The notes below the pieces were generated by a model. The model ran no database searches. It was not told where the DNA came from and saw only the letters and a program-made list of their open reading frames with translations. Source: Yoonia maritima (lineage in GTDB: Bacteria; Pseudomonadota; Alphaproteobacteria; Rhodobacterales; Rhodobacteraceae). Taken from it: a DNA stretch of 64,000 nt. Position numbers and translations under genes: made by a program. Shown piece by piece: positions 1-64,000 of the stretch. Where the stretch lies: contig NZ_PVTP01000004.1 in the NCBI RefSeq assembly GCF_003003285.1, positions 248,001 to 312,000 of the forward strand. The letters run 5' to 3'. Position 1 is the stretch's first letter, and every line of letters starts with the position of its first letter.

Positions 1-390
1 CGGGCGGGGCGCTGGGCCGATGTGCTACAGCATGAAATTCATTCGACATGGATGTCTCCGAATATCGATAAAGTTGCTCTCGTGCGGTTGCTTACAATGA
101 TGGGTAATCAGCTGGGACCCGAATCCTATGTCAAACAGGCGCGGGCGATGCAGCGCCGTAAAGACCAGCAACCTGTTTTGCGCAAGATCACACAGCCTGC
201 GCTTGTGATTTGCGGGCGTCATGACGGCCACTATCCAGTAAAACGCCATGAGTTTATGGCAGAGCTTATTCCCTATGCGACGCTCGAGGTGATCGAAGAT
301 GCAGGGTATCTCCCGACGGTTGAGACGCCGGATGCGGTGACAGCAGCGCTTCGGACATGGATGAAAGCGCCGCTGATGTTGCGCAACTAA
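1..390 (+). CDS. alpha/beta hydrolase, C-terminal part (5' end outside window)
   Basis: The reading frame is open from the first base, so the window shows only the last ~129 residues of a longer protein. The end has the alpha/beta-hydrolase pattern: a strand with the acidic residue (ALVICGRHD) followed by the place where the catalytic His normally sits. Here that loop reads EDAGYLP, with Tyr where the family usually has His (GAGHLP), so the enzyme may be inactive or altered. It converges on phaZ and sits beside the PHB genes, but a role in PHB turnover is only an inference from position. The substrate cannot be told. Confidence 0.75.
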   Translation, partial: RAGRWADVLQHEIHSTWMSPNIDKVALVRLLTMMGNQLGPESYVKQARAMQRRKDQQPVLRKITQPALVICGRHDGHYPVKRHEFMAELIPYATLEVIEDAGYLPTVETPDAVTAALRTWMKAPLMLRN

Positions 391-391
391 G

Positions 392-1666
392 CTAAGCGGC
401 GGCGTTTTTGTTCGCGGCTTTCTGCTTTTTCGGCTCGTCAGAATTCGCGTCGATGAAATCAAGCACAAGTGGGCGGATGTTATTGCGCCAGCTTCCGCCC
501 GCAAAGATACCGTAGTGACCTGCACCGGGTTCAACATGCGACGCTTTTTTGCTGTCAGGCAGGTTGGTCAACAGGTCCAGCGCAGCAAGGCACTGACCGG
601 GCGCTGAGATATCGTCGTTTTCGCCTTCTACAATTTTCACGGCGACTGTCGTGATTTTGCCAATATCAACCTTGCGGCCTGCAACGCTGAAATCATTGCG
701 GGCGATGTCGCGGTTTTTGAACACCCGTTCAACGGTTGATAGATAGAATTCAGCGGTCATATCCATGACGGCAAGATATTCGTCATAAAAGGCGTTATGC
801 TTATCATGTTCGCGTGCTTCGCCCTTGGCGGTCTTGATGATCTGATCGCGAAACGCGTTGGCATGCGTTTCACCATTCATCGAGATAAATGAAGCAAGCT
901 GAAGCAGTCCGGGGTATACCATCCGACCAACGCCTGCGTATTTAAAGCCGACGCGCTGGATCATTGTCTGTTCCAACTGGCCCATTGTCACAGAACGCCC
1001 AAAGTCGGTGACTTCGGTGTGGTTCGCCTCTGGGTCGACGGGGCCGCCGATTAAGGTCAGCGAACGCGGCTGCGCTTTGGGGTCTTCTTCGGCAAGATAG
1101 GCGGTCGCAGCCAACGCCAAAGGCACAGGCTGACAGACGGCAATCACGTGGATATCAGAGCCGAGTTCGCGCATGAAGTCGACCAGATATAAGGTGTAAT
1201 CTTCGACATCGAACTTCCCTTCGCTGACGGGGATGTCGCGGGCGTTGTGCCAGTCGGTAATGTAAACGTCACAATCAGGCAGTAGGCTGATCACAGTTTT
1301 GCGAAGTAAGGTAGCATAGTGGCCCGACATCGGCGCGGTAATCAGTACCCGACGTTTGCTTGGCTTACGGCCAGGTATCGTAAAGTGGATCAAGTCGCCA
1401 AAGGGGCGTTCTACGACGGTTTCAATGACGACGGGGTGATCCTTGCCTTTTTCGCAGGTGACGGGGGGGATGTTCCAATCGGGCTTTACGATCATACGCG
1501 CAAAAGTACGTTCCGTTACTTCACCCCACGCCATAAGCCAATCCATCGCAGGGTTCGCCCCAACCGACATCATTGGATATGACGCAAAGGCACGTGCCGT
1601 CGCCCCAAGCCATTGGTTTGTGTTTCGCGCGCTTTCCATCAGGTCGTAGGTCATCATATACTTCAT
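392..1666 (-). CDS. phaZ: intracellular polyhydroxyalkanoate depolymerase
   Basis: Breaks down stored poly-3-hydroxybutyrate granules in the cytoplasm. The 424-residue protein starts MKYMMTYDLMES, as intracellular PhaZ enzymes do. It carries the nucleophile box VCQP near residue 178, where Cys replaces the Ser of ordinary lipases, a known feature of this depolymerase family. The frame is open 11 codons further upstream, but that extension would run into the palindrome shared with phaC, so ATG at 1666 is preferred. It is divergent from phaC, with 67 bp between start codons and one palindromic operator candidate in the gap. The C-terminus is Lys/Ala rich. Confidence 0.93.
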   Translation of the reverse strand: MKYMMTYDLMESARNTNQWLGATARAFASYPMMSVGANPAMDWLMAWGEVTERTFARMIVKPDWNIPPVTCEKGKDHPVVIETVVERPFGDLIHFTIPGRKPSKRRVLITAPMSGHYATLLRKTVISLLPDCDVYITDWHNARDIPVSEGKFDVEDYTLYLVDFMRELGSDIHVIAVCQPVPLALAATAYLAEEDPKAQPRSLTLIGGPVDPEANHTEVTDFGRSVTMGQLEQTMIQRVGFKYAGVGRMVYPGLLQLASFISMNGETHANAFRDQIIKTAKGEAREHDKHNAFYDEYLAVMDMTAEFYLSTVERVFKNRDIARNDFSVAGRKVDIGKITTVAVKIVEGENDDISAPGQCLAALDLLTNLPDSKKASHVEPGAGHYGIFAGGSWRNNIRPLVLDFIDANSDEPKKQKAANKNAAA

Positions 1667-1697
1667 CAGAACATCTCCGGTTAGGGGCGCGCAGATC

Positions 1698-1715
1698 ATG
1701 CTGCACTTGCAGCAT
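1698..1715. promoter_or_regulatory. candidate PhaR operator between phaZ and phaC
   Basis: A perfect 18-bp palindrome, ATGCTGCACTTGCAGCAT, lies in the 67-bp gap between the divergent phaZ and phaC starts, 18 bp before phaC. TGC-rich palindromes of this kind are the known targets of PhaR in Paracoccus and Rhodobacter. Related sequences lie in front of phaP and phaR in this window. Binding itself is inferred. Confidence 0.65.
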
Positions 1716-1733
1716 AGGCATGGGAACGTGAAT

Positions 1734-3530
1734 ATGACAACTAACGATTTAGAAACAAACGCGGCGTCTGATCACAATGTTACAACTTTAGAGGCCAATC
1801 TTGTCCATATTGAGGAACTGACGCAACGTCTACTTAAGGCAATGAGCCATGGACGTAAGATCCCCTCTGCTCTGCAAGGACCAAGCCAAGAGCTCTATTT
1901 AAAGGCGGCAAGCGCTTACATGGGCGAAATGATGCAGAATCCCGCGAAACTGATCGAACATCAGATCGAATTTTGGGGGAAGTCCGTAAAGCATTTCGTC
2001 GAGGCGCAGCACCTATTGGTACAAGGCAAACTTTCGCCTGCAACGGATGAAACGCCAACAGACCGCCGATTTTCGCATGAGCTGTGGGAAACCAACCCGT
2101 ATTTCAACTATATCAAGCAGCAATATATAATGAATTCCGCTGCGGTGCAGCAGGCGGTCGAGGATATCGACACGCTTGATTCGGATGAAAAGAAGCGGTT
2201 GCGCTACTTTAGTCAGCAGATTTTAGACATGGCATGCCCAACAAATTTTCTTGCGACCAACCCCGAAGCATTGGCGCTTGCCGCCGAGACAGAGGGCGAA
2301 AGCTTGATTGCCGGGCTTGAAAACATGATCGCTGATCTTGAAGCGAACAATGGTGATCTGGTCGTGACTTTGGCGGATAAATCGGCGTTCCAATTGGGGC
2401 AAAACATTGCGACCACTCCGGGGTCCGTGGTGTTTCGGAACCATCTGTTTGAGCTTATCCAATATGCGCCCACGACCGAAACAGTTCATGAAATACCGCT
2501 GATCATTTTTCCGCCGTGGATCAACAAATTCTACATTCTCGACCTTAAGCCGCAGAATAGCCTGATCAAATGGGCGGTTGATCAAGGGCACACAGTTTTT
2601 GTGGTGTCATGGGTTAATCCGGACGCAAGTTACAAAGACACGTCGATGACAGACTATATCGAAGACGGTTTTCTGACTGCTATCAACGAAGTCAAAAAAA
2701 TCTGCGATGTGAAAAAAGTAAACGCGGTAGGGTATTGCATTGCTGGCACCACGTTGTCGCTGACGCTCGCGCTTATGAAGCAGCGCAAGGATACATCTGT
2801 GAATAGCGCTACCTTATTCACGACGTTGACCGATTTCTCGGAACGTGGCGAAGTTGGCGTGTTCCTTGATGATGATTTTGTAAATGGGATTGCGGAAGAG
2901 GTGGCCGAAAGCGGGATATTGGACTCATTCTATATGTCGCGTACGTTTTCATTCTTGCGATCGAATGATTTGATCTACGGTCCGGCCATCAAAAGCTACA
3001 TGATGGGTCAAGCACCACCTGCATTTGATTTGTTGTATTGGAATGGGGATGGAACAAATCTACCCGCGAAAATGGCCGTCGAGTATTTGCGGGGGTTATG
3101 TCAGCACGACAAATTCGCAACTGAAGGGTTCGAGGTTTGCGGTACGAAAGTAAAGATACAAGATGTGTCGGTCCCACTGTTTGCAATCGCCTGCGAGACT
3201 GATCACATTGCCGCGTGGAAAAGCAGTTACGCTGGTGTTCAAAGGATGGGGTCAAAGGATAAGACGTTCATTCTTTCCCAGTCCGGACATATTGCAGGTA
3301 TCATTAATCCACCGTCAAAACGGAAATATGGCCACTATACAAACCCAGAATTGGGGTTGGATGCGGCGGATTGGTTGGCGTCGGCAGACAAGCATGACGG
3401 GTCTTGGTGGGGAAGGTGGGATTCGTGGTTATCTAGTAAATCAGTTAAAAATGTCGATTCGAGACAACCTGGGAGTGATTCAAATCCAATTTTAGCCCCT
3501 GCACCGGGCATATATGTGTCTCCTAAGTAG
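1734..3530 (+). CDS. phaC: class I poly(3-hydroxyalkanoate) synthase
   Basis: Polymerises 3-hydroxyacyl-CoA (mainly 3-hydroxybutyryl-CoA) into PHB at the granule surface. The protein is 598 residues, the usual class I length. It has the N-terminal PhaC region and then the alpha/beta-hydrolase core with the lipase-like box VGYCIAGT (Cys near residue 335), an Asp in CETDHIAAW and a His in SQSGHIAG that complete the triad. ATG 1734 (MTTNDLE) is chosen; an in-frame ATG at 1698 lies inside the operator palindrome. phaP follows on the same strand after 146 bp that hold their own regulatory repeats. Confidence 0.95.
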   Translation: MTTNDLETNAASDHNVTTLEANLVHIEELTQRLLKAMSHGRKIPSALQGPSQELYLKAASAYMGEMMQNPAKLIEHQIEFWGKSVKHFVEAQHLLVQGKLSPATDETPTDRRFSHELWETNPYFNYIKQQYIMNSAAVQQAVEDIDTLDSDEKKRLRYFSQQILDMACPTNFLATNPEALALAAETEGESLIAGLENMIADLEANNGDLVVTLADKSAFQLGQNIATTPGSVVFRNHLFELIQYAPTTETVHEIPLIIFPPWINKFYILDLKPQNSLIKWAVDQGHTVFVVSWVNPDASYKDTSMTDYIEDGFLTAINEVKKICDVKKVNAVGYCIAGTTLSLTLALMKQRKDTSVNSATLFTTLTDFSERGEVGVFLDDDFVNGIAEEVAESGILDSFYMSRTFSFLRSNDLIYGPAIKSYMMGQAPPAFDLLYWNGDGTNLPAKMAVEYLRGLCQHDKFATEGFEVCGTKVKIQDVSVPLFAIACETDHIAAWKSSYAGVQRMGSKDKTFILSQSGHIAGIINPPSKRKYGHYTNPELGLDAADWLASADKHDGSWWGRWDSWLSSKSVKNVDSRQPGSDSNPILAPAPGIYVSPK

Positions 3531-3569
3531 CGGAATAGGTTTGTTAATTTTGCGGGTGCGAAATAAATC

Positions 3570-3612
3570 ATGCCGCACTGCAGAAAAAACTTGCAATGCC
3601 GCGCTGCAGCAT
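3570..3612 (+). promoter_or_regulatory. two tandem candidate PhaR operators upstream of phaP
   Basis: Two near-identical sites, ATGCCGCACTGCAG (3570-3583) and ATGCCGCGCTGCAGCAT (3596-3612), repeat in the same orientation with a 26-bp start-to-start spacing. They differ at one position over 14 bp and resemble the phaZ/phaC palindrome. They lie 65-107 bp before the phaP start, where a repressor would cover the promoter. Phasin genes are known PhaR targets. Confidence 0.6.
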
Positions 3613-3676
3613 TCATATTGGTGTCAGAGTTTCACAGCGTGGTGATTATCACGCTTCACCCGAAAGGCTGATACCA

Positions 3677-4129
3677 ATGGCTACTAAGACACAAGATTTC
3701 ACTGCGATCTTTAAAGATATGGCAGACGCTTTCCCTGTCGATACAAAAGCGATGGAAGAGCAGTTCAAAACCCAAACTGCGCTTGCAGAAAAAATGTCTA
3801 CTGTTGCGTTGGACGCCGCCGGCAAATCGGCAGAGCAGTCCGCAAAATGGACACAAGACACGATCGCAAAGCTTGAAGAAATGTCAAAAGCAAAAGCAGA
3901 GCCTGCTGATTACGCGAAAGCGATGACTGATTTCGCATCTGCAACAGCTGAATCTGCTGCCGAGCATATGTCTGCTTTTGCTGAAATCGCTAAAAAGGTT
4001 CAGACACAGACAATGGAATTGGTTCTTGCTGCGGGCAAAGACATTTCGGAAGACATGACTGCTGCTGCTAAGAAAGCGACAACAGAAGTGACTGCCGCTG
4101 CGAAAAAAGCGACAGCATCTGCAAAGTAA
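3677..4129 (+). CDS. phaP: phasin (PHB granule-coating protein)
   Basis: A 150-residue, Ala- and Lys-rich, mostly helical protein without Cys, typical of phasins that coat PHB granules. It opens MATKTQDFTAIFKDMADAFP and ends in an Ala/Lys tail with repeated AAKKAT units, also seen in other phasins. ATG 3677 follows a GAAAGG ribosome site; upstream in-frame codons would translate through the operators. It lies between phaC and phaR and is followed by a good terminator, so it is probably transcribed alone and strongly when PhaR leaves the operators. Confidence 0.88.
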   Translation: MATKTQDFTAIFKDMADAFPVDTKAMEEQFKTQTALAEKMSTVALDAAGKSAEQSAKWTQDTIAKLEEMSKAKAEPADYAKAMTDFASATAESAAEHMSAFAEIAKKVQTQTMELVLAAGKDISEDMTAAAKKATTEVTAAAKKATASAK

Positions 4130-4175
4130 TAACGGTGAAATCTACCCATGCCTCCCTCATGGTATGATTTCCCGA

Positions 4176-4205
4176 AACGGCTCGCGATTTGCGGGCCGTT
4201 TTTTT
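4176..4205 (+). terminator. Rho-independent terminator after phaP
   Basis: The stem ACGGCtCGC / GCGgGCCGT has the loop gattt and is followed directly by a run of T. It separates phaP from phaR. Confidence 0.8.
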
Positions 4206-4275
4206 GTGCTGATATGCGGTTTGCTATGCGCCTAACGCATTCCCGTTAAGTCAGGGTATCTAAAACGCTTTCTTT

Positions 4276-4310
4276 TTGCGCAGGCGCGGCATAGGCTTCT
4301 CTGCACTGCA
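4276..4310 (+). promoter_or_regulatory. candidate PhaR autoregulatory site
   Basis: TTGCGCAGGCGCGGCAT (4276-4292) matches the reverse complement of the second phaP site at 12 of 17 positions, including GCGCGGCAT, and CTGCACTGCA follows at 4301-4310. Both lie within 57 bp upstream of the phaR start. Autoregulation of phaR is known in Paracoccus; here it is inferred from sequence similarity. Confidence 0.4.
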
Positions 4311-4332
4311 ATATATCTTGGGAGGGATCGCT

Positions 4333-4869
4333 GTGGCTGACACAAATAAACCGCTTCTCATTAAGCGCTACGCGAGCCGACGTTTGTACAATACTGAAAC
4401 AAGCGACTACGTGACGCTTGAGGATATCGCTTTGTTCATTCGTGAAGGGCGCGAAGTTCAAATCGTTGACTTGAAGTCCGGGGATGATCTGACGCGGCAA
4501 TACCTTCTTCAAATTATCGCCGAGCATGAAAGCCGCGGAGAAAGCGTATTACCCGTTGATGTATTAACTGACCTCGTGCGTAGCTACACGAGCCAAGCGG
4601 CGTCAGTTGTACCTGAGTTCCTGCAAGCGAGCTTTGAAATGCTACGCGAAGGTCAATCTAAAGCACTAGACAATATGGGGAAGGCGAACCCAATGACTGC
4701 GATGCCTGGGTTCGAGGCGATGCAGGCGCAGCAAGCTGCGTTCTTTAAAGCGATGACCGGTGGCATAATGCCAACACCAAGCACGTCAGAAAAATCTAGC
4801 GATGACTTGGGTGAAATAAAGGATCAGCTTGCGGCGCTGCAGGAAAAACTTGCAAAGATGGGGAAGTAG
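4333..4869 (+). CDS. phaR: polyhydroxyalkanoate synthesis repressor PhaR
   Basis: DNA-binding repressor that also binds PHB and so links phasin and synthase expression to polymer supply. The N-terminus (LLIKRYASRRLYNTETSDYV) is the PHB/PHA accumulation regulator DNA-binding domain, followed by the accumulation domain up to about residue 110. A Met/Gln-rich tail and a short coiled coil close the 178-residue protein. The start is GTG 4333, since GGAGG at 4321-4325 is well spaced from it and the domain begins just after. A twin-palindrome element begins 3 bp after the stop. Confidence 0.93.
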   Translation: MADTNKPLLIKRYASRRLYNTETSDYVTLEDIALFIREGREVQIVDLKSGDDLTRQYLLQIIAEHESRGESVLPVDVLTDLVRSYTSQAASVVPEFLQASFEMLREGQSKALDNMGKANPMTAMPGFEAMQAQQAAFFKAMTGGIMPTPSTSEKSSDDLGEIKDQLAALQEKLAKMGK

Positions 4870-4872
4870 GGC

Positions 4873-4925
4873 GAAGGAATTTCTAGAAATTCCTTCCGGT
4901 AGATCAAATTTTTCGAAATTTGATC
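4873..4925. repeat. twin-palindrome element, copy 1
   Basis: A perfect 24-bp palindrome (4873-4896, arm GAAGGAATTTCT), a 5-bp spacer, and a second inverted repeat (4902-4925, arms GATCAAATTT, loop TTCG). It lies 3 bp after phaR and before a convergent gene. A second copy with the same plan but changed inner bases is at 12791-12841. It may act as a bidirectional terminator or 3'-end stabiliser; there is no clear T-run. Confidence 0.75.
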
Positions 4926-4929
4926 GCAG

Positions 4930-5163
4930 CTAGCAGATCAATTCAATCGGTCCATCGTTACAGATGATGACATAGTATTGGTGGGTGCGGATCATTCGAA
5001 ATCCGCGCCGTTTTACTTCCGCTATTAACGCGTCTGTGCCGATTTCACGCTCAACATCAATAACCTGACGGCGGATCACCCCGCCGATTGTGGCTGCACG
5101 ACACTGAAAAATTTGTGCAAGCCAGTCACGTCTATCTCGCTTGTGATATCGCATGAGTTCCAT
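4930..5163 (-). CDS. small conserved hypothetical protein
   Basis: A 77-residue basic protein opening MELMRYHKRDRRDWLAQIFQ and ending in a hydrophobic stretch RTHQYYVIICNDGPIEL. I believe similar short proteins occur in other Rhodobacteraceae, but I know of no function, and the sequence shows no catalytic motif or membrane helix. It follows the class III aminotransferase gene by 35 bp in the same direction. ATG 5163 and GTG 5169 are both possible starts; an 11-bp inverted repeat covers this start region. Confidence 0.55.
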   Translation of the reverse strand: MELMRYHKRDRRDWLAQIFQCRAATIGGVIRRQVIDVEREIGTDALIAEVKRRGFRMIRTHQYYVIICNDGPIELIC

Positions 5164-5187
5164 CGCCACAGTATGGTGTGGCGATGG
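5160..5187 (-). promoter_or_regulatory. hairpin over the start of the small ORF
   Basis: Perfect inverted repeat CCATCGCCACA / TGTGGCGATGG with a 6-base loop, between the aminotransferase stop and the small gene. Its 3' arm on the transcribed strand includes the small gene's start codon, so in mRNA the start would be paired. There is no T-run, so it is a weak terminator at best. Confidence 0.5.
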
Positions 5188-5198
5188 TTAACTATAAC

Positions 5199-6566
5199 TT
5201 AAGCGACGTCAGCAAAAACGCCATCAAGCGCCTTTTCAAGTTTGCTAAACATCTCGTCCATATGTGTAGAGGTGAAAATGAACGGTGGGCACAGCACAAC
5301 AGCTTGCCCCAGAGGCCGGCAAATTAGACCTTGGTCGGTACAAGCGTTAGCAATTCGTTCGCTGACGGATAGAGACCCATCAAACGGGCGCTTAGTGTCC
5401 TTATCGGCTACTGCCTCAAGCGCGCCCATCAGCCCCTTGCCGCGCCACTCACCGATATTTTTCTTTTCGGCTAGCCGCGCCATGCCTTCTTCGAACAGCG
5501 GGGTCAGGGTCCGAACGTTTTCTTCCAGACCTTCGTTCATCACGACGTCGATCGCTTTCAGGGCGATAGCACAGCCAACGGGGTGGCCGGACGCAGTAAA
5601 CCCATGCGGGAATTCTTCAATCGCTTCCGATGCCGCCTGCAAGCGATCCGTCAGATCAGGTCCGAGGATCACAGCACCCATCGGAAATAACCCAGCTGTT
5701 AGGTTCTTGGACGAGATGATCGCGTCAGGAATAAAATCATATGTCTGGCAGCCCCAAGTGTTCCCCGTACGGCCAAACCCGGTGATGACTTCATCAGCGA
5801 TCAGCGGAATATTGTATTTTTTAAGGATTGGCTGGACGGCTTGGAAATACCCGGAGGACGGTGGGATTACCCCACCGGCACCCATGACGGGTTCTGCGAA
5901 AAAGCCCGCGATCGTATCTGGACCTTCGCGCAGAATGGTTTCTTCCAGTTCCGCAGCCATACGGGCCGTAAATTGGGCCTCGGTTTCACCTTCTTGGCCA
6001 AAGCGCCAGTAGTGTGGGCAGGACAGGTGGATGAACCCTTCCAATGGCAACCCAAAGACGCTGTTATAAGGCTTGCCTGTCATCGACGCGGATACCGCCG
6101 TCACGCCATGATAGCCGTTAACGCGGGTCAGGATTTTCCGGCGCTGTGGTTTGCCTTCGGCCCCCGCAAGAAACCATAGCATTTTGACCATTGTGTCGTT
6201 CGCTTCGGAACCTGAGTTCGTGTAAAATACTTTGCCGCGCGGAAATGGTGAAACTTCGACTAGTTTTTCAGACAGCATCACTGTCTGGTCGGACATACGT
6301 CCAAACAGCGAGTGATAGCCTGGGAAACGGTCATACTGTTCCTTGGCAGCGGCAATGAGGCCGGGATGGTCGAAACCAGCGACCATGTTCCAAAGACCAG
6401 AATTCGCATCAAGATATTCGCGCCTGTGCACGTCGTAAACATAAGGCCCTTTGCCGTGCGTAAGCACGACGGTGCCGCGTTCTTTGACTGTGGGCAAATC
6501 AGTGAACCCGTAAAACGAATTCTCGCTCGCGCGGGCTTCCCAGCTGTTGGGGGTGTCGTCAGACAT
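5199..6566 (-). CDS. class III (omega) aminotransferase
   Basis: PLP enzyme moving an amino group from an amine or omega-amino acid to pyruvate or a keto acid. The 455 residues show class III features: YTNSGSEANDTMVKM (cofactor phosphate binding), ADEVITGFGRTG (Asp contacting the PLP ring) and SSKNLTAGLFP, whose Lys should form the Schiff base. Start ATG 6566 has GAGG just upstream; the frame stays open 80 codons further, but that part looks random. It is divergent from a LysR regulator and near gamma-glutamyl-amine genes, so putrescine, GABA, beta-alanine or taurine are candidate donors. The substrate cannot be fixed from sequence. Confidence 0.85.
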   Translation of the reverse strand: MSDDTPNSWEARASENSFYGFTDLPTVKERGTVVLTHGKGPYVYDVHRREYLDANSGLWNMVAGFDHPGLIAAAKEQYDRFPGYHSLFGRMSDQTVMLSEKLVEVSPFPRGKVFYTNSGSEANDTMVKMLWFLAGAEGKPQRRKILTRVNGYHGVTAVSASMTGKPYNSVFGLPLEGFIHLSCPHYWRFGQEGETEAQFTARMAAELEETILREGPDTIAGFFAEPVMGAGGVIPPSSGYFQAVQPILKKYNIPLIADEVITGFGRTGNTWGCQTYDFIPDAIISSKNLTAGLFPMGAVILGPDLTDRLQAASEAIEEFPHGFTASGHPVGCAIALKAIDVVMNEGLEENVRTLTPLFEEGMARLAEKKNIGEWRGKGLMGALEAVADKDTKRPFDGSLSVSERIANACTDQGLICRPLGQAVVLCPPFIFTSTHMDEMFSKLEKALDGVFADVA

Positions 6567-6683
6567 TTTGAACCTCATGGATGTACTGAAAGGACGATAT
6601 GCCTGTCTGAAAGACCTTACAATGACCTGATTGATGCGCCGCGTATTTCCCCATAGCTTAGTAGCAACGCGCAAGAGGGTCAG

Positions 6684-7643
6684 ATGGCGACAACAGGTAA
6701 AATTACGCTTTGGGGCGTAGAGGTCTTTGTCGCGACGGCAGAGGAAGCGTCGATTTCGGGGGCGGCAAGACGATTGGGTAGCTCTGCAGCGACCGTTAGC
6801 CAGCAATTGACCAACCTTGAAGGCGCGATCGGCGCGACGTTACTAAACCGCAGTGAACGTCCTGTAACCCTTACACCTGCCGGAGAGATGTTTCTGCGTC
6901 GCGCCAATACGATCCTGAACGAGGCAGATCAGGCCAAGGCGGAACTCGCTATGGCCGATTTCAGTCGTCTGACCCGGTTTCGTTTGGGCATGATCGAAGA
7001 TTTCGATGCAGACGTCACCCCGGGTCTGTTGACGGCGATGAGCGACGATTTGAAGAACTGCCAGTTCTTGCTGGAAACAGGGGCGTCGCACCGACTATTC
7101 GACCTTCTTGATAGCCGTGCATTAGATGTGATTGTTGCTGGTGATATGGGGCAGGCGAGCGCCGGAATGGAGGTGCACCCGCTGTTGGAAGAGCCCTTTG
7201 TTGTTGCGGTGCCCAAAGGTGCAATCGAAGACGGGGATGTCGCCAAGCAGATTCGCCGAATGCAGTTGATTCAATACACGACGCGGCATCATATGGGCCG
7301 GGTGATCGCTGCGCATCTTGCTCGGCAGAACCTACGAATAACGCATAAGTTCGAGTTGGATAGCTACCACGCGATTATGGCAATGGTGGCCGCCGGGTCG
7401 GGCTGGACGATTATGACGCCTTTGGGGTGCCTGCGTGCGCAAAGATTTAGTGAAGATGTTGATCTTCTACCGCTACCATTTGCGCCATTGTCACGAACAA
7501 TATCGTTGACCGCACGGCAGGATATACTTGGCGATATGCCAACAACTATCGCCACGCGGCTAAAGCCGTTGTTATCGGATATGATCGTGCAGCCTGCAGT
7601 AAAGAACTACCCTTGGCTACAAGATCAGCTACGCCTGCTTTAG
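6684..7643 (+). CDS. LysR-type transcriptional regulator
   Basis: A 319-residue regulator with an N-terminal winged helix-turn-helix (residues ~8-66; EEASISGAARRLGSSAATVSQQL) and a C-terminal ligand-binding domain of two alpha/beta lobes. It is transcribed away from the class III aminotransferase with 117 bp between starts, the usual arrangement for a LysR protein controlling the divergent gene. The co-inducer is unknown; an amine or amino acid would fit the neighbourhood. Its stop codon overlaps that of the convergent DegT-family gene by 4 bases. Confidence 0.88.
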   Translation: MATTGKITLWGVEVFVATAEEASISGAARRLGSSAATVSQQLTNLEGAIGATLLNRSERPVTLTPAGEMFLRRANTILNEADQAKAELAMADFSRLTRFRLGMIEDFDADVTPGLLTAMSDDLKNCQFLLETGASHRLFDLLDSRALDVIVAGDMGQASAGMEVHPLLEEPFVVAVPKGAIEDGDVAKQIRRMQLIQYTTRHHMGRVIAAHLARQNLRITHKFELDSYHAIMAMVAAGSGWTIMTPLGCLRAQRFSEDVDLLPLPFAPLSRTISLTARQDILGDMPTTIATRLKPLLSDMIVQPAVKNYPWLQDQLRLL

Positions 7644-8824
7644 CCGTAGGCGCGGGCAGGGGACATTGTTTCGTCTGCCACATCGGTGATGACTTGTGCA
7701 ATCACATCACATTCGTCCAAGGTCAGCCGGGCTGGTAGGCGCACATCACATGCTTTCATCAACATCGCTCGTGTTTGGGGCAAGTCAGGGATTGGTCCGA
7801 TAAACTGCCAATTCCAAAACGCCCGCGCATTGTCCGTGCTTTGGCCAAAGACTTGGATTTTAACACCTGCTGCCGCTGCGGTCTTTACAAAGCGGGCTGT
7901 GTCAGTGTCAGTCATATCAACCAAATTAAACTGAATTGAATCGGGTGCCCGTTCTTCGGAAGGCAAACAGTTCGGTACTGTGAGCCACGCTGATTCATTC
8001 AGTAACGCGGCGACGTGATCGTGGTTACGGCGTCCGTCGGCGACTCGACGTGGCAATTCATCTAATTGCGGGCGGATAAGAGTAGCTGACAAGTTGTTCA
8101 GGCGTTGATTGTAAAGTGGTAGCTTGTTTTGCCACTTCGCAAAGCTGTTCAGCAAGACAGGGTGTTTTTTCCAGTTGTGTTCATAGGCACCGGACATGAT
8201 GACGGCGCGTGCTATCAGGTCTGCATCGTCGGTGACCATAATGCCGCCTTCGCCCGCGTTTAGCAGCTTATACGATTGAAAGCTAAAGCAGCCGATCTTG
8301 CCAATCGTCCCGATCTTGCGTCCACCCCACGTGGTTCCAATCGAGTGTGCCGCATCTTCGATCACAGGGATGCCTGCGTCATCGCAAAGCTGCATAATTG
8401 CATCCATGTCAGAGGTATGACCGCGCATGTGGCTGATAATAATAGCGTCCACGGTTGGCAGCTTGGCGGCAAAATCATCTATGTCGATGCGGTAGTTGTC
8501 ACCACATTCACAAAGGACCGGAATACAATCGGCATGCACGACAGCCGACGGAACGGCGCCAAAGGTAAACGCGGGGATCATCACTCTTGCGTCACGGGGT
8601 AGTCCAAGTGTCTTGAGAGACAGGAAAAGTGCTGCAGAACATGATGAAACAGCCAGAGCGTATTTACTTCCTAGCGCTGCGGCAAACTCGGCCTCAAGCA
8701 ACGCGACGGGCGAGTCATCCGATGTATAGCGGAATAGATCGCCTGACTGCAAAATACGCGTGACCTCAGCCATGGCTGATTCTGGAATGGGCTCTGCGTC
8801 GTAAACATTGGGAACTTGGGTCAT
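7640..8824 (-). CDS. DegT/DnrJ/EryC1/StrS-family aminotransferase
   Basis: A 394-residue PLP protein of the family that usually aminates nucleotide-linked keto-sugars. Seen: AVSSCSAALFLSLKTLG near the N-terminus, VIEDAAHSIGT (Asp for the PLP pyridine) and SFQSYKLLNAGEGG, whose Lys should be the Schiff-base residue. No other nucleotide-sugar gene lies nearby; neighbours are an amine-type FAD oxidase and glutamine-synthetase-like ligases, so its substrate here may not be a sugar. It lies 68 bp downstream of the oxidase on the same strand, with a hairpin between. It ends with a 4-base overlap with the LysR gene. Confidence 0.8.
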   Translation of the reverse strand: MTQVPNVYDAEPIPESAMAEVTRILQSGDLFRYTSDDSPVALLEAEFAAALGSKYALAVSSCSAALFLSLKTLGLPRDARVMIPAFTFGAVPSAVVHADCIPVLCECGDNYRIDIDDFAAKLPTVDAIIISHMRGHTSDMDAIMQLCDDAGIPVIEDAAHSIGTTWGGRKIGTIGKIGCFSFQSYKLLNAGEGGIMVTDDADLIARAVIMSGAYEHNWKKHPVLLNSFAKWQNKLPLYNQRLNNLSATLIRPQLDELPRRVADGRRNHDHVAALLNESAWLTVPNCLPSEERAPDSIQFNLVDMTDTDTARFVKTAAAAGVKIQVFGQSTDNARAFWNWQFIGPIPDLPQTRAMLMKACDVRLPARLTLDECDVIAQVITDVADETMSPARAYG

Positions 8825-8837
8825 GTGTTCAGCTTTT

Positions 8838-8854
8838 CCGAAATCATATTTCGG
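8838..8854 (-). other. intercistronic hairpin
   Basis: Perfect 7-bp inverted repeat CCGAAAT / ATTTCGG around CAT, between the FAD oxidase stop and the DegT-family start. On the transcribed strand it ends 13 bases before the start codon, so it may affect message stability or translation; no T-run follows. Confidence 0.4.
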
Positions 8855-8892
8855 TAAATCCTAACATATCCCGCGTTACAAATCTATGACAG

Positions 8893-10197
8893 TCAGACGC
8901 CCAATCGATCACGTAATGCGTACCAAGTCATAGCCAATGTCAGCAGCGGCGCGCGGAACGTGGGTCCGCCCGGAAAGCTGGGGACTTTCATCCCTGACAG
9001 CGTGTCAAAGCGGCCTGCCTGTCCGGCGATTGCTTCGGCCATGACCTTGCCTGCAAGCCCCGACAGCGCAACGCCATGCCCAGAGAAACCAGCACCAGAA
9101 AGGATATTTGGCGCAACGCGCTGAACGGCGGGCAGGCGAGTCATTGTGATGCCCAATGTGCCGCCCCAGACGTAATCGACCTTCACGTCTGTTAGTTGGG
9201 GAAAGAGATTGGTCATACGTTGGATGAGGGCGGTGTTGATGTCCTTGGGAAAACCAATGGAGTAGCTTTCGCGCCCACCAAACAAGAACCGATTATCTTC
9301 GGACATGCGATAATAGTTCACGACGAATTTGCTATCTGCTACTGCGATATCGCGGGCCAATACGGATGCGGCGCGGTCTCCCAAAGGCTCTGTCGCGCAG
9401 ATGAAGCTGTTGATCGGCATAACCTTTGCTGACGTCTTGCGGTCGATATTGGGCAGGTAGCCGTTGCCAGCGATAATCACGTGGCGGGCTTTGAGGGTTC
9501 CTTTTGGAGTGTGCAGGGTTGCGGGGTCGCCATGCTCGATCTGAGTGACTTCGGTTCGTTCAAAGATACGCGCGCCTGCGGTCTCGGCCAGTCGGGCAAG
9601 CCCAAGCACATAGCGCAGCGGGTGGATGTGACCTGCGCCCATATCTAACAGGCCGCCTTGATATAACGGTGATTTGACGACGTCGCGCATGGCGTCAGGC
9701 CCAAGCACCTCAATCTGATCATAGCCATAGTTATCGGCGAGATAGGCGGCGTCAGCTGTATAGCTGTCTGCCTCTTTCGCATTATAGAACCCATGTGCCA
9801 CACCGGGACGATAACGGGCCTCTGGGATGTCGCTTTTGCACAGGTCGCGGACGTCTTGTTTGGCTTCTTCGGCTAAAGCCCAAAGCGCGGTGGCAGCGTC
9901 AGCGCCCAGCCTCTTAGTCAAGGTGCCTTGATCACTGTTGTAGCCACTACCAACCTGACCGCCGTTGCGTCCCGACGCGCCAAAGCCCGCACGATGGGCA
10001 TCAAGCACAACCACATCAAGCCCCTTGGCAGCCAGATGGCGTGCGGCGGACAGCCCCGTGAACCCCGCACCGATTATGCAGACATCAACCGATAGATCAC
10101 CATCCAGTGAAGGGCGTTCCCTTGGTAAATCCGTACTGGCCACATACCAGCTGTTTGGGAATTTTCCGGGTTTGTCGTTGCGATAAAGCGGGTTCAT
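8893..10197 (-). CDS. FAD-dependent amine oxidoreductase (PuuB-like, DAO family)
   Basis: A 434-residue flavoprotein of the D-amino-acid-oxidase/GlpO superfamily. The dinucleotide-binding motif VCIIGAGFTGLSAARHLA starts near residue 39, and SGRNGGQVGSGY, typical of gamma-glutamylputrescine oxidase (PuuB) and its relatives, follows. The C-terminus has the second FAD contact, SGAGFSGHGVALSGLAGK. Together with two PuuA-like ligases and an amidotransferase upstream on the same strand, the likely job is oxidation of a gamma-glutamylated amine to an aldehyde with release of ammonia and peroxide. Oxidation of a free amine or N-methyl amino acid cannot be excluded. Confidence 0.82.
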   Translation of the reverse strand: MNPLYRNDKPGKFPNSWYVASTDLPRERPSLDGDLSVDVCIIGAGFTGLSAARHLAAKGLDVVVLDAHRAGFGASGRNGGQVGSGYNSDQGTLTKRLGADAATALWALAEEAKQDVRDLCKSDIPEARYRPGVAHGFYNAKEADSYTADAAYLADNYGYDQIEVLGPDAMRDVVKSPLYQGGLLDMGAGHIHPLRYVLGLARLAETAGARIFERTEVTQIEHGDPATLHTPKGTLKARHVIIAGNGYLPNIDRKTSAKVMPINSFICATEPLGDRAASVLARDIAVADSKFVVNYYRMSEDNRFLFGGRESYSIGFPKDINTALIQRMTNLFPQLTDVKVDYVWGGTLGITMTRLPAVQRVAPNILSGAGFSGHGVALSGLAGKVMAEAIAGQAGRFDTLSGMKVPSFPGGPTFRAPLLTLAMTWYALRDRLGV

Positions 10198-10280
10198 AGG
10201 GCGGGTCCAAAGCTTGCGTTATTGGGTTATTGATATGCATGCTGATGAAAACCCGCAATCGAAACTGAAAGGGATACGAA

Positions 10281-10700
10281 ATGCCATCAAGCGATACCTA
10301 TAACGGCGCCTGCCATTGCGGCGCGGTCCAGTTCAAAGTCACACTAAAGGGCGGGTTAGAAAGCGCGCGACGTTGTACCTGTTCATATTGCTCAATGCGC
10401 GGGGCAGTGGCGGTGACATCTGCGTTGGATGGCCTGAGCTTTACGAAAGGCAAGGACCTGCTGACGCTGTATCAATTCAACACGAAATCTGCTGAACATT
10501 ATTTCTGCCCGACCTGCGGGATTTACACACACCACAAACGGCGCTCAAACCCGAATGAATTTGGCGTGAACGCCGCATGCCTCGAAGGGGTCAGCCCGTT
10601 TGATTTCGCCGAGGTGATCGTGAACAACGGTGTGCAGCATCCCAACGATGACCCTAACGCGCCAACTGTCGCCGGGGTGCTGCGGTTTATTAAGGCTTAG
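10281..10700 (+). CDS. GFA/CENP-V family zinc protein
   Basis: A 139-residue member of the glutathione-dependent formaldehyde-activating (GFA) fold. Cys patterns CHCGAVQF, CTCSYCSMRGAV and FCPTCGIYTHH supply the expected zinc ligands. GFA proteins bind glutathione adducts or small thiols; the family name overstates what is known, and no substrate can be assigned. It is divergent from the FAD oxidase (83 bp) and overlaps the convergent glutamine-synthetase-like gene by 4 bases. It may handle an aldehyde made by the cluster, but that is a guess from position. Confidence 0.82.
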   Translation: MPSSDTYNGACHCGAVQFKVTLKGGLESARRCTCSYCSMRGAVAVTSALDGLSFTKGKDLLTLYQFNTKSAEHYFCPTCGIYTHHKRRSNPNEFGVNAACLEGVSPFDFAEVIVNNGVQHPNDDPNAPTVAGVLRFIKA

Positions 10701-12049
10701 ACGTTCAGCAGCAGGTGTTCGCGTTCCCATGGGCTGATGACCTGAAGGAACTCTTTGTACTCTAGCCGTTTCACGATGGAGTAGACCCGCGCAAAATCGG
10801 GGCCAAGGACGTTGTGAAGGTCTTTGCATTCCTCAAAAAGATCCAGCGCTTCACTGAGCGAGCCAGAGATTTCAGCCTCTGATTCATATGCTTCACCGCG
10901 CCAGCGCTTGTCAGGACGGATTTCGTTCTTCAAGCCCAGATACCCGCAAGCAAGTGATGCTGCGATGCAAAGGTAGGGGTTGCAATCCATACCGGGCAGG
11001 CGGTTTTCGATCCGGCGCGCGGATGGATCGCTGATCGGGATACGAATTCCTGTCGTCCGGTTGTCGCGCCCCCATTCAAGGTTAACAGGCGCGGCGCTGT
11101 CCGGAACATAGCGACGGTAGCTGTTAACATAGGGCGCGATCAACGCGATTGCGCTGGGCATATATTCCTGCAGACCACCGATAAAGTGGAAGAACGCATC
11201 GGTTTCGCCGCCCTGTGGGCCGGTAAAGATATTCCGGCCGTCTGCATCGATGACCGAGTGGTGGATATGCATCGCGCTGCCCGGTTCGCCTTCGATCGGT
11301 TTAGCCATGAAGGTGGCAAAGCAATCATGCTTAAGCGCTGCTTCGCGGATCAGGCGTTTGAAATAGAATACCTCGTCAGCCAGTTTGATTGGGTTCCCGT
11401 GGCGTAGGTTGATCTCAAGCTGACCAGCGCCGCCTTCTTGGGCGATACCGTCGATTTCAAAACCTTGGATTTCAGCGTATTCATAGATGTCATCAATGAC
11501 CGGGCCATAGTCATCTACCGCAGTCATTGAATAGGCCTGTCGCCCGGCAGCAGGGCGACCTGTACGGCCCATCATTGGTTCAATCGGTTTTGCTGGGTCG
11601 ATGTTGCGGGCAACTAGATAGAATTCCATTTCCGGTGCGACGACTGGTGTCCAACCTTCAGCTTTGTAAAGATCGACGACACGGCGCAAGACGTTGCGCG
11701 GTGAAAACGGAACTGGTTTTCCCTTTTGGTCAAACGCGTCATGAATGACTTGAAGCGTGCCATCTTCAGCCCAAGGGGCGGCGGTAGCAGTGGACATGTC
11801 GGGCTTTAGAATCATGTCGGGTTCTAAGAAGCCGTCCGGACCTGATGCTTCGCCCCAATCGCCGGTAATCGTTTGAAAGAAGATTGAGTTGGGAAGGTGG
11901 AAATGCGCCTGCTTTTCCCATTTTCCTGCCGGAACGGCCTTGCCGCGGGCGATACCGGGTAGGTCAGCGATAACGCATTCGACCTCGTCCAAACGGTTGT
12001 TTTCTAGATATGTACGGGCGGCCTCTGGGATTTTGTCGGTCCAGCTCAT
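10697..12049 (-). CDS. glutamine-synthetase-family ligase (PuuA-like), downstream copy
   Basis: A 450-residue ATP-dependent ligase of the glutamine synthetase fold, close in size to gamma-glutamylputrescine synthetase (PuuA). The catalytic domain shows VAPEMEFYLV, GQLEINLRHGNP, SAMHIHHSV and NRTTGIRIPISDPSARRIENR, the metal and ATP/glutamate motifs of the family. The short beta-grasp N-domain precedes it. Its start overlaps the stop of the amidotransferase gene (ATGA type), implying coupled translation. The likely reaction is glutamate + amine + ATP to gamma-glutamyl-amine. The amine is unknown; the window has a second such ligase that shares motifs but clearly differs in sequence. Confidence 0.85.
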   Translation of the reverse strand: MSWTDKIPEAARTYLENNRLDEVECVIADLPGIARGKAVPAGKWEKQAHFHLPNSIFFQTITGDWGEASGPDGFLEPDMILKPDMSTATAAPWAEDGTLQVIHDAFDQKGKPVPFSPRNVLRRVVDLYKAEGWTPVVAPEMEFYLVARNIDPAKPIEPMMGRTGRPAAGRQAYSMTAVDDYGPVIDDIYEYAEIQGFEIDGIAQEGGAGQLEINLRHGNPIKLADEVFYFKRLIREAALKHDCFATFMAKPIEGEPGSAMHIHHSVIDADGRNIFTGPQGGETDAFFHFIGGLQEYMPSAIALIAPYVNSYRRYVPDSAAPVNLEWGRDNRTTGIRIPISDPSARRIENRLPGMDCNPYLCIAASLACGYLGLKNEIRPDKRWRGEAYESEAEISGSLSEALDLFEECKDLHNVLGPDFARVYSIVKRLEYKEFLQVISPWEREHLLLNV

Positions 12050-12729
12050 GCCAGTTGTCTTTCTTTAAAAAACTGCGCGATCTGCGCAGCAAGACGGTCG
12101 CTATCGACCGGTTTGTTCAAATTATCTCGGACCTCTGCAAGCTGCTGATCCGGTACGTTGCCCGGACCACGATAAGTCGCAAGGCCATCAATGACTGCGG
12201 TGTCGAATTCCGGATGTGGCTGAACCGTAAAGGCGCGTTTGCCATATAGTAACGCGGCATTTGTGCAAAAGTCGTTACTGCCAATCACGGTGGCGTCGGC
12301 GGGGGCGCTAACAACCTGATCTTGGTGCCACGCATTAAGCGCGATCTGTTCACCGTTCAGATCGTAAGTTTGGCGGCCCACAGCCCAGCCACCATCGAAT
12401 TTCGCCACTTTGCCACCCAATGCCTGCGCAATGATCTGATGCCCAAAACAAATGCCAACCATTGGAATTTCAGCTTCATAGATTTCGCGAATAAGACGTT
12501 CGAGCGGTGGAATGAATGGGTGATCCTCATAGGCGCCATGTTTGGACCCTGTGATCAGCCAGCCGTCACAGTCAGTGATGGCTTCCGGGAACTCCATGTC
12601 CACAACGCTGTAGGTATGAAACTCGAAGTCATTGCCGTCGAGCAGACGTTTAAATAGATCGGCAAAATCGCCAACCTGAGGTCGCAATTCATCCGGCGCG
12701 TGGCCCGTTTGCAAAATGCCGATTTTCAT
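12046..12729 (-). CDS. class I glutamine amidotransferase-like hydrolase (PuuD-like role)
   Basis: A 227-residue GATase class I protein resembling the glutaminase domain of GMP synthase (COG0518 type). The nucleophile elbow GICFGHQIIAQALGG carries the Cys, and TVQPHPEF carries the His of the triad followed by an acidic residue. No synthetase domain is attached. Between two PuuA-like ligases, the likely role is hydrolysis of a gamma-glutamyl bond, as PuuD does for gamma-Glu-GABA, or supply of ammonia. ATG 12729 (MKIGILQTG) is preferred; the upstream frame crosses a hairpin. Confidence 0.83.
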   Translation of the reverse strand: MKIGILQTGHAPDELRPQVGDFADLFKRLLDGNDFEFHTYSVVDMEFPEAITDCDGWLITGSKHGAYEDHPFIPPLERLIREIYEAEIPMVGICFGHQIIAQALGGKVAKFDGGWAVGRQTYDLNGEQIALNAWHQDQVVSAPADATVIGSNDFCTNAALLYGKRAFTVQPHPEFDTAVIDGLATYRGPGNVPDQQLAEVRDNLNKPVDSDRLAAQIAQFFKERQLA

Positions 12730-12738
12730 GAGGTCACC

Positions 12739-12764
12739 GTAGTTTGGGTTTCGTCCCAAACTAC
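12739..12764 (-). other. hairpin upstream of the amidotransferase gene
   Basis: Perfect 10-bp stem GTAGTTTGGG / CCCAAACTAC with a 6-base loop. It ends 9 bases before the amidotransferase start and lies 26 bp from the twin-palindrome element, so this 116-bp gap is almost all potential hairpins. There is no T-run. Confidence 0.6.
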
Positions 12765-12790
12765 ATCGGCGCGGGCGCTGCCGCAAGCGC

Positions 12791-12841
12791 GAAGGATTTT
12801 AGCTAAAATCCTTCTAGTTGATAAATTTCGCGAAATTTATC
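12791..12841. repeat. twin-palindrome element, copy 2
   Basis: A perfect 24-bp palindrome (12791-12814, arm GAAGGATTTTAG), a 5-bp spacer and a perfect 22-bp palindrome (12820-12841, arm GATAAATTTCG). It starts 4 bp after the stop of the upstream ligase gene on the minus strand. The plan is the same as 4873-4925, and in both copies inner bases have changed in pairs so that pairing is kept. Confidence 0.78.
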
Positions 12842-12845
12842 TTGG

Positions 12846-14177
12846 TCAAACGGTATCAAGATAAAGGTCCAGTTGTTCTTCGGCGCTGAGTTCTTTGAAG
12901 TGGTACATTTCTTGGCGCTTCGTGCGGATCAGGTTGTCGACCAACTGCCCATTGAAGATACGTCTAGCAAGTGTGCTTTGTTCGAACGAGTCAATTGCTT
13001 CGCTCCAACTTCCGGGAACTTGGGGCAGTTTTTGATCATATGCGTTGCCCGTGATTGGGGCCGGCGGCGTCAGTTTGTCTTCTATCCCGACAAGCGCGGA
13101 CCCAAGAACTGCAGCTAAGAACAGATATGGGTTCACATCACCGCCTGCGAGGCGGTGTTCAATCCGACGCGCCTTATAGCTACCGCCGGGAACACGAACC
13201 GAAGCAGTGCGGTTGTCATATGCCCAACATATTCCGGTGGGCGCATGGTTGCCGGGGACCAGTCTTTCATAGCTGTTGCCATGTGGCGCAAAGATAAGAG
13301 CTAGATCAGGGATGCCTTTTAGACAGCCCGCAATGGCGTGTTGTAAAAGGGGCGTGCCTTCATGTGTGTCATTGGCAAACACATTATTGCCGTCAGCATT
13401 GATTACCGAAAAATGGGTGTGCAATCCGTTGCCTGCGTAGTCTTCATAGGGCTTGGCCATAAAACTGGCGGCCATTCCATGATTGCGCGCTAAGCCGCGT
13501 ACGAGCATCTTAAATAGCCATGCGTCATCCGCTGCCTTTAGCGCGTCAGGCACGTGTTCAAGATTCACTTCAAACTGGCCAAGCCCACCTTCTGAAATAG
13601 CAGCTTCGGCCGGGATATTCATTGCATCGCAAGCGTCGTAAAGGTCGTTGAAAAACTGGTCAAAAGCATCCAGCGCGCGAAGCGATAGAACCTCAGCACC
13701 AGCGCGACGTTTGCCTGATTTTGGCGATTTGGGTTGGCGGATGCCACGCCCAGAATCATCAACCAGATAAAATTCCATTTCAGTGGCGGCAACGGGGGTT
13801 AAGCCAAGTGCCTTATAGCGTGCAACAACCTGTGCCAGTGCATGACGGGGGTCGCCAGCAAATGCCGTGCCGTCTTCGTGAAACGCCCAAAGTGGTAGGA
13901 TCGCGGAAGGCGAAGAGAGCCAAGGCATCGGTACATAGCCGCGCTCGGTTGGTAATAAAACACCGTCTGCGTCGCCACTTTCGAACACCAGTGGGCTGTC
14001 GTCAATGTCTTCGCCCCAGATATCGAGGTTCAGCACTGAGAGCGGAAATCGCGTGCCTTCTTGTTCTAACTTTGCCGCGAAACGGCGCGGGACGCGTTTA
14101 CCACGCGCCTGACCGTTTAGGTCGGCCGCACCACATCTTACGTTTTTTACGTCGGGGTTGTCGTCCAACCAACTCAT
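12846..14177 (-). CDS. glutamine-synthetase-family ligase (PuuA-like), upstream copy
   Basis: A 443-residue ATP-dependent gamma-glutamyl ligase of the glutamine synthetase fold. Visible motifs are VAATEMEFYLVD, GQFEVNLEH, GNGLHTHFSV and NRTASVRVPGGSYKARRIEHR. It shares the catalytic motifs of the 10697-12049 protein but differs through much of its length, so the two probably handle different amines or form a mixed assembly. Its start overlaps the stop of the ABC permease by 4 bases, which ties ligation to uptake. A twin-palindrome element begins just after its stop. Confidence 0.85.
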   Translation of the reverse strand: MSWLDDNPDVKNVRCGAADLNGQARGKRVPRRFAAKLEQEGTRFPLSVLNLDIWGEDIDDSPLVFESGDADGVLLPTERGYVPMPWLSSPSAILPLWAFHEDGTAFAGDPRHALAQVVARYKALGLTPVAATEMEFYLVDDSGRGIRQPKSPKSGKRRAGAEVLSLRALDAFDQFFNDLYDACDAMNIPAEAAISEGGLGQFEVNLEHVPDALKAADDAWLFKMLVRGLARNHGMAASFMAKPYEDYAGNGLHTHFSVINADGNNVFANDTHEGTPLLQHAIAGCLKGIPDLALIFAPHGNSYERLVPGNHAPTGICWAYDNRTASVRVPGGSYKARRIEHRLAGGDVNPYLFLAAVLGSALVGIEDKLTPPAPITGNAYDQKLPQVPGSWSEAIDSFEQSTLARRIFNGQLVDNLIRTKRQEMYHFKELSAEEQLDLYLDTV

Positions 14178-14980
14178 CTAATGACCTGCGGTTTGATTTT
14201 CAGCCGCTTGCGCCGCTCTTGGGGAAGATGGCGATTAAGTCGGGTATTCACCAGCCCAAAAACACCAATCACAACCAAAGTCAGCAGAATAAAATACCCA
14301 GCGAGTATTGGGTAGGGAATGAATGGGTTGAACGTCTTATCGGCAAAGTAGTTTGCGTAATAAAGCGCGTCACCGCGTTGCTGAAGCGCTGGAAATCCAG
14401 AGAAGAACACAAGCGTTGTTGCATGGAACAGAAAGATAGCTTCGTTCGTATATGCTGGCCATGCAAGACGCAGCATTGTTGGCCAGATAACACGACGAAA
14501 ACGCGACCAACCTGAAAGGCCATATGCGTCTGCGGCTTCGATCTCTCCCTTCGGGATGGATTGAAGCGCCCCGTAAAAGATTTCTGCGGAATAGGCAGCA
14601 GTGTTCAAGAACAATACAACCAACGCCCCGGCCCATGCAGAGGTCAGCGGGCTGAACACCGGATACTGAGCCTTGAGGCTAAGGAACAGGAAGTAGGCAA
14701 AGAAGAACTGAATGAACAGCGGTGACCCACGGAAGACAAAGATGAACCATTCGGCTGGTTTACGTATCCAAGCTGATTGCGCGGCTTTTCCCAATGCGAC
14801 AGCCGTCGCCATAAAGAATCCCGTGCAGAGTGCGATCAGCCCGAAATACACATTCCAGATCATCCCTGAGCCGATCAGCGTGAACTGCTGGCACAGCGTG
14901 AAATCGTTGCGCGGCAATAGCCGTTCGCCAATACCTTGGCTGCGCAGACCGTAATCAATAATCGTTTCCCAACAGCTCAT
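14174..14980 (-). CDS. polar-amino-acid ABC transporter permease (second)
   Basis: A 268-residue inner-membrane permease of the HisM/ArtM family. It has several hydrophobic helices and the EAA-type loop EIEAADAYGLSGWSRFRRVIWP that contacts the ATPase. It overlaps the other permease and the following ligase gene by 4 bases each, so all are translated as one coupled set. The ligand should be a polar amino acid or a small cationic amine, given the ligase and oxidase genes downstream. Specificity cannot be read from a permease. Confidence 0.88.
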   Translation of the reverse strand: MSCWETIIDYGLRSQGIGERLLPRNDFTLCQQFTLIGSGMIWNVYFGLIALCTGFFMATAVALGKAAQSAWIRKPAEWFIFVFRGSPLFIQFFFAYFLFLSLKAQYPVFSPLTSAWAGALVVLFLNTAAYSAEIFYGALQSIPKGEIEAADAYGLSGWSRFRRVIWPTMLRLAWPAYTNEAIFLFHATTLVFFSGFPALQQRGDALYYANYFADKTFNPFIPYPILAGYFILLTLVVIGVFGLVNTRLNRHLPQERRKRLKIKPQVIR

Positions 14981-15894
14981 GCCGCCGCCTTTCGCTGTGC
15001 TTCGCCTGCGGCGGTCGCTTGGCCGTGCGTGAGACGCGCCATGATGCGGTCAAGAACGACTTCAGATACTTTAGTGAACGCGAGGTAGAACACCAACAGC
15101 GCAAGGAAATACCACATCCGCCAGTCGGGGTGCGGGTAGTCCGTGAACTGGGGTTGCTTTGAACCACCAAGTTCACGCGCCCAATAGACGATGTCTTCGA
15201 CACCCAGCAGGAACAGTAGTGGCGTTGCTTTGATAAGGACCATCCACAGGTTGGACAGGCCGGGCAGGGCATAGACCCACATTTGCGGAACAAGGATACG
15301 CCAGAACGTCTGGCGGCGCGACATGCCGTAGGCTTCGGCTGTTTCAAGCTGGCCATGGGGCACTGCACGCATCGCACCAAACAGAACGTTGGCAGCGAAT
15401 GCACCAAAGACGATTGCAAATGTTAGAACAGCCAAAGCAAATCCATAGCTTTCATGCACCCATTGCGGGGCGTTGCCCAAAGGCAGTTTGGCAGCGGTAC
15501 AGATAACAAAATCATTGCCTTGCCGGACTGGTTCTTGCCAATCGGGGCATTTGATTTTGTGTCGGATGAATTCGAAACCTTGATCCAGTGCAATCACAAA
15601 GAACAAGAAGAACGCGATGTCGGGGATGCCGCGGACGATTGCGATATAGGCTTTGCCGAACCAGCGAAGCGGGGCAAAGTGGCTACGGGCGGCAGAAGCG
15701 CCACCAAAGCCAAAGGCCAAGGCAACAGGCGCGGTGATCGCCAACAAAAGCAGGACAGTGCCGAATGCATAATACATCGACATGTGCTTGCCTGTGGTCA
15801 GGTAGCAGCTAAGCCATTGAAGACCTTCAAGGCTGGCGGGGTCTGTACAGTAACTAAAAATGAAGTTCACCAGTCGGGTGGGATGAGGGGGCAT
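14977..15894 (-). CDS. polar-amino-acid ABC transporter permease (first)
   Basis: A 305-residue permease of the HisQ/ArtQ family with hydrophobic helices and the ATPase-contact loop QLETAEAYGMSRRQTFWRIL. A long periplasmic insertion between early helices (residues ~95-130) includes two Cys. The start ATG 15894 sits in the loop of a perfect 8-bp hairpin, and its GAGGGGG ribosome site forms the 5' arm, so initiation may be held low compared with the binding protein. The gene ends with a 4-base overlap with the second permease. Confidence 0.88.
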   Translation of the reverse strand: MPPHPTRLVNFIFSYCTDPASLEGLQWLSCYLTTGKHMSMYYAFGTVLLLLAITAPVALAFGFGGASAARSHFAPLRWFGKAYIAIVRGIPDIAFFLFFVIALDQGFEFIRHKIKCPDWQEPVRQGNDFVICTAAKLPLGNAPQWVHESYGFALAVLTFAIVFGAFAANVLFGAMRAVPHGQLETAEAYGMSRRQTFWRILVPQMWVYALPGLSNLWMVLIKATPLLFLLGVEDIVYWARELGGSKQPQFTDYPHPDWRMWYFLALLVFYLAFTKVSEVVLDRIMARLTHGQATAAGEAQRKAAA

Positions 15895-15905
15895 AACGCC
15901 CCCTC
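15885..15905 (-). promoter_or_regulatory. hairpin enclosing ribosome site and start codon of the first permease
   Basis: On the transcribed strand GAGGGGGC pairs perfectly with GCCCCCTC around a 5-base loop. The 5' arm is the only plausible ribosome site for the permease, and the ATG spans loop and 3' arm. It lies 7 bp after the binding-protein stop. Confidence 0.6.
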
Positions 15906-15912
15906 AAGTGTC

Positions 15913-16638
15913 TTAGAAAGTAGCGGAGTCTGGCAGCCACTTAACGATCAGTTCGTTCAATGTGCCGTCAGCTTTCATAGACTGAATAGCAGCAGTGAAT
16001 TTGTCACGCAGTTCGGTGTCGCTTTGGCGCACGCCAAGGCCGATACCGCCACCGATCAGAACGTCTTCACCGATGATAGACACTTCAGCGTCGGATTCTG
16101 CGATTGGCAGCAAGAATGCTTTGTCAGCAAGAACCGCGTCTGCTTCGCCGTTTTTGACAGCAGCAACAGTTTCGTCAGGTGTCGCGAACTCAAGAAGGGT
16201 CGCGCCTTCCATGCCAGCAACATATGCAGCCTGAATTGTGCTTGCTTGTGCAGCAACAACGGCAGTCGTCACGTCAACGTCGCCCATTGCAAGGAATGCA
16301 GATGGATCAGGCTGTGTGTAGTTTTCTGAGAAGTCGATGACTTCTTTACGCTCGTCCGTGATGGACATGCCAGCGATGATCGCATCGTAGTTGCCGGACA
16401 CGAGGTTCGGAATGATGCTGTCCCATTCGTTGGTGACCCACTCACAAGTCAGCTCGGCACGTGCGCACAGTTCGTCGCCCAGTTCACGCTCAAAACCGTC
16501 AACTTCGCCAGCGTCGTTGATGAAGTTGTATGGAGGGTAGGCGCCCTCGGTGCCCAGACGGACAACAGAGTGGCTTTCGGCCATCGCCATGCTGCCGGTA
16601 AGGGCTAGCACTGCAGTGCTTAGGATCAGGTTTTTCAT
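15913..16638 (-). CDS. periplasmic solute-binding protein, polar amino acid/amine ABC transporter
   Basis: A 241-residue periplasmic binding protein of family 3 (bacterial SBP_3). A signal peptide (MKNLILSTAVLALTGSMAMA, cleaved before ESHS) is followed by the family opening VVRLGTEGAYPPYNFINDAG and the signature GFERELGDELCARA. Two Cys, in ELCARA and LTCEW, may pair as in HisJ/LAO proteins. ITDERKEVIDFSENY is the second-lobe motif. The ATPase gene lies upstream and the permease genes downstream; ligand type is inferred from the family only. Confidence 0.88.
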   Translation of the reverse strand: MKNLILSTAVLALTGSMAMAESHSVVRLGTEGAYPPYNFINDAGEVDGFERELGDELCARAELTCEWVTNEWDSIIPNLVSGNYDAIIAGMSITDERKEVIDFSENYTQPDPSAFLAMGDVDVTTAVVAAQASTIQAAYVAGMEGATLLEFATPDETVAAVKNGEADAVLADKAFLLPIAESDAEVSIIGEDVLIGGGIGLGVRQSDTELRDKFTAAIQSMKADGTLNELIVKWLPDSATF

Positions 16639-16659
16639 CAGTTTTCTCCCAATTGATGA

Positions 16660-17433
16660 TTATGAAACCGTCGCGGATAGAAACCCGCGAAGTCGGTCGG
16701 TTTTTGGTTGCCCGAATAGAACGTCTGGTGCGCCCTCTTCTTCGATCTTACCTTGGTGCAAGAACACCACATGGTCGCTGACGTCAGCGGCCATCCGCAT
16801 GTCGTGCGTCACAATCAGCATTGTCCGGCCTTCGTTTGCCAGATCTTTGATCACTTTGACCACTTCTTGTTCCAGTTCAGGATCAAGCGCACTTGTCGGT
16901 TCGTCAAACAACAGGGCCTTTGGCTCCATGCATAGGGCACGCGCGATTGCAGCACGCTGTTGTTGTCCGCCAGACAGTTGGGCAGGATAAGCGTCACATT
17001 TATCGCCGATGCCGACCTTAGCAAGATACTTGCGTGCGGCTTCCTCGACCTCGACCTTGTCACGTTTAAGCACGGTTACCGGTGCCTCCATGACATTTTG
17101 TAGAATCGTCATATGGGCCCACAGGTTAAACTGCTGAAACACCATCGACAGATTCGTCCGAATGCGGATCAGTTGATCGTGGTCGCCGGGGCGACGGCCT
17201 GCGCCCGCACCTTTCCAAACGACAGGTTCGCCACAAAACAAAACTTCGCCTTGCTGGCTGTCTTCTAATAGGTTCGCACAGCGTAAAAGCGTGGATTTTC
17301 CAGAGCCTGACGACCCGATCAAAGATACAACATGTCCGGCGGGTGCGGTGATATCGACGCCTTTCAGAACCTCCAAATCACCATAGGCTTTGTGAAGATT
17401 TCGGATTTCGATTACAGGGGCTTGGTCTGACAC
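16660..17433 (-). CDS. polar-amino-acid ABC transporter ATP-binding protein
   Basis: A 257-residue ATPase of the HisP/GlnQ type that powers the transporter encoded downstream. Walker A (LIGSSGSGKSTLLR), Q-loop (MVFQQFNLWAHM), signature (LSGGQQQRAAIARAL), Walker B (ALLFDEPTSALDPE) and the switch His (VTHDM) are all intact. It is the first gene of the long minus-strand set, with 208 bp of non-coding DNA upstream. This order (ATPase, binding protein, permeases, ligase) suggests a single transcript from a promoter near 17450-17640. Confidence 0.92.
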   Translation of the reverse strand: MSDQAPVIEIRNLHKAYGDLEVLKGVDITAPAGHVVSLIGSSGSGKSTLLRCANLLEDSQQGEVLFCGEPVVWKGAGAGRRPGDHDQLIRIRTNLSMVFQQFNLWAHMTILQNVMEAPVTVLKRDKVEVEEAARKYLAKVGIGDKCDAYPAQLSGGQQQRAAIARALCMEPKALLFDEPTSALDPELEQEVVKVIKDLANEGRTMLIVTHDMRMAADVSDHVVFLHQGKIEEEGAPDVLFGQPKTDRLRGFLSATVS

Positions 17434-17641
17434 GTTTGATCGCTTTTATTGATTGTGCTGGTAATTAGGGCCTATTTTTTTAGCTTTTGCAACGAGAGCA
17501 TCGCGTCAATCGCTGATTACAGGTGCAAAGGCCTAAGGCTTGGGCGGAAGCGGCAAATCATAGGCGCTTTGCGGCAATGCCTCGCAAGTTGAGAATGCGA
17601 CGAAACCGGGAGCGGGCATGCATTGTCTGGTTTGGGATCAT

Positions 17642-18079
17642 TTAACGCCGCGTAACCCGAAGACGGGCGGCGTTACTGTCTTGGTCTGAAACGCCCAACA
17701 AGGATGATATCATGCGCATGTTGCTGTCTTCTTCTTCATCACGTACCCCGTCTGCCATGACCACGGACCACATTGCTTCGACAACCGCGATACGGTGATC
17801 ATGCGCAACAGCGTCTTTGATAGCGCGCGTAAAGCGCACTGTATCTGGGGCTTCGGCCTCAAGTGCCTCGCAGTCTTTGCGCAACGCGACCGCGTCCTCA
17901 TCTGACAGCCCATAACGCGCGACAAGCGCTTGGTCGATGTGCGCGATCTCCTCTGCGGCATAATCACCATCAGCGCGCGCAAGACGCACGAGCAACGCAC
18001 CAAGCGCGAGACGGGCATCAGGATCAGAAAGAGGAGTAGGAGCGGGGGCGATCAAACGCCGAAGGAAATCACTAAACAT
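17642..18079 (-). CDS. TerB-like protein
   Basis: A 145-residue helical protein with the TerB/DjlA-type fold: acidic motifs RADGDYAAEEIAHID and MADGVRDEEEDSNMRMISSLLGV occur in the two halves, each an Asp-rich metal-binding-like loop. Such stand-alone proteins are common in Rhodobacteraceae, where they have no proven link to tellurite. It has no membrane segment or signal peptide. It is followed by 208 bp without a convincing gene and preceded by rlmJ, 37 bp away on the same strand. Confidence 0.75.
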   Translation of the reverse strand: MFSDFLRRLIAPAPTPLSDPDARLALGALLVRLARADGDYAAEEIAHIDQALVARYGLSDEDAVALRKDCEALEAEAPDTVRFTRAIKDAVAHDHRIAVVEAMWSVVMADGVRDEEEDSNMRMISSLLGVSDQDSNAARLRVTRR

Positions 18080-18115
18080 ATTGGTTACATAGTTCCGTGA
18101 ATGGGGCCTGCAAAG

Positions 18116-18904
18116 TCAAACAGGCTTCAGGTTATTGTGAAACAGCTTTGCAAGGCGCGCGGACTCTTGTTCAAAACCGTAGGGTGCGTTCACGACGAAA
18201 AGCCCAGATCCCACCATCCGGTGGCCCGGACGGGCGGGCGGGAATGATACCTCTGACACAACGCCATCAGGAATGGCTGTGCGCAGAGCGTCAATCATTG
18301 GCTTGTGCGGTGCATCGGTTAGGATCGGATACCACAGCATGATAACGCCAACGCCCCATTTGCGGTGAAGCTTGGCTATCGTGTCGGGGATAGTGTCGTA
18401 ATCTGATTTGACTTCAAACGAAGGGTCAATCAGCAACAGCCCGCGGCGCGGCTCTGGCGGGCACAGCGACATCGCCATTTCCCAACCGTCACGTTGACGA
18501 TAGATGCCGCCATATGGGGCCATATTGCCCTGAAGTGCGGCAAATTCTTGTGGGTGAAGCTCGGATAGGTGGATGTTGTCCATCGGGCGCAGGCTTTCCG
18601 CAGCAACAAGTGGCGAACCGGGATAAGCGGTAGCCCCGTGTTTTGCACGAATGCGATCCAAGACCTGCGCATAAGGGTGATCAGAGGCGAACCAGTCTGC
18701 AGCAATTGCGATGCCTTTGGCAGCTTCGCCCGTCTTGACCGCTGCTTCGTCCGTCATGTCATACAGACCGCGACCGGCATGGGTTTCCAGATAACTAAGC
18801 GGTTTATCTTTGCGGGTCATATACGCCAGCGACCACGCCAGCAGCGCGTGCTTGTGCACGTCTGCCATGTTTCCGGCGTGGTAACCATGTTGATACGATA
18901 GCAT
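18116..18904 (-). CDS. rlmJ: 23S rRNA (adenine-2030-N6)-methyltransferase
   Basis: A 262-residue SAM-dependent methyltransferase of the RlmJ (YhiR, COG2961) family, which methylates A2030 of 23S rRNA. The opening MLSYQHGYHAGNMADVHKHA is diagnostic, and YLETHAGRGLYDM is the SAM-binding motif I. The catalytic motif IV reads LIDPSFE, where amino-methyltransferases usually have DPPY/F. The second Pro replaced by Ser may be a lineage variant rather than a defect. It lies between the TerB-like gene and pyrG on the same strand. Confidence 0.9.
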   Translation of the reverse strand: MLSYQHGYHAGNMADVHKHALLAWSLAYMTRKDKPLSYLETHAGRGLYDMTDEAAVKTGEAAKGIAIAADWFASDHPYAQVLDRIRAKHGATAYPGSPLVAAESLRPMDNIHLSELHPQEFAALQGNMAPYGGIYRQRDGWEMAMSLCPPEPRRGLLLIDPSFEVKSDYDTIPDTIAKLHRKWGVGVIMLWYPILTDAPHKPMIDALRTAIPDGVVSEVSFPPARPGHRMVGSGLFVVNAPYGFEQESARLAKLFHNNLKPV

Positions 18905-18955
18905 CAGGCGCTCTTTCGATCAGAATAATGTGCGGGCAATGCCCGCTCATTGGGG

Positions 18956-20599
18956 TCAAACAAGACGCGATGTTTCGACTGCGGCGCGGACAAAGTCAGC
19001 GAACAGCGGATGCGGCGCAAATGGCTTGGATTTCAGTTCTGGGTGGAACTGCACGCCGATGAACCAAGGGTGGTCCTTCCATTCGACGATTTCAGGCAGT
19101 TTGCCATCTGGTGACATGCCCGAGAAATTCAGACCGACTTTTTCCAACGCGTCACGGTATTTCGTGTCGACTTCGTAACGGTGGCGGTGGCGTTCTTCGA
19201 TAGAGGTACTACCGTAGATTTCCGCAACTTTAGACCCTTCAGTCAATGTCGCGCTGTAGGCACCCAGACGCATCGTGCCGCCTTTGTCGTCATCGGCCTT
19301 GCGGGCGACCTTATGGTTGCCTTGGACCCATTCTTTCAGGTGATAGACAACAGGTTCGAAACGTTTCTTGCCTGCTTCGTGGTCGAATTCTTCGGAACCA
19401 GCTTTTTCCATGCCTGCGACATTGCGCGCGGCCTCGATGACGGCCATCTGCATGCCTAGGCAAATCCCGAGGTATGGAATTTTCTTTTCACGAGCGAATT
19501 GGGCCGCTTTGATTTTGCCTTCGGTACCGCGTTCGCCAAATCCACCAGGAACAAGGATCGCGTGGAAACCTTCCAGATATGGGGTCGCATCTTTGTCGTC
19601 GAACAGTTCTGCGTCGACCCATTCGATTTTGACCTTCACGCGGTTCGCCATACCACCGTGGGTCAGGGCCTCGGCGATGGATTTATACGCGTCTTCTAGC
19701 TGGGTGTACTTACCAACGATGGCAACTTTGACTTCGCCCTCGGGGTTGTGAATGCGGTCATACACATCATGCCATACGTCCAGTTTCGGAGATGGAGCCG
19801 GTGAAATGTCGAACGCATCCAATACAGCCTGATCAAGACCCTGCTTATGATAGGCAAGCGGTGCCTCATAGATCGATTTCAGGTCATACGCCGCAACTAC
19901 GCATTCTTTGCGGACGTTACAGAAAAGGGCGATCTTTTCGCGCTCTTTTTCTGGGATTGGCTGTTCAGAACGGCAAACCAGAACATCAGGCGCGATACCG
20001 ATGGACTGAAGTTCTTTTACACTGTGCTGTGTCGGCTTTGTTTTCAGCTCACCACTTGCCGCTAAGTAGGGCAGAAGGGTCAGGTGCATAAAGATGCACT
20101 GGCCGCGCGGTTTGTCGTGGCTGAACTGACGGATCGCTTCAAAGAAGGGTAGTCCTTCGATGTCACCGACTGTGCCGCCGATTTCGCAAAGCATAAAGTC
20201 GACTTCGTCTTCGCCAATGCTGATGAAATCTTTGATCTCGTTGGTGACGTGAGGGACCACCTGAATGGTTTTGCCTAGGTAATCGCCACGACGTTCTTTT
20301 TCGAGAACGTTGGAATAGATGCGCCCAGAGCTAACCGAATCTGTTTTGCGGGCGGGGACACCCGTGAAACGTTCGTAGTGGCCAAGGTCCAGATCGGTTT
20401 CGGCACCGTCGTCGGTGACAAATACCTCACCGTGTTCAAACGGGGACATCGTGCCCGGATCAACGTTGAGATAGGGGTCAAGTTTGCGCAAACGCACGGA
20501 AAATCCGCGTGCCTGCAGCAGCGATCCCAGCGCTGCCGATGCGAGCCCCTTGCCAAGTGACGAAACCACGCCACCTGTAATGAAAATGAAACGCGCCAT
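18956..20599 (-). CDS. pyrG: CTP synthase
   Basis: Makes CTP from UTP with glutamine or ammonia. The 547 residues are full length. The N-terminal synthetase domain opens [20 protein letters not shown], and [13 protein letters not shown] is present. The C-terminal glutaminase domain has [16 protein letters not shown] (Cys nucleophile) and [11 protein letters not shown] (His). It is downstream of secG on the same strand, 159 bp away with two inverted repeats between, so it may have its own promoter. Confidence 0.97.
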
Positions 20600-20724
20600 G
20601 AGCAGGGATCCCCCGTGAAAACTTACAGATATTGTTGGAAAACGAACGCCGAAATTCGCACCATCACGGGATTTAACTCATACCGGATTCGGATGAGTTG
20701 CGCAACCGCTGACGCAATATGGTG

Positions 20725-20748
20725 TTGCCGAACGTTACCGTTCGGCAA
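20725..20748 (-). terminator. hairpin after secG
   Basis: Perfect 10-bp stem TTGCCGAACG / CGTTCGGCAA with a 4-base loop, 10 bp after the secG stop. No strong T-run follows, so it may be a terminator or a stabilising 3' hairpin. A second imperfect hairpin (20676-20699 region, arms ACTCAT/ATGAGT) lies nearer pyrG. Confidence 0.5.
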
Positions 20749-20758
20749 TCAGTAGTGG

Positions 20759-21115
20759 TTAGTCGGCAGATGGCACCAAAGGTGCATCATCGCTAGACGG
20801 CGGAAGCAAGCTTTCGCCAAGGTCAGGAAGCGGAGCACCGTCAGAGGATTCGGTTGGGATGACGATACGATCAACAACAGAAGAGTTCGAAGAGTTGCTT
20901 GCCGCAATCAATGTCAGCGCGATCGAGGTGCAAATGAACGCAACGGCAAGAATCCAAGTAAACTTGCTCATTGCTGTGGGGGCTGGACGCCCGCCAGTTG
21001 CACCGCCGCCGCCGCCGCCCATGCCAAGACCGCCACCCTCAGACCGTTGCAAAAGAACGGAACCAATCAGGCTTAGGGCCAGGATCAGGTGGATGACAAG
21101 GACAACATTTTCCAT
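20759..21115 (-). CDS. secG: preprotein translocase subunit SecG
   Basis: A 118-residue inner-membrane subunit that helps SecYEG move proteins. Helix 1 (VVLVIHLILALSLIGSVLLQ), the conserved QRSEGGGLG loop with a Gly-rich run, and helix 2 (FTWILAVAFICTSIALTLIA) are all visible. They are followed by a periplasmic or cytoplasmic acidic tail, longer than in E. coli, as is common in alphaproteobacteria. ATG 21115 has AAAGG upstream. pyrG follows downstream on the same strand. Confidence 0.93.
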   Translation of the reverse strand: MENVVLVIHLILALSLIGSVLLQRSEGGGLGMGGGGGGATGGRPAPTAMSKFTWILAVAFICTSIALTLIAASNSSNSSVVDRIVIPTESSDGAPLPDLGESLLPPSSDDAPLVPSAD

Positions 21116-21193
21116 CGAGGTGCCTTTCGGGGCGTGCGTGAACACGCGGTATCTAAAAGCTGCGGGCCAATGCCGCAACCCCTGAAAATCGAG

Positions 21194-21589
21194 TTATTCG
21201 TCTAGATCGTCGACATCTGTCTGCCCAGTAAGGCGTCTGCGGACAATTGACCAACTAAGTCCGATGGCCAAAACAATCGAAAGTGCGACAATTGCGATCC
21301 ACGTATTGATGGTTGGGTTGTCCAGACTGATCAGCCCCTGATCGTACATGACCCATAACAGCGTGGCGACAACGGCAAGGATAAGAATCATGCCAAATAT
21401 GCCAATGGATCGCAGTGTTGCGCGCAGATATATAATATAGCCGACAAATAGGATCAGTCCGAACAAAACGGTCACGGATAGGCTGGTTTCATAGTTTGCC
21501 ATGCTCCAACGCACAAAGTTCCACTGCGTGGGATTATAGGTGCCTGCAAGTAGCCCGAATGCGAATATCCAGCGTATTATGAAACCCAT
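21194..21589 (-). CDS. DUF6524-type membrane protein
   Basis: A 131-residue protein with four hydrophobic segments (about residues 4-18, 38-56, 62-80, 95-115) and an acidic C-terminal tail. The opening [21 protein letters not shown] matches a conserved small membrane protein family found in proteobacteria (DUF6524 by my recollection). Function unknown. ATG 21589 has AGAGG just upstream. It is divergent from purA, with 139 bp between starts, and precedes secG on the same strand. Confidence 0.7.
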
Positions 21590-21728
21590 AGGTGCCTCTT
21601 TTTGTATTTCGAGGCTGACAATGCAGTCCGGATCGGTGCCTGTCCAGCCAATGGGCGTAAATTTGCGGTTCCCCAAGCAGTCATGCAACGATATAGGAGG
21701 CACGAAGTTCAAAAAGGACAATACTCTT

Positions 21729-23021
21729 ATGGCAAATGTGGTGGTCGTTGGTGCTCAGTGGGGCGACGAAGGCAAAGGCAAAATCGTTGATTGGCTTTCA
21801 GAACGTGCAGACGTTATTGCACGGTTCCAAGGTGGGCATAATGCGGGCCATACACTGGTTGTCGATGGCGAAGTTTATAAACTACACGCGCTGCCATCAG
21901 GTGTTGTCCGTGGTGGCAAACTGTCGGTTATCGGTAATGGTGTCGTTTTAGACCCATGGCACCTGATCAAAGAAATCGAAACCATCCGTGCGCAGGGTGT
22001 GTCGATCACACCTGAGACACTGATGATTGCGGAAAACACGCCGCTGATCCTGCCGTTCCACGGTGAATTGGATCGCGCACGCGAAAGCCAAAACTCGGTC
22101 GCTAAGATCGGTACAACTGGCCGTGGCATTGGCCCATGCTATGAAGATAAGGTTGGTCGCCGCGTGATCCGCGTTGCTGATCTGGCGGATGCCGCGACGC
22201 TTGAACTGCGGCTTGATCGTGCGCTGGTACACCATGACGCGCTGCGTCGTGGATTGGGTCTAGAGCCGATTAAGCGTGATGAAGTTCTTGCGCAACTGCG
22301 TGAAATTTCTGCTGAAATTCTGCAATACGCTGCCCCCGTTTGGAAAGTCCTGAACGAAAAGCGCAAAGCAGGTAAGCGGATTTTGTTTGAAGGTGCGCAG
22401 GGCGCGCTGCTAGATATCGATTTTGGCACATACCCGTTTGTGACGTCTTCTAACGTCATTGCGGGCCAAGCTGCGACAGGTGTCGGTGTTGGACCGGGTG
22501 CGATTGATTTCGTACTGGGCATCGTAAAGGCATATACAACTCGCGTTGGCGAAGGCCCGTTCCCAACAGAACTAGACGACGCTGATGGTCAGCGCCTTGG
22601 CGAACGTGGCCATGAATTTGGCACGACAACAGGCCGGAAGCGCCGTTGTGGTTGGTTTGATGCTTGTCTCGTACGTCAAACCTGTGCGACCTCTGGCGTA
22701 TCAGGCATTTCATTGACAAAGCTGGACGTTTTGGACGGTTTTGAGACGCTGAAAATCTGCGTAGGCTATGAATTGGACGGCAAATCGCTTGATTACCTTC
22801 CGACAGCAGCTGACGAACAGGCGCGTTGCACACCGGTCTATGAAGAAATCGAAGGCTGGTCCGAATCTACCGAAGGCGCACGGTCTTGGGCTGATCTGCC
22901 AGCGCAGGCGATCAAATATGTTCGGCGCATCGAAGAGCTGATCGAATGCCCAGTGGCACTGGTATCAACCTCGCCCGAGCGTGAAGATACGATCCTTGTC
23001 ACCGATCCATTCTCGGACTGA
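21729..23021 (+). CDS. purA: adenylosuccinate synthetase
   Basis: First committed step of AMP synthesis: IMP + aspartate + GTP to adenylosuccinate. The 430 residues are full length, opening [21 protein letters not shown] (GTP loop and catalytic Asp), followed by [29 protein letters not shown] and [16 protein letters not shown] 21729 is chosen because the family starts there; an open frame extends 63 codons upstream but overlaps the divergent gene. The stop codon overlaps the start of the DUF2842 gene by 1 base, a coupled pair. Confidence 0.97.
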
Positions 23022-23251
23022 TGGCAATGGGGTACAAAGGCCGTAAACGCCTTGCGATCTTTATTCTGGTGATCGGCCTGCCCGCCTATATCGTGCTGGC
23101 CGTCACCATGATGAATATCGCGCCGGGTTTTGCAAAGCCTATTGAACTGCTGATCTACGTCTTGCTTGGTGTTGGTTGGATTTTCCCGCTGAAATGGGTG
23201 TTCATGGGAATTGGCCAAGCCAACCCGGATCAAGAAGACGAACACAATTAA
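23021..23251 (+). CDS. DUF2842 membrane protein
   Basis: A 76-residue protein with two hydrophobic helices (residues ~10-31 and ~40-64) and an acidic tail. The pattern GYKGRKRLAIFILVIGLPAY and GWIFPLKWVFMGIGQ is that of DUF2842, common in alphaproteobacteria and often beside purA. Role unknown. Its ATG overlaps the purA stop (TGATG), so translation is probably coupled. A 13-bp hairpin follows it. Confidence 0.85.
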   Translation: MAMGYKGRKRLAIFILVIGLPAYIVLAVTMMNIAPGFAKPIELLIYVLLGVGWIFPLKWVFMGIGQANPDQEDEHN

Positions 23252-23269
23252 GTTGACCGCATGCGATGA

Positions 23270-23301
23270 TCAAACAAGGCTGTGAAGGCAGCCTTGTTTG
23301 A
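23270..23301 (+). terminator. 13-bp hairpin after purA-DUF2842
   Basis: Perfect inverted repeat TCAAACAAGGCTG / CAGCCTTGTTTGA with a 6-base loop, directly before the ribosome site of the LysE-type gene. It probably ends the purA transcript, although no T-run follows. Confidence 0.6.
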
Positions 23302-23312
23302 GGGGAACTCCG

Positions 23313-23958
23313 ATGGTCAACGAAATCAACCTTACTTTGATATTGATTGCGGCGCTGGTCGCAAGCGCGAGCCCCGGCCCCGCGACTTTAGCGATTGCGG
23401 GTACATCTATGTCTGGCGGGCGAAAGTCGGGTTTGTCGATCGCATCCGGGATTATGACAGGGTCGTTGGTGTGGTCAGTATCGGCAGCGTTGGGGCTGGG
23501 TGCCATCATGTCGGCACATGTTTGGCTGTTCGAAATCGTTCGATATTTTGGCGCAGCCTATCTCTTGTTCCTCGCATATAAATCCGCAAGGTCAGCGCTT
23601 TCAAAAAGTGACATAAAGCTAAAACTCGTTGGCGGCGCATCATTGAAGCTATTTCGTAAGGGGCTACTGCTTCACCTGACAAATCCCAAAGCAATTTTAT
23701 TTTTCGGCTCTTTGTATTCGCTGGGCATTCCTGTGAACGCATCTGTGACGGACCTTGGGGTCGTGATTATAGCTGTTGGCCTGCAGAATTATAGCTGTTG
23801 GCCTGCAGAGTTTTGTCGTCTTTCACGGTTATGCGTTTTTATTTTCCTCACAAACCGCGGTGCGTTACTATATTCGCCTAAGAAGATGGTTTGAGGTGAT
23901 ATTTGCGATTGGCTTTGGTGCCGCCAGCTTCAAAATACTGACGGCGCGCTTGCATTAA
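23313..23958 (+). pseudogene. LysE-family amino acid exporter, frameshifted by a 22-bp duplication
   Basis: The N-terminal ~155 residues are a normal LysE/RhtB exporter: MVNEINLTLILIAALVASAS, PGPATLAIAGTSMSGGRKSG, then LLHLTNPKAILFF. At 23766-23809 a 22-bp unit stands twice in tandem. As 22 is not a multiple of 3, the frame shifts and ends in a foreign 35-residue tail at 23894. The proper end (from AVGLQSFVVFHGYAFLF to ILTARLH) continues in the next frame to 23958. Removing one copy restores a single ~207-residue protein of normal family length. ATG 23313 has AGGGGA upstream. Confidence 0.88.
23766..23809 (+). repeat. exact 22-bp tandem duplication inside the LysE gene
   Basis: Positions 23766-23787 and 23788-23809 are identical over 22 bp; the bases flanking the pair differ. 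This is the sole cause of the frameshift in the exporter gene. Confidence 0.95.
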
Positions 23959-23973
23959 TGCAGGTATGAAACG

Positions 23974-24002
23974 AAAAAAGGCGAAGATTGCTCCTCGCCT
24001 TT
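23974..24002 (-). terminator. terminator of the acidic-protein gene
   Basis: Stem AAAGGCGA / TCGCCTTT with a 10-base loop. On the minus strand it is followed by six T, 20 bp after the stop of the 24022-25653 gene. Confidence 0.75.
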
Positions 24003-24021
24003 CGATCAGTATGTTTTTGTT

Positions 24022-25653
24022 TTATGCTGATGTGCCATCAGGGCGAAAACGTGTGTTTTCAGATACTTGGAAGCGTCCATTGTTCAGCTTGTGGATTTTA
24101 CTTTGGCGCAGTAGGCGGCCAAATGAACGCAGCCCATCCTCGCGGCTGATTTCCTGTGATGTGGCGCTTTGGACTTTTTTCATGACCTGAGGGCGTGAGA
24201 AATCATCATCGCCTTCCACGAATGCGATATACGCTGCCGCTGCCTCAAGAAGATCGCCCAGCTCTGTAACGCCTTGTTTCTTAGCAAATGCTGCGAAACC
24301 GCCTGAGTTGGTCGCGGTGGATGTTTCTTTCTTCGATGCGATTTTACGCAACCGCTCTGCCGCGGCATCCACGGGTTTATCCGCATCTGTCGAACGCTGG
24401 GATGGCACCAGTCGCAGCGGGGCAGGTTCGCGCGCCTCGCTTTTTATTTCCGCTTCATGCGCACCAAGGTCTTCGCGAAACGCGTCACTTTTTTCATCAG
24501 CCGGGCCAGCGTCGCCCAGCTGGCGGGCGGCTTCGGTCGCAGCTACGGCTGCTTTAAGCTGCGCAAAAGCGTCACGATGCCGGCGGCCTTCCGGCTCGTT
24601 TAGGCGTTCGTCAGTTTGTGACAGGATCCGGCTCATTGACGATTCTGGCGGCTCAGGAAGTTCTTCTCGCTTGGTCGTCTGGGCGTCACGTTCTTCGATT
24701 TCACGGGCGACGTCTTCGACTTCTGCCTTTAGGTCGAAATGATCTTCGTCAGCGAATTCGTCTTCTGCCTCATCTTCATCATCTGTCGCGGCTGTCAGGA
24801 CCAATGGTCCTGTGCTATCTTCTTCATCGATAGCATCTTCAAATGCCTCTTCGTCGTCTTCGAATTCAGCGGTCTCAAAATCATCTTCAACTTCGTCTGC
24901 TTGCGCTTCTTCCTCGGCGGCGTCTGCGGCAGCAAGATCTGCATTGCGTTTGGCAAGATCAGCAAGACGCTGTGCGAGTGGGTTTACTGGAGCCTCCTCC
25001 TCGTCTTCATCTTCTTCATCAAGCTCAGAGGTATCCTCGGGTGTCTCGGCAACCGGTGCTTGAACATGGCCGCGTCCGACGACCGCACGAATGCGTTGTA
25101 GCTTGGCTGCGATGCTCTCTTCTTCCTCGGCGTCGTCTTCATCAGCAGTAACGTCTTCGTCTCGGGACTGAAGCTGCGCTGTTTCTTCTTCCAAGTCCTC
25201 TACAAATTCGTCTTCTTCGTAGGTTATATTGGTGAAGTCTTCATCATCAAACGCGTCTTTGGCGTCATCTTCATCGGTAAGCCGAATAGGTTCTTCGTCT
25301 TCAATATTGTCTTCGAAGTCATCTATTGTGTCTTCGTCCTCAGTCGCGATGTTTTCAGCAACGACTTCGTCTTCATCGTCAAACGCGTCTTCGTCGTCAG
25401 ATGCGACACGCAAGCTGACGTTTTGACCTTCCCCTGCGATTTCAACATCTGTATCTGCTTGTTCGGCTGTGAGCAGGGCAAGAGTTTCCATATCAGGCGC
25501 TTGGGGTTCGACATCCATAAAACGATCGTGGCCCGCGAGATCGTGAAAATAAGAGACGACAGTTTTCATCGTTTCAACCGAATCCTCGAACCCTTCTAGT
25601 CGGCAAGAGAAGGTTCCATAGGAGACATCTAAAATCTGGTTGCTTTTGGTCAT
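24022..25653 (-). CDS. highly acidic, mostly disordered conserved protein
   Basis: A 543-residue protein in three parts. Residues 1-60 form a compact domain (YGTFSCRLEGFEDSVETMKT, then VVSYFHDLAGHDRF). Residues ~85-340 are a low-complexity Asp/Glu run with short helical islands (ESIAAKLQRIRAVVGRGHV, NPLAQRLADLAKRNADL). The last ~90 residues (AKKQGVTELGDLLEAAAAYI to NGRFQVSENTRF) look like a small folded, winged-helix-like domain. I believe homologues with the same ends and variable acidic middles occur across Rhodobacteraceae, without a known role. There is no signal peptide or membrane segment. Binding to basic proteins or nucleic-acid partners would fit, but this is a guess. Confidence 0.8.
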   Translation of the reverse strand: MTKSNQILDVSYGTFSCRLEGFEDSVETMKTVVSYFHDLAGHDRFMDVEPQAPDMETLALLTAEQADTDVEIAGEGQNVSLRVASDDEDAFDDEDEVVAENIATEDEDTIDDFEDNIEDEEPIRLTDEDDAKDAFDDEDFTNITYEEDEFVEDLEEETAQLQSRDEDVTADEDDAEEEESIAAKLQRIRAVVGRGHVQAPVAETPEDTSELDEEDEDEEEAPVNPLAQRLADLAKRNADLAAADAAEEEAQADEVEDDFETAEFEDDEEAFEDAIDEEDSTGPLVLTAATDDEDEAEDEFADEDHFDLKAEVEDVAREIEERDAQTTKREELPEPPESSMSRILSQTDERLNEPEGRRHRDAFAQLKAAVAATEAARQLGDAGPADEKSDAFREDLGAHEAEIKSEAREPAPLRLVPSQRSTDADKPVDAAAERLRKIASKKETSTATNSGGFAAFAKKQGVTELGDLLEAAAAYIAFVEGDDDFSRPQVMKKVQSATSQEISREDGLRSFGRLLRQSKIHKLNNGRFQVSENTRFRPDGTSA

Positions 25654-25774
25654 AGATGATGCGCTTTCTTCGGTTTTCGTGGCAGTCCGCTCGAATTGGC
25701 GATTGCTCTTAATCGCGTACAGGATGAGATTACATTCGGGATCATTTTGTGACCGTTTTGGGGAATGTTTGTGA

Positions 25775-26452
25775 ATGGGAATTGAAGTGTTGCTTAATGA
25801 CGCGATTGTTTCGAGTAATCATACGGTCTGCATTGTTGGTGGTGCAAGGGTGCATGCTGACACAATTTCGTATGTTTTACCGCTAGTTGAGCGATTTATT
25901 GCCGCCGACAGCGGTGCCGATCATTTGCTTGCATCGGGTATTACTCCGGCTGCAGTGGTCGGTGACATGGACAGTATTTCCAAGTCCGCCCGTGCCACAT
26001 TTAGTGATCTTGTTCATCACATTCCTGAACAGGATACGACGGACTTTGAAAAAACGCTGAGCCGTGTCGATGCGCCAGTGGTTTTGGCATTGGGTTTTAC
26101 GGGGGGGCGTATGGACCATACGCTTGCTGTTTTAAATGTGCTTGCGCGTTATCGTGACAGGGCAGTTATTTTACTCGATGAGACAGATCTGTGTTTCGTG
26201 ATACCCCAAGGTGAAACGCGTGTGGATGCGCCTGTCGGTACGCGTATGTCATTGATGCCGCTTGCTGATTGTCGGGTTTCTGTTAAAGGATTGCGCTGGT
26301 CGTTTGAGGACCAAGATATGCACCCGATTGGTTTTATTAGTTCATCAAACGAAGTTGTAGGTGAGGTCGTTGTTCAGGCAGAGGGTCCGCTTTTGGTCAC
26401 ACTGCCGGTGGCGCATTTGTCGTCAGCCTTGCAAGCCGTCGTTCGCGCATAA
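25775..26452 (+). CDS. thiN: thiamine pyrophosphokinase
   Basis: Makes thiamine diphosphate from thiamine and ATP. The 225-residue protein shows the family motifs FIAADSGADHLLASGITP, AVVGDMDSIS (Mg/ATP site), EQDTTDFEKTL and LGFTGGRMDHTLAVL, then a beta-rich C-terminal domain. The name thiN is used for some bacterial forms. ATG 25775 lacks a strong ribosome site. Its last 56 bases overlap the 3' end of the convergent EamA transporter gene, an unusually long tail-to-tail overlap. No TPP riboswitch is visible upstream. Confidence 0.88.
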   Translation: MGIEVLLNDAIVSSNHTVCIVGGARVHADTISYVLPLVERFIAADSGADHLLASGITPAAVVGDMDSISKSARATFSDLVHHIPEQDTTDFEKTLSRVDAPVVLALGFTGGRMDHTLAVLNVLARYRDRAVILLDETDLCFVIPQGETRVDAPVGTRMSLMPLADCRVSVKGLRWSFEDQDMHPIGFISSSNEVVGEVVVQAEGPLLVTLPVAHLSSALQAVVRA

Positions 26453-27302
26453 TAATGTAAAGCCCCGCCGCCACAGTGATGCAAATCCCCAACGCTGCCA
26501 ATCCGTTAGGTAAATCCGCAAAAATCATCCAGCCGATAAGAGTTCCAAATGGAATTTCCAGATATTGCATAGGGGCGAGTGTTGATGCCGGAGCAAACCG
26601 CAGGCTCCACGTCATGAATAAATGTGCAAGCGTTCCGAGTACGCCCAAAAAGAATAGCATGCCCCAGGTGGTCGCAGTCAGCGCGGTGGTGTCTTGCGAT
26701 GAAAGCGCCAATAGCGGCACAATCATAACACAGGCCTGCAGTCCGCTAACCGCCTGAAGCTTAATCGGGTCGATCCCCTTTGCGAGCCGCCGTGTCACCA
26801 TCATGAACAACGCAAATATGACTGCGACTCCTAGCGGGAATAATGCAGGTAGGCCGACCGCGATAAAGTTGGGTTGAATAACCAGCAAGGTGCCTGCAAG
26901 CCCGACCGCACAAGCGGCTAAACGATGGATGCCAACCTCTTCGCCCATTACGAAATACCCAAGCAGCAACATGATGAAAGGCATCACAAACGCAATCGCA
27001 ATCGCGTCGGCAAGGGGCAGGTAACGCAAGGCCGTAAACATCAGGCCGATCCCGGTGATGTGCAATACTGTGCGCAATAGGGTGATGCCAAACGCACCCT
27101 TGGGCAATCTTAGCCCTTCACCGCTATACCAGGCCAGTGGCAGCAAAATCGCGGCCTGTACCGCAAAACGGACGAAAACCAACGTGCCCAAATAGACCGT
27201 ACCGCCCAGTAGTTTACCGATGCTGTCCCCCAAAGGGGCCAACACACAAAATGCAAGCATCAGCATAATGCCAAGTACGGGGCGGTCAGCAGTTTGGGAC
27301 AT
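26397..27302 (-). CDS. EamA/DMT-family transporter
   Basis: A 301-residue inner-membrane protein with about ten hydrophobic helices in two EamA repeats (residues ~10-140 and ~150-290). It is of the RhaT/S-adenosylmethionine-uptake-like DMT group; the substrate is unknown. It overlaps sdaA by 17 bases at its start and thiN by 56 bases at its end. Being third in a gst-sdaA-transporter set, it may export an amino acid or serine-derived compound, but only position suggests this. Confidence 0.85.
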   Translation of the reverse strand: MSQTADRPVLGIMLMLAFCVLAPLGDSIGKLLGGTVYLGTLVFVRFAVQAAILLPLAWYSGEGLRLPKGAFGITLLRTVLHITGIGLMFTALRYLPLADAIAIAFVMPFIMLLLGYFVMGEEVGIHRLAACAVGLAGTLLVIQPNFIAVGLPALFPLGVAVIFALFMMVTRRLAKGIDPIKLQAVSGLQACVMIVPLLALSSQDTTALTATTWGMLFFLGVLGTLAHLFMTWSLRFAPASTLAPMQYLEIPFGTLIGWMIFADLPNGLAALGICITVAAGLYIIMRERRLARLTTNAPPAV

Positions 27303-28659
27303 TCACCGCTAAACCGCCAAGCGCGGTTTCCTTGTATTTTTCAGACATATCAACGCCAGTTTGGCGCATGGTTTCCACCGCGACATCAAGAGATACAAGG
27401 TGCTGACCGTCGCCACGCAAAGCAAGTGACGCGGCGGACACTGCTTTTATCGCGCCTAATCCGTTACGTTCAATACACGGGACTTGCACCAGACCTTTGA
27501 CCGGATCACAGGTCATACCAAGGTGATGTTCCAACGCGATCTCGGCTGCGTTTTCAACCTGTTCGGGGGTCCCGCCCATCACTGCGGCCAATCCTGCGGC
27601 TGCCATCGCAGCGGCGCTGCCGACCTCGGCCTGACACCCACATTCAGCACCAGAAATGGAGGCGTTGAATTTGATCAACCCGCCAATCGCCGCGGCGGTC
27701 AGTAGGAATTCGGGAACGCGGCTGCTGGTCGCACCGGGCACGTGATCTAACCAATAACGGATCGTTGCGGGCACAACACCGGCTGCACCATTTGTGGGCG
27801 CCGTGACAACCTGACCACCAGCGGCGTTTTCTTCGTTTACCGCCATTGCATAGGTCGACATATAGTCATTGATCGTGTGCGGCGCGGTCAGGTTCATCCC
27901 GCGTTCCGCCGTCAGCGCGTCATAAATACCTTTGGCGCGTCTGCGCACGTTTAGGCCTCCCGGCAATATGCCGTCTGTCTGCAGGCCGCGATCGATGCAG
28001 CTGTTCATGACCTCCCAAATGCGCGCAAGACCACGATCAAGATCTCCATTTTGCATCCGAGATTGTTCGTTCGCGCGTTTCATCGCTGCAATGGATTTAC
28101 CCGACGTGGATGCCATACGCATCATTTCGTCAGCGCTATGAAATGGGTAGGGGACAGGCGGGCCACTGTCGGTATCTTTGCCTGCGCTTAGTTCCGCATC
28201 GGTCAACACGAAACCACCGCCAATTGAATAGTAAGTCACTTGGGTAAGTATATCGCCCTGAGCGTCGGTGCCGGCTAAAATCATCCCATTCGCGTGTCCG
28301 GGAAGTGCTGGGCCGTAGTCGAAAATTAGGTCTTCATTTGGAGTGAAGCGCAGTGTGCCAAGCGCTTCTGGCTGCACGTTTTTTTCTGCTTTTATCCGTA
28401 GCAGTTCTGCCTCTGCTTTGTCCGCGTCATAGTCATCAGAACGAAACCCGGCGAGCCCAAGGATCACGGCCCTATCAGTTGCGTGGCCAATGCCGGTAAA
28501 TGCCAAACTGCCGTGTAGTGAAGCCCGTACACCAACCACTTTAAAGGGCTGCGCACGCAGATGGTCTAGAAACCGTGCCGCCGCAACCATCGGTCCTATG
28601 GTGTGCGAAGAAGACGGGCCAACGCCGACCTTGAACATATCAAACACGGATAGAAACAT
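27286..28659 (-). CDS. sdaA: L-serine ammonia-lyase (iron-sulfur type)
   Basis: Deaminates L-serine to pyruvate with a [4Fe-4S] cluster. The 457-residue single-chain enzyme has the beta domain (SVFDMFKVGVGPSSSHTIGPM) fused to the alpha domain (APTNGAAGVVPA; GAECGCQAEVGSAAAMAAAG; EHHLGMTCDPVKGLVQVPC, with the cluster Cys residues). Start ATG 28659 overlaps the gst stop by 1 base (TAATG). Its end overlaps the EamA transporter by 17 bases. It is a complete three-gene operon with its neighbours. Confidence 0.95.
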   Translation of the reverse strand: MFLSVFDMFKVGVGPSSSHTIGPMVAAARFLDHLRAQPFKVVGVRASLHGSLAFTGIGHATDRAVILGLAGFRSDDYDADKAEAELLRIKAEKNVQPEALGTLRFTPNEDLIFDYGPALPGHANGMILAGTDAQGDILTQVTYYSIGGGFVLTDAELSAGKDTDSGPPVPYPFHSADEMMRMASTSGKSIAAMKRANEQSRMQNGDLDRGLARIWEVMNSCIDRGLQTDGILPGGLNVRRRAKGIYDALTAERGMNLTAPHTINDYMSTYAMAVNEENAAGGQVVTAPTNGAAGVVPATIRYWLDHVPGATSSRVPEFLLTAAAIGGLIKFNASISGAECGCQAEVGSAAAMAAAGLAAVMGGTPEQVENAAEIALEHHLGMTCDPVKGLVQVPCIERNGLGAIKAVSAASLALRGDGQHLVSLDVAVETMRQTGVDMSEKYKETALGGLAVNVPNC

Positions 28660-29345
28660 TAAAGCGCGGTTCCTTCTGGTGGATTGCAAGGCGACGGAGA
28701 AGAGATAGGTGTTGATCCTAGCCCCTCGGCTAAGGCAGCGCGCATGACGGCAGGTCTACTTTCAACGCGTTGTGCAAATGCATGCAACTTTGGCCATCGG
28801 GACAGTTCGAACCAATCGGTTGATCCGCCATAAAGACCGCTCCAACGCAGCATCGGCGCAAGATAGCACGCGTGAATCGTTGGTCCATCCTGATCGCGCC
28901 AACCAGCGGTTTGCGCCGCTTCGAGAAGATCAAGCTGTTTAATCAGCCGGGCACGGGTCGCTGTACGCAGGGGTTCTGCATCATTTGGGGAATATTGGTT
29001 GGGGTAAAACAACATACGTAAAGACGCATGAAAGGTGTTTGATAGCCAGAATAACCACTGCATAGCATGCGCGCGCTCAGGGCTGTCGGTTGTAGGTATC
29101 AGTTTTTGCTCTTTATCAGCGAGCCAAAGCAAAATTGCGGCGGTTTCGAACATCGGTCCATGAGGCGTTTCAAGAACCGGAATTAAGCCATTGGGATTCA
29201 TGGATAAATACTGTTTCGACTTTTGTGCTGACGTGCTTCGATCCACGAGGACGGGTTCGAAGGGCAGTCCGAATTCCTCAAGGGCGATGCGGATACAAAG
29301 TGACGCATTATCTGGTGCGTAGTGAAGGCGTAAAATCTGTTCCAT
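28659..29345 (-). CDS. glutathione S-transferase family protein
   Basis: A 228-residue protein with an N-terminal thioredoxin-like domain (LRLHYAPDNASLCIRIALEE) containing the glutathione-binding NPNGLIPVLET and ETAAILLWLAD motifs, then an all-helical C-domain. The family detoxifies electrophiles or isomerises organic acids (zeta/maleylacetoacetate-type relatives). Nothing here fixes the substrate. First gene of the gst-sdaA-EamA operon. ATG 29345 is preferred to a TTG two codons earlier. Confidence 0.85.
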   Translation of the reverse strand: MEQILRLHYAPDNASLCIRIALEEFGLPFEPVLVDRSTSAQKSKQYLSMNPNGLIPVLETPHGPMFETAAILLWLADKEQKLIPTTDSPERAHAMQWLFWLSNTFHASLRMLFYPNQYSPNDAEPLRTATRARLIKQLDLLEAAQTAGWRDQDGPTIHACYLAPMLRWSGLYGGSTDWFELSRWPKLHAFAQRVESRPAVMRAALAEGLGSTPISSPSPCNPPEGTAL

Positions 29346-29502
29346 GTCCAAAGCTTAGCCGATGCTTCGGTCGAGGGCTGCCCAAATACGACGCCTTCTT
29401 TCGAAAAACGTAGCAAGTCCAAGAATATTAACAGCAATTGGGGTCTCGCGCCCTGTTTAAATCTTGCCTATAAGTTCACAGGACTTTTGGGGGATTAAGT
29501 GC

Positions 29503-30291
29503 ATGGCTAGTGAATTGTCACCGATCGATAAGGCGAAGTTTCTCGCTGCGAAACAAGCAACGGAATATGTCGAAACCGGAATGAAGGTGGGCCTTGGGAC
29601 TGGTTCGACCGCTGCCTGGTTGGTACAGTGTTTGGGTGAAATGGTCCGTGAAGACGGTTTGAAAATCAAAGGCGTGCCAACATCGACGCGTACTGCGAAC
29701 TTAGCCCGCAAAGTTGGTATCGAAGTGATCACGTTAGATGAGGCCAAATGGCTTGACGTGACGATCGACGGCACTGACGAATACGACGCGAAATTGACCC
29801 TGATCAAAGGTGGCGGTGGCGCACATCTTCAAGAAAAGGTTGTTGCAACAGCAAGCGACCGCATGATTGTGATCGCAGACGCCAGTAAAAAGGTTGATAC
29901 GCTCGGGGCGTTTCCGTTGCCTGTCGAAGTTATCCCTTTTGGCGCGAAGATCACAAAACGACTGATTGAAGAAATGTTGATCGGGATGGATGTGCTTGGG
30001 CGTGAAGTCACGCAACGTATGAATGGGGATAAGCCGTTCATCTCAGATGAGGGCAACTTTATCTTTGACTTGCATCTCAAGCGGATCGGAAACCCACATC
30101 AACTTAGCCTCGCGCTCAATCAAATTCCGGGCTTGGTTGAAAATGGACTGTTCATAGATATCTGTGATGTGGTGATCGTCGGCCATGGTGACGGGCGTGT
30201 TGACGTACGTGATGTCGACAATGACACAGAGGAAGTCGTGCGTTTCGATCTGCGCGATGATGACAATATTTTTGCGGATCTGGACGATTAA
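29503..30291 (+). CDS. rpiA: ribose-5-phosphate isomerase A
   Basis: Interconverts ribose-5-phosphate and ribulose-5-phosphate in the pentose phosphate pathway. The 262 residues carry GLGTGSTAAWLV, DVTIDGTDEYDAKLTLIKGG (catalytic Asp/Glu region) and GGGAHLQEKVVA (catalytic Lys region). The acidic C-terminal ~30 residues extend beyond the E. coli protein. ATG 29503 is preceded by GGGGGA. gor follows after 35 bp on the same strand, so sugar-phosphate metabolism and glutathione reduction may share a transcript. Confidence 0.95.
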   Translation: MASELSPIDKAKFLAAKQATEYVETGMKVGLGTGSTAAWLVQCLGEMVREDGLKIKGVPTSTRTANLARKVGIEVITLDEAKWLDVTIDGTDEYDAKLTLIKGGGGAHLQEKVVATASDRMIVIADASKKVDTLGAFPLPVEVIPFGAKITKRLIEEMLIGMDVLGREVTQRMNGDKPFISDEGNFIFDLHLKRIGNPHQLSLALNQIPGLVENGLFIDICDVVIVGHGDGRVDVRDVDNDTEEVVRFDLRDDDNIFADLDD

Positions 30292-30326
30292 GTCTTTGAT
30301 TTGCTTAACATGGATGGAGCGTACAG

Positions 30327-31763
30327 ATGACGTTTGACTATGACCTTTTTGTCATTGGTGGTGGCTCTGGTGGGGTGCGTGCTGGTCGCGTTGCCGCAGC
30401 GAACGGTGCCAAGGTTGCATTGGCCGAAGAATTTCGCATGGGCGGAACCTGTGTCATTCGCGGCTGTGTGCCTAAAAAACTGATGGTTTTTGCGTCAGGT
30501 TATTCTGAAATGTTTGACGATGCGCGGGCTTATGGTTGGGATGTCGAAAGCGGTGCATTCAATTGGCCGCGCTTTCGCGGCAAGCTTGACGCAGAACTTG
30601 AGCGTCTTGAAGGTATTTATCGCAAGTTGCTGAACGGATCGGATGTCGAAATCTTTGATGCCCGTGCCACGATCAAAGACGCGCATACCGTGACGTTATC
30701 GACGGGGCAGGACATCACCGCCAAGCACATCTTGGTTGCAACAGGTGGTCGCCCTGTCGTGCCGGACATGCCGGGCGCCGAGCTTGGTATCACCTCAAAC
30801 GAGATTTTTAATCTCGAAACGATGCCCAAATCGATCTTAATCGTTGGCGGCGGTTATATCGCTTCTGAATTTGCAGGCATTTTGAACGGCTTGGGCGTTC
30901 AGGTCACCCAATTCTACCGCGGTGCACAAATCCTGCGTGGTTTCGATGACGAGGCGCGCGGGCTTGTCGCGGAAGGTATGCGCGCCAAAGGCGTTGACTT
31001 GCATCTGGGCACAAATGTTGTCGAAATGCGCGCGGCGACCGAAGACGATCTGAAAGGTATCGACGGTGGTACTCTCATGGATGGGGGTAAACCTGCGCCT
31101 ATGCCGGGCAAGGCCGCTGGTCATGGAATTTGGGTGAAAGCCACCAATGGCAATGAACAGGTCTATGATCAGGTGATGTTTGCTACGGGGCGTGCGCCAA
31201 ATACCGATGGTATGGGGCTGGAAAACGTTGGTGTAACGCTTGGCCGTAAAGGTGAAATTATCGTCGATGAATACAGTCAGACTAAAGTGCCGTCGATTTA
31301 CGCAATTGGCGATGTCACTGATCGTATTCAACTGACGCCTGTCGCAATCCGCGAAGGCATGGCGTTTGTTGAGACTGTGTTTAAAGGCAACCCGACAGCA
31401 GTTGATCACGAGTTGATTCCATCAGCGGTGTTTACGCAGCCGGAACTTGGCACAATCGGATTGACCGAAGAACTGGCCGCCGAAAATGGCCCGATCGAGG
31501 TATATTGTTCATCATTCAAGCCGATGAACCATTCCTTTGCTGGTCGCGATGATCGCGTGTTGATGAAATTGATTGTCTGTGCGGACACCCGTAAGGTGCT
31601 TGGCTGTCACATTGTGTCAGATCACGCAGGCGAATTGATCCAGCTTGCGGGTATCGCCGTAAAGATGGGGGCGACGAAAGAAGATTTTGATCGTACAGTA
31701 GCGGTCCATCCAACGATGGCAGAAGAGCTTGTTACGATGAAAGAACCCGTCCGGGCCGCTTGA
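30327..31763 (+). CDS. gor: glutathione-disulfide reductase
   Basis: NADPH-dependent flavoenzyme that keeps glutathione reduced. The 478 residues show the FAD motif FVIGGGSGGVRAGR, the redox disulfide GGTCVIRGCVPKK, the NADPH fold LIVGGGYIASEFAG, YAIGDVTD, and the C-terminal dimer motif with catalytic HPTMAEE. Compared with ~450-residue family members there is an extra Gly/Pro/Lys-rich stretch of about 25-30 residues near 235-262 (KGIDGGTLMDGGKPAPMPGK), on the surface after the NADPH domain's first strands. rpiA lies 35 bp upstream. Confidence 0.94.
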   Translation: MTFDYDLFVIGGGSGGVRAGRVAAANGAKVALAEEFRMGGTCVIRGCVPKKLMVFASGYSEMFDDARAYGWDVESGAFNWPRFRGKLDAELERLEGIYRKLLNGSDVEIFDARATIKDAHTVTLSTGQDITAKHILVATGGRPVVPDMPGAELGITSNEIFNLETMPKSILIVGGGYIASEFAGILNGLGVQVTQFYRGAQILRGFDDEARGLVAEGMRAKGVDLHLGTNVVEMRAATEDDLKGIDGGTLMDGGKPAPMPGKAAGHGIWVKATNGNEQVYDQVMFATGRAPNTDGMGLENVGVTLGRKGEIIVDEYSQTKVPSIYAIGDVTDRIQLTPVAIREGMAFVETVFKGNPTAVDHELIPSAVFTQPELGTIGLTEELAAENGPIEVYCSSFKPMNHSFAGRDDRVLMKLIVCADTRKVLGCHIVSDHAGELIQLAGIAVKMGATKEDFDRTVAVHPTMAEELVTMKEPVRAA

Positions 31764-31841
31764 TTTTGCGGGCTTTGGGCACACATGGCATTATGAAAGC
31801 CCAACGCGATGGGTGACGAATAAAGGAAGCTGAGACAGAAC

Positions 31842-33023
31842 ATGGCAGGAAATTCAGGTGGCCCTTGGGGCGGCGGCGGTAACAATGGCGGGGGCGGAGA
31901 CGATGATCGCAACCGTGGTGGCGGACGCAAGCCAAGTAACGACAGTGCTGGTATCCCCGAAATTGACGAGCTGGTGAACAAAGGCCGCGAACAACTGCGC
32001 GTTCTGATGGGCGGCCGCACGGACAATGGCGGCAACCGACCAACGCAAGGCGGTGGCGAGGGCCCCGAGATCACACGCGGCATGGTAGGACTTGGTGCGT
32101 TTGCGGCGGTTGCGCTTTGGCTTCTGGCGTCGACCTATACCGTCAAGCCAGAAGAACGTTCGATCGAACTGTTCCTTGGTAAATTCACCCAAATTGGCGA
32201 GCCAGGATTGAACTTTGCGCCTTGGCCATTGGTGAAATATGAAAAGGTCCAAGTGACTCAAGAACAACGTATCGCAATTGGCACATCTACCAGCGGCCAA
32301 GAAGCCGGTCTCATGTTGACGGGTGATGAAAACATTGTTGATGTTGATTTCCAAGTTGTTTGGAATATCGATAACCCTGCTGAGTATAAGTTTACGCTCG
32401 AAGATCCTGAGGCAACTATTCGTGCTGTTGCTGAATCTGCTATGCGCGAGATTATTGCACAGTCTGAATTGACGCCGATTTTGAACACGAACCGTGGTCA
32501 AATTGGTGAACAGCTTGAGGTTTTGATCCAGCAAACGCTTGATGAATACCAAAGTGGCGTGAACATTGTCCGGGTTAACTTGAACAAAGCAGAAGCCCCC
32601 GATATTCGTGTCGAAGTAACCGATGCCGAAGGCACAATTTCACTAACCTCGCCATTCGATGCCTTCCGCGAAGTTCAAAATGCAGAACAAGAAGGTTCTC
32701 GTTTGCAAAATGTTGCGGATGCTTATGCAAACCGTGTTGTTGCGGAAGCACGCGGTGAAGCTGCACAAATCCTTGAGCAAGCCGAAGGTTACCGTGCCGA
32801 AGTGGTGAACAACGCCTTGGGTGAGGCTTCACGGTTTAGCGCTGTTCTTGCGCAGTACGAACTTGCCCCCGAGGTGACCCGCAAGCGGATTTATCTGGAA
32901 ACCATGGAGCAAGTCATCGGCGGCGTCGATGTGATCTTGCTTGATGACAATAGCGAAGGCGGGCAGGGCGTTGTCCCTTATCTTCCGCTGAATGAGCTAC
33001 GTCGCTCCGGAGGATCAAACTAA
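31842..33023 (+). CDS. hflK: FtsH protease modulator HflK
   Basis: A 393-residue membrane protein that forms large cages with HflC around the FtsH protease. A disordered Gly/Asn/Asp-rich cytoplasmic N-terminus (residues 1-80, GGPWGGGGNNGGGG) precedes one membrane helix (~residues 83-103) and the SPFH/prohibitin domain (YTVKPEERSIELFLGKF onward). A long helical region (EVQNAEQEGSRLQNVADAYA, then VVAEARGEAAQI) follows. Its stop overlaps the hflC start (TAATG). Confidence 0.95.
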   Translation: MAGNSGGPWGGGGNNGGGGDDDRNRGGGRKPSNDSAGIPEIDELVNKGREQLRVLMGGRTDNGGNRPTQGGGEGPEITRGMVGLGAFAAVALWLLASTYTVKPEERSIELFLGKFTQIGEPGLNFAPWPLVKYEKVQVTQEQRIAIGTSTSGQEAGLMLTGDENIVDVDFQVVWNIDNPAEYKFTLEDPEATIRAVAESAMREIIAQSELTPILNTNRGQIGEQLEVLIQQTLDEYQSGVNIVRVNLNKAEAPDIRVEVTDAEGTISLTSPFDAFREVQNAEQEGSRLQNVADAYANRVVAEARGEAAQILEQAEGYRAEVVNNALGEASRFSAVLAQYELAPEVTRKRIYLETMEQVIGGVDVILLDDNSEGGQGVVPYLPLNELRRSGGSN

Positions 33024-33904
33024 TGAAACGTTCCGTATTTATTCTGCCGGTACTTGTCGTAATTCTACTGGTTGCGTTGTCTTCAATGTTTATTGTTGAT
33101 GAGCGTGAAAAGAAGCTAGTGCTTCGGTTCGGACGTGTTGTTGCTGTCCACGAAGATCCGGGTTTGGCGTTTAAGGTGCCGCTGATTGATGAAGTCGTCC
33201 CTTACAGCGATTTGATCTTGTCACGGGATCCAGACCCGATCCGGGTCACACCACAAGACCAACGTATCTTAATCGTTGATGCATTTGCGCGTTACCGGAT
33301 CGAAGATGTGACTAAATTCCGTCAAGCGGTTGGTTCAGGTGGTCAGGTAAGCGCGGCTAGCTCGCTTGATAAAATTCTTGATGACAGTATCCGCGAAGTG
33401 CTGGGTTCTGTGACATCGAATGACATCCTATCCGTTGACCGTGCCACATTGATGAATCGTATTCGTGATCGGACGAACACACGTGCGGATAACCTTGGTT
33501 TGACGATCATTGATGTGCGGCTGAAACGGACTGATTTGCCGGCGGAAAACCAAACAGCGACGTTTGCGCGTATGATTGCAGAACGTGACGAAGAAGCTGC
33601 TGACTTGCGTGCCCGTGGCCGCGAAGCACAGCAGCGTATTCAAGCATCTGCAGACCGTACTGCGGTAGAGCTTCGTTCTGATGCACGTCGTGAAGCGCTG
33701 ATTACACGCGGTGAAGCTGACGCTGAACGCAACCGTATCTTTGCGGATGCATTTGGTGCCGATCCAGAGTTCTTTGAATTCTATCGGTCAATGACTGCGT
33801 ATCAAACAGCATTGCAGGGTGGGAATACGACAATGGTCCTGTCCCCAGACAATGCGTTCTTTAACTATCTCAAGTCGGATACTGGCAACGCCACGTCTGA
33901 GTAA
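33023..33904 (+). CDS. hflC: FtsH protease modulator HflC
   Basis: Partner of HflK, 293 residues. One N-terminal membrane helix (FILPVLVVILLVALSSMFIV) is followed by the SPFH domain and a helical tail rich in Arg/Glu/Ala (RARGREAQQRIQASADRTA). GGAGG at 33009-33013 and the 1-base overlap with hflK support ATG 33023. A good terminator follows, then degP, so membrane and periplasmic protein quality-control genes sit together. Confidence 0.95.
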   Translation: MKRSVFILPVLVVILLVALSSMFIVDEREKKLVLRFGRVVAVHEDPGLAFKVPLIDEVVPYSDLILSRDPDPIRVTPQDQRILIVDAFARYRIEDVTKFRQAVGSGGQVSAASSLDKILDDSIREVLGSVTSNDILSVDRATLMNRIRDRTNTRADNLGLTIIDVRLKRTDLPAENQTATFARMIAERDEEAADLRARGREAQQRIQASADRTAVELRSDARREALITRGEADAERNRIFADAFGADPEFFEFYRSMTAYQTALQGGNTTMVLSPDNAFFNYLKSDTGNATSE

Positions 33905-33926
33905 AGTGGTAGGATATATCAAATTC

Positions 33927-33960
33927 AAAAGGGCTGGTGGAAACGCTGGCCCTTTTCTTT
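33927..33960 (+). terminator. terminator after hflKC
   Basis: AAAAGGGC pairs with GCCCTTTT around a 14-base loop, followed by CTTTC. It lies 23 bp after the hflC stop. Confidence 0.75.
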
Positions 33961-34082
33961 CAGATTTATGTTAAAAGATCACAGGCTGGTGACATAGTTT
34001 GTGTTGAATGTTTCCTGTCCTACATAGAACAATGCGAACACTGGGCGCGGTATTTCAGCGCCACTTACCAAAACAAGGAGTA

Positions 34083-35576
34083 ATGCCCGTGGAATCTAAG
34101 GCAATCGCAATTCAGCAAGATCAGGGGCAGGCGCGCCGCTTGCTTATCGCGGGTTTTGCGGCACTGACACTGGCCGTGGCCTTTGTCTTTGCACAGGTTA
34201 CAATAGCGTATGCGCAAGAGCGTCCAGCGACCTTTGCTGACCTTGCCGATCAAGTAAGCCCGTCTGTGGTCAATATCACGACGTCAACGGTGATCGCGGG
34301 GCGGACTGGTCCACAAGGGCTTTTGCCCGAAGGATCACCATTCGAGGATTTCTTCAACGACCTTGAACGCGGCCCGGGTCAAGGGCAAGGCGCACAGCGC
34401 TCGTCGGCATTGGGATCTGGTTTTGTCATTTCCGCAGATGGCTATATCGTCACCAACAACCACGTCATTGAAGGCGCGGATGAAATTCTAATCGAATTCT
34501 ACCCCGGTGGTGAACCAGGTGTTCCAGCAGAATTGATCGGTACTGATCCGAACACTGACATTGCAGTATTGAAGGTCGATCTTGAAAACCTGCCCTATGT
34601 AGAATTTGGCGATAGCAACGATGTTGGTGCCCGTGTAGGCGACTGGGTCTTGGCCATGGGTAACCCTCTTGGTCAAGGTTTTTCGATCTCGGCTGGTATT
34701 GTTTCTGCGCGCAACCGGTCGCTTCAGGGAACATATGACGATTACATTCAGACAGACGCTGCGATTAACCGTGGTAACTCTGGTGGGCCATTGTTTAACA
34801 TGGACGGTCAGGTTGTTGGTGTGAACACAGCGATCTTGTCACCGAATGGTGGATCAATTGGGATCGGTTTTGCGATGTCTTCGGCTGTTGTGAAAAACGT
34901 TGTGGACCAACTGAAAGAATTCGGTGAAACCCGCCGTGGTTGGTTGGGTGTTCGCATCCAAGACGTGACCCCTGATATGATCGACGCGATTGACGGTCTT
35001 GATCTTGCGCGTGGTGCGTTGGTTACTGATGTTCCTGCGGGCCCGGCCGAAGATGCAGGTATGCTTTCGGGTGATGTTATCGTGAACTTTGATGGTATCG
35101 CAATCGAAGACACCCGCGAACTTGTTCGGATTGTGGGTAATTCGCCCGTCGGTAAAGAAGTCCCCGTCGAGGTGCTTCGCAATGGCGACATGGCAGAGTT
35201 GACAGTCGTTCTGGGCCGTCGTGAAACGTCAGAGGCTGTCGCGTTCCCTGTCTCGGAAGAAGTCGAAGAAGCACCAGAAGCGGCTGAGATCTTGGGACTG
35301 ACCCTTTCGGAAATCACTGAAGAATTGGTCGAACAATACGGTTTGAATATTGAAAGTGGTCTTGTGATTACGGGTATCAACCCAAGCTCAGAAGCCGCCT
35401 CAAAGGGTTTGATCGAAGGCGATGTAATCACCGAAGCAGGCCAGCAAGCGGTGACTACAATTGCCGACCTTGAAGGTCGTATCCAAGAAGCCAAAGATGG
35501 TGGCCGCAAGTCGCTATTGATGCTCGTGCGTCGTGGCGGTGACCCACGCTTTGTGGCGCTTCCACTCGAAGACTAA
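34083..35576 (+). CDS. degP: Do/DegP-type periplasmic serine protease
   Basis: A 497-residue periplasmic protease/chaperone. The signal anchor (LLIAGFAALTLAVAFVFAQV) ends near AYAQE. The trypsin-like domain has the triad His in TNNHVIEG, Asp in NTDIAVLKV and Ser in INRGNSGGPLF. Two PDZ domains follow (from ~residues 285 and ~400; GWLGVRIQDVTPDM, then LGLTLSEITEELVEQYG). ATG 34083 follows AAGGAG; an upstream ATG in frame at 34008 is less likely. It has its own terminator and lies downstream of hflKC. Confidence 0.94.
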   Translation: MPVESKAIAIQQDQGQARRLLIAGFAALTLAVAFVFAQVTIAYAQERPATFADLADQVSPSVVNITTSTVIAGRTGPQGLLPEGSPFEDFFNDLERGPGQGQGAQRSSALGSGFVISADGYIVTNNHVIEGADEILIEFYPGGEPGVPAELIGTDPNTDIAVLKVDLENLPYVEFGDSNDVGARVGDWVLAMGNPLGQGFSISAGIVSARNRSLQGTYDDYIQTDAAINRGNSGGPLFNMDGQVVGVNTAILSPNGGSIGIGFAMSSAVVKNVVDQLKEFGETRRGWLGVRIQDVTPDMIDAIDGLDLARGALVTDVPAGPAEDAGMLSGDVIVNFDGIAIEDTRELVRIVGNSPVGKEVPVEVLRNGDMAELTVVLGRRETSEAVAFPVSEEVEEAPEAAEILGLTLSEITEELVEQYGLNIESGLVITGINPSSEAASKGLIEGDVITEAGQQAVTTIADLEGRIQEAKDGGRKSLLMLVRRGGDPRFVALPLED

Positions 35577-35593
35577 TTCGATCAATACTTACA

Positions 35594-35630
35594 AAAAGGG
35601 CGGGCTGCTTCGTGCGGCCCGCCCTTATTT
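35594..35630 (+). terminator. terminator after degP
   Basis: A strong stem, AAGGGCGGGC / GCCCGCCCTT, is followed by TATTTAT. Its end touches the stop codon of the convergent GFA gene. Confidence 0.85.
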
Positions 35631-36012
35631 ATGTCTGGTTCTGCGGCAACCCATCACCGATATCGTAATAGTCGCCTTTTTCGCTGACATAGATATGCAT
35701 CGAGAGCTTCATTTGTGTGGGCTGATCTAGGGCGCCCATCGCCACTGAGGTCCAATCGCGAAACACTGGGTCCCAGAAAAGAGTTGATCCGCAGGTGTCA
35801 CAAAACCCGCGGCGTACTTTTTCAGATGACTGGTACCAAACGATGTGGTCATTGCCCTCAATGGTCAGGGCATCGCGGGGTACGTCGATAGACGCCCAGT
35901 AGTGCCCAGATTGTTTGCGACAACTTGTGCAGTGGCAGGCATTGCCCGTTGATACATCCGCGTTGATCGTGAAAGAAATCGCGCCGCACATGCAGCTTCC
36001 TTGATGTGCCAT
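35629..36012 (-). CDS. GFA/CENP-V family zinc protein
   Basis: A 127-residue protein of the same fold as the one at 10281-10700 but only distantly alike. Zinc ligands are in GSCMCGAISF, ACHCTSCRKQSG and GFCDTCGSTLFW. This form is the commonest GFA type, for which glutathione-formaldehyde adduct binding is claimed but poorly proven. It is downstream of the TRAP permease by 3 bp on the same strand, so it may be co-transcribed with it. Confidence 0.85.
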   Translation of the reverse strand: MAHQGSCMCGAISFTINADVSTGNACHCTSCRKQSGHYWASIDVPRDALTIEGNDHIVWYQSSEKVRRGFCDTCGSTLFWDPVFRDWTSVAMGALDQPTQMKLSMHIYVSEKGDYYDIGDGLPQNQT

Positions 36013-36015
36013 ATC

Positions 36016-38103
36016 TTAGACCTCTTGCGTAATCCCCTGACGGTTCCAGACGAGCATCCCAATGACAAGCACCGCAGCGATGAGGTGGGCCCAGACAGGT
36101 GCAGGCCAAATGCAGGCCGCGCCAGCAATCAACAGCACTGCGCGAAGGGGCATGTTAATGGGCTGTTCCATGCAACCTTGCAGCGCGGCAGCGATCGCAT
36201 AGATGCCGACAACGCCAAACGCAAAGATCACGATCATCGCGGCCCAGTCGCCAGACAGGAACGGTGTGTAGGCGATCATCAGTGGTACGATGTAAAGCCC
36301 CTTGGCAAGCTTCCAGCTGGCGAATCCGGTGGCCATGGCTGGTGCCTTGGCGATAGCCGCAGCCGTAAACGCTGCAAGCGCAACAGGCGGTGTCACGTTG
36401 CTGTCTTGTGACAGCCAAAAGATGATCATATGTGCGGACAACAGGGCCGCCATCGCGACCTCTTGCGGCACAACGAGATCACGCAACGGGGCTGCCACCT
36501 CAAGTGGAAGGGATTTGATAATCTCTGCGGCCTCTGCGCTGGTCAGCGGCCCGGCAAGAACGGACGGATCGGGGATGCCGAACATCAAGATCGCGTTGCC
36601 CGCGTCGCCCAAGGTACCTGCGGCCAAAGCCTCGATCACAAAGCGGTCGCTAATCATGCCGGCTAGGGCAGGGGCCGATAGGGTCGCGAGAACGATGTAG
36701 GCTGCTGTCACGGGCAGCCCCATGCCCAAAACAAGACTCGCGATTGCGATCAGGACGATTGCGATCAATAGATTGCCGCCAGCCCATTTCGCGATCATCA
36801 AGCTAAAGGTGTTGCCGATGCCCGCTGTAGCAATGACGTTCACAACAAGCCCCACAGCACAAAGCAGTACAGCCGTCATGATCATGCCCTTGGTGCCCAT
36901 GATCATCGCCTCGATCACAGCGCGTGGGGTCATTGGGTTCTGGGTCAGCCAGCTAGATCCGATCACCGCAAGGATACCAAAGACCGCGGCATAGGCTGGG
37001 GTAAACCCGGCAACCAGCATTCCGATCAATCCACCGATGGGGATAACGAAGCTCGCACCACCTTTGGCAAATGCAGAACCAAGCGTCTCTCCATCGCTTT
37101 CCATTGGCTTGAGGCCGAGACGGCGCGCTTCGATCCGGACAAAAAAGGTGACCGACAGGAAGTAGAGCAAGGCGGGCAGGGCAGCGACTGCGACGATTGT
37201 TTCGTATGGAATTTGGGTGAAGCTCGCCATGACAAATGCGCCAGCACCCATGATCGGCGGCATAAGCTGGCCACCGGTGGATGCAGCTGCTTCTACACCA
37301 CCCGCGAATTTGGGTGGAAAGCCTGCTTTCTTCATCAATGGGATCGTGATCACGCCGGTGGACGCGGTGTTAGCGACCGCCGATCCAGAAATTGTTCCGG
37401 TCAATCCGGACGCGATCACCGCAACAATGCCGGGACCGCCGACCATGCGACCGGCGACCGCACGGGCGAGGTTGATCACGAAATCGCCAGCGCCAGACCG
37501 CAGTAAGAATGCGCCGAAGATGATGAAAAGAAATACATAGGTAGAGGAAATTCGGGCAATGGTGCCGAACATCGCATCATCGCCATAGATGGACCGAAAC
37601 GCGATGGATTCCCATGAAAGGCCCGGGAATGAAAAGACGCCGCCGATGTATTTACCCCAAAAACCAATGTAGCTGAGCGAAAGGACGATCAAAATCGGGA
37701 TGACCCAACCTGTGAGCCGCCGGGTCAGTTCAATTGCGCCAACAATACATAGGCCAGCCGCGACCCAATCAAGTGCGATGAACTTTACGCCTCTGTCGTA
37801 GATGCCGTCTTCTGCATAAGGCAGATAGATTGCTGAAGCCGCGATCAAAGCACCAAAGCACAGGTCAAACGCCAACATGCCCCGACTGCGCGTTGCTCCA
37901 GATATCGCCGGATGCAAAACTGCGGCCAAAAAGGCAAAGCCGGCAAAGTGATAGGCATTGCGCTGTGTCTCGGAAATGATCGGATCGAAGGCGACATAGA
38001 TGTGCCCGGCAGCGATCAAGAAACATAAGACAGATAGGGCAATGTTGGGCAGGCCATCAAAGGCACGCTGCGCCAAGCCTTCGGCGGGGCGTTCATCGGA
38101 CAT
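36016..38103 (-). CDS. TAXI-type TRAP transporter, fused small and large membrane subunits
   Basis: A 695-residue inner-membrane protein in which the 4-helix DctQ-like part (residues ~20-170) is fused to the 12-helix DctM-like part (from ~residue 180, SSTYVFLFIIFGAFLLRSGAG). Conserved are GTISGSAVANTASTGVITIP, MPPIMGAGAFVMA and the repeat GMGLPVTAAYIVLA. It uses an ion gradient, not ATP. Its binding protein is encoded just upstream, separated by a terminator-like hairpin. TAXI systems take up organic acids or amino acids; the substrate is not predictable here. Confidence 0.93.
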   Translation of the reverse strand: MSDERPAEGLAQRAFDGLPNIALSVLCFLIAAGHIYVAFDPIISETQRNAYHFAGFAFLAAVLHPAISGATRSRGMLAFDLCFGALIAASAIYLPYAEDGIYDRGVKFIALDWVAAGLCIVGAIELTRRLTGWVIPILIVLSLSYIGFWGKYIGGVFSFPGLSWESIAFRSIYGDDAMFGTIARISSTYVFLFIIFGAFLLRSGAGDFVINLARAVAGRMVGGPGIVAVIASGLTGTISGSAVANTASTGVITIPLMKKAGFPPKFAGGVEAAASTGGQLMPPIMGAGAFVMASFTQIPYETIVAVAALPALLYFLSVTFFVRIEARRLGLKPMESDGETLGSAFAKGGASFVIPIGGLIGMLVAGFTPAYAAVFGILAVIGSSWLTQNPMTPRAVIEAMIMGTKGMIMTAVLLCAVGLVVNVIATAGIGNTFSLMIAKWAGGNLLIAIVLIAIASLVLGMGLPVTAAYIVLATLSAPALAGMISDRFVIEALAAGTLGDAGNAILMFGIPDPSVLAGPLTSAEAAEIIKSLPLEVAAPLRDLVVPQEVAMAALLSAHMIIFWLSQDSNVTPPVALAAFTAAAIAKAPAMATGFASWKLAKGLYIVPLMIAYTPFLSGDWAAMIVIFAFGVVGIYAIAAALQGCMEQPINMPLRAVLLIAGAACIWPAPVWAHLIAAVLVIGMLVWNRQGITQEV

Positions 38104-38120
38104 GAGAATTCCTTAGATGC

Positions 38121-38147
38121 AAAAAGGCCCGCAGTAATCTGCGGGCC
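38121..38147 (-). terminator. intercistronic terminator/attenuator in the TRAP operon
   Basis: Perfect 9-bp stem GGCCCGCAG / CTGCGGGCC with a 4-base loop, followed on the minus strand by five T. It lies between the binding-protein stop and the permease start, so it should let only part of the transcripts reach the permease. Confidence 0.7.
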
Positions 38148-38156
38148 AAAATGGGC

Positions 38157-39158
38157 TTAGTTCGCGATCAGGCGGTCAGGGATATCAACCCCAACTTCTT
38201 GGTAATAGCGCACAGCACCGGGGTGCAGCGGCACAGGCAGACCTGCAATCGCAGATTCAATCGCCATCACTTTGGTTGCCGGGTGGATCGCCTGCAGGAA
38301 TGGCAGGTTCTCGTAGATCGCTTTGGTGATCTGATAGACGTTTTCTTCTGGCAGATCAGCGTGCGTCGCAAGGAAGTTTGGCTGCGCGATTGTGTTCACG
38401 TCTGCCTCTTGACCCGGGTAAGTACCCGCTGGGATCACATATGGTGTCCACAGTTCACGACCACCGTCAGCAGCGGCCAGTTCTTCAGCCGTAAAGGATA
38501 GCATTGTGACGTTGTCACCTGCTGCGGCCATCAACTGGCTGATCGCACCTGTTGGTACGCCAGCAGGTGTGCCGATGCCCTTAACCTGCCCGTTTTGCAG
38601 GGCCTCGGCTGATGGGCCGTAGCCGCCGTAAACCAGTTCGTAGTCAGTGTTGATATCAACACCAAGACCAGAAAGCAGCGCCGCGTTTGAACCGATTGTG
38701 CCCGAGTTCTGGTTGCCAAAGGCCATTGCTTCACCCTTGAGCGCAACCAAATCGGCCATCGTGCCGGTCGTTGCCGCGTCAGATGAGATCACGAATTGTT
38801 CGACGTTTTGCCAAAGCATTGTGACCGAACGCAGGTGCTCTTGAGGGCCGGATTCCTCTAGTGGGCCGGTGCCGGATGCTGCGTAGTAACCGTATAGGCC
38901 CTGAAGGATCGCAAACTGTGCTTCGCCTTCGCGGATCAAACGCACGTTTTCGCCCGAACCCGCAGAGCTAATTGCGGACATGCCGATCTTTTCTTTTGGC
39001 TCTAGCTTAACCTTTACAAGGGTCGAAAGTGCTACGCCCACAGGGTAGTAGGTACCGCCAGTCGAGGCTGTCGCCAGAATATAGCTGGCTTCTTCAGCTT
39101 GGGCAGCTGGGGCTGCCAGCACAAAACCTGCCGTAACAGCGGCCTTAAAAAATGTCAT
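38157..39158 (-). CDS. TAXI-family TRAP transporter solute-binding protein
   Basis: A 333-residue periplasmic protein. The signal peptide (MTFFKAAVTAGFVLAAPAAQA) is followed by YILATASTGGTYYPVG, the hallmark opening of TAXI binding proteins. NVRLIREGEAQFAILQ and the C-terminal NLPFLQAIHPATKVM are further family stretches. ATG 39158 has GAGGAG upstream. Immediately downstream come the attenuator hairpin and the fused permease. Confidence 0.93.
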   Translation of the reverse strand: MTFFKAAVTAGFVLAAPAAQAEEASYILATASTGGTYYPVGVALSTLVKVKLEPKEKIGMSAISSAGSGENVRLIREGEAQFAILQGLYGYYAASGTGPLEESGPQEHLRSVTMLWQNVEQFVISSDAATTGTMADLVALKGEAMAFGNQNSGTIGSNAALLSGLGVDINTDYELVYGGYGPSAEALQNGQVKGIGTPAGVPTGAISQLMAAAGDNVTMLSFTAEELAAADGGRELWTPYVIPAGTYPGQEADVNTIAQPNFLATHADLPEENVYQITKAIYENLPFLQAIHPATKVMAIESAIAGLPVPLHPGAVRYYQEVGVDIPDRLIAN

Positions 39159-39414
39159 GGTGTCTCCTCCCAAAGATATCGTTACCGCCGACAGGGTCAG
39201 CGTACCCAGTAAACAAACTATTTCGCCGACCAAGGGGCAAGGCGTTTGTTCTGAATTTGGATAACTAAATGTTTTTTTAAGAATAATTTTGCGGTAGCGA
39301 TGCTTCGATGGGCGTGATGTGTGGAAAATCGCACAACCTGTGGCGCAACGTTTTGGATAATACCTTTGTGATTAGCGCTGGCCCCGCGTTTGCAGGTGAT
39401 TTACTAATGCTTGA

Positions 39415-39770
<356 letters not shown>

Positions 39771-39771
<1 letters not shown>

Positions 39772-40466
39772 TGCGGCTTTGCGCACTTGCTTTGGCTATG
39801 TGGCCTGCGGTGGCAGGGGCGCAGACGATTGCTTCGGCGGAATTTGTCGAACCCACGACACGCTACGATCACGGTATCTTAGGCGATGCTGTTGAATGGG
39901 GCGGGTTGAGGTTTACCGCGGATGGTACGACCTACCAAATCACGTTGCCAGAAACGCATGTATTCGAAGACTTTGAGCCACGGCTTTGGGATTTAAACAG
40001 TGATGGCGCCCCAGAGATGGTGGTGATCGAAACTGGCATGGCGCGGGGTGCCGCGCTGGCTGTCTATGGGCCGGAAGGCAAAATCGCCCAAACGCCTTAT
40101 ATTGGTCGTACGCATCGGTGGCTTGCTCCGATCGGCGCAGCTGACTTGGATGGCGATGGTGCCATTGAGATCGCTTATATTGACCGTCCTCATTTAGCGA
40201 AAACGCTACGTATTTGGCGTTTCTCTGATGGCGCGCTGTCCCATGTTGTTGATGTGCCAGGGCTGACAAATCACCGGATAGGTGAGGATAACATTGCTGG
40301 CGGGATACGTGACTGTGGGCAGGGGCCCGAGATGATCACCGCCAATGCCGATTGGACACGACTGATTGCAACGACATTTGTTGATGGCCGTGCACAGACA
40401 CGCGACATCGGTACACACGAAGGCCGCACGTCCTTTGCTGCCGCTATGGCCTGCGATCCTAGCTGA
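39771..40466 (+). CDS. secreted FG-GAP/VCBS-repeat protein
   Basis: A 231-residue exported protein. The signal peptide is MRLCALALAMWPAVAGAQ. Two Ca-binding-like FG-GAP repeats follow (LWDLNSDGAPEMVVIET, then ADLDGDGAIEIAYIDRP), each a DxDGDG-type loop, as in one blade of an integrin-like beta-propeller. Two late Cys (RDCGQG, MACDPS) may pair. Role unknown. Its ATG overlaps the fdxE stop (TGATG), and the 3' end overlaps cobS by 8 bases tail to tail. Confidence 0.75.
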
Positions 40467-41259
40467 GTAAAACCAATAGCAACAAAATCTCGGTGATTTG
40501 CTGGGTAGCCCCTAGAATGTCGCCGGTCTGCCCCCCAATTTTTCGCTGGGCAATCAAACCGCAAATCAGAACGGCGATTGCTGCGGGGAATATCAGGCTG
40601 ATCTGTCCACATAGCATCGCAATGACGGCCGATATCCCGACGGCAACCCATGCGGTTGATGCCGATGGACGGCCCACACTTTGGCTTAACCCGCTTTCGC
40701 GCGCGTTTGTCATGGCGGCCATCAAAACGACCATTCCACCACGGCTGAGTACCGCAATAGCAATCAGGCCTGTCCAGTGGATTTCCAACACGATCAGTGC
40801 ACTGATGCCCATCCAGCGGATCAACAACGAGAGCGCTAAGGCCAGTACACCATAGACTCCGATGCTGCTGTCTTTCATGATCTCAAGCCGCCGCGCGCGG
40901 TCCCAGCCGCCCCAAAGCCCGTCTGCGCTATCGGCAAGCCCATCTTCGTGCATAGCGCCTGTGACAATTGCACCGATGGCCAGCACAAGCGCAGCAACAA
41001 TGCCAACAGGCAGGCCAACCCATGACAAGACACTGACTGACGCTGCCAAGATTACCCCAATTACAAGCCCAGCCAGTGGATAAGCCCAAGCTGCTGCTGC
41101 ACCGCGTTCCATTGCGCGTTCTTGTGGAACGGGAATTGGTAGTCTGGTCAACAACCCGATCGCTGCAGGAAGATCGATAGCTTCAATCAGTTTGACGTCG
41201 CGATTGTCCAAAAGGATGCCCCATGTAGCCTTTTCATTACCTGTCTGATCGTTAGACAT
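40459..41259 (-). CDS. cobS: adenosylcobinamide-GDP ribazoletransferase (cobalamin synthase)
   Basis: Joins adenosylcobinamide-GDP to alpha-ribazole, the last assembly step of vitamin B12. The 266-residue inner-membrane protein has the signature [20 protein letters not shown] and [14 protein letters not shown], plus 6-7 helices. ATG 41259 is chosen; an upstream start would overlap cobT. cobT is divergent with 28 bp between starts, and its product makes the alpha-ribazole phosphate used here. No cobalamin riboswitch fits in that gap. Confidence 0.93.
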
Positions 41260-41287
41260 AACCAACGATTCACGCAACGAGGTCACG

Positions 41288-42298
41288 ATGCAAGCGCCCT
41301 TCACCACACTTTCCGAATTTCGCGAAACCTTGGCGAAAGCGCCAGAGTCTCATGCTACCGCTTTTCAGGGGGCTCAGGACCGCAACAGCCAGCTAACCAA
41401 ACCACCCGGTGCCTTGGGCCGGCTCGAGGATCTTGCTATTTGGTATGCGGGTTGGCGGGGAAACCCAAAGCCACAAATCAATGCGCCACAGGTGGTGATT
41501 TTTGCGGGTAACCACGGTGTTTGTGCCCAAGGTGTGTCTGCGTTTCCGCCAGAAGTGACCGAGCAGATGGTCGCAAATTTCGAACATGGTGGGGCGGCGA
41601 TCAATCAACTGTCGAAAGCATTCGGCGCTACGATGAACGTGCACGCTTTGTCACTTGATACGCCGACGGCTGATTTCACCCAAGCGCCAGCAATGACCGA
41701 AGCCGAAGTTGTCAGCGCCTTGCAAATCGGCTGGGCAGCCGTTGATCCTGCCAGTGATCTGTTGGTCACAGGCGAAATGGGGATTGGTAATACCACTTCG
41801 GCTGCTGCGGTTGCGGCGGCTGTGCTGGGTGGCGATGCTGCAGATTGGACGGGGCGCGGAACGGGCGTCGATGACGCGGGCCTTGCGCGCAAGGCCGAGG
41901 TCGTCGCGAAAGGGGTCGCGCTTCATGCGTCCAGCGATCCGTTAGAGGCATTGCGTTGTTTGGGCGGTCGCGAGCTTGCCGCGATGGCAGGTGCGATTGC
42001 AGCCGCACGTCACTGCCGTATCCCAGTGATCCTTGACGGGTTCATTTGTTGTGCTGCTGCTGCGACCCTGGCCAAGGCCGTTGATGGTGCTTTGGACCAT
42101 GCTGTTGCAGGTCATCAAAGCGCGGAAGCTGCGCATGCGCGTTTGCTGACTGCCCTTGGAAAAGAACCGTTGCTAAGCCTTGGCTTGCGCCTTGGCGAAG
42201 GATCAGGTGCGGCACTCGCGATTGGCATCTTGAAAGGCGCAGTCGCCTGCCATTCTGGTATGCTTACATTCGCCGAGGCAGGCGTGAGCGCGGGCTAA
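41288..42298 (+). CDS. cobT: nicotinate-nucleotide-dimethylbenzimidazole phosphoribosyltransferase
   Basis: Makes alpha-ribazole-5'-phosphate for the lower ligand of B12. The 336-residue enzyme shows [55 protein letters not shown] and the catalytic Glu in [11 protein letters not shown]. It is full length. It is divergent from cobS and overlaps the convergent antiporter gene by 4 bases. Other cobalamin genes are not in the window. Confidence 0.95.
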
Positions 42299-44169
42299 GA
42301 TTTCTTATTCTCGTTCGCTTGCTGGCGCGTCGCGAGCGCCGTTTCTAGATCATTGTTGAGTGCGCGAGAGCGCTCAACATAATCGGGAAGATCAGCAACG
42401 GGGATGCCGGGTTTCCACAGGCTCGCTAGTTCGCGCATTGCTTTGCGGTCATGCTGATAGAACGTCTGCTCGGCCTCTGCGGCTTCGAACTCTGACAGGC
42501 CAAGGTTTTCCAAAGCATAGCGACCAGCACGCAAAGAACTGTCGAACATTTCGCGCACAATGTCATTGGCACCAGCTGCGTATAGTTCATAGACGTGCAC
42601 CCGGTCACGTGCACGGGCAACGATATGTAGGTCAGGTCGGGTTTTGCGTGCATAGGCGACCAGCTTATTTGCTGAAGCTTTGTCGTCGATTGCGACAACC
42701 AACACTTTGGCCTCTTCGAAGCCTGCGGCACTAAGTAGATCTGGCCGCGTTGGATCTCCGAAGAAGCCGCGAAACCCGAACTTTCGCATCATTTGTACGG
42801 TTTGCAGATTGCTATCAATCACGACAGTTGAAAACCCGGCGCTTTGAACAAGGCGGTTTACGATTTGCCCAAAGCGCCCGATGCCAGCAATAATCACAGT
42901 GCCTTTTTCGTCGACTTCGTCATGTTCTGGGTCGTCGGGTTCGCTCATCCGGCGGCTTAGTAATTCATAAAGGATGAACAGGAGCGGAGTGATGAGCATA
43001 GACAAAGCAATCACCAACAATAACCGCCCCGCCAACCCATCTGATAGCACGCCTTGTTGCGATGAAAATGACACCAATACAAATCCAAATTCACCTGCCT
43101 GCGCCAGCCCAAGCGTGAAAAGCCACTGATCCTTGCCCTTAAGTTGGAATGCGCGCCCAAGCCCGTAAAGGATCACACCTTTGGTGAGCATCACGCCAAG
43201 CGTCAGTGCGAGAATGTACAGCGGTTCTGCAAAAAGCAGATCAAAGTTGATCCCCGCGCCAACAGTAATAAAGAACAAACCAAGCAAAAGCCCTTTGAAG
43301 GGTTCAAGGTCGCTTTCAAGTTCATGCCGAAACTCAGAGTTCGCAAGAACCACGCCAGCCAAGAAGGTTCCCAAAGCAGGGGACAGCCCAACCATCCCCA
43401 TGAGTACGGCGATTGAGACGACCAATAGCAACGCAAAGGCCGTGTACATTTCGCGTAAACGTGCGTGATGGATGTAACGAAACAGTGGGCGAATGAGGAA
43501 TATGCCAACGAGAATAATTGCGATGACCGCGCCCAACGTAACTAATGTCACGCCCCAGCCAGGCAACCCATCTACCAAACTCATGCTGCCGTGCGTGCCA
43601 TGCGTATCATCGGCCACACGTTGTACTGATCCATCGGGCGCAAGCCGCAGTAACACGGGCGTTGCAAGAAGCGGCAAAAGTGCCAGCATTGGAATGACTG
43701 AAATATCTTGGGTCAATAAAACCGAAAACGTGGATCGTCCTCCGCCGGTTTGCATAAGCTTTTTTTCAGTTAGCGTTTGCAGGACGATTGCTGTCGATGA
43801 CAGGGCGAAAATCATGCCGATAGCCAGTGATATCGTCCAGTCATATCCCATGGCGATGCTGATCCCCATGATTGCAAGCATTGTCAGTAATACTTGCATG
43901 CCGCCTAGCCCGATGAGCCGTTTGCGCATATCCCACAAGGCGCGCGGTTCAAGCTCTAGCCCGATTAAAAACAGCATCATAACAACGCCGAATTCCGCGA
44001 AATGTTGAATATCTTGGGCTTCGGTGCCGACTAACCCTGTGACCGGACCAATGACGATTCCAGCCAGCAAGTAGCCCAACACTGACCCAAGGCCGAGACG
44101 CGCCGCAAAAGGTACCGCGATAACCGCGGCCCCAAGATATATCGTGGCCTGAAGAAGAAAGTTTTCCAT
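42295..44169 (-). CDS. CPA2-family monovalent cation/proton antiporter (KefB/KefC-like)
   Basis: A 624-residue inner-membrane antiporter. About 12-13 helices (residues ~1-370) carry the family run [20 protein letters not shown] and [21 protein letters not shown] cytoplasmic TrkA-N Rossmann domain follows ([19 protein letters not shown]), ending with a helical tail. It likely exchanges K+ or Na+ for H+, with nucleotide or glutathione control as in KefB/C. ATG 44169 ([13 protein letters not shown]) is preferred over an upstream start. No KefF/G-type partner gene is adjacent. Confidence 0.88.
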
Positions 44170-44260
44170 GTATTCAGATATGGCGGCCCGCTGCGAAATG
44201 CGCAACGCGCGAAGCGCTGGTGCTGCGATAAATTGCTAACTGTGTCGGTTGGTAGATTTC

Positions 44261-46795
44261 TTAACTACCCGGAAGTTCAAGAACGACCGTGCGTCCACGT
44301 TTCACGTAATTCAGGATGCCGTCGCCAATTGCGGTAACTTGTCCACCATCAAGGCTGCTACCAATTTCGACGTGTGTATAACGCCCATTACCAAGCCTCA
44401 CGAGCGCGCGCGGCGAGTTTGGCCTGCCATAAATACCAATGAGGTTCAGGTCGCGTAGTCGAATGGCACCGTCTTGTGTTGCAGCGCGCGCGACGCCGCC
44501 GGGGACGGGGGCATAGTTTTGCGGCGCGACGGATGCCGCAGCCGGAGGCGGTGCCGCAGCAGCGACTGTTGGTTGTGATGCCTGTCTTTGACGTGCAGCC
44601 GCGACAACGCGATCAAAGTTGTTTGGGCGTGTTTCTGGGCGGCGTGATGTTGCGACTGCTTGGTCAGTCATTCCGATAAAGGGGTCCGTCGCGCTTTCGG
44701 CGATAACATCTTGCAGAATTGCCGTAATATCAGGTGTGCTCGGGTCCGGCGTTGGTGACAGCGTCACCAAACCATCTGGACGAGGCTGTGGCCGAACTAC
44801 GTTTGGCAAAGACGACACGATCAAGTTGTCTGTTTCGGAGGTTAGCGTATCTAACCCAACACCACCTGGTGTGGGTGCTTGTGCAACTTCGGGTTCTTGT
44901 TCATCAGGGAGCACTGCATTCGCGGGGCGTAATGGTGGCACGATGTCTGGCCGGCCAAGAATGACAACAACGCCATCTGGTATACCAGAGACAAGCGCCA
45001 TACGCTCCAGTTCGTCTTCTGATAACTCAGGCCGTTCACGTAGCGTCAAATCCGGCAAGCCAGCGTAGACCATTGCGCCTTCGGGGGTCAGTGTGCCTTC
45101 GGCGGTCGGAATAATATGCCCGTCGGCGTCTATCGCAAAAACAACATCCGGGGCGGGTGGGTTCACCGGGGCGATAAAGCTTAGGTCGGGCTCCATGCCA
45201 TCGCGTGCGGGCAGGGATGGTTGCGCAGGATGATCGGGCGCGGACAGGCTGACAGGCAGATCAACAGCAGCCGTCGCTTCGACGCGTGGTGTATCGAAAA
45301 GCCGTGGTGCACGTTGCCAAACACCAGTCGCATCATAGGCAGTTTGGGCTTCGGCAGGGCTTAGGACCCGGCCAGATGTCGCAGGCAACGCAGTAAGCGG
45401 TGTTTCGGTCGGGACCGGCGGTGTTGTGGTGAATAGTGTCGGGGGAAGGTCAACGGTGCCGGCAAGTAGAGGATCAGGCACCGATGGCACGGTAAACGCG
45501 TTTAACTGGACGGGAATACTCGCATCGTTGTCGTCCGTAGCAAAAGACGGCATCTCAGTAATGCTTAGCTCTGACACTGTGGGGGCTATGTCCGACAGTG
45601 GAATTTGCGCGACGACCGTTTCGACGGGTTCTTCGGTGGTCGTATTTTCAATTGACGGCGTGACGACCACAGGGGCGATATCTGGTATTTCGATGGCGCC
45701 GGTTTCAACCGTTTGCGTCAATTCGGCGGAACCATCCATTTGCATCCACGCGAATAGCGCGATGGCTGCAACGCTTGCGGCAAGCCCGCCCGCGATGAAC
45801 ATCGGTTTTTTAGTGCTATTTGCTGCGATAGGCGTTGGCCGTGTTTTCGTCGCAGTCAGTCCGGCACCTTTGCGAGGTGTAGCCAATTTAGGCGCAGCGG
45901 CGCTTAAAACTGGCTTTTTCACTGCATTTGCATGATGTTCCGCAATGATCAGATTTAGGCCGCTGATGTCAGCAAGTATTGGATTATCAGCAACAACTGG
46001 CGCACGCGGAGCTATGATTTCAGCAGGTGCGTGGACAGTAGGCTTGGAGGTATGGACTTCGCGAACGATCCTGTCGATCCATATGGTTGTTTCGACAGTT
46101 GGTAGCGCAGGGGCCTCAACGGATTCCTCTGGTGCTGTTTCTATGGGCGGTGTTTCTTCGGCGATGATTGGGGCGAGCGCTGCGGCCAGATCAAACCCTT
46201 GGTTATCTTCCACGATCGCGTCGGGCAGCGGGTCCATGATCAGCAAGCGGGACTTAACGCGGGTGCCGACTTTCATGACCGGCAGTTGGTCACGTTCAAC
46301 CGTAAACTCTGGGCCTAGGATGTCAGCCGCTACAGATGTCGCGCCAAAGAAGACTTCTTTTTGAAAGGTGAATGGCTCTGGAACGGCGACGAATGCAACG
46401 GGGTTGAACTGATGGGCGCTGGCAAAACTTTCTGCCTCTTGCAGAGTTTCGCGGGCGACGGCGGCGATATGCGTTCGACCGCCAGAGCGTTCATAGTCTA
46501 CAACCAGATCGTCCAGATCATAAGGGGTGGCACCATCAAGTGCAGCATGGATGTCATCAAGGTTGGTCTGAGTGCTATCGATTGCCAGATATTTGATCTG
46601 ATCCATCGGAATCACAAGTTTTGTACGTATCTCACTGGGGTCCAGTTTGGTCGCTTTTGCACGTAAATCGGCAAGAATAGCATCAAGGTTGTCGTCTTCG
46701 ACATCCGCTGTGCCGACACGTTTCCAGCCACGTGCAACACGATGTAAAAGTTCAATGCCTTCGAAAGAAAGAGATAGCGCAAAATTTGTCGTCAT
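44261..46795 (-). CDS. orphan membrane protein with PilM/GspL-like and PilP/GspC-like ends
   Basis: An 844-residue protein of unknown function. Residues ~1-190 look like the actin-like cytoplasmic part of PilM/GspL (ALSLSFEGIELLHRVARGWK; TKLVIPMDQIKYLAIDS). A linker leads to one membrane helix (332-351), then a ~420-residue Pro/Thr/Ala-rich periplasmic region. The last ~70 residues (LRDLNLIGIYGRPNSPRALV to KRGRTVVLELP) match the pattern of PilP/GspC homology regions. Type II secretion and type IV pili normally split these parts over two or more proteins, and no other such gene is nearby. Similar proteins have been mislabelled as translation initiation factor 2 in related genomes, to my recollection. 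Confidence 0.72.
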   Translation of the reverse strand: MTTNFALSLSFEGIELLHRVARGWKRVGTADVEDDNLDAILADLRAKATKLDPSEIRTKLVIPMDQIKYLAIDSTQTNLDDIHAALDGATPYDLDDLVVDYERSGGRTHIAAVARETLQEAESFASAHQFNPVAFVAVPEPFTFQKEVFFGATSVAADILGPEFTVERDQLPVMKVGTRVKSRLLIMDPLPDAIVEDNQGFDLAAALAPIIAEETPPIETAPEESVEAPALPTVETTIWIDRIVREVHTSKPTVHAPAEIIAPRAPVVADNPILADISGLNLIIAEHHANAVKKPVLSAAAPKLATPRKGAGLTATKTRPTPIAANSTKKPMFIAGGLAASVAAIALFAWMQMDGSAELTQTVETGAIEIPDIAPVVVTPSIENTTTEEPVETVVAQIPLSDIAPTVSELSITEMPSFATDDNDASIPVQLNAFTVPSVPDPLLAGTVDLPPTLFTTTPPVPTETPLTALPATSGRVLSPAEAQTAYDATGVWQRAPRLFDTPRVEATAAVDLPVSLSAPDHPAQPSLPARDGMEPDLSFIAPVNPPAPDVVFAIDADGHIIPTAEGTLTPEGAMVYAGLPDLTLRERPELSEDELERMALVSGIPDGVVVILGRPDIVPPLRPANAVLPDEQEPEVAQAPTPGGVGLDTLTSETDNLIVSSLPNVVRPQPRPDGLVTLSPTPDPSTPDITAILQDVIAESATDPFIGMTDQAVATSRRPETRPNNFDRVVAAARQRQASQPTVAAAAPPPAAASVAPQNYAPVPGGVARAATQDGAIRLRDLNLIGIYGRPNSPRALVRLGNGRYTHVEIGSSLDGGQVTAIGDGILNYVKRGRTVVLELPGS

Positions 46796-46905
46796 GTGCC
46801 GTATCTAGCATATTGGTGTTACTGGCAAAACGCGTTTTGCCCCCGCATTAGAAGCCTATAGCAGAAAACCGCCCACGCCAAGGGCGCGGACGGGTTTGTG
46901 ATGTG

Positions 46906-48198
46906 TCAGCTTGTCGCCGCCGAAAGCGCCTGATCTAGGTCCGCGATCAGGTCGTTCGCGTCCTCGATTCCGATGGACAGGCGCACGATGTTAGGGCCAG
47001 CGCCTGCGGCTTCTTGTTGTTCAGGGGACAGTTGTCGGTGCGTGGTACTGGCAGAGTGAATAATCAGGCTGCGCGTGTCGCCAAGGTTTGCCACATGACT
47101 AAAGATTTCCAGACTATCAACAAGTTTGACGCATGCGTCATACCCACCTTTGACGGCCACAGTGAACAGTGCGCCGGCACCTTTGGGGCAAATCTTTGGG
47201 ACCAATCCAGCATAGGGTGATGATGCAAGCCCTGCATAAGTCACGTAATCGACACGCGGATCGGCCTCGAGCCATTTTGCGATGGTTTGGGCGTTTTGCA
47301 CATGGCGGTCCATCCGAAGCGAAAGCGTTTCAATCCCCATCAGCGTATAATGGGCTGCTTGGGGGTTCATAGTCATGCCAAGGTCGCGCAATCCAACCGC
47401 GATCCCATGAAAGGTAAACGCGAGCGGGCCAAACGTCTCGGCGAATATTGTGCCATGATAGGCTGGCTCGGGTGCGGATAGGGACGGGAACTTGTCATTG
47501 GCAGACCAGTCAAATTTCCCGCTGTCCACGACACAGCCACCTGTGACGGTCCCGTTGCCAGTTAGGTATTTGGTTGTCGAATGCACGACCAACGTCGCGC
47601 CATGTTCGATGGGGCGGCACAGGTATGGGGTCGCTGATGTGTTGTCGACGATCAGCGGAACACCCGCGTCATCGGTAATCGCAGAAATTGCATCAAGATC
47701 AGAAATATGCCCGCCGGGGTTCGCAATCGTTTCGCAGAACACCGCACGCGTATCATCGTCAATAGCAGCCTTCACTGCGGCATGGTCATCAAAGTCAACG
47801 AATTTCGCCGACCATCCGAAACGTTTGATTGTCTGGCTGAACTGCGTAACCGTGCCGCCATAAAGGCGGCTGGATGCCACGATGTTACGCCCCGGCTGCA
47901 TGAGCGGAAACAGCGCCATAATTTGCGCTGCATGGCCCGATGAACAACAAACGGCACCAGCACCGCCTTCTAATGTGGCAATGCGTTCCTGAAGTGCGGC
48001 CACTGTCGGATTGGTCAGGCGGGAATAAATATATCCCACTTCCTGCAGGTTAAACAAAGCCGCTGCATGCTCTGCGTCGCGGAACACATATGCAGTGGTC
48101 TGATAAATCGGAACTTGTCGTGCTCCGGTCGCGGTGTCGGGGCGGGCGCCCGCGTGAACTTGAAGCGTGTCGAACCCTAAATTGGGACCATCAGTCAT
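46906..48198 (-). CDS. metY: O-acetylhomoserine sulfhydrylase (aminocarboxypropyltransferase)
   Basis: Makes homocysteine (or methionine from methanethiol) from O-acetylhomoserine. The 430-residue PLP enzyme of the Cys/Met metabolism family has YIYSRLTNPTVAALQERIA, VDNTSATPYLCRPIEHGA and VHSTTKYLTGNG, with the PLP Lys in STTKY. The long insertions after the Lys (KFDWSANDKFPSLSAPEPAY) are typical of MetY rather than MetB/MetC. Upstream there is a short TATGAA/TTCATA inverted repeat (48211-48224), but no SAM-II riboswitch signature in the 88-bp gap. Confidence 0.92.
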   Translation of the reverse strand: MTDGPNLGFDTLQVHAGARPDTATGARQVPIYQTTAYVFRDAEHAAALFNLQEVGYIYSRLTNPTVAALQERIATLEGGAGAVCCSSGHAAQIMALFPLMQPGRNIVASSRLYGGTVTQFSQTIKRFGWSAKFVDFDDHAAVKAAIDDDTRAVFCETIANPGGHISDLDAISAITDDAGVPLIVDNTSATPYLCRPIEHGATLVVHSTTKYLTGNGTVTGGCVVDSGKFDWSANDKFPSLSAPEPAYHGTIFAETFGPLAFTFHGIAVGLRDLGMTMNPQAAHYTLMGIETLSLRMDRHVQNAQTIAKWLEADPRVDYVTYAGLASSPYAGLVPKICPKGAGALFTVAVKGGYDACVKLVDSLEIFSHVANLGDTRSLIIHSASTTHRQLSPEQQEAAGAGPNIVRLSIGIEDANDLIADLDQALSAATS

Positions 48199-48286
48199 TG
48201 TCTCTCTCCCTATGAAAATTCATATTGAAAAACTGTAGGTGGACTGATCGGTTCGCTCAATAGATATCAGATGAAGGATCGTACCA

Positions 48287-48700
48287 ATGCTTGTTCCCTT
48301 TCACTTTGCTTTTCACGTGACCGATTTGGATATAGCGCGCGATTTCTATGGGAACGCGCTAGGTGCGACTGAAGGGCGATCAACTGAGACTTGGGTGGAT
48401 TTTGATTTCTTCGGGCATCAGCTGAGCCTGCATTTGGGTGAGCCTTTTCCAAACGCCGCCACAGGCAAGGTCGGTGATCACATGGTGCCAATGCCGCATT
48501 TCGGTGTCGTTTTGCCTCTGGATGCATGGAATACTTTGGCCGGACGGCTTGAAGAACGGCAAACCGATTTCATCATCGCGCCATCCGTGCGGTTCAAAGG
48601 CGAACCCGGGGAGCAATGGACAATGTTCTTTCGCGACCCTTCTGGTAATCCAATGGAAATTAAAGGTTTTGCTGACGTAGGGGGCATTTTCGAAACCTAA
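48287..48700 (+). CDS. VOC-superfamily (glyoxalase/dioxygenase-like) protein
   Basis: A 137-residue protein with two vicinal-oxygen-chelate modules. Putative metal ligands are His in FHFAFHVTDLDIARDFYG, His in HFGVVLPLD and Glu in DPSGNPMEIKGF. A single-chain enzyme of this size usually works as a dimer. The reaction (glyoxalase, extradiol cleavage or drug binding) cannot be fixed. It is divergent from metY and converges on an esterase gene. Confidence 0.82.
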   Translation: MLVPFHFAFHVTDLDIARDFYGNALGATEGRSTETWVDFDFFGHQLSLHLGEPFPNAATGKVGDHMVPMPHFGVVLPLDAWNTLAGRLEERQTDFIIAPSVRFKGEPGEQWTMFFRDPSGNPMEIKGFADVGGIFET

Positions 48701-48710
48701 ATTCGGCCGG

Positions 48711-49523
48711 TCATTCGGTTGCGCGTTTAATGAAGGATGAAATGCGCCCAAAGGTTTTGGCCGGTCTTTCGCCGGGCGCAAGTTCGCAGTGCCCATGAAT
48801 ATGCCGGTCAGAGCGCAAGAGTTCGAAGCGATTTCCAAGCTTGCCAGCCATCATTTGAACGCCATCAATAGGTACACGCGTTTCTGTGGGGTTGTGAACC
48901 GCAAGGGAAAGAAGGTTACGGCCGGGGTCGACAAAGTCGGGGTAATTAAAGCTACCTGTCGCTGAAAACACGCCTTGGATGTCATGCTCTGGCAAACCAA
49001 GGTGTCGTGCGAGATAGGCGATGTTGAAAGCGGTGATGCCTCCGGCTGATGCGCCACCGACGACACGTTTGTCACCCCAGCCAAAGGTTGTCTGATTATC
49101 GCCGGCCCATTGCAGAAAACGAACGCCGTCTTCTAACGCAGCGAGCGATCTTTCCTGACAAAGCCCCGGACGCAAGAGTGTCGCCTGCGTAGATTTAATA
49201 CGACCAATGTTATCTAACACGGTTTGTGATAGATCGCCTGCTGCCCCCGAAAGTCGGTATTGGACGGACGCAATAGCGATGCCTGCCATTGTTAGCCGTC
49301 GACCAAGTTTGCGAAACAGTTTGTGGTTGTGATCGCCAAACTTGAACGAACCTTGGTGAAACCAAACAAAAAGGGGCGGCGGAGTTTTTGGTGCTTTGGG
49401 TGAGAAAATTGAACAATGCAGCGTGACGGTATCTCCGTTGTGGCGCGCTGTGCCGAACGGGACATCATCATACCGTGTGAAATATGGTGTTTCTATGGTT
49501 GGGGGATATGGTGACATAGTCAT
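48711..49523 (-). CDS. alpha/beta-hydrolase fold esterase
   Basis: A 270-residue enzyme of the esterase/lipase type. The oxyanion loop region is FVWFHQGSFKFGD (HQGS where hormone-sensitive-lipase relatives have HGGG). The nucleophile elbow GGASAGGITAFN has Ser in GASAG. An acidic residue and His follow (HNPTETRVP; HIHGHCELAPGE). No signal peptide is seen, so it is cytoplasmic. The changed oxyanion motif makes activity on common esters uncertain. It lies downstream of the glycosyltransferase-like gene by 48 bp on the same strand. Confidence 0.75.
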   Translation of the reverse strand: MTMSPYPPTIETPYFTRYDDVPFGTARHNGDTVTLHCSIFSPKAPKTPPPLFVWFHQGSFKFGDHNHKLFRKLGRRLTMAGIAIASVQYRLSGAAGDLSQTVLDNIGRIKSTQATLLRPGLCQERSLAALEDGVRFLQWAGDNQTTFGWGDKRVVGGASAGGITAFNIAYLARHLGLPEHDIQGVFSATGSFNYPDFVDPGRNLLSLAVHNPTETRVPIDGVQMMAGKLGNRFELLRSDRHIHGHCELAPGERPAKTFGRISSFIKRATE

Positions 49524-49571
49524 GTCTTCCGCAATGTCCTGATTGTAAATTCGATTTTGTAAGCAGAATTA

Positions 49572-50561
49572 TTAGCGCATCCAAAATCCAGCGGATTTGA
49601 TCTTGTTGCGTAGTGATTTTTCAAACCGAGGCAAGTTGTTTTGGTCGAACATCGCGCGCACTTTGTGTCCGCGTCCTTGGTAGATCATGCGTTTGAACGG
49701 GTCGTATTGTTTTAGCAGCTTTTTGACCTTGTTGGGGGCCGCGATAGTTTCTAATGCTGTGATCGCGGCATCGTTTTCGCGGGCATAGAATAGTGGAAGT
49801 ACCCGGTAGTGACAGGTAATGTCGCCGTCGAGACCATTAAGTTCTGGGCCGGGACGAGAACCGCCGAAAGAGTGGATCACCAGTGGTAGTACAATTTGGT
49901 CTAGCCATGGGTCCAAGGGCTGGATGACTAACTCTGTGGGTGGATTGTCCCGGACTGATGTTGCGTATTCGGTAAAGCGTTCGCCAAAGGCGACTGGGTC
50001 GGGCCCATAGAACCAGCCTGCGTTGAAGTACAAATACCGTTCCCAATATTCATCTGGCTGTGATGTATCGAGGCTGCTTTCGAAATCCAAACCAAAGCGG
50101 TCATACAGTGATTTCCAAATGGCCGTGTATCCAGGCCAGTACAATTCTTCCACGGGCCATGTGCCTTCTCGCTTCATTGAGGCGGCAGGCCGATCAAAGT
50201 CAAAGGGTAGGGCGCTAATGTCGCCTGTGATGATCGTGTCGGTGTCGAAGAAGATGAATGGTTCGCCGTCTGGCATCGCTTTGAGCGCTTCGATTTTGTT
50301 GCCGTAAGGGTAGGATGTGCCAAAATGTTCTGAGGAAAATGGCAAAATCTCAGCGCCAAGCGCCGTGAGCGCATCTTTTAGATCGCTCGGCATACGCGGG
50401 TCATCATCCCAGCGTGGGCCGGGTTGTGGTTCGGCGACGAAAAGCTTGCCCCGAAAATCAGGAGAGAAATGTCGCAGAGATGCCGCGAATAGGATCGCTT
50501 CATATGCGAGTCGGCCAGACTGGCCGATGATGACGATATTGAAGTTTTGATTCGGCATCAT
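49572..50561 (-). CDS. GT-A-like glycosyltransferase-type protein
   Basis: A 329-residue protein opening with a Rossmann-like strand (FNIVIIGQSGRLAYEAILFA) and carrying the metal-binding DxD motif in EPFIFFDTDTIITGD, as in GT-A glycosyltransferases such as family GT8. YFNAGWFYGPDP and PLDPWLDQ fit a conserved catalytic region. The acceptor and sugar are unknown, and no polysaccharide cluster is near. The C-terminus is very basic (KKLLKQYDPFKRMIYQGRG), perhaps a membrane-surface contact. The start among ATG 50561/50558 is uncertain. Confidence 0.65.
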   Translation of the reverse strand: MMPNQNFNIVIIGQSGRLAYEAILFAASLRHFSPDFRGKLFVAEPQPGPRWDDDPRMPSDLKDALTALGAEILPFSSEHFGTSYPYGNKIEALKAMPDGEPFIFFDTDTIITGDISALPFDFDRPAASMKREGTWPVEELYWPGYTAIWKSLYDRFGLDFESSLDTSQPDEYWERYLYFNAGWFYGPDPVAFGERFTEYATSVRDNPPTELVIQPLDPWLDQIVLPLVIHSFGGSRPGPELNGLDGDITCHYRVLPLFYARENDAAITALETIAAPNKVKKLLKQYDPFKRMIYQGRGHKVRAMFDQNNLPRFEKSLRNKIKSAGFWMR

Positions 50562-50938
50562 TGATGATCCACTCGCAGTTTCGGCACTCAACAAGTCCTA
50601 TACTGTTGTCCTCTCATCACGCAACTAAATGCCAGTAGTTGGGTTTATACCTTTGGTTGAATTGGCGTATTTTGAATCAACTAAAATGTATGAATTCTAT
50701 CACCTAAGATTCGCCTGAACGGTCGCAATGTGCTATTCTGCGGCTGCGATGAAATGTACGAATATTATGCTGCAGCTGCGAAGGTCATACTTTACGTTCA
50801 TAAAATTTCGATTTTTGCGGTATTTGGCGACGTTTTGTATATCAACTTGTTAAAAACGTATAGGATGAGATCGCAATCATCCGTCAGTCTTAGAGAACGC
50901 GTTGCCAAAGCAACCCGTCGACTTTTTGGGAGGAAAAT
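50562..50938 (+). promoter_or_regulatory. 377-bp control region upstream of the polyol operon
   Basis: No convincing gene. The sequence is AT-rich compared with its neighbours. A direct repeat GCTGCGA occurs at 50743-50749 and 50775-50781, 32 bp apart (three helical turns), within similar surroundings (TATTCTGC / TATTATGC before each). A weak sigma70-like promoter, TTGTAT (50835) with an 18-bp gap to TATAGG (50859), lies downstream. The AraC-type regulator within the operon is the natural candidate to bind the repeats. Confidence 0.4.
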
Positions 50939-52246
50939 ATGAATACTCTTCGTAACACTGCGCTGGGGCTAACCCTGGGCGTAGCCGGTGCCTCTGTGGC
51001 TTTTGCTGGCGAACTTACTATTGCGACAGTGAACAACGGTCACATGATTGAAATGCAGAAACTCACACCTGCATTCGAAGCTGCTAACCCCGGCGTTACC
51101 GTTAACTGGGTTACTTTGGACGAAGGCACACTGCGTAGCCGCGTCACAACAGACATCACCACAAAAGGTGGTCAGTTCGACGTTATGACAATCGGCATGT
51201 ACGAAGCGCCGATCTGGGGCGAACGTGGCTGGCTGCAAGCGCTGGAATTCTCTGACGCATATGACGTTGACGATCTGCTGCCAGCGATGCGCAACGGCCT
51301 AAGCCATGACGGCACGCTTTATGCGGCACCGTTCTACGGCGAATCTTCGATGATCATGTACCGCAAAGACCTGCTGGACGCTGCTGGCATGGAAATGCCT
51401 GACAACCCAAGCTGGGGTCACATCCAAGACGCTGCTGCGGCAATGACTGACAAAGACAATGGCGTTTACGGCATCTGTCTGCGCGGCAAGCCGGGCTGGG
51501 GCGACAACATGGCGTTCTTGTCCACAATGGCGAACTCTTTCGGCGCACAGTGGTTCAACGAAGATTGGACACCTGCACTGGATAGCCCAGCATGGAACCA
51601 CGCTGTAAACTTCTACGTTGACCTGCTCAACAACTACGGCCCTCCAGGTTCTTCTGGTAACTCGTTCAACGAAATCCTTGCCCTGATCAACGAAGGCAAA
51701 TGCGGCATGTGGATCGATGCGACTATCGCAGCGTCCTTCGTGTCCAACCCTGAGCAGTCTCAGGTTGCTGACGTGATCGCATTCGCACAGTCGCCACAAG
51801 CGGTGACAACACGCGGTGCGAACTGGCTGTGGGCATGGGCATTGGCTGTACCAGCAGGTACAAACCAAGCTGAAGACGCACAGAAGTTCATCGAATGGGC
51901 GACTTCAAAAGAGTACATCGAGCTGGTTGCTGAAACCAACGGTTGGGGTGCTGTTCCAACAGGTACACGTCAGTCAACATACGACAACTCGAACTTCACA
52001 GACGCTGCTGTATTCGCAGAAGCTGAGCTGAAGGCGATCCTGTCAGCTGACCCTGAGAACTCTACACAGAACCCATCACCTTACACAGGCGTACAGTTCG
52101 CTGCGATCCCAGAGTTCCAAGCAATTGGTACGGCTGTTGGTCAGCAAATGACTGCTGCACTGGCTGGTGACATCACCGTAGAGGAAGCTCTTGAAGCTGC
52201 TCAAGAAGCTGCTGACCGCGAAATGCGCAAGGCTGGCTACTACTAA
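50939..52246 (+). CDS. smoE: polyol ABC transporter substrate-binding protein
   Basis: A 435-residue periplasmic protein of the sorbitol/mannitol-binding family (SBP_1). The signal peptide ends at SVAFAGE. ELTIATVNNGHMIEMQKLTP, the trait GESSMIMYRKDLLDAAGMEMP and the Trp-rich pocket segment RGANWLWAWALAVPAGT fit polyol binders. GGGAGG lies just before the ATG. The codon choice is strongly biased to C/T-ending codons, suggesting high expression. A strong terminator-like hairpin follows and would keep this product in excess over the permeases. Confidence 0.92.
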   Translation: MNTLRNTALGLTLGVAGASVAFAGELTIATVNNGHMIEMQKLTPAFEAANPGVTVNWVTLDEGTLRSRVTTDITTKGGQFDVMTIGMYEAPIWGERGWLQALEFSDAYDVDDLLPAMRNGLSHDGTLYAAPFYGESSMIMYRKDLLDAAGMEMPDNPSWGHIQDAAAAMTDKDNGVYGICLRGKPGWGDNMAFLSTMANSFGAQWFNEDWTPALDSPAWNHAVNFYVDLLNNYGPPGSSGNSFNEILALINEGKCGMWIDATIAASFVSNPEQSQVADVIAFAQSPQAVTTRGANWLWAWALAVPAGTNQAEDAQKFIEWATSKEYIELVAETNGWGAVPTGTRQSTYDNSNFTDAAVFAEAELKAILSADPENSTQNPSPYTGVQFAAIPEFQAIGTAVGQQMTAALAGDITVEEALEAAQEAADREMRKAGYY

Positions 52247-52256
52247 ATTCCTCCCG

Positions 52257-52294
52257 ATTTGGGGCGGCGCTGTTTTGCCGCCCCAAATTTTTTT
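52257..52294 (+). terminator. strong attenuator after smoE
   Basis: Perfect 12-bp stem ATTTGGGGCGGC / GCCGCCCCAAAT with an 8-base loop and a T-run. It ends 22 bp before smoF, so partial readthrough must feed the rest of the operon. Confidence 0.85.
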
Positions 52295-52315
52295 CGATCA
52301 GCAGGAAATCCGGTC

Positions 52316-53176
52316 ATGAACCCCACCCTTGTTAGATGGCTCCAAGCGCCAAGTATCATTGTCCTGTTTCTATGGATGATCGTACCGCTTTCGATGACAG
52401 TCTATTTTTCGACAATTCGCTATAACCTGCTCTACCCAGAGCGCACGGGTTTCATTGGCTTACAGAACTATGAGTTCTTTTGGACCGACCCGTCTTTCTT
52501 TCCGGCACTGCTGAATACGTTGATCCTTGTTGGGTCCGTTCTAGCGATTACTGTTATTTTGGGGCTAGCAATCTCTATCCTGATCGACCGCCCTTTTAAG
52601 GGCCGTGGCATCGTGCGGGTCATGCTGATTTCCCCATTCTTTATCATGCCCACCGTATCTGCGCTGATCTGGAAGAACATGTTGATGGACCCCAACAACG
52701 GGCTGTTTGCATTCTTTGCCAATGTCATCGGTGCGACCCCAGTTGAATGGCTGCAAGATATGCCGCTGGCGTCGATCATTGTGATGGTCAGCTGGCAGTG
52801 GACCCCGTTTGCGATTTTGATCTTCATGACGTCGCTGCAGTCCCAAGACCAAGAACAAAAAGAAGCCGCCACATTGGATGGCGCTGGTTTTTGGTCGCAG
52901 TTCCGTCACCTGACACTGCCGCATCTGGCGCGTCCGATCTCGATCGTGATCCTGATCCAGCTGATCTTTCACCTTGCGATTTTCGCCGAGATTTTTGTCA
53001 CAACAAGTGGCGGACCCGGTGTGCAATCTACGAACCTGACCTACCTGATCTACATCCAATCCCAACAAGCGTTTGATGTGGGCGTGGCCTCTGCCGGTGG
53101 TGTCTTTGCAATTATCCTCGCCAATATCGTCGCGATCTTCTTGATCCGTGCGGTTGGCAAAACGCTGACGGTGTAA
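52316..53176 (+). CDS. smoF: polyol ABC transporter permease
   Basis: A 286-residue inner-membrane permease of the MalF/UgpA type with six helices. The EAA loop is QEQKEAATLDGAGFWSQFRH. ATG 52316 follows AGGA; an earlier in-frame start would lie in the terminator. It is separated from the next permease gene by 2 bases. It forms the channel with SmoG, energised by SmoK and fed by SmoE. Confidence 0.92.
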   Translation: MNPTLVRWLQAPSIIVLFLWMIVPLSMTVYFSTIRYNLLYPERTGFIGLQNYEFFWTDPSFFPALLNTLILVGSVLAITVILGLAISILIDRPFKGRGIVRVMLISPFFIMPTVSALIWKNMLMDPNNGLFAFFANVIGATPVEWLQDMPLASIIVMVSWQWTPFAILIFMTSLQSQDQEQKEAATLDGAGFWSQFRHLTLPHLARPISIVILIQLIFHLAIFAEIFVTTSGGPGVQSTNLTYLIYIQSQQAFDVGVASAGGVFAIILANIVAIFLIRAVGKTLTV

Positions 53177-53178
53177 AC

Positions 53179-54009
53179 ATGACTGATAAACAACGCGAGC
53201 ACCTTAAGAACCGTATTGCTGTCGTTTTCGCATGGATCGTCGCCTGTATCTTTTTCTTCCCGATCTTTTGGATGGTTCTCACCAGCTTTAAGACCGAGGC
53301 ACAGGCAATTGCGATCCCGCCACAGCTGTTCTTTGAGCCAACATTGGAAAACTATACAGAAATCCAAGAGCGCACGAACTACAGCAAGTTTGCGATCAAC
53401 TCGGTTATCACCGCATTTGGCGGCACGCTATTGGCCCTGCTAATCGCAATTCCTTCGGCTTATGCAATGGCGTTCAACACTGGCCGTTGGACCAAAGATA
53501 TTCTGATGTGGATGCTGTCGACTAAGATGCTTCCTGCTGTTGGTGTGCTGATGCCGATCTACTTTTTGGCGCAAAAGACCGGGCTGTATGACACCAAAGG
53601 TCTGCTGGTCATTATCTATGCGCTGATGAACCTGCCAATCGTGATGTTGATCCTGTTCAACTACTTCCGCGAAATCCCCAAGGAAATCCTTGAGGCATCG
53701 CGCATGGACGGCACATCAACCTATAACGAAATCCGCCAGATTGTGATGCCATTGGCATGGGGTGGGATTGCGTCAACTGCGTTGCTGTCAATCATCCTTT
53801 GCTGGAATGAGGCATTCTGGTCTATCGTTTTGACAACAACTGACGCAACGACGCTGACATCATTTGTTGCATCATTCCAAGCACCTGAAGGTCTGTTCTG
53901 GGCCAAAGTGTCAGCTGTTTCGACGCTTGCCTGTGCACCTATCGTGGTCTTTGGCTGGCTTGCGCAAAAGCAACTGGTGCAAGGTCTGACATTCGGGGCG
54001 GTGAAGTAA
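53179..54009 (+). CDS. smoG: polyol ABC transporter permease
   Basis: A 276-residue permease of the MalG type with six helices. The EAA loop is PKEILEASRMDGTSTYNEIR. Its stop overlaps the start of the dehydrogenase gene by 1 base, linking uptake to oxidation. It pairs with SmoF. Confidence 0.92.
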   Translation: MTDKQREHLKNRIAVVFAWIVACIFFFPIFWMVLTSFKTEAQAIAIPPQLFFEPTLENYTEIQERTNYSKFAINSVITAFGGTLLALLIAIPSAYAMAFNTGRWTKDILMWMLSTKMLPAVGVLMPIYFLAQKTGLYDTKGLLVIIYALMNLPIVMLILFNYFREIPKEILEASRMDGTSTYNEIRQIVMPLAWGGIASTALLSIILCWNEAFWSIVLTTTDATTLTSFVASFQAPEGLFWAKVSAVSTLACAPIVVFGWLAQKQLVQGLTFGAVK

Positions 54010-54770
54010 TGGCACTGAATGCTGCCCCTGTCGATCTGACTGGTAAGGTCTGTTTGGTGACTGGCGCTTGCGGAGGCATTGGTGCCGCCGCAGTCGCCCA
54101 CTTTGCAGCGCTTGGCGCGACGGTCTACGCAACTGATGTGGCCGACAGCTTTGACGGCCCCGCGACATACAAACCGTTTGATCTTCTGTCTGATGACGGG
54201 TTGGCCGCTGCCCAAGAATGGATCAAATCCATTGCCCCGGACGTGTTGTTCAACAACGCGGCGATCTTTGACATGGGCGACGTGTTGACCGCTGATCTTG
54301 CGCAATACGATCGCCTGTTCGGGGTCAACGTGCGTGCATTTTATGCCGTTATGCAGGCAACAGCGCAGGCGATGGTGGCTGCGGGTAAACCCGGTTCGAT
54401 CATCAATCTAGCCAGCCAAGCAGGACATCGTGGCGAAGCCTTGGTCGCGCATTATTGTGCGACCAAAGCAGCCGTTATCAGCTATACACAATCTGCGGCG
54501 CTGGCTTTGGCGCCACATAAGATCCGCGTAAATGCGATATCCCCGGGTGTGATCGACACACCGATGTGGAAGCACGTTGATAGCTTATTCGCTAAATTCG
54601 AAGGCAAAGAGCCCGGACAGAAAAAGCGCGAAGTCGGAGAGGCCGTTCCGCTAGGCTATATGGGGTCACCCGACGATGTTGCGCGCGTTGCTGTTTTCCT
54701 CGCGTGTGACCAATCATCCTATATGACCGCACAGACCATCGGCGTCGATGGCGGCAACGTGCTGAGGTAG
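54009..54770 (+). CDS. smoS: sorbitol (L-iditol) 2-dehydrogenase, SDR family
   Basis: NAD-dependent oxidation of sorbitol to fructose (and galactitol to tagatose) in the cytoplasm. The 253-residue short-chain dehydrogenase has the cofactor motif VTGACGGIGAAAV, NNAA (FNNAAIFDMGD) and the catalytic Ser/Tyr/Lys in NLASQAGHRGEALVAHYCATK AAV. The run SQAGHRGEALV and VPLGYMGSPDD are close to R. sphaeroides SmoS. It is translationally coupled to smoG and followed after 4 bp by the AraC-type regulator. Confidence 0.9.
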   Translation: MALNAAPVDLTGKVCLVTGACGGIGAAAVAHFAALGATVYATDVADSFDGPATYKPFDLLSDDGLAAAQEWIKSIAPDVLFNNAAIFDMGDVLTADLAQYDRLFGVNVRAFYAVMQATAQAMVAAGKPGSIINLASQAGHRGEALVAHYCATKAAVISYTQSAALALAPHKIRVNAISPGVIDTPMWKHVDSLFAKFEGKEPGQKKREVGEAVPLGYMGSPDDVARVAVFLACDQSSYMTAQTIGVDGGNVLR

Positions 54771-54774
54771 CGCG

Positions 54775-55665
54775 ATGTCGATTATCCAACCAGAGCTTGA
54801 GGTTCTAGAAAGTAGCCCAGACAGTCTGCGCTATCTAGAACACGGCTGGCCGGATCCGTTATGCCGCTGGCATTCGCATAAAGAATGCGAATTGCATCTG
54901 ATCGTGGCAACCAATGGTCGTAGCTATGTTGGCGATTACATCGGTGACTTTGCACCGGGCGATTTGTTCCTGATCGGGCCACATCTGCCGCATAACTGGA
55001 TCACAGACGAAGTCTGGACCGATCCGGTCGCGCAACGCGATATGGTCATCCAATTTGATCATGAAAAGATCGAAGGCCTAGTGAAGTCGTTCCCAGAGTT
55101 CGAACCATCGCAAAACCTGATTAAACGATCCCAATGCGGTATCAAATTCAGTGGCTATCCGCTGGATGATGCAATGGCACGTATGGCGTCGCTGCGCGAT
55201 GGCACAGGGCCGCACCGCATTCTGGAGTTTTTCGATTTTCTAACGGTTCTGGCAGAACACCCAGACACAGAAACCATGTCGATCCAGAAAATCGACCATG
55301 CCAAACGCAGCAAACAACAGATCAAGATTTGCGATGTTGTTGACCACATCGTCCAGAATTTCTCGGATGAGATGTCGGTCGAAAGCGCTGCAAAAATGGC
55401 CGGCATGACTGAGGCTACGTTCCGCCGGAATTTTCAAGCCACCACAGGTCATCGGTTTGTTGAATTCGTGAATGGTGTGCGGATCGGACAGGCCTGCGGG
55501 ATGCTTTATGCGACCGACGAACAAGTGGCTGCGATCTGCTACCAAGTTGGGTTCCAAAACCTTGCGAACTTTAACCGGCACTTTCTAAAAATGAAGGGCA
55601 TGACGCCGTCTGCCTATCGGGACAAAGCCCGAAAAGATTTGATCCCTACAAAGGAAACCGCGTGA
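54775..55665 (+). CDS. AraC-family regulator of the polyol operon
   Basis: A 296-residue activator with an N-terminal cupin sensor (residues ~25-105; WHSHKECELHLIV, GDLFLIGPHLPHNW) and two C-terminal helix-turn-helix units (SVESAAKMAGMTEATFRRNF, then VAAICYQVGFQNLANFNRHF). It lies inside the operon between smoS and mtlK, so more inducer gives more regulator. It probably senses a polyol and binds the repeats upstream of smoE. Its stop overlaps the mtlK start (TGATG). Confidence 0.88.
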   Translation: MSIIQPELEVLESSPDSLRYLEHGWPDPLCRWHSHKECELHLIVATNGRSYVGDYIGDFAPGDLFLIGPHLPHNWITDEVWTDPVAQRDMVIQFDHEKIEGLVKSFPEFEPSQNLIKRSQCGIKFSGYPLDDAMARMASLRDGTGPHRILEFFDFLTVLAEHPDTETMSIQKIDHAKRSKQQIKICDVVDHIVQNFSDEMSVESAAKMAGMTEATFRRNFQATTGHRFVEFVNGVRIGQACGMLYATDEQVAAICYQVGFQNLANFNRHFLKMKGMTPSAYRDKARKDLIPTKETA

Positions 55666-57077
55666 TGACTCAATCCGCTATCGCCAACATCTTTGAGACG
55701 ACTTACGACCGTGCGAATTGCGCGGTTGGTGTTGTGCATCTTGGGTTTGGCGCATTCCACCGCGCACACCAAGCCCAGTACATTGATGACTATATGCAAG
55801 AAACGGGCGATCTTGCTTGGGGCATTGCCGCCGTAAACCTGCGTGCGCCAGAAGCTGAAACATTTGCGCAATGCGCGACATGGGACAATGGTTATCTGCT
55901 GAAATCAACAACGCCAGAAGGTGTGGTTTCGCTGCGCCGGGTACGTAGCCACGTCGGCTTTGCCGATTGGTCAAAAGATGCGTCAGGCGCTGAAGCGCTG
56001 CTCGAGCAGCCTAGCGTGCACATGGTGACCATCACGGTCACCGAAAGCGGCTATTATACTGACCCGAAAGGCGCGTTGGACGCAAACGATGCAACCATCA
56101 AGGCCGAGGTTTCAGGCGGGGCGCAGACAACAGTCTATGCTTATCTGCAGGCCGCACTTTTGCGTCGGATGGCCGCGAGTGGTCAGCCGATTACAGTTTG
56201 TTGCTGCGATAACATCCGCCAAAACGGCAAAATGCTGAAAGCAAACTTTGCTGCTTATCTGGCGCTGACCGGGCAGGGTGATTTGGCCGCTTGGGTCGCG
56301 GAAAACGTCACGTTCCCTTGCTCAATGGTTGACCGGATTACGCCGCGTTCGACACCTGCGTTGACGACCGAACTATCTGAGACAACCGGCGAAATCGTTG
56401 TACAACCCATTGCGGCTGAAGCATTCGTTCAGTGGGTATTGCAGGACAATTTTGCGGGGCCAATGCCTGCGTTGGATAAGGTCGATGTTACGGTCACGGC
56501 GAATGTGGATCCTTATGAAGAAACTAAGATCCGCGTCCTGAATGGTGGCCATACCTGCCTGACCTATCTTGGGGCGTTGCATGGGATCGAAACCTTTGAT
56601 CAGGCGATGCGTGTTCCAGAACTGTTCGACCATTTCTGGAATTACGAGACCCAAGAAGTGCTTCCGGCGCTAACGATTGAGCTACCTTTTTCGAAAGAGG
56701 CGTATCTTGATGACATCGCGGCACGGTTTAAGAACGAAGCCATTGCCGACACAGTCGCTCGTATCTGTGCCGACGGTGTGGCAAAGTTCCCGATCTTCAT
56801 TCGTCCGACGCTGGAAGGGTGCCTAAAGCAAGGTATCATGCCGCATCATGGCATTCGCAGCATCGCAAGCTGGTACGTGTTTTCGCAACACGTTGTAGCA
56901 GGTCGCATTCCTTTTGATTATCTCGAACCAAGCTGGGACGCCTTGAAGTCCATGCTTGGCACGGATGATTTTATCACTTCTCAGCAGCTTTGGGGTGATC
57001 TTCCCACAGCCTTCCCCGCATTCGCCGACACATTGCGTGCGGCCATCAAAGACATGGAGCAATCATGGCCAGTTTGA
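55665..57077 (+). CDS. mtlK: mannitol 2-dehydrogenase
   Basis: NAD-dependent oxidation of D-mannitol to fructose (also arabitol/sorbitol in relatives). The 470-residue long-chain polyol dehydrogenase opens [17 protein letters not shown], the family cofactor site, and has [18 protein letters not shown], with the catalytic Lys region and Asn/His partners. AAAGGAAA precedes the start, and ATG 55665 overlaps the regulator stop. Its last 13 bases overlap smoK. With SmoS it brings mannitol and sorbitol to fructose; no fructokinase gene is in the window. Confidence 0.93.
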
Positions 57078-58084
57078 CAATTCGCGACGTACGCAAATCA
57101 TATGGTCCAGTGCAGGTAATGCACGGGATCGACCTTGATATCGAAGACGGCGAATTCGTCGTATTCGTTGGACCGTCAGGTTGCGGTAAATCTACGCTGC
57201 TGCGGATGATTGCGGGCCTTGAAGATATAACAAGCGGTACGGTTGCAATCGACGATAACGTCGTGAACGAGGTTGCACCATCTAAGCGTGAAGTCGCGAT
57301 GGTGTTCCAGACATATGCGCTTTATCCGCATATGACCGTTTATAAAAACATGGCGTTCGGTCTTCAGCAGATCAAAACACCCGAAGACGAAATTGATCGC
57401 CGCGTGAAAGCTGCCGCTGAGGTTTTGCAGATCACTGATTATCTGGACCGCAGCCCCCGTAACCTTTCGGGTGGTCAGCGTCAGCGTGTGGCCATCGGCC
57501 GTGCGATTGTACGCGATCCAAAGGTATTCTTGTTCGACGAACCATTGTCGAACCTTGATGCCGCCCTGCGTGTTCAGACCCGGTTTGAAATCTCAAAACT
57601 GCATGAACGTCTTGGGTCAACCATGATCTATGTGACTCACGATCAGGTCGAAGCGATGACGCTGGCCGATAAGATCGTGGTTCTACGCGATGGCCGTGTT
57701 GAACAAGTTGGGTCGCCAACCGATCTGTACGATCATCCTGATAACATGTTCGTTGCGCAGTTCATTGGTAGCCCAAAGATGAACTTTTTTGTGCCCGCCG
57801 AACTGGACGCTGGCGTAGGCGTACAAGTTGGTGCAGGCCAAGTTCTAGGCATCCGGCCAGAGCATCTGCTGCCCGCCACGGAAGGCGAGGGATGGCTTTC
57901 AGGTACCGTCGATCTAGTTGAAAACCTTGGCGAATACGTTCTGGTTCACTTGACCACGCGCGAAGGAAACTCTTTTGTCGCGAAGATGGAACGGACTGCG
58001 ATCAAGAGCGGCACAACGCTGTCATTCAAAGCAGACCCAGCGATGACACATCGTTTTGACGAGGCATCAGGCGCTCGCGTCTAA
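57065..58084 (+). CDS. smoK: polyol ABC transporter ATP-binding protein
   Basis: A 339-residue MalK/UgpC-type ATPase. Walker A ([15 protein letters not shown]), Q-loop ([12 protein letters not shown]), signature ([15 protein letters not shown]), Walker B ([16 protein letters not shown]) and the C-terminal TOBE domain ([10 protein letters not shown]) are intact. It is the last gene of the operon, far from the permeases but overlapping mtlK by 13 bases, the same order as in Rhodobacter smo operons. A terminator follows 11 bp after the stop. Confidence 0.93.
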
Positions 58085-58094
58085 ATATTAACTG

Positions 58095-58135
58095 CACCGC
58101 CCTGCGTTTCGCGGGGCGGTGGGTTAAAACCCACC
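58095..58135. terminator. bidirectional terminator between smoK and lipB
   Basis: Two overlapping hairpins: CACCGCCC...GGGCGGTG with inner GCG/CGC (58095-58121), and GGTGGGTT / AACCCACC (58118-58135). They share bases, so only one can form at a time. They end just before the lipB stop, serving the convergent genes. Confidence 0.75.
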
Positions 58136-58780
58136 CTACATTGTTTGATCAAATGTCTGGCGTAGTGCGACGTCCAGATCATTCATTGTGACCGGCAGTC
58201 CAAGGTCGACAAGGCTGGTCACGCCATGATCCGTGATCCCGCAGGGCACGATCCCTTCAAAGTGGCTTAGGTCTGGATCGACATTGATCGACATCCCGTG
58301 AAACGATACCCATTTGCGCAAGCGAATACCAAGGGCCGCGATTTTGTCTTCGGCGGGATTCCCATCTGCTTGCAGGGGCTTTTCTGGGCGCTGCACCCAG
58401 ACACCCACCCGACCTTCGCGAATTTCGCCTTTGATGTTGAACGTATCAAGCGTCGCAATCACCCAGGTCTCCAGGTCTTTGACAAATTGGCGGACATCGC
58501 GTCCACGTTTTGCAACATCAAGCATCACATAAGCAACGCGCTGACCCGGACCATGATAGGTGTATTCGCCGCCGCGCCGGGCCTCGAACACAGGGAAACG
58601 ATCTGGGTCGATAAGGTCTACAGATTTAGCAGATGTACCCGCCGTATAAAGCGGGGGATGTTCAAGCAGCCAAATGCATTCTTCGGCTTCACCACGCGAG
58701 ATTGCATCAACGCGGGTTTCCATGAAGCTCAGCGCCTCAGCATAGTCGGTCAGCCCGTCTGATATAATCCATTCAACCAT
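58136..58780 (-). CDS. lipB: octanoyltransferase
   Basis: Moves octanoyl from acyl carrier protein to lipoyl domains, the first step of lipoate synthesis. The 214-residue enzyme has [34 protein letters not shown] (HGPGQ motif), [16 protein letters not shown] and the catalytic Cys in GIVPCGI. ATG 58780 follows GGAG. The open frame continues another 108 codons upstream through the tRNA gene, which cannot be coding. Confidence 0.95.
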
Positions 58781-58930
58781 GGTGTGGTGTCTCCTGTTGG
58801 TTTTGATATGGCGGCGCGCGCTTGAAATGTCACCCCTGTTCGCGCCAAGATGCACTGGTTGCGCTTTGAGTGCGTTTTGCCTCTTGGCAAGCCGAGACCG
58901 CTGCACTAGAAGCGCGGCAGCTAATGACTT

Positions 58931-59017
58931 GCGGTCGTGGCGGAATTGGTAGACGCGCAGCGTTGAGGTCGCTGTGAGGTAACACTCGTGGGGGTTCGAG
59001 TCCCCCCGACCGCACCA
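58931..59017 (+). tRNA. tRNA-Leu (GAG), 3' end used as integration site
   Basis: Acceptor stem GCGGTCG / CGACCGC, D-arm GGCGGAATTGGTAGACGC, anticodon stem CAGCG / CGCTG around loop TTGAGGT (anticodon GAG), long variable arm, T-loop GGTTCGAGTCC and encoded CCA. It reads CUC/CUU. The last 14 bases (59004-59017) recur at 62715-62728, marking the insertion of a mobile element. Confidence 0.95.
59004..59017 (+). other. attL core (tRNA-Leu 3' end)
   Basis: CCCCGACCGCACCA, the last 14 bases of the tRNA gene including CCA, identical to 62715-62728. Integration here keeps the tRNA intact. Confidence 0.8.
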
Positions 59018-59073
59018 GAACCACCTCTTGAAGGTGTTGTTTTTCAAGCATATCATGACATTAGAGCCCCTCC

Positions 59074-59104
59074 TGAGACACAAATTGGGACACATTGGGG
59101 ACAC
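59074..59104 (+). repeat. putative integrase arm-type sites, left
   Basis: Three spaced repeats, TGAGACAC (59074), TGGGACAC (59086) and TGGGGACAC (59096), lie between the att core and the integrase start. The same octamer recurs twice near the right end. This fits arm-binding sites of a tyrosine integrase. Confidence 0.5.
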
Positions 59105-59109
59105 TTCGC

Positions 59110-60054
59110 ATGGTTTTTGTGATGAAGCTCAAATACGTTGACACGCTTTCAGGGGGCCGCAAACGGTTCCGCAGACGATACCCTAAAGCCGTTGCTGAGG
59201 TGCTGGGGGAGTCGGTTTTGCAGGTCGCGATGAAGGCCCGTGACGGTGCCGACCTGTTTACTGAGCATGCCAAACTTCTTTCTGAATATGAAACGATCGT
59301 GGCCAAGGCCAAACGGAAGGCGTCCCAAGGAGGTCAGCTCACCCCAATAGAGCATTGGCGGGAAGCTGTTGCCGAGGCTGAGGCTTTAGTTCGAGGTATA
59401 ACAGGGGTGAGGAGTGAGGATGAAGCGCGTCAGGTGCTCGCAGATGATCTTAGGCATCGTGGTGCTGACCCTGTTCTTTATCGTGCTGTGGTCGAACCGG
59501 AAGCGGATGAGCCAGCGGTTACAATGCTGGATGCCAAGGAAATGTACCGTAAGGAGCGTATGGGCGGGGCAACAGGACGCAACCAACTAAACCGTTTGGA
59601 GCGCGTTTGTCGGCGGATAGAAGGTTCGTTGGGGCCGCTTAATAAGATCGCTCTGGTCGACCTAAAGCGGGAGCAAGCAAGGAAACTCAGGGATGATATG
59701 CTTGCTGCGAAGAAGAAGGACGGTTCCCCTCTATCAACCGCAACGGTCAGGCGAGAACTGGACATGGTTCGCGCTATGGTCTCAATCGCAATACGCGAGC
59801 ATGACCTTCAAGGGAAAGCACACAACCCTTTTGATGGGCTTGAGTTGGCAAAGCCGGATGCTGCGCCGGAGAATGAGTTTGATAAGCGAGACCCGCTACC
59901 ACGTGATGTAATTTTGGCAATGCGTCAGCGTATGAAAAGCAAACTCAGGGAGCCCATGCTGGGTATTATTTGGCGTTTGCTGGAAGGCACCGGATGTCGT
60001 GGGGCGGAGATAGTTGGGTTGAGGGTCGAAGACGTTCAACTCAACTGCAAATAA
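59110..60054 (+). pseudogene. truncated tyrosine-recombinase integrase
   Basis: The 314-residue product has the arm-binding N-terminal region ([20 protein letters not shown]), the core-binding SAM-like domain (~residues 140-240) and only the beginning of the catalytic domain. GTGCRGAEIVGLRVEDV holds the first catalytic Arg, then a stop follows at 60054. The His-x-x-Arg box and nucleophile Tyr are absent, and no continuation is seen in the other frames downstream, so a deletion rather than a simple frameshift is likely. It cannot recombine DNA by itself. The start could also be GTG/ATG at 59119-59122. Confidence 0.82.
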
Positions 60055-60063
60055 GGCTCACCG

Positions 60064-60402
60064 ATGCATGACCCGCGACGGTGCCCGATGTGCAGCACCC
60101 AATTCATTCCTAAACAGATCAACAGCACAGCCTGTTCAAAGCGCTGCCAGCGCCGTGTCGAACACCTCCGAGCGAAAGGCCGTGAGTATGACCGAGGCTT
60201 GCGCAGCATCACCTTAGAGACTCTGGAGGGGGTGCTACAGGTCCGAGAGGCTGATGCTGAGGTGCAAGCCCAGATTGATGCTGAAGAGGCTGAGAGGGCC
60301 GCTGAGGAGTCCGCGCGGTATCGCCAAGATGCAGACCTCCTCTATCAGCAAGAACGTGAATGGATGGACCGCTTCCACCTCACAATCTCCCTCCAACATT
60401 GA
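60064..60402 (+). CDS. small zinc-ribbon protein in the remnant element
   Basis: A 112-residue protein with a treble-clef-like zinc site at its N-terminus, RRCPMCSTQFIPKQINSTAC then SKRCQRRVEH (two Cys pairs, C-x2-C and C-x3-C). A long Glu/Ala-rich helix follows, probably a coiled coil (residues ~55-95). It begins 9 bp after the integrase stop. Similar small zinc proteins are common in phages and islands as DNA- or RNA-binding accessory factors. The function is not known, and the gene could be a non-essential leftover. Confidence 0.55.
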   Translation: MHDPRRCPMCSTQFIPKQINSTACSKRCQRRVEHLRAKGREYDRGLRSITLETLEGVLQVREADAEVQAQIDAEEAERAAEESARYRQDADLLYQQEREWMDRFHLTISLQH

Positions 60403-60511
60403 ACAGCAGTAGGCAGCATTCGCCCGCCTTTGCGCTTTTGGTCAGGCCCTCTTGGGCAGGCTTGAGTGCTGTCTTCTCCTATTCAACCTTCAACAAAGAG
60501 ATCATGACCAT

Positions 60512-60814
60512 ATGACAAAACAGACGACAAAGAAGAAAACCCCCAGAACATTCAAACCGAAGGCCTGCGTGAGGTGTGATGCCGAGTTCATGCCGACAAA
60601 CGGTGTAGCCAAGTATTGCGAGGGGTGTCGCGCTGAAGTGCGGCTTGAGCAACGTCGGAAAGCAACCCGTAAATGGCAACTGAACAATCCCGACCATTGG
60701 CGTAAAAACAACCCCAAGGGGCAGGGACGTCTGCCATTGCCAAGGCAGCAGGACTATCCCGGCAAGCGGTTCTCCGTATCAAGGCCGACCCGGTGCATGC
60801 TGAGGGGGTGTTGA
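60512..60814 (+). CDS. second small zinc-ribbon protein in the remnant element
   Basis: A 100-residue, very basic protein. After a Lys-rich start (MTKQTTKKKTPRTFKPKACV) comes a zinc site C-x2-C ... C-x2-C (KACVRCDAEFMPTNGVAKYC, EGCRAEV). Then follows an Arg/Lys helix and a Pro/Arg-rich tail. The zinc part resembles that of the 60064-60402 protein in layout (Cys pair, aromatic-x-Pro, Cys pair), suggesting an old duplication. ATG 60512 is chosen because the zinc domain follows; the earlier in-frame start is poor. Role unknown. Confidence 0.5.
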   Translation: MTKQTTKKKTPRTFKPKACVRCDAEFMPTNGVAKYCEGCRAEVRLEQRRKATRKWQLNNPDHWRKNNPKGQGRLPLPRQQDYPGKRFSVSRPTRCMLRGC

Positions 60815-60940
60815 GTGCATGGGAGGGGCGTCAGTGACCTGTGTTTTCACATAGGGCAGTATTGCTGACCTATGTCTTAGGTGCGCATGTTCGCTACAGT
60901 GATCAGTTGTTTTCGAACAAGTCGCAAGCGCCGCCTAACC

Positions 60941-61504
60941 CTAGCACCCCCCGTAGTTTTTGTTCCCACTACTTGTGATTGTGTATGTGCCGCCTCTTGG
61001 CCCAGTGTAGCATCTAGAGCTTGATCGGGGCCTGTACGTGCTAACACGTGGGGCGCTGTAGTTGGCAGCTTGTCTGATTTGACGACCATACTCACATGCG
61101 AGGCCATCACCGTCGCGGTCAAGATCGTTTGGGTCGGAGATTGGACCGCCGATAGACAAAAAATATCTTTGGGCTTCTGCGCCACTACTAAAGTTTGAGC
61201 AGTCAAGGTCCTGAGAAGTGTTTGTTGTTTGTAGCGGGGATGATGGTCTTGTGTACAGGGATTGACCTAAGCCAGCAGCGGTCGAGCGCCCGTAATTTGT
61301 GCCGTAGCACTGTCTGACACCCCTAATAACCAGCTCTGCCTCAATCATTTGTTTTTGAACTGGCGGTGTGCTTGGCGATATATATGCGCTGCACAATCCA
61401 GATTGGGATGATGCCCTGAAGGTGGATGAGGCTTGGCTTGGCTGCATCAAGGCTGGCGAGCAACCTGCTAGCGTAAGTGCAATGAGCGGAATGTGCTTTA
61501 ACAT
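60941..61504 (-). CDS. excalibur-domain lipoprotein
   Basis: A 187-residue probable lipoprotein. The signal MLKHIPLIALTLAGCSPALM has the lipobox LAGC. A central region is followed by an excalibur domain (residues ~100-142; LDCSNFSSGAEAQRYFLSI, then DPNDLDRDGDGLACEYGRQI) with its DxDxDG Ca-binding loop and two Cys. The last 35 residues (SRCYTGPRGGTYTITSSGNK, NYGGC) are a separate Gly-rich motif also seen at the end of nuclease-like and surface proteins. It is a cargo gene of the element. An inverted repeat overlaps its start codon. Confidence 0.75.
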   Translation of the reverse strand: MLKHIPLIALTLAGCSPALMQPSQASSTFRASSQSGLCSAYISPSTPPVQKQMIEAELVIRGVRQCYGTNYGRSTAAGLGQSLYTRPSSPLQTTNTSQDLDCSNFSSGAEAQRYFLSIGGPISDPNDLDRDGDGLACEYGRQIRQAANYSAPRVSTYRPRSSSRCYTGPRGGTYTITSSGNKNYGGC

Positions 61505-61530
61505 GTAAATACCTTAGATTGTATTTACAT
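61503..61530. promoter_or_regulatory. inverted repeat over the start of the excalibur gene
   Basis: ATGTAAATA and TATTTACAT form a perfect 9-bp inverted repeat with a 10-bp spacer. The left arm covers the start codon on the minus strand. It could be an operator or an mRNA hairpin hiding the start. Confidence 0.5.
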
Positions 61531-61692
61531 ACTGAAGCTGACCCGAAAGGATTGCACAATGAAAATCTTCTCTGGCCCATATTGATGATGAAGAGGACGA
61601 GAGGGCCGTGAGATATGCAGGGTAGTTTCGACGCACGCGGCGAATGCATGGATAGGGCCGGAAACAGTAGCTGCGAGCCCATTTTCAGCTTT

Positions 61693-62391
61693 TCACCCCG
61701 GGCGGTGTGCGCGAAATGCTTCCGGTAAGCCAATCAGAAGGAGTAGGGCGGCAGTAATCACAAATACCCAATAACCGACAGCGCCAAGCAATAGAGCTCC
61801 ACACACTCCTCCCAATGTGAAACAGGTGAGGGTAAGGCTATGAAGGCTGAGTTTTGGAAGTGCCTCCTTCTGCAATGTCTTGCCTCCAATCATCGCAGCA
61901 AGTTCTATGCCGATGTCTGTTGCCATACCTGATACATGCGTCGTTCGCACTTTAGCCTTTGATATCATCGTAGTGGCCGCGTTTTGTGACCCCATAACAA
62001 AGCTAAGGGCGACGACTAGATATGTTTCATGTGCATCAGAGGAATACATCGCAAGCGCGACACCAAGCAGCAAAAGGATTAACGCCTCCGCGATAATGAC
62101 CATAGCGTAAATCGAGCGGACCTGCTTTCGTTCGCCTGTTTGTACAGCGACGGCGGCTAGACTAGCGCCACAGACGAAGGCGACCACCAGACCAAAAAAA
62201 GAAAACGAGGCAAGGATTGCGCCATTCGCTAAGTTATCAGCAAATGCAGAGATGTTTCCCGTCATGTTCGCAGTAAACGACCCAGCAATTAGGAAGCCAA
62301 CGGCATTCAGGGCCCCCGCAATCGACGACAATAGTCCTGCCAATACCAGATCGATATTCGCAGTACGTGCCTCACCAACTCTGATTAGCAT
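61693..62391 (-). CDS. DUF1275 (YoaK-type) membrane protein
   Basis: A 232-residue inner-membrane protein with about six helices. The family run [20 protein letters not shown], then GNISAF, and the later [20 protein letters not shown] and SGMATDIG are typical of DUF1275, whose members may be small-molecule permeases; no substrate is known. It is a cargo gene near the right end of the integrative element, read towards the excalibur gene with 188 bp of apparent non-coding DNA between. Confidence 0.83.
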
Positions 62392-62609
62392 TGTATGGCC
62401 TTACCATTTGTATTTTTTGAATGATATGACGGTGTGCGGTCGTTCGCAAAGAGGTTAGGTTTGCCCCCACAACCAACAACATAATGTCGGATGCCGTGTT
62501 GAAGAAATGCTGTTCGTCCGAAAGTTTGATAAAGGTTTTTTTAAGATTGAGCGGTTGCTTTCCTTAAATGTTCTCTCGCCTTATTAGGCTTGCCTTCACA
62601 TCATCAATA

Positions 62610-62640
62610 TGGGACACAAAACATACCCGTTATGGGACAC
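62610..62640 (+). repeat. putative integrase arm-type sites, right
   Basis: TGGGACAC at 62610-62617 and again at 62633-62640, the same octamer as beside the integrase gene at the left end, 75-105 bp inside the attR core. Confidence 0.5.
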
Positions 62641-62714
62641 TGAGGGGTAATCTCTTTCTGTAAAATTGTTTGAAAACAATTACTTGATTGGTGCTTCGTG
62701 GAGCTGGTAAGGCA

Positions 62715-62728
62715 CCCCGACCGCACCA
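62715..62728 (+). other. attR core
   Basis: CCCCGACCGCACCA, a copy of the last 14 bases of tRNA-Leu without the rest of the tRNA gene, marking the right end of the integrative element. Confidence 0.75.
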
Positions 62729-62847
62729 TTTGAATGTGTCTTGGCTTTTCTAAACTTTGAAGTGTTGATGGTAGTCTTGCGAGACGGTCTCTTGCGCCTG
62801 TGGTGCTGATCGGGGCAATGTCTGCGCAAATACGCAGTGAGGCAAAG

Positions 62848-64000
62848 ATGATTCCAGTTCAGGGCTATGTAGGTCAGACAGTCGCCGTTTTGGGGCTTGG
62901 CCGTTCGGGCCGTGCTACGGCTGCAGCGCTTATTGAAGGTGGTGCTGAGGTTGTTGTTTGGGACGATAGTGTACCCGCGCGCGAGGCGGCAGAGGCGGAT
63001 GGTTTGATTATCCGTGATCTGACCAAGCAGGGTGCATTTGAAGGTATATCAAAACTGATCGTCAGCCCCGGGATTCCGCATCTTTACCCGAACCCCAACC
63101 CAGTCATTTCCGCGGCTTGGGATGCCACGGTGCCCGTGGACAACGATATAGGGCTGTTTTTCCAATCTTTCGCAACTGATGCTTGGAACAGTTTTGACGT
63201 GGCGCCACGTGTCGTTGCGGTCACTGGATCAAACGGGAAATCCACAACCTCGGCTCTTATCCATCATATTCTGATCGAGAATGGCCGCCCGTCGCAATTG
63301 GCTGGGAATATTGGGCGTGGTGTCTTGGATATTGAACCGGCACATGATGGTGAGGTTATCGTTCTTGAACTGTCCTCCTACCAAACTGATCTGGCACGTG
63401 CGCTGACGCCGGATATTGCTGTCTTTACTAATCTTTCTCCTGACCACTTGGACCGCCACGCAGGGCTTGGCGGATATTTCGCAGCTAAGCGCCGGCTGTT
63501 CGCTGAGGGTGGACCTGATCGGGCGATCATTGGTGTTGATGAGGTCGAAGGCCGCTATCTTGCCAATCAGCTAATTGAGGGGGCAGGGGATGATCGCGTG
63601 ATCCAGATATCAACGGGTCGCAAGCTGACCGACGGCTGGGCTGTGTCTGCCCGCAAGGGGTTCTTGTCTGAGATGCGCAAGGGACGTCAGGTTGCGTCGA
63701 TAGATCTGCGCAATGTTCCGGGATTGCCCGGTGCGCATAACCACCAAAACGCCTGTGCCGCCTATGCGGTTTGCCGTAGCCTTGGGCTTGGCCCCAAGGG
63801 GATTGAGGCCGCGATGCATAGCTACCCCGGCCTGCCGCATCGGTCGCAACTGGTTACCGAACATAACGGCGTGCGCTATGTGAATGACAGTAAGGCGACC
63901 AACGTCGATAGCGCCGCTAAGGCATTGCAAGCGTTCACAAAGATCCGTTGGATTTGTGGCGGGCTGCAAAAAGAAGGTGGTTTGGATACGCTGCTGCCGC
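62848..64000 (+). CDS. murD: UDP-N-acetylmuramoylalanine-D-glutamate ligase (3' end outside window)
   Basis: Adds D-glutamate to UDP-MurNAc-L-Ala in cell-wall synthesis. The first ~384 residues are visible and open to the window edge. They show the N-terminal Rossmann domain ([20 protein letters not shown]), the Mur-ligase P-loop ([20 protein letters not shown]), [20 protein letters not shown] and [12 protein letters not shown], then DSKATN of the C-terminal domain. GAGG lies 7 bases before ATG 62848. Neighbouring division and cell-wall genes would be expected beyond the window. It lies 120 bp beyond the attR site, so the integration did not disturb it. Confidence 0.95.

What the first reader, a model, noticed from the sequence alone, without database searches (positions are those of the whole stretch)
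44261..46795. Single protein with PilM/GspL-like cytoplasmic end and PilP/GspC-like periplasmic end
In type II secretion and type IV pili the actin-like inner platform protein and the outer-membrane-contacting protein are separate genes, linked through small membrane partners. Here both ends appear in one 844-residue chain with one membrane helix and a very long Pro-rich periplasmic spacer, and no ATPase, pilin or secretin gene is close. It could be the core of a reduced envelope-spanning machine whose other parts lie elsewhere, or a free-standing envelope sensor.
Basis: partly seen in the sequence, partly recalled or inferred. Interest (0 to 1): 0.6.

Follow-up and report, generated by a model that had tools for sequence, protein, structure and literature searches.

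The report
One-protein remnant of a secretion machine
In a large family of mostly marine bacteria, two pieces of a protein-export machine (type II secretion) appear joined in one membrane protein that is kept almost everywhere, even in species where no outer-membrane channel or motor of such a machine was found, which suggests that it now does a different, still unknown job in the cell envelope.

Summary
The 844-residue ORF has a GspL/PilM-like cytoplasmic end (residues 1-180; AF2 pLDDT 91, best VIA Z 10.3 to GspL), one predicted membrane helix (332-350), a long Pro-rich arm and a GspC/PilP homology-region (HR) end (782-842; Z 10.0 to GspC HR). The N-domain was found in 184 of 198 Rhodobacteraceae genomes. 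The window's genome has one secretin and one T2SSE ATPase, both in its Tad cluster. Of 22 family genomes without a secretin match, 18 have the N-domain, and 15 of those 18 also lack a T2SSE match. So it does not depend on a T2SS, T4P or Tad machine. Two genomes show a likely ancestral state: separate gspL-gspM-gspC genes, in one of them at the same metY-SIMPL locus; T2SS operons of two other alphaproteobacteria carry the same L-M-C trio. I read it as a T2SS assembly platform condensed into one chain and kept as a free-standing envelope-spanning scaffold. Both ends are under strong purifying selection. Partners and task are inferred, not shown. A clue: some related phages carry the N-domain alone beside a bactofilin gene. 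Five searches of an open-licence paper library listed no description of it.

The parts
44261..46795 (-). Whole gene, 844 aa, fused GspL-like/GspC-like bitopic membrane protein
   Evidence: relatives with the same architecture
46256..46795 (-). N-domain, residues 1-180: short GspL/PilM-like actin-fold domain, predicted cytoplasmic
   Evidence: omega 0.09
45803..46255 (-). Cytoplasmic Pro-rich linker, residues 181-331, poorly conserved
45746..45802 (-). Predicted membrane helix, residues 332-350
   Evidence: hydropathy
44453..45745 (-). Pro-rich periplasmic arm, residues 351-781
45296..45370 (-). Conserved arm motif 1, residues 476-500 (column consensus LsP.EA.riYaATGVWqRAPr; exact TGVW in 54 of 81 distinct proteins)
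45032..45163 (-). Conserved arm motif 2, residues 545-588 (consensus PPap...f..D..Gfi.ATpeG..tP.G..V.AG.P)
44591..44668 (-). Conserved arm motif 3, residues 710-735, with an RPxxRP element (another, RPQPRP, starts at residue 667-668)
44264..44452 (-). C-terminal GspC/PilP homology-region-like domain, residues 782-844
   Evidence: omega 0.01-0.04
46906..48198 (-). Conserved neighbour, Cys/Met metabolism PLP enzyme (metY-like); similar gene in 20 of 21 loci compared; marks the shared locus
42295..44205 (-). Conserved neighbour, KefB-like cation/proton exchanger; similar gene in 17 of 21 loci

Best explanation
It is the inner-membrane assembly platform of a type II secretion system condensed into one chain. 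An alphaproteobacterial gspL-gspM-gspC trio outlived the loss of its own ATPase, pseudopilins and secretin; then GspM and the periplasmic ferredoxin-like (PilN) domain of GspL were lost, and the GspL cytoplasmic domain was joined to the GspC arm and HR domain (inferred from split forms and T2SS operons). Today it most likely works as a free-standing envelope-spanning tether: the GspL-like head docks on a cytoplasmic protein, the proline-rich arm with its conserved short motifs crosses the periplasm and holds partners along its length, and the HR domain docks on a periplasmic or outer-membrane protein. Shown here: predicted domains and topology, conservation, selection, retention without a secretin or T2SSE ATPase, a split form at the same locus. 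Inferred: partners, direction of the change, and the tether task.
For: Folds of both ends. Split forms: L167 and L168 have a 343-380 aa GspL-like gene (N-domain profile E 8.0e-16 and 1.1e-14; PF05137 PilN 33.5 and 23.4 bits, cut-off 22.8), a GspM (PF10741 24.4 and 42.3 bits, cut-off 21.7) and a GspC/PilP-like gene (L168: T2SSC 2.5e-4, PilP 0.005; L167: PilP 0.065; all under cut-off) in a row. In L168 they lie beside a divergent SIMPL gene and, one gene further, a metY-like gene, as the fused gene does in most loci (SIMPL-type gene divergent in 16 of 21, of which 5 were scanned and all 5 are SIMPL; metY-like in 20 of 21). T2SS operons with the order L-M-C-D in two other alphaproteobacterial genomes (most genes named by eye). 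Independence: N-domain in 184 of 198 genomes; 18 of 22 secretin-less genomes have it; 15 of those 18 also lack T2SSE, 12 of the 15 being >= 90% complete. Of these 15, 14 also have the HR end: in 7 in a frame of the same length and place as the N-domain, in 5 in a frame of 622-690 aa whose N-domain place was not listed, in 2 (G187, G197) in frames of other lengths; G060 has no HR match. Selection: omega HR 0.011, N-domain 0.094, distal arm 0.16, membrane-proximal arm 0.45. The [KR]P-x(0-3)-[KR]P motif occurs 242 times in the arms of 81 distinct proteins against 9.9 +- 3.1 (maximum 20) in 200 shuffles.
Against: No partner is identified. The tree does not place the split pair clearly basal: one long-branched fused protein, L173, falls outside it, so fission is not excluded by topology; loss of GspM and PilN from an L-M-C state is the simpler reading. 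Only 2 of 198 genomes were seen with the split form, and one of them (G084) has a long secretin and a strong T2SSE match together on another contig, so its trio may still serve a T2SS. Family scores of the window protein are below every curated cut-off, and Foldseek TM-scores of the N-domain are below 0.5. N-domain presence is slightly lower in secretin-less genomes (18/22 against 166/176, Fisher p 0.054; two of the four lacking it are 74-76% complete). In 2 of the 15 key genomes the two ends are in frames of different lengths and in 1 the HR end was not found. Topology is predicted, not measured. Prepilin peptidase and pilins were not searched.
Confidence: 0.62

Rival explanations
1. Accessory subunit of the Tad (Flp) pilus: the HR domain binds the N-terminal domain of the Tad secretin and the N-domain the CpaF ATPase.
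For: The only secretin and T2SSE ATPase found in the genome are in the Tad cluster, and 166 of 184 genomes with the N-domain also have a secretin match.
Against: 15 genomes have the N-domain but neither a secretin nor a T2SSE match; 12 of them are >= 90% complete. In the window's genome it lies on contig C4 and the Tad cluster on C7.
Confidence: 0.1
2. Cytoskeleton-linked morphogenesis or division scaffold: the N-domain docks on bactofilin or another cytoskeletal protein, and the arm holds cell-wall enzymes.
For: Some related phages or prophages carry the N-domain alone, and in 6 of 7 such loci (probably one phage lineage) a bactofilin-like gene lies two genes away in the same head-tail module. 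Foldseek places FtsA after GspL/PilM.
Against: Co-carriage in one phage lineage is weak evidence; the seventh locus (L062) has no bactofilin in the matching interval; linkage to a host bactofilin was not tested.
Confidence: 0.17
3. Decaying relic without a present function.
For: No partner genes were found; length and linkers vary widely (740-1568 aa); frames of the two ends differ in 2 of 15 genomes checked.
Against: 184 of 198 genomes keep the N-domain; omega 0.01-0.09 at both ends; conserved arm motifs.
Confidence: 0.03
4. Envelope sensor: signals from the periplasmic HR end reach the cytoplasmic domain.
For: Bitopic layout with small folded domains at both ends and flexible linkers.
Against: No enzymatic or DNA-binding output domain was found. 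An AsnC/Lrp-like gene lies nearby in some loci (named by eye), but beside an HPPD-like gene that it more likely serves.
Confidence: 0.08

Closest known systems
GspL (T2SS assembly platform; EpsL, PulL, XpsL)
   Same: N-terminal cytoplasmic actin-like fold followed by one membrane helix; split relatives L167/L168 look like short GspLs
   Different: About 142 residues align where the solved GspL cytoplasmic domains have 226-238; no PilN/ferredoxin-like domain match; no linked T2SS genes
GspC / PilP (HR domain proteins)
   Same: C-terminal HR fold after a Pro-rich periplasmic stretch
   Different: Carried on the same chain as a GspL-like head; kept in genomes without a secretin match
XpsCLM/GspCLM subcomplex (PMC11981180; passages only, including part of the abstract)
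   Same: C, L and M form a trimeric complex whose formation is independent of the secretin, so such a unit can exist apart from it
   Different: There it is a subcomplex of a complete T2SS; here no M is fused and L- and C-like parts are one protein
Mitochondrial T2SS (PMC10128026; passages only)
   Same: A reduced T2SS described as an adaptation
   Different: There GspF and GspG are kept while L, M and C are missing or unrecognised; here L- and C-like parts remain
PilM (type IV pili) and FtsA
   Same: Same actin-like superfamily by fold
   Different: Larger proteins (333-390 residues in the matched chains); different partners (recalled)

Membership tests
GspL (T2SS protein L) | N-terminal cytoplasmic actin-like domain | tested here: met
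   VIA Z 10.3 and 10.2 to GspL/EpsL over 141-142 residues
GspL (T2SS protein L) | Periplasmic ferredoxin-like/PilN domain after the membrane helix | tested here: not met
   No PilN match in the window protein at E <= 10, while split L167 and L168 match over cut-off
GspL (T2SS protein L) | Encoded with gspE, gspF, pseudopilins and gspD | tested here: not met
   Neighbours; one T2SSE and one secretin match in the genome, both in the Tad cluster
GspC/PilP | HR domain fold | tested here: met
   Z 10.0 and 8.6
GspC/PilP | Curated family cut-off (PF04351, TIGR03021) | tested here: not met
   Window protein: 11.6 of 25.6 bits, 17.7 of 34.65 bits. T2SSC hit 2 of 23 members at E <= 5 and not the window's
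GspC/PilP | Binds the N0 domain of a secretin | not testable with these tools
   18 of 22 secretin-less genomes keep the N-domain, so a secretin is unlikely to be a general partner
Functional T2SS or T4P in this genome | Secretin and GspE/PilB-type ATPase outside Tad | tested here: not met
Functional T2SS or T4P in this genome | Prepilin peptidase and pseudopilins outside Tad | not tested
   Not searched
FtsA | FtsA actin-like fold | tested here: inconclusive
   FtsA rows come after the best GspL and PilM rows (Z up to 7.9)
Tad pilus component | Occurs only with a Tad secretin and CpaF | tested here: not met
   15 genomes with the N-domain but neither

The most novel reading that the evidence does not exclude
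A T2SS assembly platform has become a self-sufficient envelope-spanning scaffold, working with no pilus-type ATPase and no secretin: a new type of trans-envelope tether central to Rhodobacteraceae biology, whose cytoplasmic head is mimicked by phage-borne stand-alone copies and may be linked to the bactofilin cytoskeleton.
Probability: 0.42. Interest if true: 0.78.

Novelty: new variant of a known kind. Interest (0 to 1): 0.64.

Why it matters
It is kept in nearly all sampled members of a large bacterial family, yet the paper searches listed no description. If right, it shows that the GspC-L-M platform can be separated from secretion and given a new job, gives a natural case of machine reduction with a surviving intermediate, and offers a way to ask what the GspL and GspC domains do on their own. 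The phage-borne copies of the head suggest that the host protein may matter during infection.

Tried and rejected
Tad partner: rejected as the general role because 15 genomes with the N-domain lack both secretin and T2SSE matches. Dispersed T2SS: not supported in the window's genome. SIMPL neighbour as obligate partner: rejected, since the window's genome has no SIMPL match, although a SIMPL-type gene is divergent to the gene in 16 of 21 loci. Profile search of PDB sequences with the N-domain found only chance rows (CENP-S and others, best E 0.041); with the C-domain, GspC and PilP came among the first at E 0.039-4.2, with one unrelated enzyme between them. PHROGs: no match for the window protein or for the phage N-domain. 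The N-domain alignment gave 20 pattern matches in viral contigs, none confirmed; a phage copy as query gave 4 loci and no match in 50,697 phage records. Twelve regions around long secretins of other Rhodobacteraceae (L176-L187) hold no ORF with an N-domain profile score better than E 2, so those secretins' own GspLs, if present, are not close to this family. A first tree attempt failed on its alignment and was redone. Literature: this protein; bactofilin link. I saw listings only (15 of 57, 2 of 2, 6 of 6, 15 of 502, 2 of 2, 10 of 101 and 9 of 10 papers), and passages of PMC10128026 and PMC11981180.

Rows dropped: of 80 loci, 79 gave an N-domain stretch and 67 a C-terminal stretch; 49 and 46 of these went into the structure alignments. 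L086 and L133 (masked stretches), L116, L132 and L148 (frame ends early), and cut genes were left out of the 86-row set; that set includes the window and five genomes present twice, so the motif and helix counts were redone on 81 distinct proteins, while the column consensus still includes the duplicates. dN/dS used 4 relatives; synonymous change is near or at saturation in three, so only L075 is firm. The last two of the 22 secretin-less genomes (G206, G211) are not printed and were found by elimination; one search searched them for T2SSE. Of the 186 whole-protein matches, weak ones may be only the small HR paralogue; one search is the better count.

Full report
What is in the sequence. The ORF at 44261-46795 on the minus strand encodes 844 residues in a Rhodobacteraceae genome whose closest named relatives by the N-domain are Yoonia and Loktanella. 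The neighbours are a metY-like PLP enzyme upstream and a KefB-like exchanger downstream, with cobT- and cobS-like genes beyond (named from memory from their translations). No pilin, ATPase or secretin gene was seen among the ORFs at 40-52 kb.

The N-terminal end. An AlphaFold2 model of residues 1-195, built with 49 relatives, has mean pLDDT 91.2. The eleven best Foldseek matches in the PDB are GspL cytoplasmic domains and PilM (E 2.3e-7 to 3.0e-6), though with TM-scores of only 0.39-0.49; FtsA follows. VIA-align gives Z 10.3 and 10.2 for GspL/EpsL and 9.9 for PilM, with FtsA up to 7.9 and Hsp70-type rows up to 6.3. About 142 residues align to solved GspL domains of 226-238, so it is a shortened version. 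Sequence profiles alone would not have shown this: PilM_2 hits only 3 of 24 members, best E 0.1, and the PDB profile search gave chance rows.

The C-terminal end. The model of residues 750-844 is confident only from about residue 782. VIA-align gives Z 10.0 for the GspC homology region (rmsd 1.2 over 59 residues) and 8.1-8.6 for PilPs, then LspC, a Dot/Icm chain (7.5), PulC and GspB (6.5); the first unrelated row is at 3.6. Pfam PilP hits 23 of 23 members, best 4e-6, although the window protein itself scores only 11.6 bits against a cut-off of 25.6.

Between them. The only membrane helix found by hydropathy is at 332-350, so about 150 residues of cytoplasmic linker come first. Among 81 distinct full-length proteins (740-1568 aa, window included) all have a predicted helix; 70 have exactly one and 11 more. 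The arms contain a [KR]P-x(0-3)-[KR]P motif 242 times, against 9.9 +- 3.1 (maximum 20) in 200 shuffles; all 81 have at least one. There are three conserved stretches, the clearest with the column consensus ATGVWqRAPr (exact TGVW in 54 of 81). Between the window gene and its closest named relative (L075) omega is 0.094 in the N-domain, 0.011 in HR, 0.16 in the distal arm, 0.22 in the cytoplasmic linker and 0.45 in the membrane-proximal arm. The short membrane-helix segment gives 0.64 on 25 codons, too few to weigh. So it is a functional gene whose two ends and distal arm matter most.

Distribution. Search with the whole protein matched 31 of 31 genomes sampled from the genus and 186 of 198 sampled from the family; with the N-domain alignment, 184 of 198. 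In a sample of the class, 7 of 385 genomes matched: five of the same family, and two others whose hits are GspL-like genes inside T2SS operons. The locus is stable: a metY-like gene in 20 of 21 loci, a KefB-like gene in 17, and a divergent SIMPL-type gene in 16, of which 5 were scanned and all 5 are SIMPL. The window's own genome has no SIMPL match.

No machine to belong to. The window's genome has one secretin and one T2SSE ATPase match; both lie in a cluster with RcpC, TadB/TadC-type and T2SSF genes, the Tad pilus. In the family, 22 of 198 genomes have no secretin match; 18 of the 22 have the N-domain, and 15 of these 18 have no T2SSE match, 12 of them at least 90% complete. I then looked for the HR end in these 15: 14 have it. 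In 7 (G086, G097, G108, G147, G178, G206, G211) it lies in a frame of the same length and place as the N-domain; in 5 (G075, G124, G155, G166, G202) it lies in a frame of 622-690 aa but the N-domain's place was not printed; in 2 (G187, G197) the two ends are on the same contig in frames of different lengths, so the gene may be broken or misassembled there; in G060 no HR end was found. N-domain presence is a little lower without a secretin (18/22 against 166/176, p 0.054), partly because two of the four lacking it are 74-76% complete. The protein thus does not need a secretin or a pilus-type ATPase. Prepilin peptidases and pilins were not searched.

The likely ancestor. In two family genomes (G084, G224) the N-domain belongs to a separate 343-380 aa protein with a C-terminal PilN domain, followed by a GspM (PF10741) and by a GspC/PilP-like protein. 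In G224 a divergent SIMPL gene and, one gene further, a metY-like gene lie beside the trio, the arrangement of the fused gene (SIMPL by Pfam; metY-like by eye). T2SS operons in two genomes of other alphaproteobacterial families carry the order gspL-gspM-gspC-gspD with other T2SS genes upstream (L, M and C of one were scanned, the rest named by eye). The simplest series is T2SS, then L-M-C trio, then fused L-C. The tree supports the split pair (98) but puts one long-branched fused protein outside it (92), so topology alone does not prove the direction. A caution: G084 also has a long secretin and a strong T2SSE match together on another contig, so its trio may still serve a T2SS; G224 has one secretin and one T2SSE match.

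How it may work. In T2SS, GspL's cytoplasmic domain anchors the ATPase and GspC links the platform to the secretin (PMC10128026, passages); C, L and M form a complex independently of the secretin (PMC11981180, passages). Here both contacts must be to something else, at least in the genomes without those partners. I propose a free-standing tether with a cytoplasmic docking head, a periplasmic arm with docking motifs and an HR head at the far end. This task is inferred. Candidate partners are open: SIMPL is often adjacent but absent from the window's genome.

A phage clue. Stand-alone copies of the N-domain (about 163-201 aa, 27-28% identical to the window's over the aligned part) lie in head-tail modules of prophage-like regions in two genomes of the genus (L062-L064) and in four virus contigs (L155-L158; PHROGs was run on L063 only). 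In 6 of these 7 loci a bactofilin-like gene lies on the opposite strand two genes away; it was confirmed by Pfam in the three scanned and read from closely similar sequence in the others. An acyl carrier protein gene was seen in three (L063, L157, L158; Pfam for the latter two). The copies with bactofilin are close relatives, so this is probably one event. It suggests, no more, that the head acts with the cytoskeleton or that phages interfere with it.

Verdict. It is a new variant built from known domains rather than a new fold. The paper searches listed no description of it; the library holds open-licence papers only and most of the long lists were seen only at the top.

Noticed in passing
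L062:6841-7332, L063:7020-7532, L064:7086-7622, L155-L158: Stand-alone copies of the N-domain in phage head-tail modules; in 6 of 7 loci with a bactofilin-like gene on the opposite strand, and in 3 with an acyl carrier protein gene.
   Followed up: partly
L065:6850-7110 (+), L067:7051-7371 (-); window's genome contig C3:266556-266804: A small stand-alone HR-like protein of about 86-106 aa without an evident membrane helix; in L065 and L067 near purF-like, SDR-like and surE-like genes (named by eye). A cytoplasmic HR domain would be odd.
   Followed up: partly
L045-L059, L061 and L168: A SIMPL-type (DUF541) gene is divergent to the fused gene in 16 of 21 loci and to the split gspL in L168, but no SIMPL match exists in the window's genome.
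   Followed up: partly
window 23766-23809: An exact tandem duplication of 22 bases inside an ORF that looks like a LysE-type transporter (name from memory); 22 is not a multiple of three, so the reading frame probably changes there.
   Followed up: no
window 24022-25653 (-): A 543-aa very acidic protein (long Asp/Glu-rich stretches); it coincides with the strongest AT skew of the window.
   Followed up: no
L176-L187: Some Rhodobacteraceae carry long secretins (about 600-880 aa), as in T2SS; the regions around twelve of them hold no ORF related to this N-domain by profile, so those systems look separate from the fused gene.
   Followed up: partly
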